Both the position numbers and the translations under genes were made by a program. The notes under the pieces are model-generated. The model did not search any database, was not told the DNA's origin, and saw only the letters and a program-made list of their open reading frames with translations. 64,000 bases of DNA from Rhizobium leucaenae USDA 9039 (lineage in GTDB: Bacteria; Pseudomonadota; Alphaproteobacteria; Rhizobiales; Rhizobiaceae). The stretch is from contig NZ_AUFB01000012.1 in NCBI RefSeq assembly GCF_000426285.1, forward strand, positions 62,001 through 126,000, written 5' to 3'. How positions within the stretch are numbered: position 1 is the first letter of the stretch; each line of letters begins with the position of its first letter. Below, piece by piece: positions 1-64,000 of the stretch.

Positions 1-1
1 G

Positions 2-631
2 CTGGAACAGGGTGGCGCCTATGTGCAGGCCTATATCCGCGGCGGCGGCGAGCTCGGTCCGAATTGGCATCGCTCGGCCAAGGGTCATGGCCGCCAGAGG
101 GCCTTTGCCGATTTTGTTGCCGTTGCCCGCGATCTCGCCGCGCGCGGCTATACAAAGCCGTCACGCATAGCCGCCAATGGCGGCAGCAATGGCGGGCTGC
201 TGACCGGCGTGATGTTGACGCGCTATCCGCGCGACTTCGGCGCGATCTGGTGTCAGGTGCCGGTGCTTGACATGAGCCGCTTCCATGTCTTCCCCGCGGG
301 CAAGGCCTGGATCGATGAGTATGGCAATCCAGACGAGCAGGCTGACCGCGATTATCTGCTTTCCTATTCGCCGCTGCACAATCTGAAACCGGCCTCGGAA
401 ATCACCTATCCGCCCATCTATATCGAGAGTTCCAGCAATGACGACCGGGTCCATCCCTCGCATGCGCGGCGGTTTGCAGCGCGTATGGAAGAACTCGGCC
501 ATCATCCGCTGTTCCACGAATTCCACACGGGCGGCCACGGCGGCGACGGCGCATCGACCGAACTCGCGGCGCGAATCGCGCTAGGTTACAGTTTCCTTCG
601 GGAGACGATCGTGAAGCCGCGTGAAAGTTGA
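2..631 (+). CDS. S9 family prolyl oligopeptidase, C-terminal part (5' end outside window)
   Basis: This is the C-terminal catalytic domain of a serine peptidase of the prolyl oligopeptidase (S9) family; the reading frame is open to the left edge, so about 209 residues are present of a family usually near 680-700. The nucleophile elbow GGSNGG is visible (Ser codon 185-187), the acid residue lies in the DDRVHPSH segment near 440, and the histidine lies in GGHGG near 535, so the catalytic triad is complete. The stretch GGGELGPNWH near the start is typical of the family just before the nucleophile. The family cleaves short peptides, usually in the cytoplasm. The true start cannot be seen. Confidence 0.9.
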   Translation: MEQGGAYVQAYIRGGGELGPNWHRSAKGHGRQRAFADFVAVARDLAARGYTKPSRIAANGGSNGGLLTGVMLTRYPRDFGAIWCQVPVLDMSRFHVFPAGKAWIDEYGNPDEQADRDYLLSYSPLHNLKPASEITYPPIYIESSSNDDRVHPSHARRFAARMEELGHHPLFHEFHTGGHGGDGASTELAARIALGYSFLRETIVKPRES

Positions 632-775
632 GTTCAGCCCTTTAGACATCAAACAAAAATCAGCAGTTGCAAGATTATTCGACGCGCTTGAAACGCCTTT
701 GATGACATGGTTAGTTGCGTCGTGATTTCGAATAGCGGGCCCACCCGCCCGCTCACCTCTGGGGGGAGTAAATAG

Positions 776-1882
<1,107 letters not shown>

Positions 1883-1895
1883 TCGAAGGAACAAT

Positions 1896-1920
1896 ACCTT
1901 CTCCCCGCCGGGGAGAAGGT
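1896..1920. terminator. Hairpin between converging TRAP genes
   Basis: An 11-bp perfect stem (ACCTTCTCCCC / GGGGAGAAGGT) with a 3-nt GCC loop sits between the stop of the binding protein and the stop of the permease. It can act in both directions. No long T-run follows on the plus strand. The same core recurs at 43805-43827, so it is also a member of a dispersed repeat. Confidence 0.6.
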
Positions 1921-1924
1921 AAGA

Positions 1925-3694
1925 TCAATTGAATGAGGGCGGCTGACTGAGATCGATCGCGGGCGGATTTTTCTTTTCTCCGCCCTGATCCGCCGGCTTG
2001 TTGTCCAGCGGATTGGCGCCAGGAAGCTGCAGGCCGCCCGGCAAGCCAAGACCGCCGCCATTATCCTGGCCGGGCACACCAAAGCCCGGCACCTCGATCT
2101 TGATCGTGTTGGGATCGACGCCGGCGCCCGCGTCCTTGTAGTGCATGACCATCTGCGGAAACATGATCGTCAGTGCCACCATCAGGACCTGAATGCCGAC
2201 GAAGGGTATCGCCCCCCAATAGATCTGCCCCGTCGTCACTGGTGCCGTTTTTTTGCCGGTGACCTTGTCGAGGTAAGGCACTTTTGCAGCCACCGAGCGC
2301 AGATAGAACAAAGCAAAGCCGAAGGGCGGGTGCATGAAACTCGTCTGCATGTTGACGCCAAGCAGCACGCCGAACCAGATCAGGTCGATACCAAGCTTGT
2401 CGGCAGCGGGCGCCAGCAGCGGCACGATGATGAAGGCGAGTTCGAAGAAATCGAGGAAGAAGGCCAGCACGAAAACCAGAAGGTTGACGACGATCAGGAA
2501 ACCGACCTGCCCGCCCGGCAGCGAGACCAGCAGATGCTCCACCCAGACATGGCCGTTGACGCCGTAGAAGGTCAGCGAAAACACGCGCGAGCCGATCAGG
2601 ATGAACAGCACGAAGGAGGAGAGCCGTGTCGTCGACGCGAGTGCTGAGCGCACGACATCCATGCTCAATCGTCCCTTCGCCGCCGCCATCACCAGCGCGC
2701 CGGTCGCGCCCATCGCGCCGCCCTCCGTCGGTGTTGCGATGCCGAGAAAGATGGTGCCGAGCACGAGGAAGATCAGCGCCAGAGGCGGGATCAGCACGAT
2801 GATCACCTGTTGGGCGAGCCGCGACATCAGATTGAACTTCATCGTCTTGTCGATGACGGCGACGACATAGATAAAAGCGATACCGACGGTTGCGCCGAGA
2901 ATATCGGCATTTTCACCATAGCTCGGCGTCAGGTAGACATGGGCCGCATAGGCAACGCCGGCGCAGACCAGGAGCGCGATGAAAAGCGAGGTCACGCCGG
3001 AACCGAGCGAGCGCGCCTCCTTCGGCAGCGCCGGCATTGAGTTCGGCCGGACGATCGACATGACCAGCACATAGAGCATGTAGATGCCGGTCAGCACCAG
3101 ACCGGGAATCAGCGCGCCGGCATACATGTCGCCGACCGAGCGGCCGAGCTGGTCTGCCAGTACGATCAGCACCAGCGAAGGCGGAATAATCTGCGCGAGC
3201 GTGCCGGACGCGGCGATAACGCCAGACGCCAGGCTGCGGTCATAGCCATAGCGCAGCATGATCGGCAGCGAGATCAGCCCCATGGCGATGACCGATGCCG
3301 CGACGACGCCGGTGGTGGCGGCGAGCAGCGCGCCGACGAAGATCACCGCATAGGCGAGACCGCCGCGGATCGGGCCGAAGAGCTGGCCGACGGTGTCGAG
3401 CAAGTCCTCCGCCATCCCGGAGCGTTCCAATACGATGCCCATGAAGGTGAAGAACGGGATCGCCAGTAGCGTGTCGTTGGACATTACGCCCCAGAACCGG
3501 TCCGGAAGCGCATTGAGCAAAGGCCAGGAGAGATTGATGGAGCCGCCCGAATAAGGCGCCAGCTCGACGCCGATCCAGAAGAACAGCAGTCCATTGGCGG
3601 CCAGCGCAAAGGCAACGGGATATCCGATCAGCAGGAAGATGATCAGCGAAGCGAACATGATCGGAGCCATGTTCACGGCAATGAATTCGATCAT
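1925..3694 (-). CDS. TRAP transporter large permease subunit (DctM-like, extended)
   Basis: Large membrane subunit of a TRAP transporter, 589 residues. It couples cation flow to movement of the ligand delivered by the binding protein through the inner membrane. Many hydrophobic segments are present, with the typical N-terminal FASLIIFLLIGYPVAFAL segment and a Gly-rich region GVVAASVIAMGLISLPIML near residue 140. Ordinary DctM proteins are near 430 residues. The extra length here is an inserted loop region (around residues 230-300) and a Gly/Pro-rich, probably cytoplasmic tail of about 70 residues (from about residue 520), as seen in the FcbT3 group. The start codon overlaps the stop of the small subunit by 1 nt, which indicates translational coupling. 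Confidence 0.88.
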   Translation of the reverse strand: MIEFIAVNMAPIMFASLIIFLLIGYPVAFALAANGLLFFWIGVELAPYSGGSINLSWPLLNALPDRFWGVMSNDTLLAIPFFTFMGIVLERSGMAEDLLDTVGQLFGPIRGGLAYAVIFVGALLAATTGVVAASVIAMGLISLPIMLRYGYDRSLASGVIAASGTLAQIIPPSLVLIVLADQLGRSVGDMYAGALIPGLVLTGIYMLYVLVMSIVRPNSMPALPKEARSLGSGVTSLFIALLVCAGVAYAAHVYLTPSYGENADILGATVGIAFIYVVAVIDKTMKFNLMSRLAQQVIIVLIPPLALIFLVLGTIFLGIATPTEGGAMGATGALVMAAAKGRLSMDVVRSALASTTRLSSFVLFILIGSRVFSLTFYGVNGHVWVEHLLVSLPGGQVGFLIVVNLLVFVLAFFLDFFELAFIIVPLLAPAADKLGIDLIWFGVLLGVNMQTSFMHPPFGFALFYLRSVAAKVPYLDKVTGKKTAPVTTGQIYWGAIPFVGIQVLMVALTIMFPQMVMHYKDAGAGVDPNTIKIEVPGFGVPGQDNGGGLGLPGGLQLPGANPLDNKPADQGGEKKNPPAIDLSQPPSFN

Positions 3695-4272
3695 CAGCGC
3701 GCCTCCCCCGCAGGCGTTTCGGCATCAAGGGGCGCATGGGTCGGCACGTATGGTGTCGGATCCTCCATATCCCCGCGCATAACGGCGATCTTCTTGATGA
3801 TTTCGGAAACACCCTGCACCGCCAGCACAAGGAAGCCTGCCAGCAACAACGCCTTGCCCGGCCAGATGATCAGGCCGCCAGCACTGGACGAAACCTCGCC
3901 GGACATAAAGGACATACGCACATAGGGCACGAGATCATAGACCATTAAAAGCACGAAGGGCATGAGGAACAGGCAATGACCGAGCAGATCGATCCAGTGC
4001 TGGACACGCCGCGGCAAGGCACCGTAGACGATATCGATGCGGATGTGCTCGTTCTGCCCAAGCGTATAGGCGGCCGCGAGCATGAAGGCGGCGCCGAACA
4101 GATACCATTGCGCTTCCAGCCAAGCGTTGGACGAGGTGTTGAATACCTTGCGGACGATGGCGTTTCCGGCACTGACCAGCACGGCGATCAGAATGAGCCA
4201 GGAAACCGACTTGCCAATGATTTCCGTCACAGCATCTACGAGCCGGCTGAAGCCGAGCAATGCTCTCATCAT
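3694..4272 (-). CDS. TRAP transporter small permease subunit (DctQ-like)
   Basis: Small membrane subunit of the TRAP system, 192 residues, with four predicted membrane helices (around residues 17-37, 50-70, 92-112 and 140-160). It contains the AAAYTLGQNEHIRIDI stretch typical of DctQ. The open frame extends upstream to 4455, but the ATG at 4272 is preferred because a strong GGGGGAG site lies about 5 nt before it and the upstream part does not resemble the family. The gene is first in a two-gene operon with the large subunit. The binding protein is not in this operon. Confidence 0.85.
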   Translation of the reverse strand: MMRALLGFSRLVDAVTEIIGKSVSWLILIAVLVSAGNAIVRKVFNTSSNAWLEAQWYLFGAAFMLAAAYTLGQNEHIRIDIVYGALPRRVQHWIDLLGHCLFLMPFVLLMVYDLVPYVRMSFMSGEVSSSAGGLIIWPGKALLLAGFLVLAVQGVSEIIKKIAVMRGDMEDPTPYVPTHAPLDAETPAGEAR

Positions 4273-4501
4273 TTTTCTCCCCCGCAGCGGTCTTCCCCAA
4301 GATCTTCTTGCCGCGCATAGGCAGAGTGCCGATTTCACGCTGTGAATCAAGAGCGTAAGCGGGTTTTCCAAATGTGACGGCATAGCCGCACGAAATGGAG
4401 GGCGTCCGTTTGATTGCTTGCAATTGCGCTTGCCGGCCTTGCCCACGCGCTGCATTCTGATAAAAGATCATGCAAATAATCATACTAATCGAGAGACACC
4501 C

Positions 4502-5425
4502 ATGTCCCCCATCAACCTCGCCATCGTCGGCGTCGGCAAGATCGTCCGCGACCAGCACCTTCCTTCCATCGAGAACAATTCGGATTTCAAACTGATTGCC
4601 ACTGCAAGCCGCCACGGCACGGTTGACGGCATTCCGGCCTTCACAAGCATCGAGGCGATGCTGGACGCGGTTCCCGGGATCGATGCCGTGTCACTTTGCA
4701 TGCCGCCGCAATATCGCTACGAGGCTGCCTACAAGGCTCTCGAGGCCGGCAAGCATGTCTTCCTGGAAAAGCCGCCGGGCGCCACGCTGAGCGAAGTCGC
4801 CGATCTCGAGGCGCTCGCCAAGACAAAGCACGTGTCCCTTTTCGCAAGCTGGCATTCGCGTTACGCGCCGGCGATCGAGGCCGCGAAGGCTTTTCTCGCC
4901 GGAACGACGATCAAGAGCGTCCATGTCATCTGGAAGGAAGACGTGCGCCACTGGCATCCGAATCAGGAATGGATCTGGCAGGCCGGCGGTCTCGGCGTCT
5001 TTGATCCGGGCATTAATGCTCTGTCGATCGTCACCCACATCTTGCCGCCGCTGTTCCTGACCGGCGCAGTGCTGGAATTCCCCGAAAACCGCGATTCGCC
5101 GATCGCTGCCGACCTGCAGTTCAAGAGCGGCCAGGGGCTTGCCGTCCATGCGGAATTCGACTGGCGCCAGACCGGCAAGCAGAGCTGGGATATCGTCGCT
5201 GAAACCGAGGCCGGCCAGATGGTGCTTTCCGAGGGCGGTTCGAAGCTTTCCGTTAACGGCGAATTGACGTTCACCGCCCCGGAGGCGGAATATCCTTCGC
5301 TCTATCGCCGCTTCGCCGAGATCGTCAAAGCCGGCACGTCTGATGTGGACCTCGCCCCGCTTCGCCACGTCGCCGACGCCTTCATGCTTGGCAAGCGCAA
5401 GTTCGTCGAGGCTTTCCACGATTGA
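4502..5425 (+). CDS. Gfo/Idh/MocA family oxidoreductase, D-galactose/L-arabinose 1-dehydrogenase-like
   Basis: NAD(P)-dependent sugar dehydrogenase of the Gfo/Idh/MocA family, 307 residues. The Rossmann motif is GVGKIVRDQHLP at residues 10-21, and the substrate-pocket lysine lies in the EKPPGAT motif near residue 93. The overall sequence, including FASWHSRYAP and WIWQAGGLGVFDPGINAL, fits the alphaproteobacterial D-galactose/L-arabinose 1-dehydrogenases, which oxidise the sugar to its lactone. The sugar specificity is inference. The start at 4502 is chosen over an upstream one at 4418 because family similarity begins here and a GAGAG site precedes it. It is divergent from the TRAP permease operon, with 229 nt between them. 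Confidence 0.82.
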   Translation: MSPINLAIVGVGKIVRDQHLPSIENNSDFKLIATASRHGTVDGIPAFTSIEAMLDAVPGIDAVSLCMPPQYRYEAAYKALEAGKHVFLEKPPGATLSEVADLEALAKTKHVSLFASWHSRYAPAIEAAKAFLAGTTIKSVHVIWKEDVRHWHPNQEWIWQAGGLGVFDPGINALSIVTHILPPLFLTGAVLEFPENRDSPIAADLQFKSGQGLAVHAEFDWRQTGKQSWDIVAETEAGQMVLSEGGSKLSVNGELTFTAPEAEYPSLYRRFAEIVKAGTSDVDLAPLRHVADAFMLGKRKFVEAFHD

Positions 5426-5435
5426 GATCGGCTTG

Positions 5436-5462
5436 AGGCGCGCTCACAGTGGGCGCGCCTTC
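5436..5462 (+). terminator. Hairpin after the sugar dehydrogenase
   Basis: An 8-bp GC-rich stem (AGGCGCGC / GCGCGCCT) with a 9-nt loop begins 10 nt after the stop codon. The following bases are TTCCC, not a full T-run, so termination strength is uncertain. Confidence 0.5.
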
Positions 5463-5493
5463 CCGCATGACGCAATCAAGCCGATTCCGTGGC

Positions 5494-5634
5494 CACCTCG
5501 CCCTTCGAGGCCTTGCCGCAGGCGCGTCAAGCCACCTCAGGGTGAGGCGAAGAGAGTTTCGTGACTGGACGCAGAAAATCAGCCCTCACCCTGAGGTGCG
5601 GAGGCTATAAGCCGGAGCCTCGAAGGGCGAGGGC
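5494..5634. repeat. Nested palindromic intergenic repeat
   Basis: Two nested pairs of inverted arms are present. The outer pair is CCTCGCCCTTCGAGGC at 5496-5511 and its exact complement at 5617-5632 (16 bp). The inner pair is CACCTCAGGGTGAGG at 5533-5547 and its exact complement at 5584-5598 (15 bp). The RNA could fold into one long branched hairpin. The layout resembles the mosaic palindromic elements (RIME-type) of rhizobia. It lies between converging genes and could end transcription of both. Confidence 0.8.
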
Positions 5635-5687
5635 GGGTGACGGCTCGCCCCGGGCAATTCCGTCATTGGAGCCATAATTAAACTCAA

Positions 5688-6137
5688 TCACGCCTTCTTC
5701 TCCCAGCGTCCGTCCTGAGTCTGCTGCCAATAGGTGAGGTTATGCCCCTCGCCCTTCAGCTTCTTCCACTGCGCGCGGGCACCTTCCAACTGCTCTTGAT
5801 CGTAACCATCGAACATGAAAACCACGCGCTGGTAATTCCCGACATCCGAGGCTTCGGCGCCATCGATGAAGAAGCGGACCGTAGCGTTGTTCGGGTTGCC
5901 GAACGAGACAGTAAGCAACACCGGCTGCTTGTCCGGCATTTCTCCATTATCCGTGCCATGCGGCAGGAAACTGTCCTCGCGATAGGTCCAGAGGTGCGCG
6001 TCGAGAGCATCCCGCCGGGCTGGTTCGCGCGTCTGGATGGCGACCTGCCAGCCGCGCTCGAAACTTTTGTCGATCAGCGGCGGAAGGGCATCCTCTAGCT
6101 TCGATTCGGTCAGATGATAGAAAAGAACGTCAGTCAT
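5688..6137 (-). CDS. holC: DNA polymerase III subunit chi
   Basis: Chi subunit of the DNA polymerase III clamp-loader complex, 149 residues, which links the loader to single-strand binding protein. The N-terminal VLFYHLTESKLEDALPPL and the segment LWTYREDSFLPHG are typical of HolC, as is the loose Rossmann-like fold pattern (QPVLLT, RVVFMFDGYD). An AAGGAAC ribosome site precedes the ATG. It lies just downstream of pepA on the same strand with a 32-nt gap; pepA-holC is a common pairing in proteobacteria. Confidence 0.9.
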   Translation of the reverse strand: MTDVLFYHLTESKLEDALPPLIDKSFERGWQVAIQTREPARRDALDAHLWTYREDSFLPHGTDNGEMPDKQPVLLTVSFGNPNNATVRFFIDGAEASDVGNYQRVVFMFDGYDQEQLEGARAQWKKLKGEGHNLTYWQQTQDGRWEKKA

Positions 6138-6169
6138 GCCGTTCCTTCTATCTCAAACGCTTTCGAACG

Positions 6170-7666
6170 TCACGATTCGTAGTTCCGGCGAACCAGCTCA
6201 TCGAGCAGGCGCACGCCGAAACCAGAACCCCAGGACTGATTGATCTCATCCTGGATCGAGCCCATGGCCGTTCCGGCAATGTCGAGATGCGCCCAGGGCG
6301 TTTCCTGAACGAAACGCTTGAGGAACTGTGCGGCAGTGATCGAACCGGCATGGCGCCCGCCGGTGTTTTTCATGTCGGCGAACTTGCTGTCGATCATCTT
6401 GTCGTAGTCCTTGCCGAGCGGCATGCGCCATAGGCGCTCATTGGTGGCAAGGCCGGCGGTGGTCAGTTCATTCGCCAACTTATCGTCGTTGCAGAACAGG
6501 CCGGCATGCAGATTGCCGAGCGCGACGAGAATCGCGCCGGTCAGCGTCGCGAGGTTGATCATGAACTGCGGCTTGAAGCGGTCGTTGGTGTACCAGAGCG
6601 CATCGCAGAGCACTAGCCGGCCTTCCGCATCCGTGTTGATCACTTCGATCGTCTGGCCCGACATGGAGGTGACGATATCGCCGGGACGCTGGGCATTGCC
6701 GTCAGGCATGTTTTCGACCAGGCCGATGACGCCGATGGCGTTGACCTTGGCGCCGCGGGCGGCGAGCGCATGCATCAGGCCCGTAACGGCGGCAGCCCCG
6801 CCCATATCGCCTTTCATATCCTCCATGCCGGCAGCCGGCTTGATGGAAATGCCGCCGGTGTCGAACACCACGCCTTTGCCGATGAAGGCAACCGGCTTGT
6901 CCTTCGGTTTGCCGCCCTTCCATTGCATGATCACCAGGCGCGGCGGACGCACCGAACCCTGCGCCACGCCAAGCAGCGCGCCCATGCCGAGCCGGCGCAT
7001 TTCCCGTTCGGTCAGGATCTCCACTTCGACACCGAGCTTTTCCAGCTCCTTGGCTTTGGCGGCAAACTCGGCCGGGCCGAGAACATTGGGCGGCTCATTG
7101 ACGAGATTGCGCGCCAGAATCACGCCGTCGGCAATCGCCTGCGATGCAGCGAAAAGCTTCTTGGCGGCAATGGCATCCGCGGTGACGATCGTCACCTTGA
7201 CGAGCTTCTGCGTGCCGTTTTTGTCCTCGTCATCGTTCTTCTTGGTCTTGTAGGCATCGAAACTATAGGCACGCAACAGCATGCCGAGGGCGAAATCGGC
7301 AGCCGCCTTGGCCTCGGTCTCACCGCCAAGTACATCGATAAAGATAGCAACCTTTTCCACGTTGCGGATTTTCGCAGCAGCGCCGCCGCCGAGCTTCAGC
7401 CAATCATGCGCACTCAGCTCCTTCGCCTTGCCCGTGCCGATGACGATGATCCGGTCGACCGGCGAGCCCTCGGGTGCGACGATATCGAGACTGCTCAGGC
7501 CTTTGGCGGTGAACCGGGCGATCCGTGCGGCCTTGGCGAACACCTTGGCCGGATCGGCACTCTCGGCCCCTGCCGGCAATTCACTGTCCGTGTCTTTCAG
7601 GAGAATGGCCAGGCCGCCGCTCAGCCGAGCCGATTTGGCAAAGGAAATCTCGAATTTCACAGACAT
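6170..7666 (-). CDS. pepA: Leucyl aminopeptidase (cytosol aminopeptidase)
   Basis: Two-metal leucyl aminopeptidase of the M17 family, 498 residues, that removes N-terminal residues from peptides in the cytoplasm. The family signature NTDAEGRL is present near residue 343, and the other metal-site residues lie in [16 protein letters not shown] near residue 265 and MKGDMGGAA near 285. Length is normal for the family. It is upstream of holC on the same strand and probably co-transcribed with it. Confidence 0.95.
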
Positions 7667-7873
7667 TTCTGCTCCGATAACGCGTAGTGCAAAATAGAAT
7701 TATACACTCCGGATCATTTAAGGTTTTGCTATCAAATACAAGCTTTTGGCGAAACATTCCGCGAAGAAACACCTCCGGGACCTTCAAATCCTTGTCATCT
7801 ACCGCCGCTAGCTTGCGGCCCATGTATTGGGTATCGCCGCCTGCGCGGCGCGATCTTCCATCGGAACGCCGCC

Positions 7874-8656
7874 TTGATCATAGATTCCACCGGCTTCGAT
7901 CGCCGGGATCGCTTCCCCGAAATCCTGCGACCGCGCACGGCGGGCGATGCTTTCGTCATTCTCTTTTGTCTCTGGTGGGTACTGCTCGGGCTGTTTTCAG
8001 TTCTTCCACAGGTCGATCTTGCCGTCGCCAACATGTTTTTCCTGCGCGAGCAATGCGTCCTTCCTGTCAGACCCGGTCAGATCTGCGGCATTTTCCCTTA
8101 TAATGACGATCCGCACATGCGCCTGCTCAGGGAGATTTTCTTTCAGATACCCTATGTCGTCGCGATCGCTCTCTGCTGGATGCTGGTCCTGTGCTGGCAG
8201 CAGCATGGCGCAACCTTTAAAACGTTGAGAGCCCGCGATCTGAAAATCGCGCTTGGCTCGCTGCTCCTCGGCCCGGTGCTGATCGTCAACCTCTGGCTCA
8301 AGACCTTCTCGGGCCGTCCCCGGCCGCGGCAAACCGATCTCTTCGGCGGCATGCTCGATTTCGTTCATGCGGGTTCCTTTGCCGGAAAATGCGCCAGCAA
8401 CTGTTCCTTCATTTCCGGCGAAGCGGCCGCTGCCGGCTGGCTGTTCTGCCTGATCTTCATCATCCCGCAGCCGGCGCGGACAGCCCTCGCCTTGCCGATC
8501 GCTGCCGTTTCGATTCTCATTCCGGCCCTAAGGGTGGCTTTCGGCGGTCACTACCTCTCGGATGCCGTTCTGGGCTGGCTTTCCTCGCTTGTCATATTCT
8601 CCGCTCTCGTGGCGTTATCCCAAACGACACACAGCAGAAGAAATTCAGAAAATTAA
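7874..8656 (+). CDS. PAP2-superfamily membrane phosphatase with altered motif 2
   Basis: Integral membrane phosphatase of the PAP2 superfamily, 260 residues, with about six hydrophobic segments. Motif 1 is K-TFSGRP-RP near residue 138 and motif 3 is R-VAFGG-H-YLS-D near residue 222, both as expected. Motif 2 reads SFISGEAA near residue 178, with Glu in place of the usual His of PSGH. Such proteins act on lipid phosphates, for example undecaprenyl pyrophosphate or lipid A, and the position next to the LPS export genes fits an envelope role. The substrate is not known. The start is uncertain: the frame opens at a TTG and no in-frame ATG lies nearby. Confidence 0.75.
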   Translation: MIIDSTGFDRRDRFPEILRPRTAGDAFVILFCLWWVLLGLFSVLPQVDLAVANMFFLREQCVLPVRPGQICGIFPYNDDPHMRLLREIFFQIPYVVAIALCWMLVLCWQQHGATFKTLRARDLKIALGSLLLGPVLIVNLWLKTFSGRPRPRQTDLFGGMLDFVHAGSFAGKCASNCSFISGEAAAAGWLFCLIFIIPQPARTALALPIAAVSILIPALRVAFGGHYLSDAVLGWLSSLVIFSALVALSQTTHSRRNSEN

Positions 8657-8759
8657 CGAATTTTTTGCGAGTGGGCTGTCGCCAAAAAAACGCAAACGGC
8701 GTAGAGGAGGATGAATCTCTGCCGGCTCAAACCGCGGAGCGTTGCGTTTAAGGGCCGGC

Positions 8760-9935
8760 ATGAAGTTATTCGAAACATATATCGTACGGCGTGTCGGCAT
8801 GATGTTCCTGGTAGCGCTGCTGCCGGTGCTCGCCATCATCTGGACAACCCAGGTGCTGCAGCGGATCAATCTGGTGACCGATAGCGGCCAGTCGATTGGC
8901 TCATTTGCCAAGCTCGCGACGCTCATTCTGCCGACGATCATTCCAGTGGTCCTGCCTTTCGCTCTGGTGATCGGCATCACGCAGACGCTGACGGCAATGA
9001 ACAGCGATTCGGAGCTGACTGTCATGGAGGCGGCAGGTGCGCGACGCAGCATTATCATCCGCCCGATCATGATTCTCGCGATAGCGATCAGCGTCTTCTC
9101 ATTCGTGGTCGACAATATGGTCGAGCCGAAGGCGCGTGTCGCCGCCCGCGAAATGGTCGCCGAAGCCTATGCCGATCTGCTCTCGACCGTTATCGAAGAG
9201 AAGAATTTCCGGCGTATCGAAGACGGGCTTTATGTGCAGATCACCCAGCGCATGTCGGGACGAATCCTGAAGGGCTTGTTCGTGGTGGATTCACGCGATC
9301 CCGCTTTCGATCTCATCTATTACGCCAAGGAAGGCGCCGTCGATCCGAGCGGCACATCGCTGCTGATGAAGGACGGCGAGGTCCACCGCAAAACGCCTGA
9401 CGGCAACGTTTCCGTCATCAATTTCGACTCCTATTCCTTCGATCTTTCCGACATGACGCAGAGCCGCGGTCAGGCAACCCTGCGCGCCGGCGACCGCGGT
9501 CTAGGCTTCCTGCTGAACCCGGATCCGAATGATCCGGATTATAAAGCGAAACCAGGCGGCTACCGCGCGGAGTTACACCGGCGTCTCACCGACTGGGCGT
9601 TGCCGGCAATCTTTGCCCTGATATCCCTGGTGATCGCAGGCGATGCGCGATCCCATCGCGAAGCACGACTGCATCCGATGGTGTCGGCGCTCACAATTGC
9701 GTTTGCCTTGCGCTGGGCGGATTTTTATGCGGCGAACCAGATCGAGAATGCTCCCGTTTTCATCGGCGTTCTCTATGCGGCCAACATCTGCGCGGCTTTG
9801 ATTGCGACCGCCCTGCTGTTCAGGAACCGTAAGATGTCGGTGCCGACGTCGATCCGCAACCGCCTTAGCAATTGGCGGCAGAAGATCCAGGATCGCATGC
9901 CGGCGCCCGGCAGCTCCAATGGGGGCGGAGCATGA
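8760..9935 (+). CDS. lptF: LPS export ABC transporter permease LptF
   Basis: Inner-membrane permease of the Lpt machine (LptB2FG) that extracts lipopolysaccharide and passes it to the periplasmic bridge; 391 residues. It begins KLFETYIVRR, has membrane helices at both ends, and a periplasmic beta-jellyroll domain in the middle, as in the YjgP/YjgQ family. ATG at 8760 is preferred to an upstream start at 8742 because an AAGGG site precedes it and the family N-terminus starts here. The stop overlaps the lptG start by four bases (ATGA). Confidence 0.92.
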   Translation: MKLFETYIVRRVGMMFLVALLPVLAIIWTTQVLQRINLVTDSGQSIGSFAKLATLILPTIIPVVLPFALVIGITQTLTAMNSDSELTVMEAAGARRSIIIRPIMILAIAISVFSFVVDNMVEPKARVAAREMVAEAYADLLSTVIEEKNFRRIEDGLYVQITQRMSGRILKGLFVVDSRDPAFDLIYYAKEGAVDPSGTSLLMKDGEVHRKTPDGNVSVINFDSYSFDLSDMTQSRGQATLRAGDRGLGFLLNPDPNDPDYKAKPGGYRAELHRRLTDWALPAIFALISLVIAGDARSHREARLHPMVSALTIAFALRWADFYAANQIENAPVFIGVLYAANICAALIATALLFRNRKMSVPTSIRNRLSNWRQKIQDRMPAPGSSNGGGA

Positions 9936-11017
9936 TCTTCAATACGCTCGGCCGCTACTTCTTCATGCGTTACGTCGTGACAACCTTCTGGTTTTTCCTC
10001 GGCGTGATCTCGATCGTCTATCTCGTCGACTTCAGCGAGACCGCCGGCCGGCTTGCCGGGCTTCCCGGATACACGGTCAGCCTCGGCTTGCTGATGACGG
10101 CGGTCAGACTGCCGTTCATCCTGCAGCAGACGGTACCGTTCATCGCCCTGTTCGTCGGCATGACGGTGCTGATTGCGCTCAACCGGCGTCGCGAACTCGT
10201 GATTGCCCGTGCAGCCGGCATCTCCGTCTGGCAGTTTATGACGCCCTTCGTGATCGGCGCCTTCTTCGTCGGCCTCCTCACGATGTTTGCTCTCAATCCG
10301 ATTGCGGCATGGGGACAAAAGCAGGCGGAAACGATGGAAGCCGACCTGCGCGGCGACCCGTCCTATCACAACACACTTTCGATCCCGTGGCTGCGCCAGT
10401 CGAACGGCAAAGACGACGTGATCATTGGCGCCAAGGCTGTTCTCGACAACGGTACGACGCTGATGAACGTTGTGTTTATCCACTTCGATTCACAGGGGAA
10501 TATCGTTCTCAGGCAGGACGCGCAGTCGGCAAAGTTGGAAGATGGTTACTGGCTTCTTAACAGCGTCGTCGAGCGCAGACCCGGCGAAATTCCCGATCAT
10601 AAGAGTACGGTACAGGTTCGTACGAATCTGAAACAGGATTTCGTCTCCGAGCGTTTGGCACAGCCGGAAACCATTGCTTTTTATGATCTTTCTAATCGAA
10701 TTAAGATAGCAAAGTCTTTTGGCATCTCAACCAAAGCGCTTGAGACCCAATTTCACTCCCTGCTGTCGCAGCCGTTCCTTTTGGTGGCGATGACTCTGAT
10801 CGCAGCCACCGTCTCGTTAAAATTCAGTAGATTCAACCAATCGCGCTCCGTGATTCTGGGTGGAATCCTCTCAGGCTTCGTGCTTTATGTTGTCACCGTG
10901 CTGGTAAAGGCATTCGGGAGCAGCGGAGTGGTTCCTCCTTTCGTGGCGACATGGATACCCGTGATCGTCGCTTTGGCATTCGGAGCAACGATCCTGCTTC
11001 ATCAGGAGGACGGCTAA
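9932..11017 (+). CDS. lptG: LPS export ABC transporter permease LptG
   Basis: Second permease of the LptB2FG lipopolysaccharide exporter, 361 residues. It starts MIFNTLGRYFFMRY and ends with the last membrane helix LAFGATILLHQEDG. The RRRELVIARAAGISVWQ segment near residue 86 is the coupling region that contacts the ATPase LptB, which is not encoded in this window. The start at 9932 overlaps the lptF stop, so the two subunits are translationally coupled. A longer frame from 9872 exists but would run through the end of lptF. Confidence 0.92.
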   Translation: MIFNTLGRYFFMRYVVTTFWFFLGVISIVYLVDFSETAGRLAGLPGYTVSLGLLMTAVRLPFILQQTVPFIALFVGMTVLIALNRRRELVIARAAGISVWQFMTPFVIGAFFVGLLTMFALNPIAAWGQKQAETMEADLRGDPSYHNTLSIPWLRQSNGKDDVIIGAKAVLDNGTTLMNVVFIHFDSQGNIVLRQDAQSAKLEDGYWLLNSVVERRPGEIPDHKSTVQVRTNLKQDFVSERLAQPETIAFYDLSNRIKIAKSFGISTKALETQFHSLLSQPFLLVAMTLIAATVSLKFSRFNQSRSVILGGILSGFVLYVVTVLVKAFGSSGVVPPFVATWIPVIVALAFGATILLHQEDG

Positions 11018-13393
11018 GTGGCGGCAGGCAACCGCAAGAGTACTAGGAAATTTGTCGCTGCCCTCGTCATGGGCGCGGCTGCGTATGCATTTGTCGTGAG
11101 CCCGGTCGTAACTTACGCCCAGGACAACAATAATAACGGCGGCGCTGGCGCTGCGACCTCTCCCGTTAAGGTCAAAGTGCCGGAAGGCTCCAAGCTGATC
11201 CTTTCGTCGAACGAACTGGTCTATAATAAGGATACTCAAATCGTCACCGCCAGCGGCGCGGTTCAGATCAACTATGGCGGCTACAAGATGGTCGCGCAGA
11301 AGGTTGAATATAATCAGAAAAGCGGACGGATGACGGCGATCGGCAATGTCGAGCTGATCAGCCCGGACGGCAACCGCATGTATGGTGACAAAATGGATGT
11401 CACCGACAGCTTCTCCGACGGTTTCGTCAACGCTCTGCGCATCGAAATGCCAGACAATACGCGCATGGCCGCCGAAAAGGGCGAACGTGTCGGCGGTAAC
11501 CAGTTGATCCTGACAAAGGGTGTCTACACTGCTTGTTTGCCGTGCTCCGAGCAGGGCCGCGCGCCGCTGTGGCAGGTCAAGGCTCAGCGCGTGGTGCAGA
11601 ACGGCGTGACGCATACCGTCCGTCTCGAGCATGCCCGCTTCGAACTGTTCGGTCAGCCGATCGCTTACGTTCCATGGATCGAAGTTCCGGACAATACGGT
11701 GAAGCGCAAGTCAGGCTTCCTGTTTCCCTCGATGAGCTACTCGGAGAACCTCGGCTTTGGCGTGAAGGTTCCCTACTACTACGTCATCTCGCCCAGCATG
11801 GACGCGACGATCAGTGCCACCGGCTATACAAGCCAAGGCTTGCTGCTCGAAGGTGAATTCCGGCAACGCTTTGAAAACGGTACGCATGTTCTGCGCGTCG
11901 CCGGTATCAATCAGATGAGTCCGGATCAGTTCACTGCCAATACAAGTGACGCCGAACATAAAACTCGCGGCGTCGTTTCGTCGAAGGCTGATTTCAGAAT
12001 CAATCCTCGCTGGACATTCGGCTGGGACGTCATGGCGCAAAGCGATAATAACTTTTCGCGCACCTATGGCTTGCAAGGTCTCAGCCAGAGCACGCACACG
12101 AACGACATCTATTTGACGGGTCTCGGCAAGCGCAATTATTTCGATATGCGCGCCTTCTACTATGATATTCAGGACGCCGATGACAAAAGCACTGCTGAAA
12201 AGCAGCAAGCGGTCGTCTATCCAAGCGCCGACTATCACTATGTCGATCCGAACTCGGTCTATGGCGGCGAGTTGTCCGCGACGATGAATTTCACGCATTT
12301 GTCGCGTGACAAGACGTCTGTGCTCGACAACGTCAACAATCTCGGCGATTCCAGTCTGAACGACCGCTTCCTTGGTCTTTCGGGAAGCTATACGCGTCTT
12401 AGCACCGAATTGCAGTGGCAGCGTACCTTCACCACCGATCAGGGTCTGGTCCTCACACCGCTTGCGGCCGCTCGCGGCGACGTCTATGGCCTCGGCATGG
12501 ACGCGCCTACCGGCGACTATTCCGGAAACTACGACACCAGCGATTACGCGACGCGCGGTATGGTGACAGCCGGTCTCGAAGCCAAGTACCCGTTCCTCAT
12601 CACCACCAGCAACAGCACACATGTGTTCGAGCCGATCGCGCAGGTCTATGTGCGCCCTGATGAGCAACTTGCAGGACGGCTGCCGAATGAAGACGCCCAG
12701 AGCTTTGTGTTCGATGCAACCAACCTGTTCGATCGCGACAAGTTCTCCGGCTTCGACCGTGTAGAAGGCGGCACGCGCGCCAACCTAGGTTGGCGCTATA
12801 CGGGCAGCTTCGACAGTGGCTATAAGTTGCAGCACATCTTCGGCCAATCGTACCAGCTTGCCGGGCGAAACTCATTCGCAACCGACGATCTGGTAGGTGC
12901 CGGGTCGGATTCGGGGCTTGAAACCACCCGCTCCGACTATGTCACGATGTTTGGCCTCACGACGCCGCAGGGCATCTCGCTTTCGCAGTCCTATCGCTTC
13001 GACGAAAAGGACTTCGCGTTCCGTCGCGGCGATACTCAGGTCGGCTTTGCAAACGACGACTTCCAGACCTCGGTGACCTACACCCATATCGCCGCTCAGC
13101 CGCAATATGGCTTCACCTCGGACCAGGACGAAATCCAAACCCGCGCCCAGATCAAATTCAAGAATTATTGGTCTGTCTTCGGCACCGTCAGCTACGATCT
13201 CAATGACAGCGAGATCACGCGCCAGGGCGTCGGTCTTTCCTATGAGGATGAGTGCACGATCTTCAGCGTTTCCTTTCTGGATAAGAAGGATTCGACAAAC
13301 CAATCGGGAAGCGACTGGTCGATCGGCGCCCGCATAACGTTCCGTACGCTCGGCGACGTCAATCTTGGCAACGTCCAAGACGCGACGTTCTGA
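11018..13393 (+). CDS. lptD: LPS-assembly outer-membrane protein LptD
   Basis: Outer-membrane translocon that inserts lipopolysaccharide into the outer leaflet, 791 residues. A signal peptide covers residues 1 to about 35 (ending TYAQD). The N-terminal jellyroll (OstA-like repeats such as QIVTASGAVQINYGGYKMVAQKV) spans roughly residues 60-200, and the rest is the C-terminal beta-barrel. Cysteines are present near residue 170 (CLPCS) and near 747 (DECTI) and could form the linking disulphides. Translation starts at GTG directly after the lptG stop, with an AGGAGG site 8 nt before it, so it is part of the lpt operon. Confidence 0.93.
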   Translation: MAAGNRKSTRKFVAALVMGAAAYAFVVSPVVTYAQDNNNNGGAGAATSPVKVKVPEGSKLILSSNELVYNKDTQIVTASGAVQINYGGYKMVAQKVEYNQKSGRMTAIGNVELISPDGNRMYGDKMDVTDSFSDGFVNALRIEMPDNTRMAAEKGERVGGNQLILTKGVYTACLPCSEQGRAPLWQVKAQRVVQNGVTHTVRLEHARFELFGQPIAYVPWIEVPDNTVKRKSGFLFPSMSYSENLGFGVKVPYYYVISPSMDATISATGYTSQGLLLEGEFRQRFENGTHVLRVAGINQMSPDQFTANTSDAEHKTRGVVSSKADFRINPRWTFGWDVMAQSDNNFSRTYGLQGLSQSTHTNDIYLTGLGKRNYFDMRAFYYDIQDADDKSTAEKQQAVVYPSADYHYVDPNSVYGGELSATMNFTHLSRDKTSVLDNVNNLGDSSLNDRFLGLSGSYTRLSTELQWQRTFTTDQGLVLTPLAAARGDVYGLGMDAPTGDYSGNYDTSDYATRGMVTAGLEAKYPFLITTSNSTHVFEPIAQVYVRPDEQLAGRLPNEDAQSFVFDATNLFDRDKFSGFDRVEGGTRANLGWRYTGSFDSGYKLQHIFGQSYQLAGRNSFATDDLVGAGSDSGLETTRSDYVTMFGLTTPQGISLSQSYRFDEKDFAFRRGDTQVGFANDDFQTSVTYTHIAAQPQYGFTSDQDEIQTRAQIKFKNYWSVFGTVSYDLNDSEITRQGVGLSYEDECTIFSVSFLDKKDSTNQSGSDWSIGARITFRTLGDVNLGNVQDATF

Positions 13394-13405
13394 TCAGTCA
13401 AATCC

Positions 13406-13432
13406 AAAGGGCCGGCCTTAAACCGGCCCTTT
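13406..13432 (+). terminator. Rho-independent-type terminator after lptD
   Basis: A 10-bp perfect stem (AAAGGGCCGG / CCGGCCCTTT) with a 7-nt loop lies 12 nt after the lptD stop and is followed by a T-containing tract. It would separate lptFGD from the surA-pdxA-rsmA genes, which then need their own promoter or read-through. Confidence 0.8.
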
Positions 13433-13594
13433 GCTTTGTATGGGACCGCCATTCCCCTCCTTGTCATTGTTTCGCCGCAAGGATTTTGCAATTCGTCGTG
13501 CTTGTTGTAGATATTGGCGCGAAATTGCCGTATTGCGCCGATGGCGTCTCAATGTGACGCAGTGCGGACAAAGACCTTTGGGAAGGGGTAGTTG

Positions 13595-14545
13595 ATGTTC
13601 TCTGGAAAGACACCGATGCGCGCTGCGCTATTCGGCGCCGTAGCGTTGGTTATGGCCGCTTTTACGATGCCAAGCAGCGATGTTGCCTTTGCGGCAAGTG
13701 AAGTGAAGGTTGTCGTCAACAACACGGTGATCACATCAGGCGATATCGCCAAGCGCATCAACTTCCTGAAATTGCAGCACGCGAAAGGTGATCTCAACAA
13801 GCTGGCGCAACAGCAACTCGTCGATGAGACGCTGAAGCGTGCGGAAATCGCCCGCGTGCGCATGTCGGTATCGACGACAGACGTCGATAAAGCATTTGCT
13901 CGTTTCGCCACCAGCAATAAAATGTCACCGCAGCAGCTTGGACAGATCCTGGACAAGATGGGCGTCACCACCGATCACTTCAAATCCTATATAGCCATTT
14001 CCATGAGCTGGCCGCGCGTCGTCAACGCCCGCTTCGGCTCGAACGGCGGCAACCGCATGTCGAATGACGACCTTGTAACGCGCATGACGGAAAATAAGAC
14101 GAAGCCGGTCACGACGGAATATTTCCTGAAGCAGATAGTCTTCGTCGTCCCGTCTGCTAAGCGCAACGCAATTCTCGGCAAACGCAAGGCCGAGGCGGAA
14201 GCATCGCGGGCCAAGTTCCCCGGTTGCGACCAGGCGAAAGTCTTTGCCGCAACAATGCATGACGTCTCCGTGCAGGACCTTGGCCGCGTGCTTGCTCCCG
14301 ATCTTCCGGACGCCTGGAAGCCGCTGCTGGAGAAGGCAAAGGGCAATACGACCGATGCGATCGTGACCGACCGCGGCGTCGAATATGTCGCCATTTGCTC
14401 GCAGCGTCAGGTGAACGACGACGTCGCTGCCGCAGCCGTCTTCCGCGCTGAAGATCTCGGCAAGGCTAATGCCCAAGGCGTCAGCGCCAACGACAAGAAG
14501 TACATGGACGAACTGCGCTCCAAGGCGCAGATCCTCTATCGCTGA
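13595..14545 (+). CDS. surA: SurA-like periplasmic chaperone/peptidyl-prolyl isomerase
   Basis: Periplasmic protein of 316 residues with a signal peptide (residues 1 to about 36, ending VAFAA) and a SurA N-terminal domain (VVVNNTVITSGDIAKRINFL near residue 45). SurA escorts outer-membrane proteins, LptD among them, to the assembly machine. A classical parvulin signature is not obvious in the C-terminal half, so isomerase activity is unsure. The ATG at 13595 is chosen over a TTG 3 nt upstream; a GGAAGGGG site precedes it. Its place between lptD and pdxA is the conserved proteobacterial order. Confidence 0.85.
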   Translation: MFSGKTPMRAALFGAVALVMAAFTMPSSDVAFAASEVKVVVNNTVITSGDIAKRINFLKLQHAKGDLNKLAQQQLVDETLKRAEIARVRMSVSTTDVDKAFARFATSNKMSPQQLGQILDKMGVTTDHFKSYIAISMSWPRVVNARFGSNGGNRMSNDDLVTRMTENKTKPVTTEYFLKQIVFVVPSAKRNAILGKRKAEAEASRAKFPGCDQAKVFAATMHDVSVQDLGRVLAPDLPDAWKPLLEKAKGNTTDAIVTDRGVEYVAICSQRQVNDDVAAAAVFRAEDLGKANAQGVSANDKKYMDELRSKAQILYR

Positions 14546-14554
14546 TCGTTCCCG

Positions 14555-15580
14555 ATGCCCTCGCGCCCTTCCCGCCCCCTTGCACTTACGCAGGGGGATC
14601 CAGCAGGTATCGGACCCGATATCACGCTCGCCGCCTGGCTTCGCCGCGGCGAGCTTGGCTTACCTCCCTTCCTGTTGCTCGGCGACCCAAAGGTCCTTTC
14701 GGCGCGAGCGCGTCAATTGAATCTAACCGTGCCGCTTCGTGAAGCCGATGCGTCGACTGCTTTCGGCATTTTTCGCGATGCTTTGCCGGTGTTGCCGATC
14801 GCTGCCGGCATGGATGTGGTTGCCGGCGAACCTCATGTGGTGACGGCCAAGGCGACGATCGCCGCCATCGAGATGGCGGTCTCGCTGAGCATGAAGGGAG
14901 AGACCTCCGCGGTCGTGACGAATCCGATCGCCAAGTCGGTGCTTTACGACGCCGGCTTCGGCTTTCCCGGCCATACCGAGTTCCTAGCCGATCTTGCGGC
15001 GCGCGCGACCGGCAAACCAGTGATGCCCGTGATGCTGCTCGCCGGGCCGAAGCTGCGGGCAATTCCCGTCACCATCCATATTCCGCTGAAAGATGTGCCG
15101 CAGGCGCTAACCTCGGATCTCATCATCGAGACCTGCCGGATCACCGACCACGACCTCAGGGCTCGTTTCGGCATTGCAGCGCCGCGGCTTGCAATTGCCG
15201 GCCTCAACCCGCATGCCGGCGAAAGCGGTGCTATCGGCAAGGAGGATGAGGAAATCATCCGTCCGGCAATCGACGTGCTGCGCAATGAAGGCATCGATGC
15301 CGTTGGGCCCCTCCCCGCCGACACGATGTTCCATGACGATGCGCGCCGTCGCTACGATGTCGCCGTCTGCATGTATCACGATCAGGCTTTGATTCCGGCC
15401 AAGGCGCTCGGCTTCGACGATTCCGTCAATGTCACGCTTGGCCTACCCTTTGTCCGCACCTCGCCGGACCATGGCACCGCCTTCGGCATCGCCGGCAAAG
15501 GTGGTGCCAAAGAGGACAGTCTCGTGGCGGCGCTCAAGCTGGCGAGCGAGATCAGCCGCGCGGCGGGAAGCAATCGCTGA
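14555..15580 (+). CDS. pdxA: 4-hydroxythreonine-4-phosphate dehydrogenase
   Basis: NAD-dependent enzyme of vitamin B6 (pyridoxal phosphate) synthesis that oxidises 4-phosphohydroxy-L-threonine; 341 residues, normal length. Typical segments are [12 protein letters not shown] near the start, [11 protein letters not shown] near residue 112, the metal-binding histidines in FPGHTEFLA and in MYHDQALIP near residue 273, and [12 protein letters not shown] near residue 300. It starts 9 nt after surA and its stop overlaps the rsmA start by one base. Confidence 0.95.
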
Positions 15581-16407
15581 TGGCTGCACTCGACGGTCTG
15601 CCGCCACTTCGCGACGTCATCCAGCGTCACGGTCTCGACGCGCGCAAAGCACTTGGCCAAAACTTCCTGCTCGATCTTAATTTGACGCAAAAGGTTGCCC
15701 GCACTGCCGGAGCGCTGGACGGCGTCACCGTGTTCGAAGTCGGCCCGGGACCAGGTGGTTTGACGCGTGCCATCCTTGCGCTCGGCGCCGCCAAGGTTAT
15801 CGCCGTCGAGCGCGATGCGCGCTGCCTGCCGGCACTCGCCGAGATCGCCGATCACTATCCCGGCCGGCTGGACGTCATCGAAGGCGATGCGCTGAAAACG
15901 GATTTTGCGGTGCTCGCGCCGGAAGGGCCGGTCAAGATCATTGCCAACCTGCCCTATAATGTCGGCACACAGTTATTGGTGAACTGGCTGCTGCCCGGCT
16001 ATTGGCCACCCTTTTGGCAATCCCTGACGCTGATGTTCCAGAAAGAGGTCGGCCAGCGGATCGTCGCCGACGAGGAAGACGACCACTATGGCCGCCTCGG
16101 TGTTCTCTGCGGCTGGCGCACGAATGCGCACATGGCCTTCGACGTGCCGCCGCAGGCATTTACGCCGCCGCCTAAGGTAACCTCGACGGTCGTCCATCTG
16201 ACGCCGAAGGAAAACCCGATCCCCTGCTCCGTCGACAATCTGGAAAAGGTGACGCAGGCTGCCTTCGGCCAGCGGCGCAAGATGCTGCGTCAAAGCCTGA
16301 AGCCGCTCGGCGGCGAAGCCCTGCTGCGGAAAGCCGATATCGATCCGCAGCGACGCGCTGAGACGCTTTCCGTCGAGGAGTTTTGCCGGCTGGCGAATTC
16401 TCTTTAA
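15580..16407 (+). CDS. rsmA: 16S rRNA dimethyladenosine transferase RsmA
   Basis: S-adenosylmethionine-dependent enzyme (KsgA) that dimethylates two adjacent adenines near the 3' end of 16S rRNA late in small-subunit assembly; 275 residues. The SAM-binding motif is [16 protein letters not shown] near residue 50 and the catalytic [12 protein letters not shown] near residue 123. The N-terminal [10 protein letters not shown] is also typical. TGATG overlap with pdxA indicates translational coupling. It converges on gmk with only 7 nt between the stops. Confidence 0.95.
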
Positions 16408-16414
16408 TCGCTGT

Positions 16415-17077
16415 TCACAGCTTCGGCGTTTCTTCCAACAGGCCGCGAACGAAGTCGAACATTCCGTGACGGCGATCGCGGCGCAGGCGCTCGGCCTTGA
16501 CGATCGACTGAACCGCATCGAAGGCGGCGGTCAGATCATCATTGATGATGACATAATCATATTCGCGCCAATGGGCGATCTCGGCTCTGGAATTGGCAAG
16601 CCGCGTGGCGATCACCTCTTCGGAATCCTCGGCGCGGCGGTGCAGGCGCGATTGCAGCTCCGTCATGGTCGGCGGCAGCACGAAGATCGAGACTACATCG
16701 GCGGGCATTTTCTCCTGCAGTTGCTGCGCGCCCTGCCAGTCGATATCGAAGAGCATATCGCGGCCTTCGGCCATCGCCGTTTCCACCGGCTCGCGCGGCG
16801 TGCCGTAGAAATTGCCATGTACCTCCGCCCATTCGAGCAGCGAGTCGGAATCACGAAGCCGCTCGAATTCCCGCAGCGAAACAAAATGATAATGTATGCC
16901 GGCAATCTCGCTCGGTCGTCGTTGCCGCGTCGTGACGCTGACGGAAAGACCGATCTGCTTATCGGTCTCCAACAGCGTACGCGCGATTGTCGATTTCCCC
17001 GCCCCTGACGGCGAGGAAATGGCGAGCATCAGCCCCCGGCGGGCAATCGAAATGGATGTGGATGTCGCCGGCTTCAT
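16415..17077 (-). CDS. gmk: Guanylate kinase
   Basis: Phosphorylates GMP to GDP with ATP, an essential step of nucleotide metabolism; 220 residues. The P-loop [10 protein letters not shown] lies near residues 21-30, the GMP-binding region includes [19 protein letters not shown] near residue 50, and the catalytic core [10 protein letters not shown] near residue 90. It is 3 nt downstream of yicC on the same strand, the usual pairing in rhizobia. Confidence 0.95.
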
Positions 17078-17080
17078 GGC

Positions 17081-17968
17081 CTACTCCAAATTCTGGACCT
17101 GTTCGCGGAACTGGTCGATGACCACCTTTAATTCGATGCCGGCGGCGGTGACCGCTGCGGCATTCGACTTCGAACAGATAGTATTCGATTCCCGGTTAAA
17201 TTCCTGTGCAAGGAAATCAAGCTTGCGTCCGATCGGTCCGCCTTTGGCGATAAGGTCGCGCGCTGCCGTCACATGCGCCTTCAGCCGGTCGATCTCCTCG
17301 CGCAGATCGGCCCTTGTGGCGATGAGAGCGGCCTCGGCATGCAGCCGGTCGCGATCGAGACCGGAAGTGCCATCCAGAAGCATGGCAACCTGCGCCGCCA
17401 GCCTCGCGGCGATCTCCTGCGGCGAGCGGGATGGATCGTTTTCCACCGTTGCCGTCAGCGTCTCGATGACCCCGACATGGCCGAGCAAGATTTTTCCGAG
17501 TGCCTGCCCTTCCGCGCAGCGCATATCGCTGAGGTCGCCAAGCGCGGCTTCAAGACCCGCCATGATCTCGCTGTCGCGTGCGGTAAGAGCCTCTTCGCTC
17601 TCCTCGGCTTCCTTGAACTCGACGATGCCGCGAATGGCAAGCAGCGTGTCCAGCCGCAGCGGCGCAGGGTCGACTACGCCGGCGAGCTGACCGCGGAGCG
17701 CCAGCACCGTCGCCAGCGCGTCCTGATTGACGACCGCTTCGACGCGGCTTTCATCGACGGATAGGGAGAGGCCGACCTGCAGATTGCCGCGTGAAAACCT
17801 GTCGGTGATAAGCTTGCGCACATCGGTTTCCAAGCGCTCTAGCCCTGGCGGCAGGCGCAGACGGAAATCGAGGCCCTTACCGTTGACCGATCGCAATTCC
17901 CATGCCCAACGAGAGCGCCCACTCGTTCCCTCACGCCGGGCAAAACCGGTCATGGACTGCAGTGCCAT
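17081..17968 (-). CDS. YicC family endoribonuclease
   Basis: Member of the YicC family (YicC_N then DUF1732), 295 residues. It starts MALQSMTGFARREG, contains the SVNGKGLDFRLRLP segment near residue 30, and ends with the conserved LDFLAQEFNRESNTICSKS helix near residue 260. The E. coli homologue is an endoribonuclease. It is upstream of gmk with a 3-nt gap and downstream of mltG. Confidence 0.88.
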   Translation of the reverse strand: MALQSMTGFARREGTSGRSRWAWELRSVNGKGLDFRLRLPPGLERLETDVRKLITDRFSRGNLQVGLSLSVDESRVEAVVNQDALATVLALRGQLAGVVDPAPLRLDTLLAIRGIVEFKEAEESEEALTARDSEIMAGLEAALGDLSDMRCAEGQALGKILLGHVGVIETLTATVENDPSRSPQEIAARLAAQVAMLLDGTSGLDRDRLHAEAALIATRADLREEIDRLKAHVTAARDLIAKGGPIGRKLDFLAQEFNRESNTICSKSNAAAVTAAGIELKVVIDQFREQVQNLE

Positions 17969-18071
17969 GCAAGCCTCCGATAATTTTCGTCCACGATCTC
18001 TCGACGATCATGGATCAATGCAAAGGTGAGACCACGCCGTGCGGCCGTTCGAAAGCACGGCGCAGCAGAGA

Positions 18072-19301
18072 CTAATTCGTCTTCTTTTTCTGCTGTGTGG
18101 CCGCACCGGCTGTCACCCCGCTGTCGTCCGGCTGACCATCGACGGCGATCGCGCTGGGGTCCTCGCCCTTTTCCGCAACGAGCTTGCGCCAGCGTTTAAC
18201 GTTGGCATTGTGATCTTCCAACGTCGCGGCGAAGACGTGGCCGCCTGAACCATCGGCAACGAAATAGAGATCTTGCGTCTTCCAGGGATTGGCAACGGCA
18301 TCGAGCGCATCCTTGCCGGGATTGGCGATCGGCGTCGGCGGCAGGCCCTTGATCATGTAGGTATTGTAGGCCGTTTCTTTTTTGAGGTCCGATTGGAAGA
18401 TCGGGCGATCGGCCGGTTTGCCGTCGCCACCGAAGAGCCCATAGATGACGGTCGGGTCGGATTGCAGGCGCATGCCCCTGCCGAGGCGGTTGAGGAAGAC
18501 GGACGCCACGTGAGCGCGCTCATCGGCAAGCCCCGTTTCCTTTTCGACGATCGACGCCAGCGTGACCAGCTCCTGCTTATTTGTCAGCGGCAGCGATTGG
18601 TCGCGCTTGTCCCAGATCTCGTCGACCAGCTTTTCCTGCGCGGCCTTCATCTGATCGATGATTTCCGTACGCTTCGCGCCGCGCGTGAATTTATAGGTAT
18701 TGGGCTCCAGGCTGCCTTCCGGCGGCAGGGCCGATGGCAGATCGCCTTCCAGCACCGGGTCGGCCTGCAGCTTGTTGAATATCTGCCGCACGGTCAGGCC
18801 TTCCGGCAAGGTCACCGAATAGAGGATCGATTTGCCGGATTTCAGCAACTCCATGATGTCCTTCATCGAGGCGCCGGCTTTGATCTCATATTCGCCGGAC
18901 CGCAACGACTCGCCATTGTGCAGATGGGTTGCCGTCAGATAGCGGAAGATGCGGGCATCGGAGATGATGTTGCTGGCTTCGAGTCGGCTCGAAATCTCGG
19001 CAAGGCCCGCGCCGTTGCGCACGATGAAATTGGTGTTGGTCGTCAGCGGCCCGGGGTTCTGATAGGCGGAAATGGCGTAGTAGGTGCCGACGATCGCGAG
19101 AACGATCACGAAGACGACCAGCGTCATCAGAAAGTTCAGGAAGATCACCATCTGGCTGCGGGCTTTGCGCGAGCGCTTCGGCGGATCCGGAACACGCTCC
19201 GGACGCAGAGCTTCATTGGCCGATTTCGGGATGATCGGCCCCTTCTGCCCGTTCGGAGTTCCGTTGTTCTGGTTCGTATCGCTCACCGGCAGTCCCTTCA
19301 T
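18072..19301 (-). CDS. mltG: Endolytic peptidoglycan transglycosylase MltG
   Basis: Membrane-anchored lytic transglycosylase that cuts nascent glycan strands; 409 residues. A cytoplasmic Pro/Lys/Arg-rich N-terminus is followed by one membrane helix (about residues 51-72) and the YceG domain. The catalytic Glu lies in the SIVEKETGLADERAHVA segment near residue 257. The C-terminus is polar and low-complexity. A GTG at 19286 (giving VSDTNQ) has a better spaced GAAGGGA site than the ATG used here, so the protein may be 5 residues shorter. It is downstream of fabF on the same strand, the common fab-mltG layout. Confidence 0.9.
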   Translation of the reverse strand: MKGLPVSDTNQNNGTPNGQKGPIIPKSANEALRPERVPDPPKRSRKARSQMVIFLNFLMTLVVFVIVLAIVGTYYAISAYQNPGPLTTNTNFIVRNGAGLAEISSRLEASNIISDARIFRYLTATHLHNGESLRSGEYEIKAGASMKDIMELLKSGKSILYSVTLPEGLTVRQIFNKLQADPVLEGDLPSALPPEGSLEPNTYKFTRGAKRTEIIDQMKAAQEKLVDEIWDKRDQSLPLTNKQELVTLASIVEKETGLADERAHVASVFLNRLGRGMRLQSDPTVIYGLFGGDGKPADRPIFQSDLKKETAYNTYMIKGLPPTPIANPGKDALDAVANPWKTQDLYFVADGSGGHVFAATLEDHNANVKRWRKLVAEKGEDPSAIAVDGQPDDSGVTAGAATQQKKKTN

Positions 19302-19407
19302 TTGTCATTGCCTGCTCTTTGACCAAGCAATGCGGCAAAAAACAGGTTCAGAAGATAAAGCGGAGCCTTGTGAAGATCCGCTTTCGACCGATCAGACATT
19401 ACCGCGA

Positions 19408-19425
19408 CGTGTCCCATGGGACACG
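19408..19425. promoter_or_regulatory. Perfect 18-bp palindrome upstream of mltG
   Basis: CGTGTCCCATGGGACACG is an uninterrupted perfect palindrome in the 202-nt gap between the fabF stop and the mltG start, about 107 nt upstream of mltG. Its form suggests the binding site of a dimeric protein. It does not match the parS, LexA, FixK or Irr sites I know. The protein is unknown. Confidence 0.55.
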
Positions 19426-19503
19426 AAAGAACGCAGTAACCTTCAAGGATGGCGCGCAGCCTTGCCGAAAAGCACTGCTGCTTTCCGGAACTACGCGCTG
19501 TTA

Positions 19504-20766
19504 TTATGCCTCATAGCGACGCAGGACAAGGGATGCGTTCGTACCGCCGAATCCGAAGGAGTTCGACAGTGCAACATTGATGTCCCGCTTGCGGGCCTTG
19601 TGCGGAACGAGATCGATGGCCGTCTCCCGCTCCGGATTGTCGAGATTGAGCGTCGGCGGGGCGATATTGTCGCGAATGGCAAGCGTTGCGAAGATCGCCT
19701 CGATCGCGCCGGCGGCGCCCAGAAGATGGCCGGTCGCCGACTTGGTCGACGACATCGAGATTTTGGAGGCCGCATTGCCGACCAGCCGCTCGACAGCACC
19801 AAGCTCGATTGTGTCGGCCATGGTCGATGTGCCATGCGCATTGATGTAATCCACGTCAGCCGGCGTCAGGCCGGCGCGCTTCAGGGCCGACGTCATGCAG
19901 CGGAATGCGCCCTCGCCATCCTCGGACGGCGCAGTAATGTGATGGGCGTCGCCGGAAAGGCCATAGCCGACCACTTCGGCGTAAATCTTCGCGCCGCGTG
20001 CCTTGGCATGTTCCAGCTCTTCGAGAACGACGATGCCGGCGCCCTCACCCATGACGAAGCCGTCACGGTCACGATCGTAAGGGCGCGAAGCCTTTTGCGG
20101 ATTGTCATTATAATCGGTCGACAGCGCCTTGCAGGCGGCAAAGCCGGCGAGCGAGATACGGCAAACCGGAGCTTCGGCGCCGCCGGCGACCATGACATCC
20201 GCATCGCCGAGCATGATCAGACGAGCAGCATCGCCAATGGCGTGCGCACCGGTCGAACACGCGGTGACTACGGCATGGTTCGGGCCGCGCAGCTTGTGGC
20301 GGATCGAGACCTGGCCGGAAACGAGATTGATGAGACGTCCCGGAATGAAGAAAGGCGAGATGCGGCGCGGACCTTTGTCGCGCAGGGTATAACCGGCTTC
20401 GACGATGCCTTCCAGGCCGCCGATACCGGAACCGATCATGACGCCGGTTGCGATCTGGTCTTCATCGGAGGTCGGATGCCAACCGGCGTCGTTCAGCGCC
20501 ATATCGGCCGCTGCCATGCCGTAGACAATGAAAGGATCGACCTTTCGCTGCTCCTTCGGCTCCATCCAGTCGTCGGCATTGAACGTGCCGTCGCTGCCAT
20601 CACCGACCGGAACACGGCACGCGATTTTCGCGGCGAGATCCTCCACCTCGAATTCCGTCACAAGACGCGCGCCGTTATAGCCGGCGATCAAGCGCGACCA
20701 GGACACCTCAGTGCCACAGCCCAAAGGTGATACCATGCCGGTACCCGTGATAACGACACGTCTCAT
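19504..20766 (-). CDS. fabF: 3-oxoacyl-ACP synthase II
   Basis: Condensing enzyme of type II fatty-acid elongation, 420 residues. The catalytic cysteine is in VVTACSTGAHAIG near residue 168, and the two histidines are in NAHGTST near residue 309 and KSATGHLLGAAGA near residue 345. Length is normal. It follows acpP on the minus strand with 114 nt between, in the fabD-fabG-acpP-fabF order found widely in bacteria. Confidence 0.95.
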   Translation of the reverse strand: MRRVVITGTGMVSPLGCGTEVSWSRLIAGYNGARLVTEFEVEDLAAKIACRVPVGDGSDGTFNADDWMEPKEQRKVDPFIVYGMAAADMALNDAGWHPTSDEDQIATGVMIGSGIGGLEGIVEAGYTLRDKGPRRISPFFIPGRLINLVSGQVSIRHKLRGPNHAVVTACSTGAHAIGDAARLIMLGDADVMVAGGAEAPVCRISLAGFAACKALSTDYNDNPQKASRPYDRDRDGFVMGEGAGIVVLEELEHAKARGAKIYAEVVGYGLSGDAHHITAPSEDGEGAFRCMTSALKRAGLTPADVDYINAHGTSTMADTIELGAVERLVGNAASKISMSSTKSATGHLLGAAGAIEAIFATLAIRDNIAPPTLNLDNPERETAIDLVPHKARKRDINVALSNSFGFGGTNASLVLRRYEA

Positions 20767-20839
20767 CGCCCGCAGACCCCCGTCTTTTTATAATGCCATG
20801 CGTATGAATATGATCCGTCCGACCCGGCCGGACGAAATA

Positions 20840-20862
20840 GGGCGGACTCAGAGAGCCCGCCC
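20840..20862 (-). terminator. Possible hairpin between acpP and fabF
   Basis: A stem of GGGCGG/CCGCCC extended by two further pairs across one mismatch lies 19 nt after the acpP stop. No clear T-run follows, so it may be an attenuating or 3'-end protecting structure that sets acpP mRNA apart from fabF. Confidence 0.4.
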
Positions 20863-20880
20863 GTCACAAAGCGCAAAGGA

Positions 20881-21117
20881 TTAGGCCTGAGCCTTTTCAA
20901 TGAACTTTACCGCATCGCCGACCGTCAGGATCGAGTCGGCAGCATCGTCAGGAATTTCGACGCCGAATTCTTCTTCGAAGGCCATGACCAGTTCGACCGT
21001 GTCGAGCGAGTCCGCGCCCAGGTCGTCGATGAAGCTTGCGCTTTCAACAACCTTGTCGGCGTCGACGCCAAGATGATCAATAACAATTTTCTTTACGCGT
21101 TCTGCGATATCGCTCAT
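20881..21117 (-). CDS. acpP: Acyl carrier protein
   Basis: Acyl carrier protein of 78 residues that carries growing fatty acids on a phosphopantetheine arm. The attachment serine is in GADSLDTVE near residue 37, and the protein is strongly acidic, as expected. The open frame runs further upstream to 21213, but the ATG at 21117 gives the standard [10 protein letters not shown] start and length, and the upstream part is unlike the family. It lies between fabG and fabF. Confidence 0.96.
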
Positions 21118-21373
21118 GTCGGTTTCCTCGACCTTATTTATGTCCTGATCAGAATGCCGTGTGGCATCCCTACCCTGTTCAAGCCTGCAACGCCTGCATG
21201 GCGCCGCTGGCAAACCCGTTCAACCCGGCCTTCACATCTGGTCCGGCCGCCGTACACGCGGCCCGGTCCGTCTGCATTTTCGGGGCGACTGATCACAGTC
21301 ATGGCCCGCTTAACACGGTTTAAGTCTGTCGCAAAGCCAGAAAATCGCCGCTTCCAGGTTGCTCAACATGCTA

Positions 21374-21396
21374 TTGGAGGGGAAAGTTCCCCCCAA
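21374..21396 (-). terminator. Possible hairpin after fabG
   Basis: An imperfect 9-10 bp stem (TTGGAGGGGA / TCCCCCCAA) lies 15 nt past the fabG stop, in the 294-nt gap before acpP. There is no T-run after it on the minus strand. The rest of this gap holds no recognisable gene and probably contains the acpP promoter. Confidence 0.4.
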
Positions 21397-21411
21397 GAGA
21401 CTTTTCCTTTT

Positions 21412-22149
21412 TCAGATCATCGCCATGCCACCGTTGACGTGGATCGTCTGACCGGTGACGTAGCTTGCTTCGGAGGAAGCGAGATAGGCGACGGCGGATG
21501 CGACTTCGGCGCCGTTGCCCATGCGCTTCATGGGAATGGCGCCCATGATCGCCTCTTTCTGCTTGTCGTTCAGCTTGCCAGTCATGGCGCTTTCGATGAA
21601 GCCGGGTGCGACGCAGTTGACCGTAACGTTGCGGCTCGCGATCTCCTGCGCCAGCGACTTGGTGAAGCCGATCATGCCGGCCTTGGAAGCGCAGTAATTG
21701 GCCTGGCCGGGATTGCCGGTGACGCCGACGACGGAGGTGATGTTGATGATGCGACCATAGCGGCGGCGCATCATCGGATGGGTCAGCTCCCGCGTCAGGC
21801 GGAAAACAGCGGTGAGATTGACTTCCAGAACCGCATCCCAGTCCTCGTCGCTCATGCGCACGAAGAGACCGTCCTTGGTGATGCCAGCATTGTTGACCAG
21901 GATGTCGACGCCGCCGAGTTCTTCCTCGGCCTTGGCGCCGAGTGCCTTGACCTCATCGCGATCGGAAAGGTTGGCCGGAAAGATCTTGACGCAGTCGCCA
22001 AGTTCGGCGGCCAGAGCTTCGAGCTTCTCGACGCGCGTGCCGTGCAGGCCAACGATGGCGCCCTGCTTATGCAACATCCTTGCGATCTCTTCGCCGATAC
22101 CACCGGAAGAGCCGGTTACCAGGGCCTTGCGGCCGGTCAAATCGAGCAT
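21412..22149 (-). CDS. fabG: 3-oxoacyl-ACP reductase
   Basis: NADPH-dependent reductase of the short-chain dehydrogenase family that performs the first reduction in fatty-acid elongation; 245 residues. The cofactor motif GSSGGIGEEIAR is near residue 13, the NNAG motif near residue 86, the catalytic serine in ITSVVGVTGN near residue 137, and the YxxxK in NYCASKAGM near residue 150. It lies 29 nt downstream of fabD on the same strand. Confidence 0.95.
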   Translation of the reverse strand: MLDLTGRKALVTGSSGGIGEEIARMLHKQGAIVGLHGTRVEKLEALAAELGDCVKIFPANLSDRDEVKALGAKAEEELGGVDILVNNAGITKDGLFVRMSDEDWDAVLEVNLTAVFRLTRELTHPMMRRRYGRIINITSVVGVTGNPGQANYCASKAGMIGFTKSLAQEIASRNVTVNCVAPGFIESAMTGKLNDKQKEAIMGAIPMKRMGNGAEVASAVAYLASSEASYVTGQTIHVNGGMAMI

Positions 22150-22178
22150 GTGGTGTCCCTCGTTCCTTAATTTCTGTA

Positions 22179-23123
22179 TCAGCCAAGCAAGCTGGCGAGA
22201 GCGGTGTCGATATCGGTCGTCGTGTTGACGGCGATGCCGTTCACCGATTTGTCGATGCGCCGGGCGAGGCCTGTCAGCACCTTGCCGGCGCCGATTTCAT
22301 ACAATGTTGTCACATTGTTGGCGGCAAACCATTCCACCGTCTCGCGCCAGCGCACCTGGCCCGTAACCTGCGCGACCAGCAGATCGGCGATTTCGCCGGC
22401 GTCCGTCACCGGTGCGGCGCGGACATTGGCGACGACAGGCACGACTGGATCGGATTTTGCAACCTCTGCCAGAGCCGCGCGCATCGCCTCGGCTGCGGGC
22501 GCCATCAGCGAGGAATGGAAGGGGGCGGATACGGGCAGCAGAATTGCGCGCTTGGCACCTTTGGCGGTCGCAAGCTCGGCAGCCTTTTCGACCGGGGCCT
22601 TCTCACCGGAAATGACGATCTGACCGCCGCCGTTGTCATTTGCGATCTGACATGCGCCGATCGCCAAAGCTTCGGTGCAGATGTCAATGACGTCTGCATG
22701 TTCCAAACCGATGATCGCCGCCATGGCGCCGACGCCGACCGGAACCGCCGCCTGCATGGCATTGCCGCGAATGCGCAACAGCCGCGCCGTATCGGCGAGC
22801 GAGAAAGTGCCGGCCGCACAAAGCGCCGAGTATTCGCCGAGCGAATGACCGGCGACATAGGAAACTTTGCTTTTCAGATCGAAGCCGCGCGCCTTGAGAA
22901 CGCGCATCACGGCGATCGACACGGCCATCAGCGCCGGCTGCGCATTCGCCGTCAGCGTCAGCCTGTCGTCCGGGCCGTTGAAGATGATGTCGGAAAGCTT
23001 TTCACCGAGCGCTTCGTCGACTTCTTCGAAGACGGCGCGCGCTTCGGCGAAATTGTCGGCGAGATCCTTGCCCATGCCGACGGTCTGGCTACCTTGACCG
23101 GGAAATGTGAAAGCAACAGTCAT
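22179..23123 (-). CDS. fabD: Malonyl-CoA:ACP transacylase
   Basis: Transfers malonyl groups from CoA to ACP to start fatty-acid elongation; 314 residues. The N-terminal AFTFPGQGSQTVGMGKDL, the nucleophile elbow GHSLGEY near residue 93, and the histidine in VSAPFHSSLM near residue 201 are all present. It is the first gene of the minus-strand fab cluster. Confidence 0.95.
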   Translation of the reverse strand: MTVAFTFPGQGSQTVGMGKDLADNFAEARAVFEEVDEALGEKLSDIIFNGPDDRLTLTANAQPALMAVSIAVMRVLKARGFDLKSKVSYVAGHSLGEYSALCAAGTFSLADTARLLRIRGNAMQAAVPVGVGAMAAIIGLEHADVIDICTEALAIGACQIANDNGGGQIVISGEKAPVEKAAELATAKGAKRAILLPVSAPFHSSLMAPAAEAMRAALAEVAKSDPVVPVVANVRAAPVTDAGEIADLLVAQVTGQVRWRETVEWFAANNVTTLYEIGAGKVLTGLARRIDKSVNGIAVNTTTDIDTALASLLG

Positions 23124-23317
23124 TATATCAAGCTTCCTTCGGGGGTCGTTTCGCTTCCCAATGACATTGTTTCCGGTGGAGTCAATAGTGCAGCCCCTGC
23201 AGTCACTGCCTTTTGCGTTTGCGAGGAGTTTCTATTTTCTTCTTGCGCTTGCTCATTTCCCACCTAGATTTACGCGATCCTTCCCCAGACCTTTTCCGCA
23301 AGCATCAAGGTTTTCCC

Positions 23318-24361
23318 ATGAACTATAAGAATTTAGGCCGCACCGATATTTCGGTTTCGCAGATTTGCCTGGGCACGATGACCTGGGGCACACAAAACAG
23401 CGAGGCCGAGGCGCACGAACAGATGGACTATGCCCTTTACAAGGGCGTCAATTTCTTCGACACGGCTGAGATGTATCCGACGACGCCGGTCGGCGCGGAA
23501 ACCCAAGGCCGCACCGAGGAATATATCGGCACCTGGTTCGAAAAGACCGGCAAGCGCAGGGATATCGTTCTTGCCACCAAGGTTGCAGGCCCCGGCCGCG
23601 ATTATCTGCGCGGCGGCCAGGGTGCGGATGCCGCCAATATTCGCGCGGCCATCGACAGCAGCCTGAAGCGGCTGAAAACCGACTATATCGATCTCTATCA
23701 GGTGCATTGGCCGAACCGCGGCCACTTCCATTTCCGTCAGAACTGGCGCTACAACCCCTTCACGCAGGACCGCGAAAAAGCGGTCGCCAACATCGCCGAA
23801 ATCCTGGAGACCATGGGCGAGTTGGTGAAGGCCGGCAAGATCCGCGCCATCGGCCTCTCCAACGAGACGACCTGGGGCATCCAGAAATACCTGACGATCG
23901 CCGAGCAGAAGGGCCTGCCGCGCGTCGTCTCGACGCAGAACGAATACAATCTGCTCTATCGCCACTTCGATCTCGATCTCGCCGAGCTGTCGCACCACGA
24001 AGATGTTGGCCTGCTCGCCTATTCGCCGCTCGCCGGTGGTATTCTCAGCGGCAAATATGTCGGCGGCGCACGCCCGGCCGGCTCGCGCGGCTCGATCAAT
24101 CCCGACATCGGCGGCCGTCTGCAGCCGCTGCAGGAGCCGCCGGTCAAAGCCTATCTGGAGATATCAGCCAAGTATCATCTCGATCCGGCCAAGCTGGCGC
24201 TCGCCTACTGCCTCACCAAGCCCTTCATGACCTCCGTCATCATCGGCGCGACGTCGATGGCCCAGCTCGAAACCGACATCGCATCGGCCTATGTCACGCT
24301 GCCGGAAGAGGCGATTGCCGAGATCGAAAAAGTACACCGGCTTTATCCGATGCCGATGTAA
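23318..24361 (+). CDS. Aldo/keto reductase (Tas-like)
   Basis: NADPH-dependent oxidoreductase of the aldo/keto reductase family, 347 residues, closest in look to the Tas proteins (LGTMTWGTQNSEAEAHEQMDYAL near residue 18). Catalytic Asp and Tyr lie in FFDTAEMYP near residue 50, Lys in LATKVAGPG near residue 87, and His in YQVHWPNRG near residue 130. The physiological substrate is not known. The ATG at 23318 is chosen because the family N-terminus NYKNLGRTDI starts here; an open frame continues upstream to 23213. Confidence 0.9.
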   Translation: MNYKNLGRTDISVSQICLGTMTWGTQNSEAEAHEQMDYALYKGVNFFDTAEMYPTTPVGAETQGRTEEYIGTWFEKTGKRRDIVLATKVAGPGRDYLRGGQGADAANIRAAIDSSLKRLKTDYIDLYQVHWPNRGHFHFRQNWRYNPFTQDREKAVANIAEILETMGELVKAGKIRAIGLSNETTWGIQKYLTIAEQKGLPRVVSTQNEYNLLYRHFDLDLAELSHHEDVGLLAYSPLAGGILSGKYVGGARPAGSRGSINPDIGGRLQPLQEPPVKAYLEISAKYHLDPAKLALAYCLTKPFMTSVIIGATSMAQLETDIASAYVTLPEEAIAEIEKVHRLYPMPM

Positions 24362-24610
24362 GGTTCCAAAAAGCGCCTTGCCTCGATGGCGGGGCGCGAT
24401 CCCAACTGCGCCCGCTCCTATGGCCGAACAGGGCGCAAATATGACCTCTGATGTAATTGAGACACGTCCGACCGGCGCGTAGCTTCAGGGCATCTCTACA
24501 AGAGATCGGCACCGAACCGGTGCCGCAGAGAAATAGACATCAAGCGCCGGCGGTTTCACCCCGGGCGCTGCAGCCTCTTGTTGCCCCAAGCACACGTCCG
24601 GAGACAGACG

Positions 24611-25168
24611 ATGAATGAGATGATTTTCAGCAAGCGTGAAACCCCAGACTGGCTGCTGGCCTTCTGGAAGGAAATCGACGGCAAAACCTTCGGCAGCGGC
24701 TTCGACTGCTTCGCGGAAGATGCCACTGCCAATTTAGGCGTTGCCGAATGGAGGGGCCGTGAGACGATCCGCGAAAGCCTGCGCGCGTTTATCGATACCG
24801 GATTTACCCCCCTCCATGATGTAACGGAATATTGGGACGGCGGGCTCCTCAAGGTTTTCCGCGGCTTCGTTACGATGACACCGGACGATCCGAACCGCCC
24901 GGTCGTCAAGCCCGTTATGACGCACTTCTTCTACATGGACGAGGCCGATCAGCAGCACACCCGTCGTTCCATTGGCCTTTGTGAAGGACGACCAGAGCCT
25001 CAACTTCTTTTCATTGGTGACGACAGTCGGCACCCCGATGACCATCGCGTCGCAGGAACTCAGGCTCGAATGCATGTTCCCGACGGATCAGCAGACCGAA
25101 CGTCTCTAGGTCGAGATGATGAAGAATGCGCCAATGCCGATATTTCCCGCAGATCACTAGCGAATTGA
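24611..25168 (+). pseudogene. SnoaL-like (NTF2-fold) protein fused out of frame to a regulator remnant
   Basis: Residues 1 to about 115 form a SnoaL-like NTF2-fold domain (DWLLAFWKEIDGKTFGSGFDCF; later VVKPVMTHFFYMDEAD). After about residue 116 (position 24955) the reading frame no longer resembles the family. From 24960 to 25109, in another frame, there is a 49-residue stretch (VPLAFVKDD, then FFSLVTTVGTP, then ELRLECMFPTDQQTERL and a stop) that resembles the C-terminal end of MmyB-like XRE-family regulators. So the gene end looks like a deletion junction that joined two genes. The reported stop at 25168 may not be meaningful. The N-terminal part may still be translated. Confidence 0.55.
24960..25109 (+). 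pseudogene. C-terminal remnant of an XRE/MmyB-like regulator
   Basis: This 49-codon stretch ends in TAG at 25107-25109 and has no start or DNA-binding domain. The pattern FFSLVTTVGTPMTIASQEL followed by ECMFPTDQQTE matches, from memory, the ligand-domain end of MmyB-type helix-turn-helix regulators. It overlaps the tail of the SnoaL-like frame in another register. The rest of the regulator is absent from the window. Confidence 0.5.
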
Positions 25169-25292
25169 GCGGCACCTTGTTGAGGGCGAGCCCGCCCCCT
25201 ACATGCTGTTGCATGAGGACGTTCCGCGATAGGATGCGCCTGCTCAATCTCCGCCTCCGGTGAGGCACGCTATGCAACCAAAGGAGAGACCG

Positions 25293-25739
25293 ATGCAAGA
25301 GCCGCTCGTCGTCCGCCAGGAAAGGCGCATCCCGGCACCACCAGCCGCTGTGTTCGCCCTGCTGACCGATCCGGAAAAGATTTTGCGCTGGATGGGTACG
25401 GAGGCACAGATCGAGCCTCAGCCCGAAGGACTCTATCTCGTCAACGTCACAGGCGCTCGCTTCGCCCGCGGTTCGTTCCGCGAGGTGGTGCCGGTACACC
25501 GCCTGGCCTACAGCTTCGGCTGGGATGGCAGCGAGGTGGTTCCGCCGGGATCGAGCCTGGTCGAGATCGACCTGATCGAGCAGCCGGACGGAACGCTGCT
25601 GCGCCTCACCCATACCGGCTTGCCCAATGCCGAACAATGCGCAGGCCATGCGGAGGGCTGGAACCACTATCTCGGACGGCTGGCCGAGGCTGCAGCCGGG
25701 CGTGATCCAGGTCCGGATATCATGGCCGGCAGAAAATGA
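25293..25739 (+). CDS. SRPBCC/AHSA1-domain protein
   Basis: Small soluble protein of 148 residues with an Aha1-like SRPBCC (START-type) fold: VVRQERRIPAPPAAVFALLTDPEKILRWMG at the N-terminus and ending with the typical GWNHYLGRLAEAA helix. Such proteins bind hydrophobic ligands in a deep cavity; many are encoded beside an ArsR-type regulator, which is not seen here. The ATG at 25293 is preferred because an AAGGAGAG site lies 4 nt before it; an in-frame ATG at 25272 has none. Function is not known. Confidence 0.82.
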   Translation: MQEPLVVRQERRIPAPPAAVFALLTDPEKILRWMGTEAQIEPQPEGLYLVNVTGARFARGSFREVVPVHRLAYSFGWDGSEVVPPGSSLVEIDLIEQPDGTLLRLTHTGLPNAEQCAGHAEGWNHYLGRLAEAAAGRDPGPDIMAGRK

Positions 25740-25895
25740 TCGTTTCCTGTTCCCGTATGCATCGGTCCTGGGCTGATTGCAGTTCCCGGCGAACCTGCAG
25801 GCGTTGCAGCGGCGCAACTCGAAACTGACATCACACGCAAAAGGGACCAGCCCAACGGCGGATGACAGCCTGCGGCTGCCGTGGCATGATCAGAC

Positions 25896-26954
25896 ATGGA
25901 TTTGCCCCTCCCCCTTGCCTGGCTGGTTGACGAGGCCGATGCCTCTCCTGGCCCTGAACAGTTCCTGGCGGAACTCGGCGGCCGGCTGCTAGCTGACGGC
26001 CTGCCGCTTGCCGGCGGCGCGCTGTCGCTTGCGGTGCCGCATCCGATCATCGCCCGGCGCATCTGGCTGTGGCGGGCGGAAACCGGGACCGTGATCGAGG
26101 CATTCGGCTTCGTCGGCGGCCCACCCAGCCAAGCCGGACGCGAGTGGCTCGCCGGGCTTGGTCCGGTGCATGAAGACACAGTCGGCTCGGCTGCGGACAG
26201 TCCGGTGCTGGGCTGGGCGGGCCTCCGGCCGTTCGACACTGCCGAGGCCGGCCGTCTGCGGCAGGCGGCGCGCTTCGCCGCAGCGCCTTTAGGAGCCTTG
26301 GCCGCGCGGGCGGCGCTGGCAGCGTTGCTCGAGGCCTATCTCGGCCGGCGCAGTGCGGCGCGGGTGCAAGCTGGCGCGCTGCAACGCGGCACCGGGGAAA
26401 CCATCCGCGCCGCACTGCTCTGCGCGGATCTGCGCGATTTCACCGCTTTGTCCGAGGCGACCGAGCCGGCGGCGATGATTGCCTCCCTCGACGCCTGGTT
26501 CGACCGTGTTGCCGGCGCGGTGCACGCTTTCGGCGGCGAGGTGCTGAAATTCATCGGGGACGGCGCGCTTGCGATTTTCCCGGTCACCGGCACGCCGGGT
26601 GAGGCCTGCGAGGCGGCGCTGCGCGCAGTGGCCGCCGCCCGCGCCGGCATGGTTCACCTCGATACGGTTCGGCAAACGCAGGGGCTGCCGCCGCTGCCTT
26701 TTGGTGCGGCATTGCATTTCGGCGAGATGTTGTGGGGCAATATCGGCGCGGCCGACCGGCTGGACTTTACCGCGATCGGCCCTGCGGTCAACTTGGTGAG
26801 CCGGCTCGAAGGATTATGCAAGCCCCTTGGTCGCAGTGTGCTCGTCTCTGGTGCGGTTGCGGCGGAGACGACAACCACTTTGATCCCCTTGGGCGAGCAC
26901 CCGTTGCGCGGCATCGCCGACCCCTGCGCGGTCTTCACCTTGCCGGAGGATTGA
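25896..26954 (+). CDS. Class III adenylate/guanylate cyclase
   Basis: Nucleotidyl cyclase of 352 residues. Residues 1 to about 165 form an Ala/Gly/Leu-rich N-terminal domain that I do not recognise by name. From about 170 to 350 there is a class III catalytic domain with the metal-binding aspartates in ALLCADLRDFTAL near residue 171 and GEVLKFIGDGALAIFPV near residue 214, and the later segment DFTAIGPAVNLVSRLE near residue 290. The product is probably cAMP; substrate selectivity cannot be settled by eye. No membrane helix is evident. Rhizobia carry many such cyclases. The gene stands alone in an accessory patch, with no partner beside it. Confidence 0.85.
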   Translation: MDLPLPLAWLVDEADASPGPEQFLAELGGRLLADGLPLAGGALSLAVPHPIIARRIWLWRAETGTVIEAFGFVGGPPSQAGREWLAGLGPVHEDTVGSAADSPVLGWAGLRPFDTAEAGRLRQAARFAAAPLGALAARAALAALLEAYLGRRSAARVQAGALQRGTGETIRAALLCADLRDFTALSEATEPAAMIASLDAWFDRVAGAVHAFGGEVLKFIGDGALAIFPVTGTPGEACEAALRAVAAARAGMVHLDTVRQTQGLPPLPFGAALHFGEMLWGNIGAADRLDFTAIGPAVNLVSRLEGLCKPLGRSVLVSGAVAAETTTTLIPLGEHPLRGIADPCAVFTLPED

Positions 26955-27260
26955 GCCCATCGACCTCGGTTCGGGAGGAGCGTCCGCTGCCCGGCAGTGC
27001 AATTCGCCCCTTGCCTTTCGCGCAAAAATCCGTATAAGCCGCCCTGTTCGCAACCCGGTCTTCTGGCTGGTGGCTGAACGGAGGGCCGGTTTTCTTCATT
27101 GAAAATCGTTCGGAACGGAAGCGTTCCAGCCTCCCGTGTCTCCGCTCTCGACCGTCTCGGAAACGCTTTTCTTGCTTGGGGTCACCCTCTCAGGAGCAGT
27201 CGTTGAGGCTTAGCCGCCGAATATCGGGTTCAGACCAACGCAAGAAAGGCAAAGCTATCC
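26955..27260. other. Leader region of the rpsF operon
   Basis: This 306-nt gap holds no gene. It contains a promoter candidate at 27011-27038 and a 6-bp hairpin (GGAACG / CGTTCC, tetraloop GAAG) at 27112-27127. With that promoter the rpsF leader would be over 210 nt long. Many bacteria regulate rpsF through an S6:S18-binding RNA in the leader; a partial stem (CCCGG ... CCGG, about 27053-27090) is present but I could not confirm the motif. Confidence 0.5.
27011..27038 (+). promoter_or_regulatory. Sigma-70-type promoter candidate for rpsF operon
   Basis: TTGCCT and TATAAG are separated by 16 nt, a reasonable match to the housekeeping promoter of rhizobia. It lies about 220 nt before the rpsF start, in a gene-free stretch. 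Confidence 0.5.
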
Positions 27261-27707
27261 ATGGCTCTTTACGAACATGTATTTCTTGCCCGGCAGGATA
27301 TTTCCGCTCAGCAGGTCGACGCCCTCGTAGAACAGTACAAGGGTGTTATCGAAGCTAACGGCGGTAAAGTCGGGCGTATCGAAAACTGGGGCCTCAAGTC
27401 CCTCACCTACCGCATCAAGAAGAACCGCAAGGCTCACTACGCCCTGATGGACATCGATGCACCGGCCGCAGCGATCCAGGAAATGGAACGCCAGATGCGC
27501 ATCAGCGAAGACGTCCTGCGTTACATGACGATCGCTGTTGAGAAGCACGAAGAAGGTCCGTCTGCCATGATGCAGAAGCGCGACCGCGACGACCGTCCGC
27601 GCCGCGATGGCGATCGTCCGGAGCGCAGCTTCGGCGATCGTGGTCCGCGCCCGGATCGTGGTGACCGCGAAGACCGTCCGCGCCGTCCGCGCGAAGACCG
27701 CGTTTAA
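27261..27707 (+). CDS. rpsF: 30S ribosomal protein S6
   Basis: Small-subunit protein S6, 148 residues, which binds 16S rRNA together with S18. The core domain (residues 1 to about 100; [36 protein letters not shown]) is standard. The last 45 or so residues form a highly charged tail rich in Arg, Asp, Gly and Pro with [11 protein letters not shown]-like repeats, longer than in the E. coli protein. It is first in the rpsF-rpsR-(membrane protein)-rplI cluster; rpsR follows after 12 nt. Confidence 0.96.
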
Positions 27708-27719
27708 GGAGATTTGAGA

Positions 27720-27968
27720 ATGTCTGAAGTTTCCTCCGCACCGGTCCGCCGTCCGTTCCATCGCCGCCGCAAGACCTGCCCGTTCTCGGGCGCCAATGCG
27801 CCGCGCATCGACTACAAGGACGTTCGTCTCCTGCAGCGCTACATTTCCGAGCGTGGCAAGATCGTTCCGTCCCGCATCACGGCCGTTTCCCAGAAGAAGC
27901 AGCGCGAACTCGCTCAGGCGATCAAGCGCGCTCGTTTCCTCGGCCTGCTGCCCTACGTCGTCGCTTAA
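27720..27968 (+). CDS. rpsR: 30S ribosomal protein S18
   Basis: Small-subunit protein S18, 82 residues, partner of S6 on the platform of the 30S subunit. Typical segments are [34 protein letters not shown] and [23 protein letters not shown]. The ATG at 27720 is preceded by AAGGAG; a start 6 nt earlier in the same frame is less likely. Confidence 0.97.
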
Positions 27969-27993
27969 TAGCGACCGACGCAGAATGAATTAG

Positions 27994-28017
27994 AGGGAAG
28001 GCAGCAATGCCTTCCCT
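27994..28017 (+). terminator. Hairpin after rpsR
   Basis: A perfect 10-bp stem (AGGGAAGGCA / TGCCTTCCCT) with a GCAA tetraloop lies 25 nt after rpsR and is followed by a pyrimidine-rich tract. It may partly end transcription or protect the rpsF-rpsR mRNA from 3' decay, lowering expression of the two downstream genes. Confidence 0.65.
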
Positions 28018-28131
28018 TCTCCCTTTCGCGATGGGCGCGGATCGGAACCTTAAAAACCCATGTTGGGGACGGCTTTCAGACCGAGTGTCGGAAGCATCCT
28101 CTAACTGCTCGATACGAAGCAGGACAGCGAC

Positions 28132-29112
28132 GTGAAAAAGATGAACCCGAAAGTGCTTGGTATCGGCGCCCTCGCCGGTCTGACCGCCGCCCTACTTGTG
28201 TATGGCGCGACGGCGCAGCCGTTGATGTTCATCCTGTTCGGCGCACTTTCCGCGCTTCCGATCCTTATTGTTGGGCTCGGCTGGGGCAATATCGCTGTTG
28301 TCACCGCCGTCGTGACGGCTGGCATTGTCGGTGCCATCGGCTATTCGCTGCCATTCGGGCTTTTTACCGTGCTGCTGGCGCTGATCCCCGCCTGGCTCAG
28401 CCATCTTGCCAATCTGGCACGCCCAGCCTCCGAACTCGGCGGTCCCGACCATTTGATAGCCTGGTATCCGCTATCGGACATCATGCTGCATCTCTGCGGC
28501 CTCGCGGCCGCCGTCATCGTCATCGCCGGCGCGGTTATGGGCTATGGCTCGGACCTGATCAGCCAAGTCGTCGATCTCTACGTCACGGTCATGAACGATC
28601 AGCAGCCCACGCTGCCGCTCGATCCAGTAGCAGTCGCCAAGACGAAATCTCTCATGCTCTACGCCGTTCCGGTCGTCTGGGGTATCGTCTGGGTCCTGAT
28701 GTTGCTGGCCGCCTATTACATCGCCACCCGCATCGTTGCAGCATCGAGTCGTAATCTGCGGCCCCGCGAAGATATTCCGTCTGCGCTGCGCATGAACCGC
28801 AATGCAATCTTCGTCTTTCTCGCCGCCATCGTTGCCTTGTTTTTCGGCGGCATCCCCGCATTGATCGGCGCGGCTGCCGTTGGCGCTTTCGGTGCAGGCT
28901 TTCTCGTCTCCGGCTTTGCGGCACTTCACTACCGCACACGCGGCAAGGACTGGCGCGCGCCCGTGCTCGTCCTCTGCTATCTGACGTCGCTTATGCTGAC
29001 GCTGCCACTGTTCATCATCCTCATTCTCGGTCTTGCCGACACGCGCAAAGCGATCGCCCTGACCCCGAACAAGAATACCGATCATTCCAAACAACCAGAC
29101 ACGAAAATCTGA
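28132..29112 (+). CDS. DUF2232 membrane protein in the ribosomal operon
   Basis: Integral membrane protein of 326 residues with about eight hydrophobic segments spread over its length, and a polar C-terminus. It fits the DUF2232 family, whose function is not known. It starts at GTG (28132) with an AGGAC site upstream and lies between rpsR and rplI on the same strand, an arrangement kept in Rhizobiales. In some Firmicutes a DUF2232 protein also neighbours rplI, so the link to ribosomal genes is old, but no mechanism is established. Confidence 0.8.
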
Positions 29113-29132
29113 CATCAGAAAGGAACAACAAA

Positions 29133-29711
29133 ATGGAAGTCATTCTCCTCGAGCGCATATCCAAGCTCGGCCAGATGGGCGAAACCGTCAAGGTTCGCGA
29201 CGGCTTTGCCCGTAACTACCTGCTGCCGCTCGGCAAGGCACTGCGCGCAAACCCTGCCAACAAGGCCCGCTTCGAAGCCGAACGCGCTACGCTGGAAGCC
29301 CGCAACCTCGAGCGCCGCAGCGAAGCTCAGAAGGTTGCCGACGTTCTCGGCGGCAAGTCCTTCATCGTCGTTCGCTCGGCTGGCGAAACCGGTCAGTTGT
29401 ACGGTTCGGTCGCTGCCCGCGACGTCGTTGAAATCCTCGCTGCAGAAGGCTTCAACATCGGCCGCAACCAGGTTCACCTGAACACGCCGATCAAGGCTAT
29501 CGGCCTGCACAACGTTGCGATCGCGCTTCACGCCGAAGTCGAAATCCACGTCGAGCTCAACGTTGCCCGTTCCGCCGAAGAAGCCGAGCGTCAGGCCAAA
29601 GGTGAAATGCTCACCTCCGCTGACGCCATCTATGGCGTTGACGAAGATGCCCTGCGTCCGGAAGACTTTTTCGATCCGGAAGCTGATGGCAACGCCGAAG
29701 ACGAAGCTTGA
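29133..29711 (+). CDS. rplI: 50S ribosomal protein L9
   Basis: Large-subunit protein L9, 192 residues, which binds 23S rRNA and extends from the ribosome surface. The N-terminal domain [32 protein letters not shown] is standard, followed by the long connecting helix (residues 40-75) and the C-terminal domain. The acidic tail after residue 150 ([23 protein letters not shown]) is an alphaproteobacterial extension. An AAGGAAC site precedes the ATG. A strong terminator follows. Confidence 0.96.
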
Positions 29712-29742
29712 TCCAAGCCTTCGCATCAGTTGCGAATATGAG

Positions 29743-29772
29743 AAAGCCTGGGTCTCGCGATCCAGGCTTTTT
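29743..29772 (+). terminator. Terminator of the rpsF-rplI operon
   Basis: A 9-bp stem (AAAGCCTGG / CCAGGCTTT) with a 10-nt loop is followed by T residues, 31 nt after the rplI stop. On the minus strand the stem also ends in an A/T-rich edge, so it may serve the converging efflux operon too. Confidence 0.85.
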
Positions 29773-29813
29773 GTTTGACTGAAACGGCTGGCTGACCCCG
29801 CCCATCTGCCGTC

Positions 29814-30878
29814 TCAATTTTCCGCCGTATCCTGCACTGGCGTTGAATTCTTATCCACGGAGACAATCACCGACATGCCGGGCGCAAGATCTTCCGCCTG
29901 GGGCTGATTTTCGTCGATCTTGACGCGCACGCCGACGCGCTGCGCCACTTTGGTAAAATTGCCCGTGGCATTGTCGGGCCTGATAACTGCGAATTCCGAG
30001 CCCGCCGCCGGCGAAAAGCGCTGGATATGGCCCTTGAGCTGGCGATGACCGAGTGCATCGACCGAGATCGTTACGGGTTGGCCGACCTTCATGCCGTTTA
30101 GCTGGGTTTCCTTGAAATTGGCGATGACCCAGACATCTTTCGGAACGAGACCCATAAGCTGCGTGCCGGGCGTCACATATTGGCCGAGGCGTACGCCGAC
30201 TTCGCCGATGCGGCCATCGCGCGGCGCGACGATCGTTGCATTCTGCAGATCGATGTCCGCAAGCTGCACTGCGGCTTCCGCGCCGCTGACGCCAGCCTCC
30301 AGCGATGCGCGATTGACGATGATCGTCGTCAAATTCTGTTGCGATACGTCGAGGCCGGCCTTCGCCTGATTGACGGCAGCCTTTGCCTGTTCCAGCGTCG
30401 CCTGTGCTTGCTCCGAATCGCTCGTCGTCGACACGCCCTTGGCCACCAGCGTCGCCACGCGATCCCAGGCAAGCTGGGCACGCTTCATTGCAGCATTCGC
30501 GCTATCGATCTGCGCCTGGCTGGAAGCGATGCCGGCACGAGCCGCCTGCTCCTGTTGTTGCGAATTGGCAAGCGCCGCCTTCTGGCCGTCCAGCGTCGCG
30601 CGCGCCTGCGCCACTTTCTGCTTATAGATGCGATCGTCGATCTTCGTCAGTACGTCGCCCTGTTTGACGAGCTTGTAGTCCTTGATCGGAACGTCGGTGA
30701 TATAGCCGTTGACCTGCGGACTGATCGTCGTGACATAGCCTTTGACATAGGCATCATCGGTCGTCTCGACGGAACTTTGGAAAGGCGGCAGGTGCCAGGC
30801 ATAGAGCACGAGCATGACGCCGCCCACACCGGCGAGGACGGCGATAACTTCGATGGGGGAGCGAACGAGCCTCGACAT
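29814..30878 (-). CDS. HlyD/EmrA-type membrane fusion protein
   Basis: Periplasmic adaptor of a drug-efflux pump, 354 residues. One N-terminal membrane helix (about residues 12-28) is followed by the lipoyl half-motif (YVKGYVTTISPQVNGYITDV near residue 44), a long Ala/Gln-rich coiled coil (about residues 85-190), the second lipoyl part (IVAPRDGRIGEVGVRLGQYV near residue 215) and a beta-barrel. It works with the adjacent MFS pump to carry substrates to an outer-membrane channel. It is the last gene of the marR-pump-adaptor operon, 17 nt after the pump. Confidence 0.92.
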   Translation of the reverse strand: MSRLVRSPIEVIAVLAGVGGVMLVLYAWHLPPFQSSVETTDDAYVKGYVTTISPQVNGYITDVPIKDYKLVKQGDVLTKIDDRIYKQKVAQARATLDGQKAALANSQQQEQAARAGIASSQAQIDSANAAMKRAQLAWDRVATLVAKGVSTTSDSEQAQATLEQAKAAVNQAKAGLDVSQQNLTTIIVNRASLEAGVSGAEAAVQLADIDLQNATIVAPRDGRIGEVGVRLGQYVTPGTQLMGLVPKDVWVIANFKETQLNGMKVGQPVTISVDALGHRQLKGHIQRFSPAAGSEFAVIRPDNATGNFTKVAQRVGVRVKIDENQPQAEDLAPGMSVIVSVDKNSTPVQDTAEN

Positions 30879-30895
30879 GGAGCTATTTTATATCC

Positions 30896-32542
30896 TTACG
30901 GGTTGGAAGCCATGGTCGGCGGCCGATCATCGGCGAGCCGCGCTTTGATGAAACGGTAGAATACATCCAGCGAAAGTCCGGTAAGCGACACGGCCGCGAT
31001 GATACCGGCCACCAAGAAGGCATCGCCGTAAGCAAGCGTATTGGCCTCGCGGCTGACCTGCGCGCCAAGTAGCGCCAATCCCTCGCCCTTCAGCAGAGCG
31101 CTGTCGCCGATCACCTTGCCGTAAGACGAAGAGAGTTGGCCGACGCGCTGAGCGACATCGGGGTCGGTCAGCAACACATGTTCCGTCAGGACGGCGGAAT
31201 GGAACTTTTCGCGGATGGTGATCAGCGTGCCGTAGAAAGCGGAGCCGATCAGGCCACCGACGCTCTGCGTGAAGGTGAATACCACGAAGAAGGTCACCAG
31301 ATAAGGTGCACCTCTGGCAAAAGCCGCCTTGAAGCCCACGGACATGGATGGCGGCAGGAAAAGCGCTGCGCCCGCGGCCACCAGCGCCTGGCTGAGATAC
31401 ATCTGTTCGGGCCGGGTCAACGTCGTCACCTGGGCATCCATGAAGGAGCCGGCGGCCATCATGACGAGAGCGACGAACTGGATCTGCCAACTGAGGCCAT
31501 AGCTCATCAGCACCGTACAGACGAGACCGCCGATGATGGAAAAAGCAAGGATGATCCAGTAGAGCATCGCGAGCTGATCGTAGAGCAGGCCGACAGCATT
31601 CTGATAGAATGTCATGATTACCGAGGTTTGCTCGGCGGCGATCATGCGGAAGACCAGGAGAATGCCGGTCAGATGCAATATCTCGGGGCTCAGTAGCCAG
31701 CGGACATCGATCAGCGGCGTCGACCGGCGCAGTTCGATGACGGCCGCAAGCGTCAGGGTGGCGATGCCGACGGCGAGCAGCACGCCGAGCCACGGCACCT
31801 CCAGCCACCAATAAAGCCGCCCTACAGAAAGAACGATCGCAAGGCAGCCGAAACCGATAGCGACCAGCAGATAGCTGATGATGTCTCCGAAGACGATCAC
31901 CTTTATCCGGGGCGGCGGTGTCAGCGGCAGCAGATAAATGATCGGCATCACCAGCAGCGCCAGCGCCATTTCCAAGGTATAGAGCCCGCGCCATTCGCCG
32001 TAGTCGAGGAGCAAGGGCGAGACGAGACGGGTGACGGGCGCTGCCAGAAGCGTATTCATCATCGCCAGGCTGACGCCGATCGTCAGCTTCTTGGCCGGCT
32101 CGAAGGCTTCCAGCATATAGAGGAAACCGAGCGTCGACAGCGGTGCTCCGGCAATGCCGCTCAAAAAGCGGACGACGATCGCAGAATGCAGGTCGGAGAC
32201 GAAGAGATTGAGCAGCGAAGCAACGACGAAGCCGATAATGCTGACCTCGGCGAAATTGCGCACGCCATATTGCAGGCGGATCTTCACCAACGCAATTGCG
32301 AGACTGACATTCGGCGCCATGTAGGCCGCCGACAACCACGCAGATTCGGTGGTCGTGGCAGCGATGGTCCCCTGAATCTGCGTAAGATTGGCGAAGGCGA
32401 GATTAAGGCCGAGGCCCTGCGTCAGGAAGAACAAGACGGAGGCGCCGATGTAAAGCGGCACCTTCCAGCGCGGCACCGGCGGTGGGGCGGCAGGCGCAGC
32501 GGCATTGGCTTCCGCATTGATCGGTGCCGGCTCGCCGCTCAT
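30896..32542 (-). CDS. MFS efflux pump, DHA2/EmrB type
   Basis: Major-facilitator drug/proton antiporter of 548 residues, with about 14 membrane helices expected of the DHA2 group. Family landmarks include LSAAYMAPNVSLAIALVKI near residue 70 and LFVSDLHSAIVVRFLSGIAGAPLS near residue 112. The N-terminal 30 residues are Ala/Pro-rich and cytoplasmic. It probably forms a tripartite pump with the neighbouring HlyD-type adaptor. It follows the MarR regulator by 8 nt. Substrates are not known. Confidence 0.9.
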   Translation of the reverse strand: MSGEPAPINAEANAAAPAAPPPVPRWKVPLYIGASVLFFLTQGLGLNLAFANLTQIQGTIAATTTESAWLSAAYMAPNVSLAIALVKIRLQYGVRNFAEVSIIGFVVASLLNLFVSDLHSAIVVRFLSGIAGAPLSTLGFLYMLEAFEPAKKLTIGVSLAMMNTLLAAPVTRLVSPLLLDYGEWRGLYTLEMALALLVMPIIYLLPLTPPPRIKVIVFGDIISYLLVAIGFGCLAIVLSVGRLYWWLEVPWLGVLLAVGIATLTLAAVIELRRSTPLIDVRWLLSPEILHLTGILLVFRMIAAEQTSVIMTFYQNAVGLLYDQLAMLYWIILAFSIIGGLVCTVLMSYGLSWQIQFVALVMMAAGSFMDAQVTTLTRPEQMYLSQALVAAGAALFLPPSMSVGFKAAFARGAPYLVTFFVVFTFTQSVGGLIGSAFYGTLITIREKFHSAVLTEHVLLTDPDVAQRVGQLSSSYGKVIGDSALLKGEGLALLGAQVSREANTLAYGDAFLVAGIIAAVSLTGLSLDVFYRFIKARLADDRPPTMASNP

Positions 32543-32550
32543 ACGCTACC

Positions 32551-32994
32551 TCATGACTTGCCCACATTCTGTAGATTGGCGGTCATGGCGCGGATGACCT
32601 TGAGGGCCATGCCGACATCCTCGTCCGAAATCCCCTGCAGGATATCCGCACGCACGCCGGTGGCAAGAGCCTCGACTTCGGCCGCCACCACTTTTCCGGA
32701 TTCGGTCATGAATATCTGCTTGGCGCGTCGGTCCGACTGTACCGCACGGCGCTCGATAAAGCTCTGTGCTTCCATGGCGTCTAGGATACGCACCAAGGTC
32801 GGAGTCTCAAGTTCCAGCTCATCGGCGAGCTCGCGCTGATTGATGCCGTCGCGCTTGGAAAGCTTATGGAAAACCCGGGCTCTGGCCAATGTCATACCAT
32901 GCTCACGCACCAGGCCATCGAACGCCGCCCTCAGCTTTCGATTGAAAGCGGAAAGCTCGTCAAACAGTTCTCGGCGTGATGGCGCACCAGACAT
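32551..32994 (-). CDS. MarR-family transcriptional regulator
   Basis: Winged-helix regulator of 147 residues. The DNA-binding part spans about residues 35-105 (RARVFHKLSKRDGINQRELADELELETPTLVRILDAME, then FIERRAVQSDRRAKQIFMTESG with the usual wing Asp-Arg-Arg). Helices at both ends form the dimer interface. It is first in an operon with the pump and adaptor, and probably represses it and itself. A palindrome at 33007-33019, just before its start codon, is a good operator candidate. Confidence 0.9.
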   Translation of the reverse strand: MSGAPSRRELFDELSAFNRKLRAAFDGLVREHGMTLARARVFHKLSKRDGINQRELADELELETPTLVRILDAMEAQSFIERRAVQSDRRAKQIFMTESGKVVAAEVEALATGVRADILQGISDEDVGMALKVIRAMTANLQNVGKS

Positions 32995-33006
32995 TATTGC
33001 TACTTT

Positions 33007-33019
33007 ATACTATTAGTAT
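33007..33019. promoter_or_regulatory. Candidate MarR operator
   Basis: ATACTATTAGTAT is a 13-bp palindrome (ATACT-ATT-AGTAT) lying 13 nt before the marR start codon. Read on the minus strand, it is followed at once by TATAAAG-type sequence. Its position fits autorepression of the efflux operon. Confidence 0.5.
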
Positions 33020-33340
33020 CCTACCCTATTTCACTGAAATAGCGGGGTTCTCACATCTTTTCAAGCGCGATTGCCGCCTTGCCGGGTGTCAGCCGGGACA
33101 GATCGGGCTAAAATCATCCATGGACATTTTTGTATGTGATTCGTGTGTCGGACATTGCGTTGCAAAGTGGCGACAAGGGCTTTTTTTAGTGCAGAGCGTT
33201 TGTCCCTGTGGACGAGTGGAACAGTGTGAATAGCTCGGGTGAAGCAGTGTCCCCGCGGCACGCCGCAGCCCTTCTGCAATTGACCGTGACACGGGATCGT
33301 CGCAAACCGATCGGCACTCAAAAATACGAAGAGACGGAAA
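33020..33340. other. Gene-free stretch upstream of dnaB
   Basis: About 320 nt separate the marR operator from the dnaB start. An ACGGAAA site at 33332-33338 precedes the dnaB ATG. A T-run (GGCTTTTTTT, near 33180) is present but without a clear stem before it. No gene, RNA motif or repeat is evident; promoters of dnaB and marR are expected here. Confidence 0.4.
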
Positions 33341-34837
33341 ATGAACGAAGCTGCGCGAAAGATCGCCGCCATTGCTCCAGCCGACGCGCATTACCGCGAA
33401 GCGCCCAATAATATCGAGGCCGAACAGGCCCTGCTTGGCGCTATCCTCGTCAACAATGACGCCTATTACCGTGTCTCCGATTTTTTGAAACCCATTCATC
33501 TCTATGAGCCGCTGCATCGGAAGATCTTCGAAGTGGCGGGCGACATCATCCGCATGGGCAAGACAGCCAATCCGGTGACGATCAAGACTTTCCTGCCGGC
33601 CGAAGAGAAGGTCGGCGACATGACGGTGGCGCAATATCTCGCCCGTCTCGCGACCGAAGCCGTTTCGATCATCAATGCCGAGGACTACGGCCGCGCCATC
33701 TACGATCTGGCGCTGCGCCGCGCGCTGATCACCATCGGCGAGGATATGGTCAACATCGCCTTTGACGCGCCGCTCGACATGCCGCCGCAGACGCAGATCG
33801 AGGATACCGAGCGCCGGCTGTTCGAACTCGCGGAAAACGGCCGCTACGACGGCGGCTTCCAGGCCTTCAACGATGCTGTGGCGCTGGCGATCGACATGGC
33901 GGCCGTCGCCAAGGAGCGCGATGGCGGTCTGTCCGGTATTTCCACCGGCATTCACTCGCTCGACAGCAAGATGGGTGGCCTGCAGCGTTCGGACTTGATC
34001 ATCCTCGCCGGCCGTCCCGGCATGGGCAAAACCTCGCTTGCTACAAATATCGCCTACAACATTGCCGCCGCCTATGAAGGCGAAGTGCAGTCGGACGGCT
34101 CGACCAAGGCGAAGAACGGCGGCGTCGTCGGCTTTTATTCGCTGGAAATGTCGTCCGAACAGCTCGCCACCCGTATCATTTCCGAGCAGACGGAAGTCTC
34201 CTCGTCGAAGATCCGCCGCGGCGACATCAACGACGCCGATTTCGAAAAGCTCGTCGCCTGCTCGATGATGATGCAGAAGGTGCCGCTCTACATCGACCAG
34301 ACCGGCGGCATCTCCATTGCCCAGCTTTCCGCGCGTGCGCGACGCCTGAAGCGCCAGCGCGGCCTCGACGTTCTGGTGGTGGACTACGTTCAGCTCATGA
34401 CCGGCTCCGGCAAATCGAACGAGAACCGCGTCCAGGAAATCACCCAGATCACCACCGGCCTGAAGGCACTCGGCAAGGAGCTGAATGTTCCCATCATCGC
34501 GCTCTCCCAGCTCTCGCGTGCCGTCGAAAGCCGTGACGACAAGCGCCCGCAGCTTTCGGACCTGCGCGAATCCGGCTCGATCGAGCAGGACGCCGACGTG
34601 GTGCTCTTCGTGTTCCGAGAGGAATATTACGTCAAGAACTCCGAACCGCGCGATCCGGCCGATCCGAAATATGCGGAATGGGAAGCCCTGTTCGACAAGG
34701 TGAAAGGCACGGCTGACGTCATCATCGCCAAGCAGCGTCACGGACCGACCGGTACCGTGAAACTCGCCTTCCAGTCGGAATTCACGCGCTTCGCCGATCT
34801 CGCCGACTCATCCTTCCTGCAGTATGAGGAACATTGA
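33341..34837 (+). CDS. dnaB: Replicative DNA helicase
   Basis: Hexameric 5'-3' helicase that opens the replication fork; 498 residues. The N-terminal domain (APNNIEAEQALLGAILVNNDAYYRV near residue 22) is followed by a RecA-like domain with Walker A GRPGMGKTSLA near residue 225, Walker B VLVVDYVQLM near residue 345, and the SGSIEQDADVVLF segment near residue 412. An inner loop (EGEVQSDGSTKAKNGGVVGFYSLE, near 250) is typical of alphaproteobacterial DnaB. The last codons lie in a 16-bp inverted repeat. Confidence 0.96.
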   Translation: MNEAARKIAAIAPADAHYREAPNNIEAEQALLGAILVNNDAYYRVSDFLKPIHLYEPLHRKIFEVAGDIIRMGKTANPVTIKTFLPAEEKVGDMTVAQYLARLATEAVSIINAEDYGRAIYDLALRRALITIGEDMVNIAFDAPLDMPPQTQIEDTERRLFELAENGRYDGGFQAFNDAVALAIDMAAVAKERDGGLSGISTGIHSLDSKMGGLQRSDLIILAGRPGMGKTSLATNIAYNIAAAYEGEVQSDGSTKAKNGGVVGFYSLEMSSEQLATRIISEQTEVSSSKIRRGDINDADFEKLVACSMMMQKVPLYIDQTGGISIAQLSARARRLKRQRGLDVLVVDYVQLMTGSGKSNENRVQEITQITTGLKALGKELNVPIIALSQLSRAVESRDDKRPQLSDLRESGSIEQDADVVLFVFREEYYVKNSEPRDPADPKYAEWEALFDKVKGTADVIIAKQRHGPTGTVKLAFQSEFTRFADLADSSFLQYEEH

Positions 34838-34865
34838 CGCGAAGCTTGCCGCGTCAATGTTCCTC
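34826..34865 (+). terminator. 16-bp perfect inverted repeat across the dnaB stop
   Basis: GAGGAACATTGACGCG (34826-34841) and its exact complement (34850-34865) are separated by 8 nt. The left arm contains the last codons and the TGA of dnaB. No T-run follows. It could act as a terminator or as a 3'-end stabiliser. The right arm runs into the neighbouring repeat element. Confidence 0.6.
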
Positions 34866-34942
34866 TGGAGCGCTTCCGCTTCGTTGTTTTATGCATTTCG
34901 GAAGCGGAATCGCTACGCACTTTTCCCGGAAACGCTTCAGAG
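34863..34942 (-). repeat. Gene-end repeat element, copy 1 (inverted)
   Basis: On the minus strand this stretch reads like the other copies (CTCTGAAGCGTTTCCGGGAA, then AAGTGCGTAGCG, then CCGAAATGCATAAAAC). It sits between dnaB and azlD, and its outer edge contains the azlD stop codon (TGA at 34937-34939). Confidence 0.7.
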
Positions 34943-35239
34943 CCCCGCAGTCCGCAGCAAAGCCACCGTCGCAACGCCGACAACAACGCTTGCCAGCATC
35001 GGCAGGCGATGGGAGGCGATTGCGGTGGCTGCGCAGGCCAGCGTCTCCGCCCAGCCGGTAGCAAAGGCCGTCGGCGCAATGACAGCCATCAGCACGGCCG
35101 GTGGAATGGCTTCGATTGCGGTTCGCCGGCGCTCGTCAATCTCCACGTAGCGAATCAAGACAAGACCGCCAACACGGGTGAAGATGGTTGCGGCAGCCAT
35201 GGCGAGGATGGCGAGCAGAGTGTCGAGATCGAGCGTCAT
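34937..35239 (-). CDS. azlD: AzlD-family branched-chain amino-acid exporter subunit
   Basis: Small membrane protein of 100 residues with three or four helices, partner of AzlC in export of branched-chain or related amino acids. Landmarks are TIFTRVGGLVLIRYVEIDERRRTAIEAIPPAVLMAVIAPTAF (in two parts, residues 18-60). The ATG at 35239 overlaps the azlC stop by four bases. A longer open frame upstream lies inside azlC and is not used. The stop codon lies in the edge of a repeat element. Confidence 0.88.
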   Translation of the reverse strand: MTLDLDTLLAILAMAAATIFTRVGGLVLIRYVEIDERRRTAIEAIPPAVLMAVIAPTAFATGWAETLACAATAIASHRLPMLASVVVGVATVALLRTAGL

Positions 35240-35940
35240 GCCGCCTGCTCCCGCGCCCTGCCTTTCCGGAAAGCCATTGCCAGGCCCGCCAGTGCGCCGG
35301 CTGCAATATACCAAACGCCAGGCACGAACTGGTGGACCGCAACCGCCGCAATTCCGCTTGCGGCAAGCACGGCGCCGGTTTCCGGTCCTTTCCAGAAGCC
35401 CATGACCAGCACGATGAAGACGGCCGGAAAGGCGAAGTCGAGACCGATGACGGCGGGATCGCCGAGAAAGGCGCCAAGCAAAGCACCCGCAAGCGACGAG
35501 CCGACCCAGGTCAAATAGAAGGGCATGACGATGCCCGCATACCAGGCAGGTGTGAGCCGCGTCGCGCCGGCGCGGAATTCCGCCATGGCCCAAATCTCAT
35601 CGGCGAGAAACAGCATGGCGACATAGCGTTTGATGCCGGCGAAAGACTGCATCTTCGTGCCGAGCGAAGCGCTCATCAGCAAGTGGCGGATATTGACCAG
35701 CAGGGCCGCGAAGCCGGCGCCAATCCAGCTTGCCGGATGTGTCCAGATATCCATCGCCACAAATTGAGAGCCGCCAGCGAAGACGAGCGCGCTCATCAAA
35801 ACGGTCTCCAGGGGCGAAAGCCCCTTGGTCGCCGAAACCGCGCCGAAGACGAGGCCGATCGGCAGGACGGCGACGATCAGCGGAAAGATGGTACGCATTC
35901 CGGCTTTGAATTCGCCGGCCGGCCGACTTTGCTGCAACAT
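35236..35940 (-). CDS. azlC: AzlC-family amino-acid exporter subunit
   Basis: Integral membrane protein of 234 residues. Typical segments are FPLIVAVLPIGLVFGAVSATKGLSPLE near residue 20, VFAGGSQFVAMDIW near residue 53, and the conserved NIRHLLMSASL near residue 82. With AzlD it exports branched-chain amino acids in the systems studied. The ATG at 35940 has a GGAGG site 7 nt before it; the frame also opens further upstream at 36048, inside the repeat element. It is downstream of an AraC-type regulator. Confidence 0.9.
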   Translation of the reverse strand: MLQQSRPAGEFKAGMRTIFPLIVAVLPIGLVFGAVSATKGLSPLETVLMSALVFAGGSQFVAMDIWTHPASWIGAGFAALLVNIRHLLMSASLGTKMQSFAGIKRYVAMLFLADEIWAMAEFRAGATRLTPAWYAGIVMPFYLTWVGSSLAGALLGAFLGDPAVIGLDFAFPAVFIVLVMGFWKGPETGAVLAASGIAAVAVHQFVPGVWYIAAGALAGLAMAFRKGRAREQAA

Positions 35941-36010
35941 TGGCAACCTCCACTTCAATAATGGCGGAGAGGTAGCCGACGCAGCCGGCGCTGTATTGAA
36001 CGAAAGTGAT

Positions 36011-36097
36011 TGGAGCATTTCCAGGAACAGCGCGAAGCAATCTTCCATTCAGAATCCGCAAAGCGTTTTCGCTATTCGCAGAGCGAAAATGCGCTAG
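36011..36097 (+). repeat. Gene-end repeat element, copy 2 (degenerate)
   Basis: A diverged copy (GGAGCATTTCCAGGAA, then GCGCGAAGCAATCTTCC, ending GCGCTAG). It lies between the AraC-type gene and azlC, and contains the stop codon of the AraC-type gene (TAG, 36094-36096 on the minus strand). Confidence 0.6.
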
Positions 36098-36951
36098 CCG
36101 ACGCGGAACTGGCCCGGGGTGACGCCGGTGCGCGATTTGAAGTGGCGGGTGAAATGCGCCTGATCGGCGAAGCCACATTCCACGGCGACATTGGCCGGCA
36201 TGCGCCCTTCCCTAAGCAATCGGCGGGCAACGATCACGCGCCGGTCGGTCAAAAAGGCATGGGGCGTAATGTGATACTCCCTGCGGAAAGCCCGAATCAG
36301 GTGGGCGCGGCTAAGCCCCGCGACCTTGGCCAACTCCCCCAATCCGACATCGCAGTCGAAATTCTCAATGAGGTAGTCTCGGGCGCGGGCGACGGCGCTA
36401 CGCTCCTTGGTATCGACGGGCAGGACGATCGTGCTGCCGTAGCGCGCGAAGAGCGCCGCCAGCACCGAGAACATGCCTTCATCGGATTCCAGCGCGCCGG
36501 CACCGCTCTCGAGTGTGCGGTGCGCGTTGTGGAAGGCCCTGGCAAGCTGCGGATCCCGCGACAACGAACCGGCGAAGGATGGTGTTGCGTTGAACGCCCT
36601 GCCCGTGACGTCTTCCAGAATGTCGACGAAGAGCCTCGTGTCCGGGTAAATCATGCGGTAGCGATAGCCTTCGCCGCCCGGAGCACCGTCATGCACCACG
36701 CCAGGATCGATCAGATAGAGATCGCCCGGTCCGGTTTCTTCCCGCCTCCCGCGCAGAGTGGCGATCTGGCTGCCGCTTTCGATCGCCCCGATGCTGAACG
36801 TTTCATGCGCATGCGGGGCATATTCATGCGTCACGAAGCTCGCGCTCAGGCACTCCATGTCGCGAAAGCGGCCGTCCCGCCAGAAGCGAGTCGATTCCAC
36901 CTTGGCAAGCGGCATGGCGTCAGCCGCCTCTTTCTGCGAAACGTTCTGCAT
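36094..36951 (-). CDS. AraC-family transcriptional regulator
   Basis: Regulator of 285 residues with an N-terminal cupin-like ligand domain (HEYAPHAHETFSIGAIESGSQ near residue 43; GPGDLYLIDPGVVHDGAPGGEG near residue 75) and two helix-turn-helix motifs at the C-terminus (DVGLGELAKVAGLSRAHLIRAFRREY near residue 200; PANVAVECGFADQAHFTRHFKSRTG near residue 252). It is upstream of azlC and azlD on the same strand and probably controls that exporter. The effector may be an amino acid; this is inference from context. Confidence 0.9.
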   Translation of the reverse strand: MQNVSQKEAADAMPLAKVESTRFWRDGRFRDMECLSASFVTHEYAPHAHETFSIGAIESGSQIATLRGRREETGPGDLYLIDPGVVHDGAPGGEGYRYRMIYPDTRLFVDILEDVTGRAFNATPSFAGSLSRDPQLARAFHNAHRTLESGAGALESDEGMFSVLAALFARYGSTIVLPVDTKERSAVARARDYLIENFDCDVGLGELAKVAGLSRAHLIRAFRREYHITPHAFLTDRRVIVARRLLREGRMPANVAVECGFADQAHFTRHFKSRTGVTPGQFRVG

Positions 36952-37098
36952 GCCGGCACCCTAGCGCGCCGGCTTCCGCGCGTCTTGAACAAAAGTGATC
37001 GCATGCGGGAAAGGCTGGTATCTGACTGTCCCCGCTTTCTCTTTGCCACAATGCTCTTTACAGTGCTCCTGACAACGTCCCCTTCATCGCGGCGATTC

Positions 37099-38271
37099 AT
37101 GACAGATCTTTCCCTCCCCTTCGAAGACAATGACGCTTTCACTTCCGCCGGCCTTCGGCTGACGGTCGATTTGGGCGCCTTGGTCGAGAACTGGCTCGAC
37201 ATGGCCCGTCGTTCCGGCAGGGCTCGCACCGGGGCTGCGGTGAAAGCCGACGCTTACGGCTTAGGGGTCGAAGATGTCGGCGAGGCACTTTATCTCGCCG
37301 GCGCCCGCGATTTCTTCGTCGCCACCGCCGAGGAGGGCGTAACGCTTCGGCTCTACGCACCTGATGCCCGCATTTTCGTGCTCTGCGGCATCTGGCCAGG
37401 GACAGAGCGGCTATTCTTGGAAAACGATCTTGTGCCCGTCATCGCTTCGGAAGAGCAATTGACCTTCTGGATGTCGGTGCTGGCGGATTACGGCGACCAT
37501 CCCTGCGCGCTGCAGGTCGATACCGGCTTTAATCGGCTGGGGCTAACAGTAGAGGATGCCCTTGCGCTCGCCGATGACGTCTCGCGTCCGGCGAGTTTTG
37601 CGCCCGTCCTGGTGATGAGCCATCTCGCCTGCGGCGACGAACCGGCCAATGCGATGAACAAGCAGCAGCTCGAAGCCTTTCGCAAGGTCAGCGCCGCCTT
37701 CGAAGGCATCGAGGCGAGCCTCGCCAATTCCGCCGGCATCTTCCTTGGCTCCGATTATCATTTCGACCTTACCCGTCCAGGCATCGCTCTCTATGGCGGC
37801 CAAGCCGTCAACGGAACGGCAAATCCGATGCGGCCGGTCGCAACCGCCGAGGCGCGGATTATCCAGACCCGCACGGTCAAGGCCGGCGAGACGGTCAGTT
37901 ACGGCGGGGCGCTACAGCTCACTCGCGACAGCCGGCTTGCCATCGTCTCGGCTGGCTATGCCGACGGTTACATGCGCAGCCAGTCGAGCGGTGGCGTGCC
38001 GCTGCGCCAGACCGGAATTGCCGGCGGCCAGGGCTTCATCGCCGGTCATAAGGTGCCCGTGGCGGGTCGCATCACCATGGATCTGACGATCTTCGACGTG
38101 ACCGACGTTCCCGAAAAACTGGTCCGCGCCGGCGACTATATCGAGCTCTTCGGCAAGAATATCCGGGTTGACGATGCCGCCCGCGCCGCCGGCACGATCG
38201 GCTACGAGATGCTGACCGGCCTGGGCCTCAGACATGAGCGCCGGTATATTTTTGAAGAGACCGACGAGTAG
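37099..38271 (+). CDS. alr: Alanine racemase
   Basis: Pyridoxal-phosphate enzyme that makes D-alanine for peptidoglycan; 390 residues. The PLP lysine is in AAVKADAYGLG near residue 48, further landmarks are RPGIALYGGQAVNG near residue 224, VSYGGALQL near residue 266, and the active-site tyrosine in AIVSAGYADGYM near residue 286. The ATG at 37099 is chosen because the family similarity begins soon after it; the open frame continues upstream to 36010 through the antisense of the AraC-type gene and is not used. It converges on lysE with a 4-nt gap. Confidence 0.92.
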   Translation: MTDLSLPFEDNDAFTSAGLRLTVDLGALVENWLDMARRSGRARTGAAVKADAYGLGVEDVGEALYLAGARDFFVATAEEGVTLRLYAPDARIFVLCGIWPGTERLFLENDLVPVIASEEQLTFWMSVLADYGDHPCALQVDTGFNRLGLTVEDALALADDVSRPASFAPVLVMSHLACGDEPANAMNKQQLEAFRKVSAAFEGIEASLANSAGIFLGSDYHFDLTRPGIALYGGQAVNGTANPMRPVATAEARIIQTRTVKAGETVSYGGALQLTRDSRLAIVSAGYADGYMRSQSSGGVPLRQTGIAGGQGFIAGHKVPVAGRITMDLTIFDVTDVPEKLVRAGDYIELFGKNIRVDDAARAAGTIGYEMLTGLGLRHERRYIFEETDE

Positions 38272-38275
38272 CAGC

Positions 38276-38911
38276 TCAACGCACGCTGATCGCCAAGCGG
38301 ACGCCCAGCGCTACGAACAATGTTCCAAGCCCACGGTCCAGCCACAGGCCGGCGTTTCGATTGCGCCGTAGGACCTCTGCAAGACGACCTCCGAGAAGAA
38401 TGAGCGGCGGCTCGATGAAGGCGGCAACCACGATGATCAGGCTGCCGTGGAGCAGAAGCTGCGCCCAGACCGGACCTGCCCCTTCGACGACGAATTGCGG
38501 CAGGAAGGCGAGGAAGAAAATCGCCACCTTCGGGTTGAGCAGCGAAACCAGGATGCCTTGCCGGTAGATGCGGCTCCAGGGGATTGCCTTGCCTGCCTCC
38601 TTGATCCAGGCGCCTTCGCCTTTTGAGCGCAGAGCCTGTACGCCAAGCCAGATGAGATAGGCGGCGCCGGCCCATTTGACCGTCGAAAACGCAATGGCCG
38701 AGGCCGCCAATATTGCCGACAGCCCGGCTGCGGCCATCAGCACATGCAGGCAGGCGCCGCTCCATATGCCGAACAATGCGGCAAAACCGGAGCGTCTGCC
38801 GCTTCTGATCGTGTGGCCGAGAATGAATGCGATGTCCGGCCCCGGCGACAGATTGAGCAGGACGGCGGCCGAAAGAAACGCGACCCAATGCGCAAGCGTG
38901 TAGTCGAACAT
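38276..38911 (-). CDS. LysE/RhtB-family amino-acid exporter
   Basis: Integral membrane exporter of 211 residues with about six helices. The N-terminus has the family signature LNLSPGPDIAFILGHTIRSGRRSGFAALFG (two parts, residues 19-48) and later LLNPKVAIFFLAFLPQFV near residue 125. The family exports basic or neutral amino acids or homoserine lactones; the substrate here is not known. Together with alr and azlCD it forms a loose amino-acid neighbourhood. Confidence 0.9.
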   Translation of the reverse strand: MFDYTLAHWVAFLSAAVLLNLSPGPDIAFILGHTIRSGRRSGFAALFGIWSGACLHVLMAAAGLSAILAASAIAFSTVKWAGAAYLIWLGVQALRSKGEGAWIKEAGKAIPWSRIYRQGILVSLLNPKVAIFFLAFLPQFVVEGAGPVWAQLLLHGSLIIVVAAFIEPPLILLGGRLAEVLRRNRNAGLWLDRGLGTLFVALGVRLAISVR

Positions 38912-39043
38912 TCGTCACCATCGATCGAAAACCCGGCATAAAGGCTGGCACAATCGCCGCTGATACGGAAATCATTAGTTTTGATGGGCCGGGAAAGACA
39001 TTATCTGACAGCCAGCCGCGATTCGCCATGAACAGCGAGGCAC

Positions 39044-39142
39044 TAGAGCAATTCCAGGAAAAGTGCGAAGCGGTTTTCCGTCCGAAATGCATAAAACCAA
39101 AGAGATAAAGCGGGGAAAGCCTGAAACGCTAAACCGCTCTAT
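39044..39142 (+). repeat. Gene-end repeat element, copy 3
   Basis: A clear copy beginning TAGAGCAATTCCAGGAAAAG and ending CCGCTCTATA, so the ends are inverted (TAGAGC / GCTCTA). It lies in the 250-nt gap between lysE and radA, about 20 nt before the radA start, so it would be in or next to the radA leader. Confidence 0.8.
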
Positions 39143-39161
39143 AAATTGAGAACAGCATCTG

Positions 39162-40559
39162 ATGGCAAAAGCCCGTACACAATTCGTCTGCCAGAACTGC
39201 GGCACCGTTCATAACCGTTGGGCAGGCAAATGCGATGGCTGCGGCGCGTGGAACACCATCGTTGAGGAAGACCCGATGGGCGGCATCGGCGGCGGTCCCG
39301 CCAAGGTTCCGAAGAAGGGACGGCCGGTGACGCTGACGGCGCTGTCGGGCGAGATCGAGGAAGCGCCGCGCATCCACACCGGCATTTCCGAACTCGACCG
39401 GGCGACCGGCGGCGGCTTCGTGCGAGGCTCAGCGGTGCTGGTCGGCGGCGATCCCGGCATCGGCAAGTCGACGCTATTGATGCAGGCAGCCGCCGCCCTT
39501 TCCCGGCGTGGCCACAAGATCGTCTACGTCTCCGGCGAAGAGGCGGTGGCGCAAGTTCGGCTTCGCGCCCAGCGGCTGAATGCTGCCAATACGGACGTGA
39601 TGCTTGCCGCCGAGACCAATGTCGAGGACATCCTGGCGACGCTCGCCGAAGGCAAGCGTCCGGACCTCGTCATTATCGATTCCATCCAGACGCTGTGGAG
39701 CGAACTTGCCGAATCCGCGCCTGGGACGGTGACGCAGGTGCGCACCGGCGTGCAGGCGATGATCCGCTTCGCCAAGCAGACGGGCGCTGCCATGGTGCTG
39801 GTCGGCCACGTCACCAAGGACGGGCAGATCGCCGGCCCGCGCGTCGTCGAACATATGGTCGACGCCGTTCTCTATTTCGAAGGCGATCGCGGCCATCACT
39901 ACCGCATCCTGCGCACGGTGAAGAATCGCTTCGGCCCGACGGACGAGATCGGCGTCTTCGAAATGTCCGATGGCGGCCTGCGTGAGGTGGCCAATCCATC
40001 CGAACTTTTCCTCGGCGAGCGCAATTCCAAGTCACCGGGTGCGGCCGTCTTTGCCGGCATGGAGGGCACCCGGCCGGTGTTAGTCGAAGTACAGGCTCTG
40101 GTTGCTCCGACATCGCTCGGCACGCCGCGCCGCGCCGTCGTCGGTTGGGATTCGGCGAGGCTCTCGATGATTCTCGCGGTTTTGGAAGCGCATTGCGGCG
40201 TTCGGCTCGGTCAGCATGACGTTTATCTCAATATCGCCGGCGGTTATCGCATTTCTGAGCCGGCTGCGGACCTTGCGGTCGCCTCTGCACTGGTTTCATC
40301 CCTGGCTGGTCTTGCCCTTCCGGCAGATTGCGTCTATTTCGGCGAAGTCAGCCTGTCGGGCGCCGTCCGGCCGGTTGCGCACACCGCTCAGCGCCTCAAG
40401 GAAGCCGAGAAGCTGGGATTTTCTGCAGCGCTTCTCCCCACCGCCTCCGCCGACCTGCCGAAGGGCAATGGTGGACGCTGGAGCGAGATCGAAAGCCTGC
40501 CGGACCTGGTGGCGCGCATAGCCGGATCGAGGGGCGCGCTCAAGCGCGCAGAAGACTGA
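39162..40559 (+). CDS. radA: DNA repair protein RadA
   Basis: RecA-like ATPase that drives branch migration in recombination repair; 465 residues. It has a four-cysteine zinc finger (CQNCGTVHNRWAGKCDGCGAW, residues 8 to about 28, split here as CQNC and CDGC), Walker A GDPGIGKSTLL near residue 98, the RadA-specific VKNRFG near residue 252, and a C-terminal Lon-like domain (GQHDVYLNIAGGYRISEPAAD near residue 350). It is upstream of cvpA on the same strand. Confidence 0.95.
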   Translation: MAKARTQFVCQNCGTVHNRWAGKCDGCGAWNTIVEEDPMGGIGGGPAKVPKKGRPVTLTALSGEIEEAPRIHTGISELDRATGGGFVRGSAVLVGGDPGIGKSTLLMQAAAALSRRGHKIVYVSGEEAVAQVRLRAQRLNAANTDVMLAAETNVEDILATLAEGKRPDLVIIDSIQTLWSELAESAPGTVTQVRTGVQAMIRFAKQTGAAMVLVGHVTKDGQIAGPRVVEHMVDAVLYFEGDRGHHYRILRTVKNRFGPTDEIGVFEMSDGGLREVANPSELFLGERNSKSPGAAVFAGMEGTRPVLVEVQALVAPTSLGTPRRAVVGWDSARLSMILAVLEAHCGVRLGQHDVYLNIAGGYRISEPAADLAVASALVSSLAGLALPADCVYFGEVSLSGAVRPVAHTAQRLKEAEKLGFSAALLPTASADLPKGNGGRWSEIESLPDLVARIAGSRGALKRAED

Positions 40560-40652
40560 GCCTTACTTAAACCGTTCTTGACGGGGAGAGAGGCACATAT
40601 TTGAGGCCGATGGCAGCCATGCTCGGCGTGGCAAGTCTGGAGTGGATTATAC

Positions 40653-41267
40653 ATGCCCATTACGATTTTTGACGGTATTGTTATCGGCGTTATTTTGTTC
40701 TCCGCCGTTCTGGCCATGGTCCGCGGTTTTTCCCGCGAAATTCTCTCGATCGTCAGTTGGGGCGGCTCGGCCGTTGCCGCCTATTATTTTTATCCGCTGC
40801 TCGTGCCCTATGCGATGCACTACACAGCGGATGTCCGCATCGCGACCATCGCGTCGGCCGCCGTCATCTTCCTGATCGCGCTGATTATCATTTCCTTCAT
40901 CACCATCAGGATCGCGGATTTCATCATCGACAGCCGCATCGGCGCGCTCGATCGTACGCTCGGCTTTCTTTTCGGTGCTGCCCGTGGTCTGCTCCTAATG
41001 GTCGTCGTCGTGGCCTTCTGGAACTGGCTGGTCGCGCCGGCCGCTCGCCCGGATTGGGTCAACAACGCCAAGTCGAAACCTTTCCTCGATTCGATGGTCG
41101 AGAAGCTCAAATCCGCGCTTCCGGAAAACATTCAGGCGATGCTTCCGGCTGAGATCATCAACAAGATCGCTCCGAACCAGCAGCAGCAACAATCGCAGCC
41201 GCAGGATGGCTCAACGAACGACGCAGCGCCGTCCGATGATGCGCCCGCGCCGCAGACGAACAATTAA
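40653..41267 (+). CDS. cvpA: CvpA-family inner-membrane protein
   Basis: Membrane protein of 204 residues with four helices in the first 130 residues (start ITIFDGIVIGVILFSAVLAMVRGFSREIL; later DRTLGFLFGAARGLLLMVVV near residue 98) and a polar Gln/Ser/Asp-rich tail. In E. coli cvpA is needed for colicin V production and lies before purF, the same order as here; its exact role is unclear. A terminator-like hairpin follows. Confidence 0.88.
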   Translation: MPITIFDGIVIGVILFSAVLAMVRGFSREILSIVSWGGSAVAAYYFYPLLVPYAMHYTADVRIATIASAAVIFLIALIIISFITIRIADFIIDSRIGALDRTLGFLFGAARGLLLMVVVVAFWNWLVAPAARPDWVNNAKSKPFLDSMVEKLKSALPENIQAMLPAEIINKIAPNQQQQQSQPQDGSTNDAAPSDDAPAPQTNN

Positions 41268-41331
41268 CAGTGCGTTTACAGGCTTGACCCGCGGGGCGAT
41301 AATCGCCATGTGAGCGGCACGAAATGCGAAG

Positions 41332-41363
41332 ATCCGGCCCGATATTCTTTCCGGCCGGATTTT
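41332..41363 (+). terminator. Terminator after cvpA
   Basis: An 8-bp stem (ATCCGGCC / GGCCGGAT) with a 13-nt loop is followed by TTT, in the 166-nt gap between cvpA and purF. Confidence 0.6.
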
Positions 41364-41433
41364 CAGTTATTTTAGCATTCAGTCGCAACGCCGCCCTGGT
41401 CCGTCCCATGTTGAGAGCAAAGGCCTGCAGCCC

Positions 41434-42918
41434 ATGAACCACTCCCTTTCCATCGAGGATGAAATCGACGGCGACACGCTGCATGAGGAATGCGGTGTAT
41501 TCGGCATTCTCGGCCATCCGGACGCCGCAACGCTGACGGCGCTCGGCCTGCATGCTTTGCAGCATCGCGGTCAGGAAGCAGCCGGCATCGTCTCTTTCGA
41601 CGGTCAGCGCTTCCATTCGGAACGGCAGATGGGCCTCGTCGGCGATCATTATACCGATCCTGCAACGCTGGCGCGGCTGCCCGGCGACCGTTCGATCGGC
41701 CATGTACGCTATTCGACCACGGGCGAAACCATCCTGCGTAACGTCCAGCCCCTGTTTGCCGAGCTGGAAGTCGGTGGCATCGCCATCGCCCATAACGGCA
41801 ATTTCACCAACGGCCTGACCATGCGCCGGCAGTTGATCGCCGATGGCGCCATCTGTCAGTCGACGTCGGACACCGAAGTCGTTCTCCATCTCATCGCCCG
41901 CTCGAAGCACCCCTCCTCCTCCGACCGGTTCATCGACGCGATCCGTCAGATGGAAGGCGGCTATTCGATGCTCGCGATGACGCGCACCAAGCTGATCGCA
42001 GCGCGCGATCCGATCGGCATCCGGCCGCTGGTGATGGGCGAGCTCGACGGCAAACCGATCTTCTGCTCCGAAACCTGCGCGCTCGACATCATCGGCGCCA
42101 AATACATCCGTGACGTGGAAAACGGTGAAGTCGTCATCTGCGAGATCCAGTCGGATGGATCGATCACCATCGATGCCCGCAAGCCTGACGTTTCCCAGCC
42201 TGAACGTCTCTGCCTGTTCGAGTATGTCTATTTCGCCCGCCCGGATTCCGTGGTCGGAGGCCGCAACGTCTACGTTGCCCGCAAGAATATGGGCATCAAT
42301 CTCGCCAAGGAAGCACCGATCGAGGCCGATGTCGTCGTGCCGGTGCCGGATGGCGGCACGCCGGCGGCGATCGGCTATGCCCAGGCAAGCGGTATCCCCT
42401 TCGAGCTCGGCATCATCCGTAACCACTATGTCGGCCGCACGTTCATCGAGCCGACGCAGCAGATCCGTGCCTTCGGCGTCAAGCTGAAGCACTCCGCCAA
42501 CCGCGCCATCATCGAGGGTAAGCGGGTCGTTCTGGTGGATGACTCCATCGTGCGCGGCACGACCTCGGTCAAGATCGTGCAGATGATCCGCGATGCCGGC
42601 GCCCGCGAGGTGCATATCCGCGTCGCCAGCCCGATGATCTTCCATCCGGATTTCTACGGCATCGACACGCCGGACGCCGACAAGCTGCTGGCCAATCAAT
42701 ATAGCAGCCTGAAGGCAATGTGCGATTTCATCGGTGCCGATTCGCTGGAGTTCCTGTCGATCGACGGCCTCTACCGTGCCGTCGGCGGTGTATCGCGCGA
42801 CAACGCGCAGCCGCAGTTCACCGACCATTACTTCACCGGCGACTATCCGACACGCCTGCTCGATCGGGAAAGCACCAGCAATGTGCGCAAGCTTTCCGTG
42901 CTCGCCAGCAACGGCTGA
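41434..42918 (+). CDS. purF: Amidophosphoribosyltransferase
   Basis: First committed enzyme of purine synthesis, making phosphoribosylamine from PRPP and glutamine; 494 residues. An N-terminal propeptide of about 19 residues precedes the catalytic cysteine in EECGVFGILGH (Cys20). The glutaminase domain includes HRGQEAAGIVSFDG near residue 46 and the second domain has the PRPP loop VVLVDDSIVRGTTS near residue 365. Cysteines in the C-terminal part are few, so an iron-sulphur cluster cannot be judged by eye. It follows cvpA. Confidence 0.95.
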   Translation: MNHSLSIEDEIDGDTLHEECGVFGILGHPDAATLTALGLHALQHRGQEAAGIVSFDGQRFHSERQMGLVGDHYTDPATLARLPGDRSIGHVRYSTTGETILRNVQPLFAELEVGGIAIAHNGNFTNGLTMRRQLIADGAICQSTSDTEVVLHLIARSKHPSSSDRFIDAIRQMEGGYSMLAMTRTKLIAARDPIGIRPLVMGELDGKPIFCSETCALDIIGAKYIRDVENGEVVICEIQSDGSITIDARKPDVSQPERLCLFEYVYFARPDSVVGGRNVYVARKNMGINLAKEAPIEADVVVPVPDGGTPAAIGYAQASGIPFELGIIRNHYVGRTFIEPTQQIRAFGVKLKHSANRAIIEGKRVVLVDDSIVRGTTSVKIVQMIRDAGAREVHIRVASPMIFHPDFYGIDTPDADKLLANQYSSLKAMCDFIGADSLEFLSIDGLYRAVGGVSRDNAQPQFTDHYFTGDYPTRLLDRESTSNVRKLSVLASNG

Positions 42919-42969
42919 CACGGGGCTGTTCGCCGCTCTCCTCCTCCAGCGCATTCGGACCAAGACAGT

Positions 42970-43710
42970 ATGAGCATAGACCTCAAGGACAAAATCGCCC
43001 TGGTTACCGGCGCGTCGCGCGGTATTGGTTATTTCACCGCGCTGGAGCTGGCCAAGGCCGGCGCGCATGTGATCGCCTGCGCCCGCACGGTCGGCGGACT
43101 TGAGGAGCTGGACGACGCCATCAAGGCTGTCGGCGGTTCGGCAACGCTAGTGCCCTTCGATCTGGCCGACATGAACGCCATCGATGCGCTTGGCGGGTCC
43201 ATCTTCGAGCGCTGGGGTAAGCTTGATATCCTCGTCGCCAACGCCGGCGTGCTCGGCGTCATCTCGCCGATCGGCCATGTCGAGGCGAAAGTCTTCGAAA
43301 AGGTGATGACCGTCAACGTCACCGCGACCTGGCGGCTGATCCGCTCGGTCGAGCCGCTGTTGATGCGCGCAGATGCCGGCCGCGCCATCATCCTGTCATC
43401 GGCCGCAGCCCATCGCTGCCGGCCATTCTGGGGCCCCTATTCGGCATCCAAAGCGGCTGTCGAGGCGCTTGCCCGCACCTGGGCCGGCGAAACCCAGAGT
43501 ACCGCACTACGGATCACCAGCGTCGACCCAGGCGCCACCCGCACCGCGATGCGCGCGCAGGCAATGCCCGGCGAAGATCCGGACACGCTGCCGCATCCGC
43601 GCGACGTGGCGCAAACCATCCTCCCGCTTGCCGGTCCGGATGTCACCGAAACCGGCAAGCTCTTTGTCATTCGCGAGAACAAGCTCGTCGACTACCGGAT
43701 GCCGGAATAA
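42970..43710 (+). CDS. Short-chain dehydrogenase/reductase
   Basis: NAD(P)-dependent oxidoreductase of the classical SDR family, 246 residues. The cofactor motif is VTGASRGIGYF near residue 13, NAG near residue 90, catalytic serine in IILSSAAAHRC near residue 140, and YxxxK in PYSASKAAVEAL near residue 156. It is 51 nt downstream of purF on the same strand. The substrate is unknown; the conserved position next to purF in rhizobia does not reveal it. Confidence 0.9.
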   Translation: MSIDLKDKIALVTGASRGIGYFTALELAKAGAHVIACARTVGGLEELDDAIKAVGGSATLVPFDLADMNAIDALGGSIFERWGKLDILVANAGVLGVISPIGHVEAKVFEKVMTVNVTATWRLIRSVEPLLMRADAGRAIILSSAAAHRCRPFWGPYSASKAAVEALARTWAGETQSTALRITSVDPGATRTAMRAQAMPGEDPDTLPHPRDVAQTILPLAGPDVTETGKLFVIRENKLVDYRMPE

Positions 43711-44024
43711 CATCACTTCTCCCCGGCGACGGGAATGATGCCTTTTGCTTAGTGCTCAAGGCTGTTTCGCTATACTCAACAGCCCCTCATCCGCCCTTCG
43801 GGCACCTTCTCCCCGCCGGGGAGAAGGCGACACTTCCCCCTTGACCAATCACCGTAGTCGGGCGATAAAGCCGCCCATGAAAACGGTAATCTGCATTATC
43901 TGCCGGAAGATTATTCGCTAGCGTTCCGCTGGCCTGGCCGTTTTCGTCTCCCAAAATCCAAGATGACAAACGTCCGGCCTGCCGGTGACGATATTTTTCG
44001 GATTTATGCCTTTGGGAGAGTGAA
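43711..44024. other. Gene-free stretch between the SDR gene and cysS
   Basis: This 314-nt gap contains the palindromic repeat at 43783-43828 and the cysS promoter region. A GGGAGAG site (44012-44018) precedes the cysS start. No gene is evident. Confidence 0.5.
43783..43828. repeat. Palindromic repeat with the 43805-43827 hairpin
   Basis: It opens with CCCCTCATCCGCCCTTCGGG and continues into a 10-bp perfect stem (CCTTCTCCCC / GGGGAGAAGG, loop GCC) at 43805-43827. The hairpin is identical to the core of the one at 1896-1920, and related pieces occur at 48025-48174. Confidence 0.75.
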
Positions 44025-45416
44025 ATGGGCACCGAGCCGCACCTGAAATTCTACAACACGCTGACGCGCGAAAAGGTCGACTTCAAGCCGATCGACCGCG
44101 AGAACGTCCGCCTGTATGTCTGCGGCCCGACGGTCTACGATTTCGCCCATATCGGCAATGCCCGACCGGCCATCGTCTTCGACGTGCTCTTCCGGTTGCT
44201 GCGGCAGGTCTATGGTGAAAGCCATGTCACCTATGTGCGCAACATTACCGACGTCGACGACAAGATCAATGCGCGAGCATTGCGCGACCATCCCGGGCTG
44301 CCGCTCAACGAAGCGATCCGCCTGGTCACGGAGAAGACCGAGACGCAGTATCGTGAGGACGCGATCGCGCTCGGCTGCCTTGAACCGACGGTGCAGCCGC
44401 GGGCGACGGAAAACATACCGCAGATGATCGAGATCATCGAAAAGCTGATCGCCAGGGGACATGCCTATCAGGCGGCCGGTGAAGTGCTGTTCGACACCAA
44501 ATCCATGGTGGATTACGGCCAGCTCTCCAAGCGCAACCTCGATGAGCAGCAGGCCGGCGCCCGTGTTGCCGTCGAAGAGCATAAGAAGAGCCCGGGCGAT
44601 TTCGTGCTCTGGAAGCTGTCTGACGAGAACGAGCCCGGTTGGGGAAGCCCGTGGGGCCGCGGTCGTCCGGGCTGGCATATCGAATGCTCTGCCATGAGCG
44701 GGCGCTATCTCGGCAACGTCTTCGACATTCATGGCGGCGGGCTGGACCTGATCTTCCCGCACCATGAAAACGAGATCGCCCAATCGCGTTGCGCCCATGG
44801 CACGGATGTGATGGCGAATGTCTGGATGCATAACGGCTTCCTGCAGGTCGAAGGCCGAAAGATGTCGAAATCGGAAGGCAATTTCGTCACCATCTACGAA
44901 CTGCTGCACACCGAAAAACTCGGCGGCCGCGTCTGGCCGGGCGCGGTGCTGCGCCTTGCCATGCTGATGACGCATTATCGCGAGCCGATCGACTTTTCCG
45001 TCAAGCGGCTGGAAGAGGCGGAACGGCTTCTGGCGAAATGGCCGGCGACTGACATCGGCGATGCGGCCCCGGACGCCGCTATCGTGACGGCGCTCGCCGA
45101 CGACCTCAACACCGTCGCTGCCGTCCAGGCACTGCATGCCTTGGCGCAGGCTGCCAATGCCGATCCGAGCATCCTGCCTATCTTCGCGGCAAGCGCGGCA
45201 CTTCTCGGCCTCTTGCCCGAGAAGGTGGAGATGGATGATGCCGTCGTTGCGGAAATCAACAGGCGGGTGCGGGCGCGGCTGGAACTGCTGAAGGCGAAGA
45301 ACTTTGCCGAAGCGGACAAGATCCGCGAGGTGCTTTTGGCTGAGGGCATTCAGTTGAAGGACGGCAAGGACCCGGTGACCGGTGAGCGGACGACGACTTG
45401 GGAGGTCAAGCGGTGA
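44025..45416 (+). CDS. cysS: Cysteinyl-tRNA synthetase
   Basis: Class I aminoacyl-tRNA synthetase that charges tRNA-Cys; 463 residues. The zinc-site cysteine is in [19 protein letters not shown] near residue 30, which also holds the HIGH-type motif HIGN; the second signature KMSKSEGN lies near residue 280. Further zinc ligands are in WHIECSAM near residue 220 and the HHENE segment near residue 246. Length is normal. Confidence 0.95.
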
Positions 45417-45436
45417 GATTCTCGATTGCGTCGACC

Positions 45437-45616
45437 ACCCCTCCCCAACCCCTCCCCACAAGGGGGAGGGGCTCGCTGGCCGCAACCTCCGCATACCCAT
45501 TTGGCCGATCGGAAGCGGAAACATCCGAACTTCAGCAAACACGGACCTCAGTTGTTTTATCGAAGGCAATCCGCAGGTTAACCCCCTCCCCCTTGTGGGG
45601 AGGGTTGGGGAGGGGT
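45437..45616. repeat. Long inverted repeat between cysS and the DUF559 gene
   Basis: The left arm at 45437-45471 (begins ACCCCTCCCCAACCCCTCCC) and the right arm at 45582-45616 (ends GGGTTGGGGAGGGGT) are complementary over about 35 bp with one base missing in the right arm. The spacer is about 110 nt. Each arm also contains a smaller hairpin (CCTCCCC ACAA GGGGGAGG type). It lies 50 nt before the DUF559 gene. Confidence 0.8.
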
Positions 45617-45667
45617 CTTCCTTCATCACCACCTATCATCAATTGATGATCTAAGAGGATCATCCGC

Positions 45668-46042
45668 ATGCCACACAGCAACATCAAGCCAGTAACCCGA
45701 CAACGCGCGCGAAAGCTTCGTTCGGAGATGACGAAGGCGGAGGCTGCCATGTGGGATATGTTGCGTGATTTTCGCCCTCGTGGTGCGCGGTTCCGCAGGG
45801 AAACGCCGGTCGGTCCCTACATCGCGGATTTTGCATGGCTTTCTGCAAGGATCATCATAGAGGTGGACGGCGATAGTCATGAGACCGATGCGGGGAAACT
45901 ACACGACCTCGCACGCGATGCATTCTTGAAACGGCAGGGCTTCCGCATATTGCGATTCGACAATCTCGATGTGCTGCAGGCGCAAGATCATGTGTTTCTG
46001 GAAATCGAAAGACATATTGAGCACTTGTTGGAGGATATTTGA
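45668..46042 (+). CDS. DUF559 endonuclease-like protein
   Basis: Small protein of 124 residues of the DUF559 family, related to Vsr-type and other PD-(D/E)XK nucleases. The core is GARFRRETPVGPYIADFAWL (about residues 39-58) then IIIEVDGDSHE (about residues 62-72), which gives the Asp and Glu-x-Asp pattern expected of the nuclease site, and later FRILRFDN near residue 94. Function is not known for this family. It sits directly after a long inverted repeat. Confidence 0.85.
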   Translation: MPHSNIKPVTRQRARKLRSEMTKAEAAMWDMLRDFRPRGARFRRETPVGPYIADFAWLSARIIIEVDGDSHETDAGKLHDLARDAFLKRQGFRILRFDNLDVLQAQDHVFLEIERHIEHLLEDI

Positions 46043-46102
46043 GATGGATAGCATTCCTGACAACCAAAGCCACTTGCTCAGTTGCAACAGGGAGCTTCCA
46101 GC

Positions 46103-46580
46103 ATGACGACCTCCACCTACACCGGCGGCTGCCAATGCGGTGCAATTCGTTTCCGTGTCCGTGGCGAACTCAAAGACGCATCGATCTGTCATTGCCGTAT
46201 GTGCCAGAAAGCCTTCGGTGCTTACTATGCGCCGCTGGTCTCGACCCGCGGCGCGGCGCTCACATGGACGCGGGGGGAACGCAAGAAGTTCCGGTCGTCG
46301 AATTTCGTTGAGCGCGGTTTTTGCGGTGATTGCGGCACGCCGTTGACCTACGAGGCGCCGGATGGCGTGGCGGTTGCGGCGGGTGCCTTCGATGATCCGT
46401 CGTTGCTGCCGCCGGTGGTGCAGTTCGGCGTGGAAGGCAAGATAGATTTCGTCGACGGGCTGCATCTGCTGCCGGGACACCGGACGGAAGAGGATGCGGA
46501 ACAAGCGCCCTTCGTGCTGGAGATCGTATCCTACCAGCACCCCGATCACGATACCCAAACCTGGCCACAGGAGAAGAGCC

Positions 46581-46588
<8 letters not shown>
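46103..46588 (+). CDS. GFA-family zinc-binding protein, first of a tandem pair
   Basis: Protein of 161 residues with the glutathione-dependent formaldehyde-activating (GFA/CENP-V) fold. Zinc ligands are in GGCQCG near residue 9, CHCRMCQ near residue 29, and FCGDCGTPL near residue 73. Proteins of this fold include GSH-dependent formaldehyde-activating enzymes, but most members lack an assigned reaction. ATG at 46103 follows a CAGGGAGC site. Its end overlaps the start of a second GFA gene by 8 nt. Confidence 0.9.
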
Positions 46589-48013
<1,425 letters not shown>

Positions 48014-48024
48014 TGCCGAGTAAA

Positions 48025-48174
48025 GCCCCTCACCCTAGCCCTCTCCCCGCCCTTCGACAGGCTCAGGACGGGGAGAGGGAACGACCTCATAAGCCCCTTC
48101 GCCCCATGTGAACGGGGAGAAGGTAGACTCGAACGGTTTGGCAAAGCCAAACAGAGAGAGGACGGATGAGGGGC
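48025..48174. repeat. Mosaic palindromic repeat between pip and cimA
   Basis: Outer arms GCCCCTC (48025-48031) and GAGGGGC (48168-48174) enclose an 11-bp stem CCCTCTCCCCG / CGGGGAGAGGG (48039-48049 and 48069-48079), a GGGGAGAAGGT segment shared with the hairpins at 1896 and 43805, and a 7-bp hairpin GTTTGGC / GCCAAAC (48136-48152). It appears to be built of several rhizobial repeat modules and ends about 36 nt before cimA. Confidence 0.7.
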
Positions 48175-48210
48175 ACCCCACAATCGAACCGGTTCGCCGG
48201 AGGAAACAGA

Positions 48211-49827
48211 ATGACACGCGAAAAAATCTATCTCTTCGACACGACCTTGCGCGACGGGCAGCAGACGCCCGGCATCGACTTTTCGGTCGAGGACAAGATT
48301 TCCATCGCCACCATGCTGGACGACTTCGGCCTCGACTATGTCGAGGGCGGCTATCCCGGCGCAAATCCGACCGATACCGCTTTCTTCAATGAAAAGCGGA
48401 CGCAATCGGCTTCCTTCGTCGCCTTCGGCATGACCAAGCGCGCCGGCGTTTCCGCCTCCAACGATCCGGGGCTTGCCAGCCTTCTGCAGGCAAAGGCCGA
48501 CGCGATCTGTTTCGTCGCGAAGAGCTGGGACTATCACGTCAAGGTCGCTCTCGGTTGCACCAACGAGGAAAACCTCGAATGCATTGCCGAAAGCGTCAAA
48601 GCGGCTGTCGAAGCCGGCAAGGAAGCGCTTGTTGATTGCGAGCATTTCTTCGACGGCTACAAGGCTAATCCGACCTATGCGCTGGCCTGCGCCAAGACGG
48701 CCTATGAGGCAGGCGCGCGCTGGGTCGTGCTCTGCGACACCAATGGCGGCACGCAGCCGCCGGAAGTGCGCGCTATCGTCGAGGCCGTGATCGCAGAGGG
48801 CGTACCCGGCGACTGTCTTGGCATCCACGCTCACAACGACACGGGCCAGGCGGTCGCCAATTCGCTCGTCGCGGTCGAAGCGGGCGTGCGACAGATCCAG
48901 GGCACGTTGAACGGCGTCGGCGAGCGCTGCGGCAATGCCAACCTGATTACCCTGATCCCGACGCTGGCGCTGAAAAGGGCCTATAGCGAACGCTTCGAAA
49001 CAGCGATCGATGGCGAACGGCTGCTGGGCCTCACAGGCCTGTCGCATGCCTTTGACGAGCTGCTGAACCGCTCGCCCGATCATCAAGCGCCCTATGTCGG
49101 CGCCTCAGCCTTTGCGACCAAGGCTGGCATCCATGCCTCGGCATTGCTGAAGGATCCGCGAACCTACGAGCATGTGCCGCCGGAAAGCGTCGGCAATTTC
49201 CGCAAGGTCATGGTATCGGACCAGGGCGGCAAGTCGAATTTCATCAATGCGCTGAAGCGGCGCGGTATCGAGGTCGGCAAGGACGATCCGAAGCTCGACC
49301 GGCTGATCCAAATCGTCAAGGAGCGCGAGGCGTCGGGCTATGCGTATGAAGGCGCCGATGCCAGCTTCGAGCTTCTGGCGCGCCGCACCCTCGGCACCAT
49401 TCCGGAATTCTTCGCGATCGATGGCTTCCGTGTCATGGTCGAGCGCCGCTTCGATTCCCACGGTCGGGTAAAGATCGTCTCGGAAGCGGTGGTCAAGATG
49501 ATCATCGACGGCCAGACCGTCATGTCCGTGGCCGAAGGCGATGGTCCGGTCAACGCGCTCGACCTGGCACTGCGCAAGGACTTCGGCAAATACCAGCATG
49601 AGATCGACGATCTGGTGCTTGCCGACTTCAAGGTGCGCATTCTCAACGGCGGCACGGAGGCCATAACCCGCGTTCTGATCGAATCCACCGACAGCAGCGG
49701 CGTGCGCTGGTGGACGGTCGGCGTTTCGGAAAACATTATCGACGCCTCCTTTCAGGCGCTGATGGATTCCGTCATCTACAAGCTGATGAAGAACCGGCAC
49801 ATGGCGGGCAAAATCGCGGCGGAGTGA
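48211..49827 (+). CDS. cimA: Citramalate synthase
   Basis: LeuA-like enzyme that condenses pyruvate and acetyl-CoA to citramalate, a route to isoleucine that avoids threonine; 538 residues. The N-terminal motif LFDTTLRDGQQTPGI and EGGYPGANPTD near residue 47 fit CimA rather than 2-isopropylmalate synthase. Metal-site residues include HAHNDTGQAVAN near residue 206 and LNGVGERCGNAN near residue 231. The C-terminal part after residue 420 is the regulatory domain, where isoleucine feedback usually acts. ATG at 48211 follows a CCGGAGGAAA site. Confidence 0.9.
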   Translation: MTREKIYLFDTTLRDGQQTPGIDFSVEDKISIATMLDDFGLDYVEGGYPGANPTDTAFFNEKRTQSASFVAFGMTKRAGVSASNDPGLASLLQAKADAICFVAKSWDYHVKVALGCTNEENLECIAESVKAAVEAGKEALVDCEHFFDGYKANPTYALACAKTAYEAGARWVVLCDTNGGTQPPEVRAIVEAVIAEGVPGDCLGIHAHNDTGQAVANSLVAVEAGVRQIQGTLNGVGERCGNANLITLIPTLALKRAYSERFETAIDGERLLGLTGLSHAFDELLNRSPDHQAPYVGASAFATKAGIHASALLKDPRTYEHVPPESVGNFRKVMVSDQGGKSNFINALKRRGIEVGKDDPKLDRLIQIVKEREASGYAYEGADASFELLARRTLGTIPEFFAIDGFRVMVERRFDSHGRVKIVSEAVVKMIIDGQTVMSVAEGDGPVNALDLALRKDFGKYQHEIDDLVLADFKVRILNGGTEAITRVLIESTDSSGVRWWTVGVSENIIDASFQALMDSVIYKLMKNRHMAGKIAAE

Positions 49828-49865
49828 TCCGCCGTTCATCAAAAACCTTGACGATGCCGTCAAGG
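49817..49865 (+). terminator. Two hairpins at the end of cimA
   Basis: A 7-bp stem CGGCGGA / TCCGCCG (49817-49834) has the cimA stop codon in its loop, and a second perfect 8-bp stem CCTTGACG / CGTCAAGG (49846-49865) follows. Neither is trailed by a T-run, so either termination or 3'-end protection is possible. Confidence 0.5.
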
Positions 49866-49938
49866 AAATGAATTGGCACTACAAACCGCATTGGAGTAAG
49901 CCCGTCGTTAAAAGAATATAACACGGCGGGAAATACCA

Positions 49939-50847
49939 ATGGCCACCGATACGGTCGCATCTGAGATCAAGAACGAGGACAGCCCGCGCGGATTCGGTTT
50001 CGTGCTGACGGCCTATCTGCTCTGGGGCGTCCTGCCGCTCTACATGAAGGCGATGGCGCATATTCCGGCCATGGAGGTCATTGCCCATCGCATCTTCTGG
50101 TCCGTTCCCGTCGCCGGCGCCGTACTTCTGGCGCTCGGCCGCATGGGCGACGTGAAGGCAGCGCTCAGCAACCCGCGCACGGTCGCCATGGCGTCGCTGA
50201 CGGCGACGCTGATCACCATCAATTGGGGCACCTATGTCTGGGCGATCGGTGCTGGACATTCGCTCGATGCAGCCCTCGGCTATTTCATCAATCCGCTGTT
50301 CAGCATCGCGCTCGGCGCTTTGTTGCTGAAGGAAAGGCTGGCGCCCACGCAGATCGTCGCGATCGGTCTAGCAGGAGCAGCGGTCGTCATCCTGACCGTC
50401 GAGGCCGGCACCCTGCCCTGGGTGGCGCTGTCGCTGACGTTCTCCTGGGGCTTCTACGCCTTTTTCCGCAAGACGCTCCCGGTCGGACCCAACCAGGGCT
50501 TCTTCCTCGAGGTGCTGCTGCTCTGCATTCCCGCAACGCTTTACATTCTCTATCTTGAGGCGCGGGGCGAAGGTCACTTCTATCAGACCGGCCTCTCGGA
50601 TACCGCACTTCTGCTCGGTTGCGGGCTGGTGACCGCCCTGCCGCTGATGATCTTCGCCAATGGAGCGAAGCTTCTCAAGCTCTCCACCATCGGCATCATG
50701 CAGTATATCGTGCCGACCATGGTCTTCCTCATCGCCGTCTTCCTGTTCAAGGAACCTTTCGGCACGACGCAGATGATTGCCTTCTCGCTGATCTGGGCGG
50801 GACTGGCGCTTTATAGCTGGTCGATGCTGCGTCAGAGCCGATCGCGC
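49939..50847 (+). CDS. rarD: RarD/EamA-family permease
   Basis: Membrane transporter of the drug/metabolite superfamily, RarD type, with ten helices and 303 residues; the TAG stop follows directly at 50848-50850. The N-terminus GFGFVLTAYLLWGVLPLYMKAM and INWGTYVWAIGAGHSLDAALGYFINPL near residue 95 are typical of RarD. The substrate is not known (E. coli RarD was linked to chloramphenicol sensitivity). The stop codon is part of a repeat element. Confidence 0.9.
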
Positions 50848-50952
50848 TAGAACAATTCCAGGAAAAGTGCCAAGCGGTTTTCGGTCCGGAATTGCGTAAA
50901 AACAAAAGATTAGAGCGGGAAAGCGATTCCATGAAACGCTTTCCCGCTCTAA
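50848..50952 (+). repeat. Gene-end repeat element, copy 4, with a 16-bp hairpin
   Basis: It begins TAGAACAATTCCAGGAAAAG, where the first TAG is the stop codon of rarD. Its second half is a perfect 16-bp inverted repeat TTAGAGCGGGAAAGCG (50910-50925) and complement (50937-50952). It would give rarD mRNA a strong 3' hairpin, and it also faces the converging LOG-family gene. Confidence 0.8.
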
Positions 50953-50980
50953 CCACCGAACATGGTTAGCAAATCTCTAA

Positions 50981-51604
50981 TCAGAGCTTTGCGATGACAT
51001 CCTCTTCGCCGTCGCGTGAACCAACGGTTTCGGCGGCGTGCTCGCGGATTGCCGGAATGATGTCGGCGATCTTGCCGATCACCAGCGGCTGCACGCGATG
51101 GGCGGTATGGACGAAGCCTTCTTCCGTCATATGGCGGATCAGCTCCATCATTGGATCCCAGAAACCATTGATATTGGCAAAGACCATCGGCTTTTCGTGG
51201 CGGCCGAGCTGGCCCCAGGTCATGATCTCGACGATTTCTTCCAGCGTGCCGATGCCGCCCGGCAACGCCACGAAAGCGTCGGCGCGCTCGAACATGGTGT
51301 GTTTGCGCGTATGCATGTCCGGGGTTATGATCAGCTCGTCCAATTGACCGAGGGAATGGCGCGTCGCTTCCATATCGACGAGGAACTCCGGAATGATGCC
51401 GGTGACCTGACCACCATGCGACAGGACGCCGCTCGCCACAGCGCCCATGATGCCCTTCGTTCCGCCGCCATAGACAAGGCGTAACCCGCTCTCGGCGATG
51501 TTCTTACCAAGCTCTCGGCCCGCAGCTATGTGGGAAGGATCGCGCCCTGGCCTGGAGCCGCAATAGACACAGATGGATCGAATTGGCACAGAATCGTCAG
51601 TCAT
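50981..51604 (-). CDS. LOG-family (TIGR00730) nucleotide phosphoribohydrolase
   Basis: Rossmann-fold protein of 207 residues of the LOG/YvdD family, whose members cleave cytokinin riboside monophosphates or AMP-type nucleotides to free the base. The signature PGGIGTLEEIVE is near residue 114, and other landmarks are ICVYCGSRPG near residue 11 and LVYGGGTKGIMGAVA near residue 43. In plant-associated bacteria such enzymes can release active cytokinin; that role here is inference. ATG at 51604 is chosen over one 12 nt upstream because the family N-terminus starts at about this point. Confidence 0.88.
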   Translation of the reverse strand: MTDDSVPIRSICVYCGSRPGRDPSHIAAGRELGKNIAESGLRLVYGGGTKGIMGAVASGVLSHGGQVTGIIPEFLVDMEATRHSLGQLDELIITPDMHTRKHTMFERADAFVALPGGIGTLEEIVEIMTWGQLGRHEKPMVFANINGFWDPMMELIRHMTEEGFVHTAHRVQPLVIGKIADIIPAIREHAAETVGSRDGEEDVIAKL

Positions 51605-51756
51605 GAATGCAAACAACTATGCTGCAAATGCTCAGTCAAGAAATTTCAAAAGAAAACTTGTGCCCGAGCATGCGGAAATGGCTGAGAAAGCTTGTAAAAG
51701 CAGGCGAAATCGTTAGCAATTTCAAGAGTGGAGACGACTCCGCCGCTTGGAGATGA

Positions 51757-53820
51757 ATGATGATGAAGAACCGTGCCGGCTTGCTGGCTCTGTTGGTGCT
51801 GGTAGTTGCGACTATCCTGATGGTCTTCTTTGTGATGCCGCGTATCAACGGCGATAAGAAGTCGATCGGCGATGCCATCAATCAGGCGAGCGACGCGGTG
51901 AAGAACACCATTACGGAGAATGGCCCGAAAACCGGCGATTCTGTGAAGAAGGTCGGTGAAGTCACTGAAGGTGCGGTCGCGACCGCAACCAACGCGGCCG
52001 ATGTTACGAAGAAGCTTACCGATCTCAGCGGCACGGCCGTTACGTCGCTTGTCGATCTCAAGGCGCTCTTCAAAGACGGCAAGGGGCCGACGGAGGACGT
52101 CTTCACCGCGGCGAAGGCGAAGGTGATCACCGCGCTGCAGGCGATCGTCGATTTTGCTGCTCCCCAAGGCGCCGACGCCACGACGACCGCTCTCGTCAAC
52201 AAGGCACATGACGGCGCCGGCAAGGCACTCGCCATCATCCAATCGCTTCCGGAAAACATCGCCGATGCCACCGCCGCGATCGACAAGGCGCGGGCGGTGC
52301 TCACCGGCGAGAGCGCGCCTCAGACGCAAGCGGCGGGGCCGGTCACGCCGTCCTTCGACGTGCTGCGTGTCGAGCCCGACGGTTCCACCGTCATCGCGGG
52401 CTCGGCGGAGCCCAATTCCAAGCTGGAGATCGTCGATGGCGACAAGGTGGTGACGACGACCGAAGTCGGGCCGAGCGGCGACTTCGCAGCAGTGCTCGAC
52501 AACCCGCTACCGCCCGGCGATCATGAACTGGTACTCCGTGCAACCGGCAAGGACGGCAAGGCCGTCACTTCAGAGGAAGTTGCCACCGTCTCCGTTCCGA
52601 AGGATGACAAGAGCCAGCTTCTCGCCATGGTTTCCAAGCCCGGCGCGGCAAGCCGCATCATCACGGCGCCGTCAGCCAAGCAAGGGCGCGTCGCGTCAGA
52701 CGAGCAGACGGCAGCCAATACACCCGCGAACGGCACAGGCGGCGCGACCGCCAACGACGCAACCGGCGCCAAACTGCAGGATAACACTGCCGTTGCCTCC
52801 GCCACTCCGACTAGCGACGCTGGGACCGCGCCTGCAACGGCGACGGGCAGCCAGCCCGATGTCATGGTCAATGCAGTCGAGATCGAGAACAATCATATCT
52901 TCGTTGCCGGAACGACAAAGCCGAATGCCAAGGTTCGCGCCTATGCCGACGACAAGCTGATCGGCGAGATCGCCGCCGGAGCCGACGGGCACTTCGTCGT
53001 CGACGGCACAATGCCGCTGACGATCGGCGACCACAAGATCCGTGTCGACGTTCTCGACGGTGCCGGCAAGGTCACGGTTCGCACCAGCGTCAATTTCACC
53101 CGCCCTGAGGGCAACCAGGTGACGGTCGCGGCGCAAACACCTGCGGCTTCCGGCAGCAGCAGCAATGCGCCAGCCACGACCATGGTGCCGCTCGACGAAG
53201 GTGAACTGGGCAAGCTGAAGGAAAATACCGCCAAGGCTTTCGCCCTGCTGAAGGGCCTTTTTGCGAATGGCAAGCAGCCGAATGCAGAACAACTCGCCGC
53301 CGCCCGTTCGGGAACCGAAATTGCCTTGAAGTCACTCGCAGAATTCCGCCCGGCGATCGATGCCGGTGCGGCGCTGAAGCAAGCCGCAGCCGATGCCGCG
53401 AATGCCGCCGCCGAGGCGCTCAAAGTGCTGCAAGCCTTGCCAAAGGATCCGAAGTCGGTCGGCGATGCGCTGCCCAATCTCGAAAAGATGATCGTCGCCG
53501 TCACCAAGCCCGAAAATGCGGCCCCGGCGCCCGCGAACGCCGAAACCTCCTCCAGCGGCAGCGGTCCGAAGACTCTGCAGCAGGCACCGCTCTCGCAGAA
53601 CAGCAATGCGGTCATCATCCGCCGCGGCGATACGCTCTGGCAGATCTCCCGCCGCACCTATGGTGCCGGCGTGCGCTACACGACGATCTATCTCGCCAAT
53701 GAGGACAAGATCAACAATCCGGACCGGATCCTGCCCGGTCAGGTCTTCGGCCTACCAAAGGATGCGTTGCCCAATGCCGAAGAACTGCACCGCAAGCGCC
53801 TTTCAGGCAATCATCTTTAA
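51757..53820 (+). CDS. Multidomain LysM peptidoglycan-binding protein
   Basis: Envelope protein of 687 residues. A membrane helix (residues 7-28) is followed by a helical Ala/Lys-rich segment (about 95-185), an Ig-like beta domain (about 198-285; AEPNSKLEIVDGDKV), a low-complexity linker, a second Ig-like domain (about 367-450; TKPNAKVRAYADDKL), a second helical segment (about 478-585) and a C-terminal LysM domain (about 617-670; IIRRGDTLWQISRRTYG). The two helical segments resemble each other (TALQAIVDF and ALKSLAEF; ALAIIQSLP and ALKVLQALP), as do the two Ig-like ones. It probably sits in the inner membrane and binds peptidoglycan. Rhizobial proteins with similar LysM tails exist; function is not known. 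Confidence 0.85.
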   Translation: MMMKNRAGLLALLVLVVATILMVFFVMPRINGDKKSIGDAINQASDAVKNTITENGPKTGDSVKKVGEVTEGAVATATNAADVTKKLTDLSGTAVTSLVDLKALFKDGKGPTEDVFTAAKAKVITALQAIVDFAAPQGADATTTALVNKAHDGAGKALAIIQSLPENIADATAAIDKARAVLTGESAPQTQAAGPVTPSFDVLRVEPDGSTVIAGSAEPNSKLEIVDGDKVVTTTEVGPSGDFAAVLDNPLPPGDHELVLRATGKDGKAVTSEEVATVSVPKDDKSQLLAMVSKPGAASRIITAPSAKQGRVASDEQTAANTPANGTGGATANDATGAKLQDNTAVASATPTSDAGTAPATATGSQPDVMVNAVEIENNHIFVAGTTKPNAKVRAYADDKLIGEIAAGADGHFVVDGTMPLTIGDHKIRVDVLDGAGKVTVRTSVNFTRPEGNQVTVAAQTPAASGSSSNAPATTMVPLDEGELGKLKENTAKAFALLKGLFANGKQPNAEQLAAARSGTEIALKSLAEFRPAIDAGAALKQAAADAANAAAEALKVLQALPKDPKSVGDALPNLEKMIVAVTKPENAAPAPANAETSSSGSGPKTLQQAPLSQNSNAVIIRRGDTLWQISRRTYGAGVRYTTIYLANEDKINNPDRILPGQVFGLPKDALPNAEELHRKRLSGNHL

Positions 53821-53837
53821 GGCCTGAGCTGGAACGT

Positions 53838-53875
53838 CAGAGGCCAGCTGCAATCCACGCCTGGCCTCTGCTTTT
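53838..53875 (+). terminator. Terminator after the LysM gene
   Basis: A perfect 10-bp stem (CAGAGGCCAG / CTGGCCTCTG) with a 13-nt loop is followed by CTTTT, 17 nt after the stop codon. Confidence 0.8.
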
Positions 53876-54008
53876 ACCCGACACAAAAATAGTATAAGCC
53901 TCCCGCCGACCCCCAATTGCCCTGCTCATCATCTGAGAGGGCTTTCCAGCCAGGCTGTGCGAGCGCGCGCGGTTGCCCGGCTGGCTCGAATACTCGCCGG
54001 AGACGGAC

Positions 54009-55895
54009 ATGGCAGACCGCAAGAAGACCATATCGGCGGATTCCAGCAATCCGTTGAATACGATCGTCAACCTCTGGCCGTACATGTGGCCGGCGGGACG
54101 GATGGACCTGAAGATGCGGGTCGTCTGGGCGACCGTCTATCTGTTTATCTCAAAATTTTTCCTGCTGCTGGTCCCCTATTTCTTCAAATGGTCCGTCGAT
54201 GCCCTCAACGGCAAGCTGGACATGCAGGGCATCCTGCCAGCCTTCATGGTGGGCGCCATCGCGCTGATCGTTGCCACCAACGTCACGCGCCTCATCCAGC
54301 TCGGCCTCAACCAGTTGCGCGACTCGCTCTTTGCCAGCGTCGGCCAATATGCCGTGCGCCAGCTCGCTTTCCGGACTTTCGTGCACATGCACGAGCTATC
54401 GTTGCGCTTTCATCTCGAGCGCAAGACCGGCGGCCTGTCGCGCATCATCGAACGCGGCACCAAGGGCATCGAGACGATCGTCCGCTTCACCATTCTCAAC
54501 ACCGTTCCGACCTTCGTCGAGTTCCTGCTGACGGCGGTCATCTTCTGGCGCGGTTACGGCTTTTCCTATCTCGCCATCACGGCCATCACGGTCTGGCTCT
54601 ATATCTGGTTCACCGTTCGAGCGAGCGACTGGCGCATCTCCATTCGCCGTTCGATGAACGAGAGCGACACCGACGCCAACACCAAGGCGATCGATTCGCT
54701 TCTGAACTTCGAAACGGTCAAATATTTCGGCAATGAGGAAATGGAGGCCCGGCGCTTCGATCAGTCGATGTCGCGCTATGAGAAGGCCGCCACCGATGTC
54801 TGGACGTCGCTCGGCTGGCTGAACTTCGGCCAAGGCTTGATCTTCGGCCTCGGCACCACGGTCATGCTGGTATTTTCCGGCTGGGCCGTGCTCAATGGAC
54901 ATCAGACGGTCGGCGACTTCGTGTTCATCAACTCGATGCTGCTGCAGCTTTCGGTGCCGCTGAACTTCATCGGCTTCGTCTATCGCGAAATCCGCCAGGG
55001 CCTGACCGACATCGAGGAGATGTTCGATCTGCTGGAAGTCAAACCGGAAGTGACGGACGCTCCCGACGCCAGGGAATTGGCCATCGGCAACGGCGCCATC
55101 TCCTTCAAGGATGTGCATTTCGCCTATGATTCTGCCCGGCCGATCCTGAAGGGCATTTCCTTCGAGGTGCCGGCGGGTAAGACGGTCGCCGTCGTCGGGC
55201 CTTCGGGAGCCGGAAAATCGACGCTTTCGCGACTTCTCTACCGCTTTTACGACGTACAGAGCGGCACGATTACCATCGACGGTCAGGATCTGCGCATGGT
55301 GACACAGAAGAGCCTGCGCAAGGTGATCGGCATGGTGCCGCAGGACACGGTGCTCTTCAACGACACCATCGCCTATAACATCCGCTACGGCCGGCCCGGT
55401 GCAAGCGAAAACGAGGTCACGACCGCGGCAGAGATCGCGCAGATCGGCGACTTCATCCGAAATCTGCCTGAGGGCTTTGACACAAAGGTCGGCGAGCGGG
55501 GCCTGAAACTGTCCGGCGGCGAAAAGCAGCGCGTCGCCATTGCCCGCACCATCCTCAAGGCGCCGCCCGTTCTTATTCTCGATGAGGCGACCTCGGCGCT
55601 GGACACGACGACCGAGCGGGAAATTCAGGCGGCACTGGATGTCGTCTCCAAGAACCGCACGACGCTGGTCATCGCCCACCGGCTCTCCACCGTCATCGGC
55701 GCTGATGAGATCATCGTCTTGAAAAGCGGCGAGATCGCCGAGCGCGGCACGCATGCCGCCCTCCTGGAGCAGAATGGCCTCTATGCTTCGATGTGGAATC
55801 GCCAGCGCGAGGCAACACAGGCGGAAGAACATCTGAAGCAGGTGCGCGAAAGCGACGAACTCGGCGTCGTCAACCGGCTGGCGCCGGCGAACTGA
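54009..55895 (+). CDS. ATM1-type ABC exporter (fused permease and ATPase)
   Basis: Half-transporter of 628 residues that works as a homodimer. Residues 1 to about 330 hold six membrane helices with the GGLSRIIERGTKGIETI and DSLLNFETVKYFGNEEMEA segments typical of the ATM1 group; the ATPase follows with Walker [13 protein letters not shown] near residue 400, signature LSGGEKQR near residue 500, and Walker B VLILDEATSAL near residue 520. Bacterial ATM1 proteins export glutathione conjugates of metals or related compounds. The ATG at 54009 (MADRKK) with GGAGAC upstream is preferred; a TTG at 53973 would add 12 residues. Confidence 0.92.
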   Translation: MADRKKTISADSSNPLNTIVNLWPYMWPAGRMDLKMRVVWATVYLFISKFFLLLVPYFFKWSVDALNGKLDMQGILPAFMVGAIALIVATNVTRLIQLGLNQLRDSLFASVGQYAVRQLAFRTFVHMHELSLRFHLERKTGGLSRIIERGTKGIETIVRFTILNTVPTFVEFLLTAVIFWRGYGFSYLAITAITVWLYIWFTVRASDWRISIRRSMNESDTDANTKAIDSLLNFETVKYFGNEEMEARRFDQSMSRYEKAATDVWTSLGWLNFGQGLIFGLGTTVMLVFSGWAVLNGHQTVGDFVFINSMLLQLSVPLNFIGFVYREIRQGLTDIEEMFDLLEVKPEVTDAPDARELAIGNGAISFKDVHFAYDSARPILKGISFEVPAGKTVAVVGPSGAGKSTLSRLLYRFYDVQSGTITIDGQDLRMVTQKSLRKVIGMVPQDTVLFNDTIAYNIRYGRPGASENEVTTAAEIAQIGDFIRNLPEGFDTKVGERGLKLSGGEKQRVAIARTILKAPPVLILDEATSALDTTTEREIQAALDVVSKNRTTLVIAHRLSTVIGADEIIVLKSGEIAERGTHAALLEQNGLYASMWNRQREATQAEEHLKQVRESDELGVVNRLAPAN

Positions 55896-56024
55896 AGAGC
55901 GGCTACGGCGAGACTTGCATAATCGTTGTGGGCGATTGCGGCGCGTCGACGTGCGGACTTCGCTTGTCACGCGATTGAGATGACAGCTTGATAGGTACGG
56001 GTTCTCAAATCAAGGGAGTCCCAA

Positions 56025-56723
56025 ATGCGTAATTTTACCAAAGCCTTGGCGCTGTTGCTCGTCGTCGGCGTTGCCTCGCCGGTTTTTGCCGGTGATGCCA
56101 GGCCGTTTGCCGATGCCAAGGAGATCAACCTCCTCAACCTGCTGCCGCCGCCACCTGCCAATGATTCGGCGCAGATGAAGGCCGAACTCGGCGAAATCCT
56201 GACGATTCAGGTTACCCGCACACCGGAAATGGCAGCTCGTGCCGTTGCCGACGCCGAAGAGAACGTCTGGCGCTTCTCCGACGTTATCGACAATCCGAAA
56301 TTCACCAAGGAAAACCTGCCGAAGTTCTCGGCATTCTTCGATCGCGTCGTCGAGACCGAAGGCGCCGTCGTCGATCCGGCCAAGGATGTCTGGAAGCGTC
56401 CGCGTCCGCACCTCTACAGCGATCTCGTAAAGCCGATCGTTCCCTTGTCCAAGTCCGGCTCGTACCCGTCCGGTCACACTACGGTCGGCACGCTCATGGG
56501 CATTGTGCTGGCGAATATGGTGCCGGAGAAGCGCGCCGCCATCATGGCCCGCGCCTGGGAATACGGCCATAACCGCGTCGTCGGCGGCATCCACTACGCC
56601 TCCGACATCGAAGCCGGCCGCATCGCCGGCACCGTCATCGCCGAAACCATCATGACGCATGACGACTACAAGGGCGAATATGAAGGCGCCAAGGCCGAGC
56701 TGCGCGCTGCTCTCGGCCTCTAA
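56025..56723 (+). CDS. Class A nonspecific acid phosphatase (PAP2 type)
   Basis: Secreted phosphatase of 232 residues. A signal peptide (residues 1 to about 22, ending PVFAG) is followed by the PAP2 motifs K-RPRPHL near residue 125, SGSYPSGHTT near residue 146, and GHNRVVGGIHYASDIEAG near residue 185. It matches the bacterial class A acid phosphatases (PhoN type), which hydrolyse many phosphomonoesters in the periplasm. A terminator follows. Confidence 0.9.
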   Translation: MRNFTKALALLLVVGVASPVFAGDARPFADAKEINLLNLLPPPPANDSAQMKAELGEILTIQVTRTPEMAARAVADAEENVWRFSDVIDNPKFTKENLPKFSAFFDRVVETEGAVVDPAKDVWKRPRPHLYSDLVKPIVPLSKSGSYPSGHTTVGTLMGIVLANMVPEKRAAIMARAWEYGHNRVVGGIHYASDIEAGRIAGTVIAETIMTHDDYKGEYEGAKAELRAALGL

Positions 56724-56752
56724 ATTCCGCCCTATCATCGAAGGTCATGAAC

Positions 56753-56780
56753 GGCCGCCGCTTCCCGTCGGCGGCCTTTT
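56753..56780 (+). terminator. Terminator after the acid phosphatase gene
   Basis: A perfect 8-bp GC stem (GGCCGCCG / CGGCGGCC) with an 8-nt loop is followed by TTTT, 30 nt after the stop codon. It is a classical intrinsic terminator. Confidence 0.88.
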
Positions 56781-57034
56781 CGTTACCCCCGGTGCGAGTT
56801 TCCACAGACGACGCTTTTCAACGCTACGGATCGTTGGCATCTTGGCCCCGCGCGGATTGCGTTGGGGGCGAGCGTGCGAAAGCATTGCCCATGACAGAGT
56901 TTGCCTGTAGTCACGCTCAGCGAGTATTCAGAGCAAGACCGCTTATCTTGCTTTCATTCTTTGGACTGGCATGATCTCGTCCGACAACCGGACCCCGGTT
57001 TTTGGTGAGGATGCCTTAACGGAGTAGGCCGTAG
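56781..57034. other. Upstream region of psd
   Basis: No gene is evident in these 254 nt. Near its end, at 56986-57003, a 6-bp stem AACCGG / CCGGTT with a 3-nt loop runs into TTT, which looks like a small terminator about 30 nt before the psd start. It could attenuate psd or end a short leader. The psd ATG is preceded by ACGGAGT at about 10 nt. Confidence 0.45.
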
Positions 57035-57733
57035 ATGAGCTTGTTGAACAGTGTACGCAACGTCATCGTCCCGGTGCACAAGGAAGGTTATCCCTTTGTT
57101 GCGGGTTTTTTTGTTGCGTCGCTGGTTCTTGGCTGGACATTCAAGCCGCTTTTTTGGATCGGCTTGATCTTCACGCTCTGGTGCGGCTATTTCTTCCGCG
57201 ATCCCGAACGAATGACGCCGCAAGACGACGATCTCGTCGTATCACCTGCCGATGGCAGGGTCTCCGGCGTGCAGATGGTGACGCCGCCCGCCGAGCTCAA
57301 TCTCGGCCACGAGCCGATGCTGCGCGTCTCGATTTTCATGAACGTCTTTGATTGCCACGTGAACCGTTCGCCAATGCGCGGCCGCATCACCAATATCGCC
57401 TATCGCCAAGGCAGCTTCCTCAATGCCGAATTGGACAAGGCAAGCGAGCAGAACGAACGCAACGGCCTCGTCATCGAGACGAAGCATGGCGAGATCGGCG
57501 TCGTGCAGATTGCCGGCCTGGTTGCCCGTCGTATTCTCTGCTTTGTCAACGAGAACGAGCCGATCGACGCCGGCGAGCGCATTGGCCTGATCCGCTTCGG
57601 TTCGCGCCTCGATGTCTTCCTGCCGGCGGAAGCAGCGGCGCGCGTCGCGGTCGGCCAAAGGGCGATCGCCGGCGAAACCGTCATTGCCGAGTTCGGCTCG
57701 CTGAAGGGCCCCATCGTTAGCCACCGTAGCTGA
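57035..57733 (+). CDS. psd: Phosphatidylserine decarboxylase
   Basis: Makes phosphatidylethanolamine from phosphatidylserine in the inner membrane; 232 residues, the short form usual in rhizobia. It begins with a membrane region (residues 20-45), carries [22 protein letters not shown] (two parts, near residue 52) and [14 protein letters not shown] near residue 103, and ends with the self-cleavage site RFGSRLD. Ser190 would become the pyruvoyl group. It is followed by pssA after 20 nt. Confidence 0.93.
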
Positions 57734-57753
57734 GCCCGGAGAAAACGAGCGAG

Positions 57754-58614
57754 ATGAAGACGCCTTTTCCGCCCTTCGAGCCACATGGTCCCAACGACGA
57801 GGCGCGTGGGCCGCGCCTGCGGGAAATTCCGCTGCGGCTGATGGTACCGAATATGATCACCGTGTTGGCGATCTGCGCCGGTCTGACCGGCATCCGCCTC
57901 GCCTTCGAAAACCGCTACGAACTCGCGGTGGTGGCCGTGCTGGTGGCCGCTTTCCTCGACGGCATCGACGGACGCGTGGCGCGGCTGATGAAGGCCACCT
58001 CCAAGTTCGGCGCGCAAATGGATTCGCTTGCCGACATCGTCAATTTCGGCGTCGCGCCGGCGCTTGTCGTCTATGTTTTCCTGCTCGACCAGGCACGCTC
58101 GCTCGGCTGGATCGCAGCGCTGATCTATACCATTGCGGCCGGTCTGCGGCTCGCGCGCTTCAATGTCATGGCGGAGCGCGAGAACAAGGCGTCGTGGCAA
58201 TCGGAATATTTTGTCGGCGTCCCGGCGCCGGCCGGGGCGATGCTGGTGTTGCTGCCTGTCTATCTCGGCTTCCTGGGCCTAACGCCCACCAAGACCTTTG
58301 CCTATTGGGGTGCGGCCTACACCGTGCTGATCGGCTTCCTGCTGGTCAGCCGCCTGCCCGTCTGGTCCGGAAAAACGGAAAGCAGCCGCATCCGCCGCGA
58401 CCTGGTGCTGCCGATCATGCTTGCCCTCGTCGTCTATGTGGCGCTGCTGATGAGCTATACTTGGCATGTCATGGTGGTCACCGTCGTTGCCTATCTCCTG
58501 TCGTTGCCCTTGGGCGCCCGTTCCTGGACGCGCAAATATGGCACCTTCACCATCAACGGCCCCGCCGATCCTGACGTCGACGATTCAAACGACGACATCG
58601 GCCGGCATATCTAG
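57754..58614 (+). CDS. pssA: CDP-diacylglycerol-serine O-phosphatidyltransferase
   Basis: Membrane enzyme that makes phosphatidylserine; 286 residues with about eight hydrophobic segments. The CDP-alcohol phosphotransferase motif is visible: DGIDGRVARLMKATSKFGAQ then MDSLADIVNFGVAPA (about residues 69-104), matching DG..AR...G..D...D. It supplies the substrate for the psd product encoded just upstream, so the pair forms the complete route to phosphatidylethanolamine. Confidence 0.93.
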   Translation: MKTPFPPFEPHGPNDEARGPRLREIPLRLMVPNMITVLAICAGLTGIRLAFENRYELAVVAVLVAAFLDGIDGRVARLMKATSKFGAQMDSLADIVNFGVAPALVVYVFLLDQARSLGWIAALIYTIAAGLRLARFNVMAERENKASWQSEYFVGVPAPAGAMLVLLPVYLGFLGLTPTKTFAYWGAAYTVLIGFLLVSRLPVWSGKTESSRIRRDLVLPIMLALVVYVALLMSYTWHVMVVTVVAYLLSLPLGARSWTRKYGTFTINGPADPDVDDSNDDIGRHI

Positions 58615-58931
58615 CCCAAAATCAAGCACGATTCGAAGGCGACGATCATGGATTGCCGCCAGAAATCGAAGACGGCTGCCGCGACAAATGGTCATGTGGC
58701 CCCTATCGCCTCTGCAATCAGATACGGCTGCGCGAACGCAACTAATTAACGAAAAATAAACAACTAAATTAGATATAGTTTGCGTTAAATTTCGCGTAAG
58801 CCTCGCGAAATATGGTCGGTGTTTACAAAAGCTGATCGGCAAATGCCTTTGATTTGTCATGTTTTATGACAAAACAACGAGACGGGGCCGTGAATCAAAA
58901 ACACCCTAGGGAACACGTTGAGGAGTAACAC
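58615..58931. other. Gene-free stretch before the 46-residue protein gene
   Basis: This 317-nt gap has an AT-rich middle (about 58740-58800) unlike its neighbours. It holds the inverted repeat at 58853-58873 and the ribosome site of the small gene at 58932. The AT-rich part is a likely promoter region. Confidence 0.5.
58853..58873. promoter_or_regulatory. Inverted repeat upstream of the 46-residue gene
   Basis: TTTGTCAT and ATGACAAA (8 bp each, perfect) are separated by 5 nt (GTTTT). It lies 58 nt before the start codon, in an AT-rich stretch, and looks like a dimeric regulator site. Confidence 0.5.
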
Positions 58932-59072
58932 ATGACCAAGAAAAAAGACGAAACTGTACAACCACAAGCAAAGATCGACCCGACCCTGCTTTATCGTCCT
59001 CTTGGCCTCAAAGCCGTCTTGGCAGCACATCTGATGCTGAAAACCAAGCCGCTGAAGAAGAAGATCGCTTAA
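58932..59072 (+). CDS. Small basic protein of 46 residues
   Basis: The frame starts MTKKKDETVQPQAKIDPTLL and ends KTKPLKKKIA. It is preceded by GAGGAGT at 6-8 nt, a strong ribosome site, and followed by a hairpin (59092-59118). The middle (LYRPLGLKAVLAAHLML) is moderately hydrophobic, flanked by lysine-rich ends, so peripheral membrane binding is possible. I do not recognise a family. It is too short for length-based gene finding, but the ribosome site, the upstream inverted repeat and the downstream hairpin support it. Confidence 0.65.
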   Translation: MTKKKDETVQPQAKIDPTLLYRPLGLKAVLAAHLMLKTKPLKKKIA

Positions 59073-59091
59073 GCTTGCAGCATCTGCCGAT

Positions 59092-59118
59092 AACCCCGCT
59101 GATTGAACATCGGGGTTT
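59092..59118. terminator. Hairpin after the 46-residue gene
   Basis: A 7-bp stem AACCCCG / CGGGGTT with a 12-nt loop is followed by a short T/A stretch, 20 nt after the stop. It lies between converging genes and may serve both. Confidence 0.5.
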
Positions 59119-59147
59119 ATGGCAGCGCCGATCCGAATGAATGCCGT

Positions 59148-59912
59148 TCAGAGGAGGCTCAACTGGCCATCGCTGGGATCCGGCTTCTTCGACGGCTTGG
59201 CCGGAGGTTCGATTGTAATCGCCACCTGCAGCTCTGGCCCCATATTGGCGACCTTGTTGACGCGCTCCGAAACCGGAATCGCCTCAAAAAAATCTTCCTG
59301 AACCGGACCCATCAGATCCAGGACCTCACGCGGCTCCTGAGTCTTGCAATCCAGCCAGTGTGCAAAATCCTCCGGCTTGATGACAACGGGCATCCGGTCA
59401 TGAATAGGACGCATCGTTCGGTTCGCCGACGTCGTCAGGATCGCGGCGGTATCGACTTCGGAACCATCGGCCGACGACCAGGTCTCCATCAGGCCGGCAA
59501 AGGCGATGACGCCGCCGTGGCGCGGACGGATCCAATAGGCCTGCGATTTCTCGCCGCTCTCCTTCGACGGGCGATGCCATTCGTAAAAGCCGGATGCCGG
59601 AATCAGAATACGCCGATGACGCATGGCCGCCCGGAACGAGGCCTTGCCGATCACGGTTTCCGCCCGGGCATTGATCAACAGCGGAAATTCCTTGGGATCC
59701 TTCACCCAGGCCGGCGTAAAGCCCCAGCGAACTAGCAGCGCGCGACGATCCGGCAAGTTACTGCCCCGCTCCTGCCGATCGCCCGAAACGACGACGAGAA
59801 TTGGTTGCGTCGGGGCAATGTTGAAGCGCGCGGGAAAGTCTTCATGCTCGAGATAGCCGAGCAATTCCCGCACCTTCCTCTCCGTTTCCGTCAATGCAAA
59901 TCGACCGCACAT
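59148..59912 (-). CDS. SRAP (YedK/HMCES-type) protein
   Basis: SOS-response-associated peptidase-fold protein of 254 residues, which forms a stable covalent link to abasic sites in single-stranded DNA and shields them. The catalytic Cys2 follows the initiator Met (MCGRFAL), the conserved Asn and other pocket residues are in FNIAPTQP near residue 30 and LINARAETV near residue 80, Glu in ASGFYEWH near residue 107, and His in IHDRMPVV near residue 168. The ATG at 59912 is required to place Cys at position 2; the frame extends far upstream but cannot be the start. Confidence 0.92.
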   Translation of the reverse strand: MCGRFALTETERKVRELLGYLEHEDFPARFNIAPTQPILVVVSGDRQERGSNLPDRRALLVRWGFTPAWVKDPKEFPLLINARAETVIGKASFRAAMRHRRILIPASGFYEWHRPSKESGEKSQAYWIRPRHGGVIAFAGLMETWSSADGSEVDTAAILTTSANRTMRPIHDRMPVVIKPEDFAHWLDCKTQEPREVLDLMGPVQEDFFEAIPVSERVNKVANMGPELQVAITIEPPAKPSKKPDPSDGQLSLL

Positions 59913-59955
59913 GCAGCTTGTGTTGCACCCGTAAGGCCGCGGGTCAAGGAGAAGG

Positions 59956-60279
59956 TCAGTTGCGAGGGCCGAAGAGAATGATGGTTGCGCCCGCAAGGCA
60001 AACGGCCGCGCCAGAGATATCCCAACGATCCGGCGCCCGTCCTTCGACCAGCCATAGCCAGAGAATGGAGGCGACAATGTAGACGCCGCCATAGGCGGCG
60101 AAGGTGCGTCCCGCCGCATCGCTCGGCACCAGCGTCAGCAGCCAGGCAAAGAGTGCCAGCGACACAAGGCCTGGAGCAAGCCACCAGATCGGCTTTGCCA
60201 GCCGCAGCCATGCCCAGAAGGCGAAACAGCCGGCAATTTCGGCCAGCGCGGCGAGCGCGTAAAGTCCATAGGTCATCAT
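59956..60279 (-). CDS. YnfA/UPF0060 family membrane protein
   Basis: Small membrane protein of 107 residues with four helices, typical of the YnfA (UPF0060) family: [20 protein letters not shown] at the N-terminus, and [21 protein letters not shown] near residue 65. The family resembles small multidrug transporters. The start is the ATG pair at 60274-60279, which gives the usual length; an upstream start at 60360 would add a polar 27-residue stretch not found in the family. Confidence 0.9.
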
Positions 60280-60439
60280 GATTTGCGGCAGCCCGGCTGG
60301 CGGACCCGAATCGCCGCCATTCTCATTTGCGAGTAAAAGGGCTTCCCTCTGGCACAACAAGGGCCGTATCTTATGAAGTTGAAAGCTCCAGCACGCCTAT
60401 TCGTCGCCCGATATCTCCATCCGAACCCGACCTGGCCCA

Positions 60440-60862
60440 ATGATATCCATCCCTCGCCCCGCTTCTTCCGCCATCCTCGAACGTGACGGCCGCTTCCTGC
60501 TGGTGCTGCGACGCAATCCGCCATCTGCAGATATGTATGCCTTCCCCGGCGGGCGGGCTGAAGATGGTGAAACCCCGGCGGAAACGGCATTGCGGGAATT
60601 CAGGGAAGAGACCGGGATAACGGCTCGAAACCCCCGTTTGTTTGAGACTTACGACCTCAGGAGCCATGCAGCAGACGGGACGCTCGTCAGCCATTTCGTT
60701 CTGTCGGTTTTTCTGGTCGATGCCGACGCGGATGTGATCGCTGAGGCTGCCGACGATGCCGCAGCGCTCGGCTGGTATTTGCTGGAAGAGATCCGCGGCC
60801 TGCCCGTTCCGGCGAGCGTGCTCGAATGCGCCGAGCGGCTGACCGCTGCCCGCGCCCGATGA
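60440..60862 (+). CDS. Nudix hydrolase
   Basis: Hydrolase of 140 residues acting on nucleoside diphosphates linked to another group. The Nudix box is complete: GGRAEDGETPAETALREFRE then ETGI near residues 34-57, with the REFREETG core. The N-terminal VLRRNPPSADMYAFPGG fits ADP-ribose or dinucleotide pyrophosphatases; the substrate is not known. It stands alone on the plus strand. Confidence 0.9.
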   Translation: MISIPRPASSAILERDGRFLLVLRRNPPSADMYAFPGGRAEDGETPAETALREFREETGITARNPRLFETYDLRSHAADGTLVSHFVLSVFLVDADADVIAEAADDAAALGWYLLEEIRGLPVPASVLECAERLTAARAR

Positions 60863-60961
60863 GGCTTTCGCCGCTCCCGCGTTAACGATGCAAAGCAATA
60901 AGAGGGTGGAAAGCGAGGTTTTCGCCTTGTTACCGACAAGCTTGCCATATCAAGTAGGCGT

Positions 60962-61399
60962 ATGATTCACCGTCGCCTCATAAACCTGCTTGCGATCTGC
61001 GCCGCGCTTTCGGCTGCATTTCCGGCCTTTGCGCAGCCCGCGGCGACTGCTCCGGAGGTGCAGGCGCCTCGCGACGGGGATGATGCCGAGCGGCCGACTC
61101 CCTATGACGATCAACTGTCGCGGCTCGCCGAAATTCTTGGCTCGATCCATTATCTGCGCAATCTCTGCAACACCGGAAAAGAAGATTCCTGGCGAGCCGA
61201 TATGCAGCAATTACTCGACACAGAGACGAAAGACGAGCCGAAACGCAAGGAAAAGCTGACCGCCTCGTTCAACCGAGGATATAGATCCTTCGCATCGGTT
61301 TACACGGATTGCACGCCGCAGGCCATCGTCGCTGAGGAGCGCTACCGTAACGAAGGTGCAACACTTGCCACAGAAATAACCGCTCGCTTTGGGAATTGA
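60962..61399 (+). CDS. TIGR02301 family secreted protein
   Basis: Protein of 145 residues with a signal peptide (residues 1 to about 23, ending FPAFAQP) and the pattern of the TIGR02301 family: YDDQLSRLAEILGSIHYLRNLC near residue 46, FNRGYRSFASVYTDCTP near residue 100, then YRNEGATLATEITARF at the end. The family occurs in Rhizobiales and relatives, and its function is not known. Two cysteines (near 67 and 115) could form a disulphide in the periplasm. Confidence 0.85.
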   Translation: MIHRRLINLLAICAALSAAFPAFAQPAATAPEVQAPRDGDDAERPTPYDDQLSRLAEILGSIHYLRNLCNTGKEDSWRADMQQLLDTETKDEPKRKEKLTASFNRGYRSFASVYTDCTPQAIVAEERYRNEGATLATEITARFGN

Positions 61400-61503
61400 C
61401 GATTTATTAACCCCTTTTCGTGCCGAGCCGTGTCGTTTTAGGAAAAGGCTGATAAAGTCGTTAATCAAGCGGTAAGGACATGGACGTCTCGAGGAACGAA
61501 ACA

Positions 61504-61761
61504 ATGGAACCAAGCCTGAACGACATCGACGACATGATTGTCCACGAAAAAAGGCAGGCAGCGCTGGAGTACCAGAACGAAGCCTGGGCCGACGGAATGG
61601 CTGACGGAATCGAGCCGGAAATCATCGCTGACGCCGCTATTGCCCATGCCATCCGCGAGACTATTCGCATTCAAGGAGAACAGGGCGCGGAAGCCTTGCT
61701 CGAATCACTTAGGGACCGCATGCTTGCTGGTGAATTCTCTCCGAACCGCACCCTGCAATAA
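61504..61761 (+). CDS. Small acidic hypothetical protein
   Basis: Protein of 85 residues, acidic and largely helical, with no membrane segment (EPSLNDIDDMIVHEKRQAAL at the start; ESLRDRMLAGEFSPNRTLQ at the end). The ATG at 61504 has GAGGAA at 7 nt; another ATG at 61480 would add 8 residues but its ribosome site is too close. I do not recognise a named family. It is 15 nt before the next gene and probably co-transcribed with it. Confidence 0.7.
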   Translation: MEPSLNDIDDMIVHEKRQAALEYQNEAWADGMADGIEPEIIADAAIAHAIRETIRIQGEQGAEALLESLRDRMLAGEFSPNRTLQ

Positions 61762-61776
61762 CAGCCAGAGATCCCT

Positions 61777-62541
61777 ATGCACACCGTACCGGGCAATGAG
61801 TTTCGACGTTCCATTGCCTCGCTAGCCGCAGCGACCCTGTTTTTCGGCAGCCTCGCCCTCCCTTTGCCGGCCCTGGCCTTTTCTCAGCTCAATCCGTCCG
61901 CCGCCCAGCAGAGTGCCCCCCGGAACTCCACGCAGCGCAATGACAAGCCGGTCGAGGAGGCGCTAGAGGCGCCTTCAAAGACGATTCCCATGCCCGATCC
62001 GCTGGTCAACAATCAGGCCGGACCGAGCAGCGGCAACGCATCCGGTAATACCTCGAATGGCGGCAAACCGGCGGAAATCCTGTTCGATATCAGCAAGGCT
62101 CCCGAGCCGGTGCGCAAGCTGCGTGAAGCGATCGTCGAGGCGGCTGCCTCCGGTGATCTCGAGCGTCTGCGTCCGCTGATGAATGTCGGCGGCGGTCTCA
62201 AGCAGACACAGGTGACGGCGGATGATCCGACCGAAGACCCGATCAAGACGCTGCACGACCTTTCCGGAGACCCCGACGGCATCGAAATCCTCTCCATTCT
62301 GCTCGACATCATGTCGACCGGCTTTGCCCATACCGGCGCGGGCACGCCGGATGAAATGTATGTCTGGCCTTATTTCGCCGAAAAAGACATCAAGTCCCTG
62401 ACGGCACCGGAAAAGGTCGATTTGATGCGCATCGTTACCGCCGGCGATTTCTCCGATATGCTGGAATTCGGCGGCTACAATTTCTATCGCGTCGGCATCA
62501 CGCCCGACGGCAGGTGGAAATTCTTCACTTCGGGCGAATGA
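61777..62541 (+). CDS. Secreted hypothetical protein
   Basis: Protein of 254 residues with a signal peptide (residues 1 to about 35, ending LPALAF). A disordered Asn/Ser/Pro/Gly-rich stretch (about 40-95) leads into a compact C-terminal domain (about 100-254; KLREAIVEAAASGDLERLRPLMNVGGG, then GTPDEMYVWPYFAEKDI and GGYNFYRVGITPDGRWKFFTSGE at the end). The end motif suggests a small beta-rich periplasmic fold. I do not know its function. Confidence 0.75.
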   Translation: MHTVPGNEFRRSIASLAAATLFFGSLALPLPALAFSQLNPSAAQQSAPRNSTQRNDKPVEEALEAPSKTIPMPDPLVNNQAGPSSGNASGNTSNGGKPAEILFDISKAPEPVRKLREAIVEAAASGDLERLRPLMNVGGGLKQTQVTADDPTEDPIKTLHDLSGDPDGIEILSILLDIMSTGFAHTGAGTPDEMYVWPYFAEKDIKSLTAPEKVDLMRIVTAGDFSDMLEFGGYNFYRVGITPDGRWKFFTSGE

Positions 62542-62600
62542 TCCGGACGCAGAACTTGCGGTTCCCGGCTTGAGGCCTTACCTCTGAGCGACAGGCGAAC

Positions 62601-62704
62601 TAGAGCAATTCCAGGAAAAGTGCGAAGCGGTTTTCCGTCTGGAATGCGAAAAAACAAAGGGATAGAGCGGGAAAGCGATTCCGTGAAACGCTGAACCGCT
62701 CTAG
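62601..62704 (+). repeat. Gene-end repeat element, copy 5
   Basis: It begins TAGAGCAATTCCAGGAAAAG and ends GAACCGCTCTAG, with inverted ends (CTAGAGC / GCTCTAG, counting the flanking base at 62600). It lies 60 nt after the secreted hypothetical gene and ends 11 nt before ygfZ, so it would be in the ygfZ leader. Confidence 0.8.
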
Positions 62705-62714
62705 CGGGTCCACA

Positions 62715-63554
62715 ATGCCAGCCGTATTCCTCAGAGATCGCTCCTTTCTCCGCGTCAGCGGCGCGGAGGCGGAAGCTTTCCTGCACAATCTCATTACTAC
62801 CGATCTTGCCTCGCTGGGCGCGGACGAGGCCCGTCCCGGCGCGCTGCTGACACCGCAGGGCAAGATCCTGTTCGACTTCATGATCTGGCGGGACGGTTCC
62901 GGCTTTCTGTTGGAGACCGACGCGACGCAGAAAGACGGCCTTCTGAAGCGTCTCACCATGTATCGGTTGCGCGCACCGGTCGAGTTTGCTGCAATCGAGA
63001 CGGAGGGCGTCACCGTCGCCTGGGGCGAGAATACGGCCGAAAGCCGGAGGGATAGTCGTTTCGCCAAGGCGGGAATCACGCTGACGCGCACGCCCGGCCT
63101 ACACGGCAATGATGCCGAGGGGCCCTACCGGACACTGCGTATTGCCAACGGCATTGCCGTTTCCGGCCGGGATTTCACCCTGCAGGACGCTTTTCCCCAT
63201 GACGTGCTAATGGATATCAATGGTGGCCTTGGCTTCCGCAAGGGCTGCTATGTCGGGCAGGAAGTGGTTTCCCGCATGCAACATCGCGGCACGGCGCGCC
63301 GGCGGGTGGTGATCGTGTCCGGGACCGCCGATCTGCCGGCCATCGGCACCGAATTGACCGTCGGCGGCAAGCCGATCGGTGCACTCGGTTCCACTGACGG
63401 CGCCAAGGGTCTCGCCATTGTCCGCATCGACCGTGCCAGCGAAGCCATGGCGGCCGGCACGCCGATCCTGGCGGGAGATTGCGAAGTTTCTCTTGCGCTA
63501 CCCACCTGGTCCGGCCTCTCCTTCCCCACTGAGACCGGTGAGGCTTCGGCATGA
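62715..63554 (+). CDS. ygfZ: YgfZ/GcvT-fold iron-sulphur protein
   Basis: Folate-binding protein of 279 residues that helps maintain certain iron-sulphur enzymes such as the tRNA methylthiotransferase MiaB. The signature KGCYVGQEVVSRMQHRG lies near residue 176 with the conserved cysteine, and the N-terminal LHNLITTDLASLG fits the GcvT-like fold. It is followed by an HD-domain gene with a four-base overlap. Confidence 0.92.
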   Translation: MPAVFLRDRSFLRVSGAEAEAFLHNLITTDLASLGADEARPGALLTPQGKILFDFMIWRDGSGFLLETDATQKDGLLKRLTMYRLRAPVEFAAIETEGVTVAWGENTAESRRDSRFAKAGITLTRTPGLHGNDAEGPYRTLRIANGIAVSGRDFTLQDAFPHDVLMDINGGLGFRKGCYVGQEVVSRMQHRGTARRRVVIVSGTADLPAIGTELTVGGKPIGALGSTDGAKGLAIVRIDRASEAMAAGTPILAGDCEVSLALPTWSGLSFPTETGEASA

Positions 63555-64000
63555 CAGCGGGCAATACCGCGCGCGCCTGGCAGCGCATGTTGTCCGGCCG
63601 CAGGCTGGATCTGCTCGATCCCTCGCCGCTCGACGTCGAGATCGGCGATATCGCCCACGGGCTTGCCCGCGTGGCACGCTGGAACGGCCAGACCTCCGGG
63701 GATCATGCCTTTTCGGTGGCGCAACACAGTCTGGTGGTGGAGGCGATCTTCCGTCATCTCAACAAAGCTTCGCCGGACGAGCTATTGGCGGCGCTGCTGC
63801 ATGACGCTCCGGAATATGTCATCGGCGATATGATCTCGCCATTCAAATCCGTGGTCGGCGGCGACTATAAGGCGGTGGAGAAGCGCCTGGAAGCCGCGAT
63901 TTACAGACGTTTTGCCCTGCCGCCGCATTGCAGCCCGGAGCTGAAGGAAAAGATCAAGAGGGCCGATACGGTCTCCGCCTATTTCGAGGCGACGTTGCTC
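63551..64000 (+). CDS. HD-domain phosphohydrolase, N-terminal part (3' end outside window)
   Basis: The frame starts MTAGNTARAWQRMLSGRRLD and is open to the right edge (150 codons visible). The HD core is present: VAQHSLVVEAIF near residue 57 and LLHDAPEYVIGDMISPFK near residue 82, with Glu and Asp ligands following near 139. It resembles the YfbR-like 5'-nucleotidases. Its start overlaps the ygfZ stop (ATGA), so the two are coupled. Confidence 0.85.
   Translation, partial: MTAGNTARAWQRMLSGRRLDLLDPSPLDVEIGDIAHGLARVARWNGQTSGDHAFSVAQHSLVVEAIFRHLNKASPDELLAALLHDAPEYVIGDMISPFKSVVGGDYKAVEKRLEAAIYRRFALPPHCSPELKEKIKRADTVSAYFEATLL

Follow-up and report, generated by a model that had tools for sequence, protein, structure and literature searches.

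A 46-residue protein of Rhizobium leucaenae and an apparently undescribed microprotein family of the Hyphomicrobiales

The open reading frame at positions 58932-59072 (+ strand) of the window, by which we mean the whole analysed stretch of 64,000 nucleotides from R. leucaenae USDA 9039, is a genuine protein-coding, stand-alone small gene under purifying selection. By sequence comparison its product belongs to an apparently undescribed microprotein family, whose members occur in rhizobia and related bacteria of the order Hyphomicrobiales, which includes Rhizobium, Agrobacterium and Sinorhizobium. The former 'orphan' open reading frame has thus become a defined protein family: homologues occur across the order and a paralogue lies in its own genome, so the label given in the original prediction no longer applies. 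The sharply conserved core of the family and its ties to two kinds of proline-metabolism operon point to direct experiments.

Coding evidence for the 46-codon gene

The gene comprises 46 codons and is preceded by the Shine-Dalgarno sequence GAGGAG (58920-58925, + strand; read from the sequence), so that the predicted frame and its strong ribosome site were both found in place. The translation is lysine-rich at both ends, as had been described, and the conserved core DPTLLYRPLGLKAVLAA spans residues 16-32. Among the best 80 named loci the chosen start showed a Shine-Dalgarno match of 4-5 bases in 79 and of 3 bases in one, counts that are not independent because the starts were picked by the best Shine-Dalgarno match.

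A genome search revealed a match to the 46-residue protein in 37/37 genomes of the same genus, and an identical (100%) protein in Rhizobium sp. SEMIA4064, the nearest named relative found. Comparison of 20 close tropici-clade sequences gave a dN/dS of about 0.10 (pS 0.43, pN 0.065), and the 15 microprotein genes of equal length among them differed 376, 244 and 1483 times at codon positions 1, 2 and 3, respectively. In the two shifted frames of the gene pN exceeded pS in the tropici-clade comparison. By region, pN was lowest in the core (0.042), compared with 0.095 in the N-terminal and 0.069 in the C-terminal tail. The original prediction had staked the gene on conservation of its frame in relatives and on unequal divergence of synonymous and non-synonymous sites; given the same-genus presence, the low dN/dS and the codon-position bias, both therefore hold. 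An antisense frame of 57 codons that overlaps the gene (58857-59030, - strand) was rejected, because the substitutions track the + frame.

Members, core and genomic settings of the family

A single-sequence search with the window protein detected members in 16/109 genera of the bacterial family. A profile built from 29 members (A1) matched 47/199 genomes of the bacterial family and 33/297 genomes of the order. With a 43-member profile (A2) the numbers were at least 85/151 genomes and at least 64/109 genera in the family search, and at least 101/297 genomes and at least 42/122 genera in the order search; these are lower bounds, because the candidates scored per genome were limited to 22 in the class and order searches and to 43 in the family search. 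At the sensitivity used, A2 revealed no match in the 288 other genomes of the class-wide sample, which include at least three of the same order. The genome samples of the different searches overlap. The window protein scored E-values of 2.0e-21 with A1 and 2.3e-14 with A2, which are not independent, since both profiles were built with this protein among their sequences. When 27,322 frames were reversed and shuffled as decoys, 0 matches resulted, versus 312 for the real frames.

In all, 184 distinct family proteins of 40-82 aa were gathered by similarity, an uneven sample in which 68 come from 30 same-genus loci and the best 80 named loci. They share a 17-residue core, D-L-x3-Y-[RK]-P-[LIV]-G-[LI]-x-A-V-x-A-A, which in the window protein begins with D-P instead of D-L. 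The tyrosine is invariant in the 43-member alignment. For the residue count one protein was left out, since its core could not be aligned; among the other 183, core positions 16 and 17 are alanine in 177 and 181 proteins, respectively, whereas the tyrosine in 183/183 holds by construction, because it served as the anchor.

The original prediction could not place the product in a family, and indeed no existing family model fits it. Nothing convincing emerged when 1, 29 or 43 members were scanned with Pfam and NCBIfam models, when the 43 were compared with PHROGs, or when the PDB was searched with the 29-member profile. Weak Pfam matches (best 0.002, no Pfam family matching more than two of the 43 members) and one weak NCBIfam match (0.096, one member of 43) were taken as chance. 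One paralogue from the 'HYRPVAIRSVVAAH' group was compared with phage records and matched none of them, and a literature search with five core peptides revealed no paper containing any of them. In sequence records, the members of S. meliloti Ak57 (LZK74_22205) and of Shinella sp. PSBB067 are annotated as 'hypothetical protein'. The Shinella sumterensis member (CP132317.1; locus L301, 8001-8189), which lies between an SDR gene and P5C reductase, is without an annotated gene, so annotation can miss members of the family. The record of the S. meliloti Ak57 locus (L292; CP090106.1) is titled plasmid pSymB, yet is 3.72 Mb long and carries cysS; given the replicon sizes of the species, it may be a mislabelled chromosome.

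In the window the microprotein gene is placed between psd-pssA on the same strand and a convergent SRAP gene, both assigned by Pfam. The pssA-like CDP-alcohol phosphatidyltransferase (57754-58614, + strand; PF01066) is the upstream neighbour in 39/47 same-family loci examined. The SRAP (YedK/HMCES-type) gene (59148-59912, - strand; PF02586) lies convergently downstream in 47/47 of these loci, a count from which 2 of 49 loci were left out for want of a motif match and both of which show SRAP in the neighbour search. A YnfA/UPF0060 family protein (59959-60360, - strand) adjoins the SRAP gene.

According to neighbour identities taken from Pfam and from record annotation, 161/184 family proteins lie in two conserved chromosomal settings. 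The first, with SRAP, cysS or pssA within 1.6 kb, holds 123 of the 184 proteins; in the second, with 38 of the 184, corA, pdxH, LysE or a class-III aminotransferase is found instead. This placement supports the family, as a match in sequence would not by itself bring it about. LysE is present in both settings, which suggests that they derive from one ancestral locus. The neighbours of the stand-alone copies (pssA, cysS, SRAP, corA, pdxH, LysE and the aminotransferase) have no pathway in common. Tandem pairs of diverged members were seen between cysS and SRAP in loci L039, L041, L049 and L250. Locus L256 has members at 2750-2923 and 3933-4055, the shorter one, with the core EDRYGQVGLKAVAGAIK, about 1 kb upstream, and similar pairs are present in L099, L103, L222 and L223.

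A minority of the family, 13/184 proteins, is found in proline-metabolism settings, 7 beside putA and 6 in an SDR/P5C-reductase group, with no SRAP match nearby; a further 10/184 lie outside both the chromosomal and the proline settings. In five of the seven loci beside putA the copy is located between putR and putA, with 28-41 nt to the first possible putA start; in the other two it follows the putA match at a distance of 48-79 nt. The other six copies come after an SDR gene, five of them with a match to P5C reductase at -3 to 25 nt on the downstream side. Where no possible start is named, distances to putA, P5C reductase and SRAP refer to where tblastn matches end and not to the limits of annotated genes. 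One locus (L191) was placed with the SDR-P5C reductase loci solely on account of its SDR neighbours, and another (L293), which has an ALDH match, on account of its annotation. The genome of the window itself carries a second family member (contig 6, 253633-253773; L184), which is flanked by putR and putA, the nearest possible starts of the latter being 41 and 47 nt downstream. The presence of such sister copies in proline-metabolism operons makes the function of the family testable.

Non-coding sequences flanking the gene

A stretch of about 70 nt upstream of the gene (58802-58872, + strand), delimited by column identity, is conserved and is likely to be a promoter/operator region or a 5' leader. 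Among the 20 close sequences its identity was 0.88 at -125 to -55, with ten-base bins of 0.77-0.98 from -130 to -60, compared with 0.54 further upstream, 0.68 at codon position 3 of the open reading frame and 0.44 after the stop codon. The block is single-copy in its own genome, where the next matches have E-values of 0.4 or worse, and by eye it can be aligned, more weakly, in Agrobacterium.

The block contains the perfect 8+8 inverted repeat TTTGTCAT-N5-ATGACAAA (58853-58873), 58 nt before the ATG, exactly as predicted. Its standing as a control site is more qualified. The window holds two matches to the repeat with up to three mismatches, one of them exact, versus 0.11 expected, and the proposed search for further copies revealed no second exact one in the genome. 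The idea of a regulon sharing the shorter 6+6 dyad TTTGTC-N9-GACAAA was set aside: the dyad occurs exactly only once in the genome of 6.68 Mb, and allowing up to one mismatch there are 16 sites versus 5 for a reversed-pattern control. In the best 80 named loci the full 8+8 repeat is kept in 2/80 and the 6+6 dyad in 26/80, which are not confined to a single Rhizobium group. The left half, TTTGTC, is retained in 66/80. Column identities, taken pairwise over the 20 close sequences, were 0.90-1.00 in the left arm and 0.49-0.90 in the right arm; the left arm is the most conserved part of the block and the only arm that is invariant in close relatives. Since the 6+6 dyad is present in sequences whose spacers differ, it could be a genuine site of two-fold symmetry in which the right half is weak, as judged from these alignments. 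The palindrome in the window would then be a local improvement of this dyad, the conserved unit being the block of about 70 nt.

A sigma-70 scan of 58600-59200 revealed nothing, and by eye the conserved block held no convincing -35/-10 pair. Inside the block there is a frame of seven codons (MVGVYKS, stop TGA; 58812-58835), whose [AG]TG-N18-TGA pattern is kept in 24/24 aligned sequences (the window and 23 relatives) and whose codon 7 encodes Ser in all sequences but one (Thr) despite AGC/TCC/TCA changes. As it is without a ribosome site and its changes at positions 1, 2 and 3 (516, 364 and 479) are without third-position bias, the frame was not regarded as coding.

Downstream of the stop codon, the 7-bp hairpin AACCCCG/CGGGGTT (59092-59098 and 59111-59117, + strand) is present as described, without a T-run, but it is not conserved, as the low identity after the stop indicates. 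Folding of this region in the window gave an MFE of -15.3 (z -1.9), and the 3' regions of 21 relatives had a mean z of -0.94, with 4/21 at -2 or lower. A terminator scan of 58600-59200 called none. Of the self-contained regulated unit that had been proposed, the stand-alone gene with its own conserved upstream region thus stands, and the 3' hairpin is not a fixed part of it.

Proposed mechanism, alternatives and known systems

An AlphaFold model of the microprotein shows helices at residues 17-20 and 24-37 and low-confidence tails; the model is weak (mean pLDDT 63.7, pTM 0.30). The 'hydrophobic middle' of the original prediction corresponds to a short predicted helix, but this contains K and H and by inspection does not look membrane-spanning. 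In none of six members tested was the 14-residue predicted helix more amphipathic than shuffles, which weakens a simple docking by a hydrophobic face. Net charge is not conserved in the family and ranges from -4 to +12, so different clades may do different things. This variation counts against the adaptor reading set out below, as do the lack of a common pathway among the stand-alone neighbours and the minority share of the proline settings.

A conserved 17-residue core with free tails, recruited beside soluble enzymes, fits best with an adaptor whose folding takes place on a partner protein. We consider the chances about even for the reading as a whole, in which this 46-residue, mostly disordered, basic microprotein of an apparently undescribed Hyphomicrobiales family acts as a cytosolic adaptor on a partner protein and is expressed through the upstream block. 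The protein would be cytosolic and, judged by its anatomy, act as an adaptor. The core would fold upon docking to its partner into a short helix, a turn at R-P/G and the 14-residue helix, and the tails would set specificity or location. The paralogues in putA and P5C-reductase operons would use this docking surface in the vicinity of the proline/P5C enzymes. The conserved upstream block would govern how the stand-alone copy is expressed, probably through a regulator that recognises TTTGTC and, in some species, also the mirror-image half. In a bolder version, which we regard as unlikely, the family members would be small subunits that partner amino-acid enzymes, and proline/P5C handling would be the revealing case: the co-encoded microprotein would bind, tune or scaffold PutA or P5C reductase, and the order-wide stand-alone gene would be a housekeeping ancestor acting on a related enzyme. 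PutA and P5C reductase are not known to have a small subunit of this kind.

Four other readings were weighed, and each is less well supported than the adaptor. Lysine-rich ends of the window protein and a net charge of +4 to +9 in 141/184 members would suit a small protein that binds nucleic acid through its tails; the conserved core, however, has few basic residues and 21/184 members have a net charge of 0 or less, which leaves this reading improbable. A membrane-associated peptide or type I toxin would likewise be short and basic with a hydrophobic centre, but K and H occur in the centre LGLKAVLAAHLMLK, which is rather short to cross a membrane, its hydrophobic moment (0.23) is no higher than in shuffles, the chromosomal position is stable and 58500-59300 shows no Rfam match at E-values up to 5, an overlapping antisense RNA antitoxin included, so that we hold such a role to be distinctly improbable.

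The two remaining readings draw on the neighbouring genes. A regulatory leader or upstream open reading frame, in which translation matters and not the product, would agree with those paralogues that end shortly before putA or P5C reductase, at the distances given above. Against it stand the conservation of the amino-acid sequence, as expressed in the low dN/dS, and the two paralogues located after putA; moreover, the window locus has no co-directional gene to control, because the next gene, SRAP, is convergent, as in all 47 loci examined. We therefore judge a leader function very unlikely. The constant presence of SRAP next door in the same loci could instead mean that the microprotein acts specifically with one of the genes beside the stand-alone copy, SRAP being the most plausible. 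This has the smallest chance of the readings considered here: SRAP is convergent and not co-directional, the 38 proteins of the second chromosomal setting lie by corA, pdxH, LysE or aminotransferase instead, and the proline-setting copies are without a nearby SRAP match.

Known systems offer partial likenesses. The putA-putR proline utilisation locus resembles the present case in the five paralogues between putR and putA, but the window gene itself is located elsewhere; a paper on Caulobacter PutR (PMC6168545) has 0 uses of the term 'small open reading frame'. A Ribo-seq census of S. meliloti (PMC10117765) also deals with conserved uncharacterised small proteins of the Hyphomicrobiales, and its accessible text names no family with the core of the microprotein. 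The closest functional parallel is the DUF1127 small proteins acting through PhoR (PMC12501420). They have a different core motif, and the Pfam model of DUF1127 matched neither the window protein nor any of the 29 and 43 proteins scanned. According to that paper, they also occur in E. coli and Rhodobacter, whereas the microprotein family was found only in the Hyphomicrobiales at the sensitivity used. As described there, however, DUF1127 proteins too are often shorter than 50 aa and present in several copies per genome in rhizobial bacteria, those of Agrobacterium and Sinorhizobium bind PhoR, and they act by protein-protein contact, the mechanism that we propose for the microprotein family.
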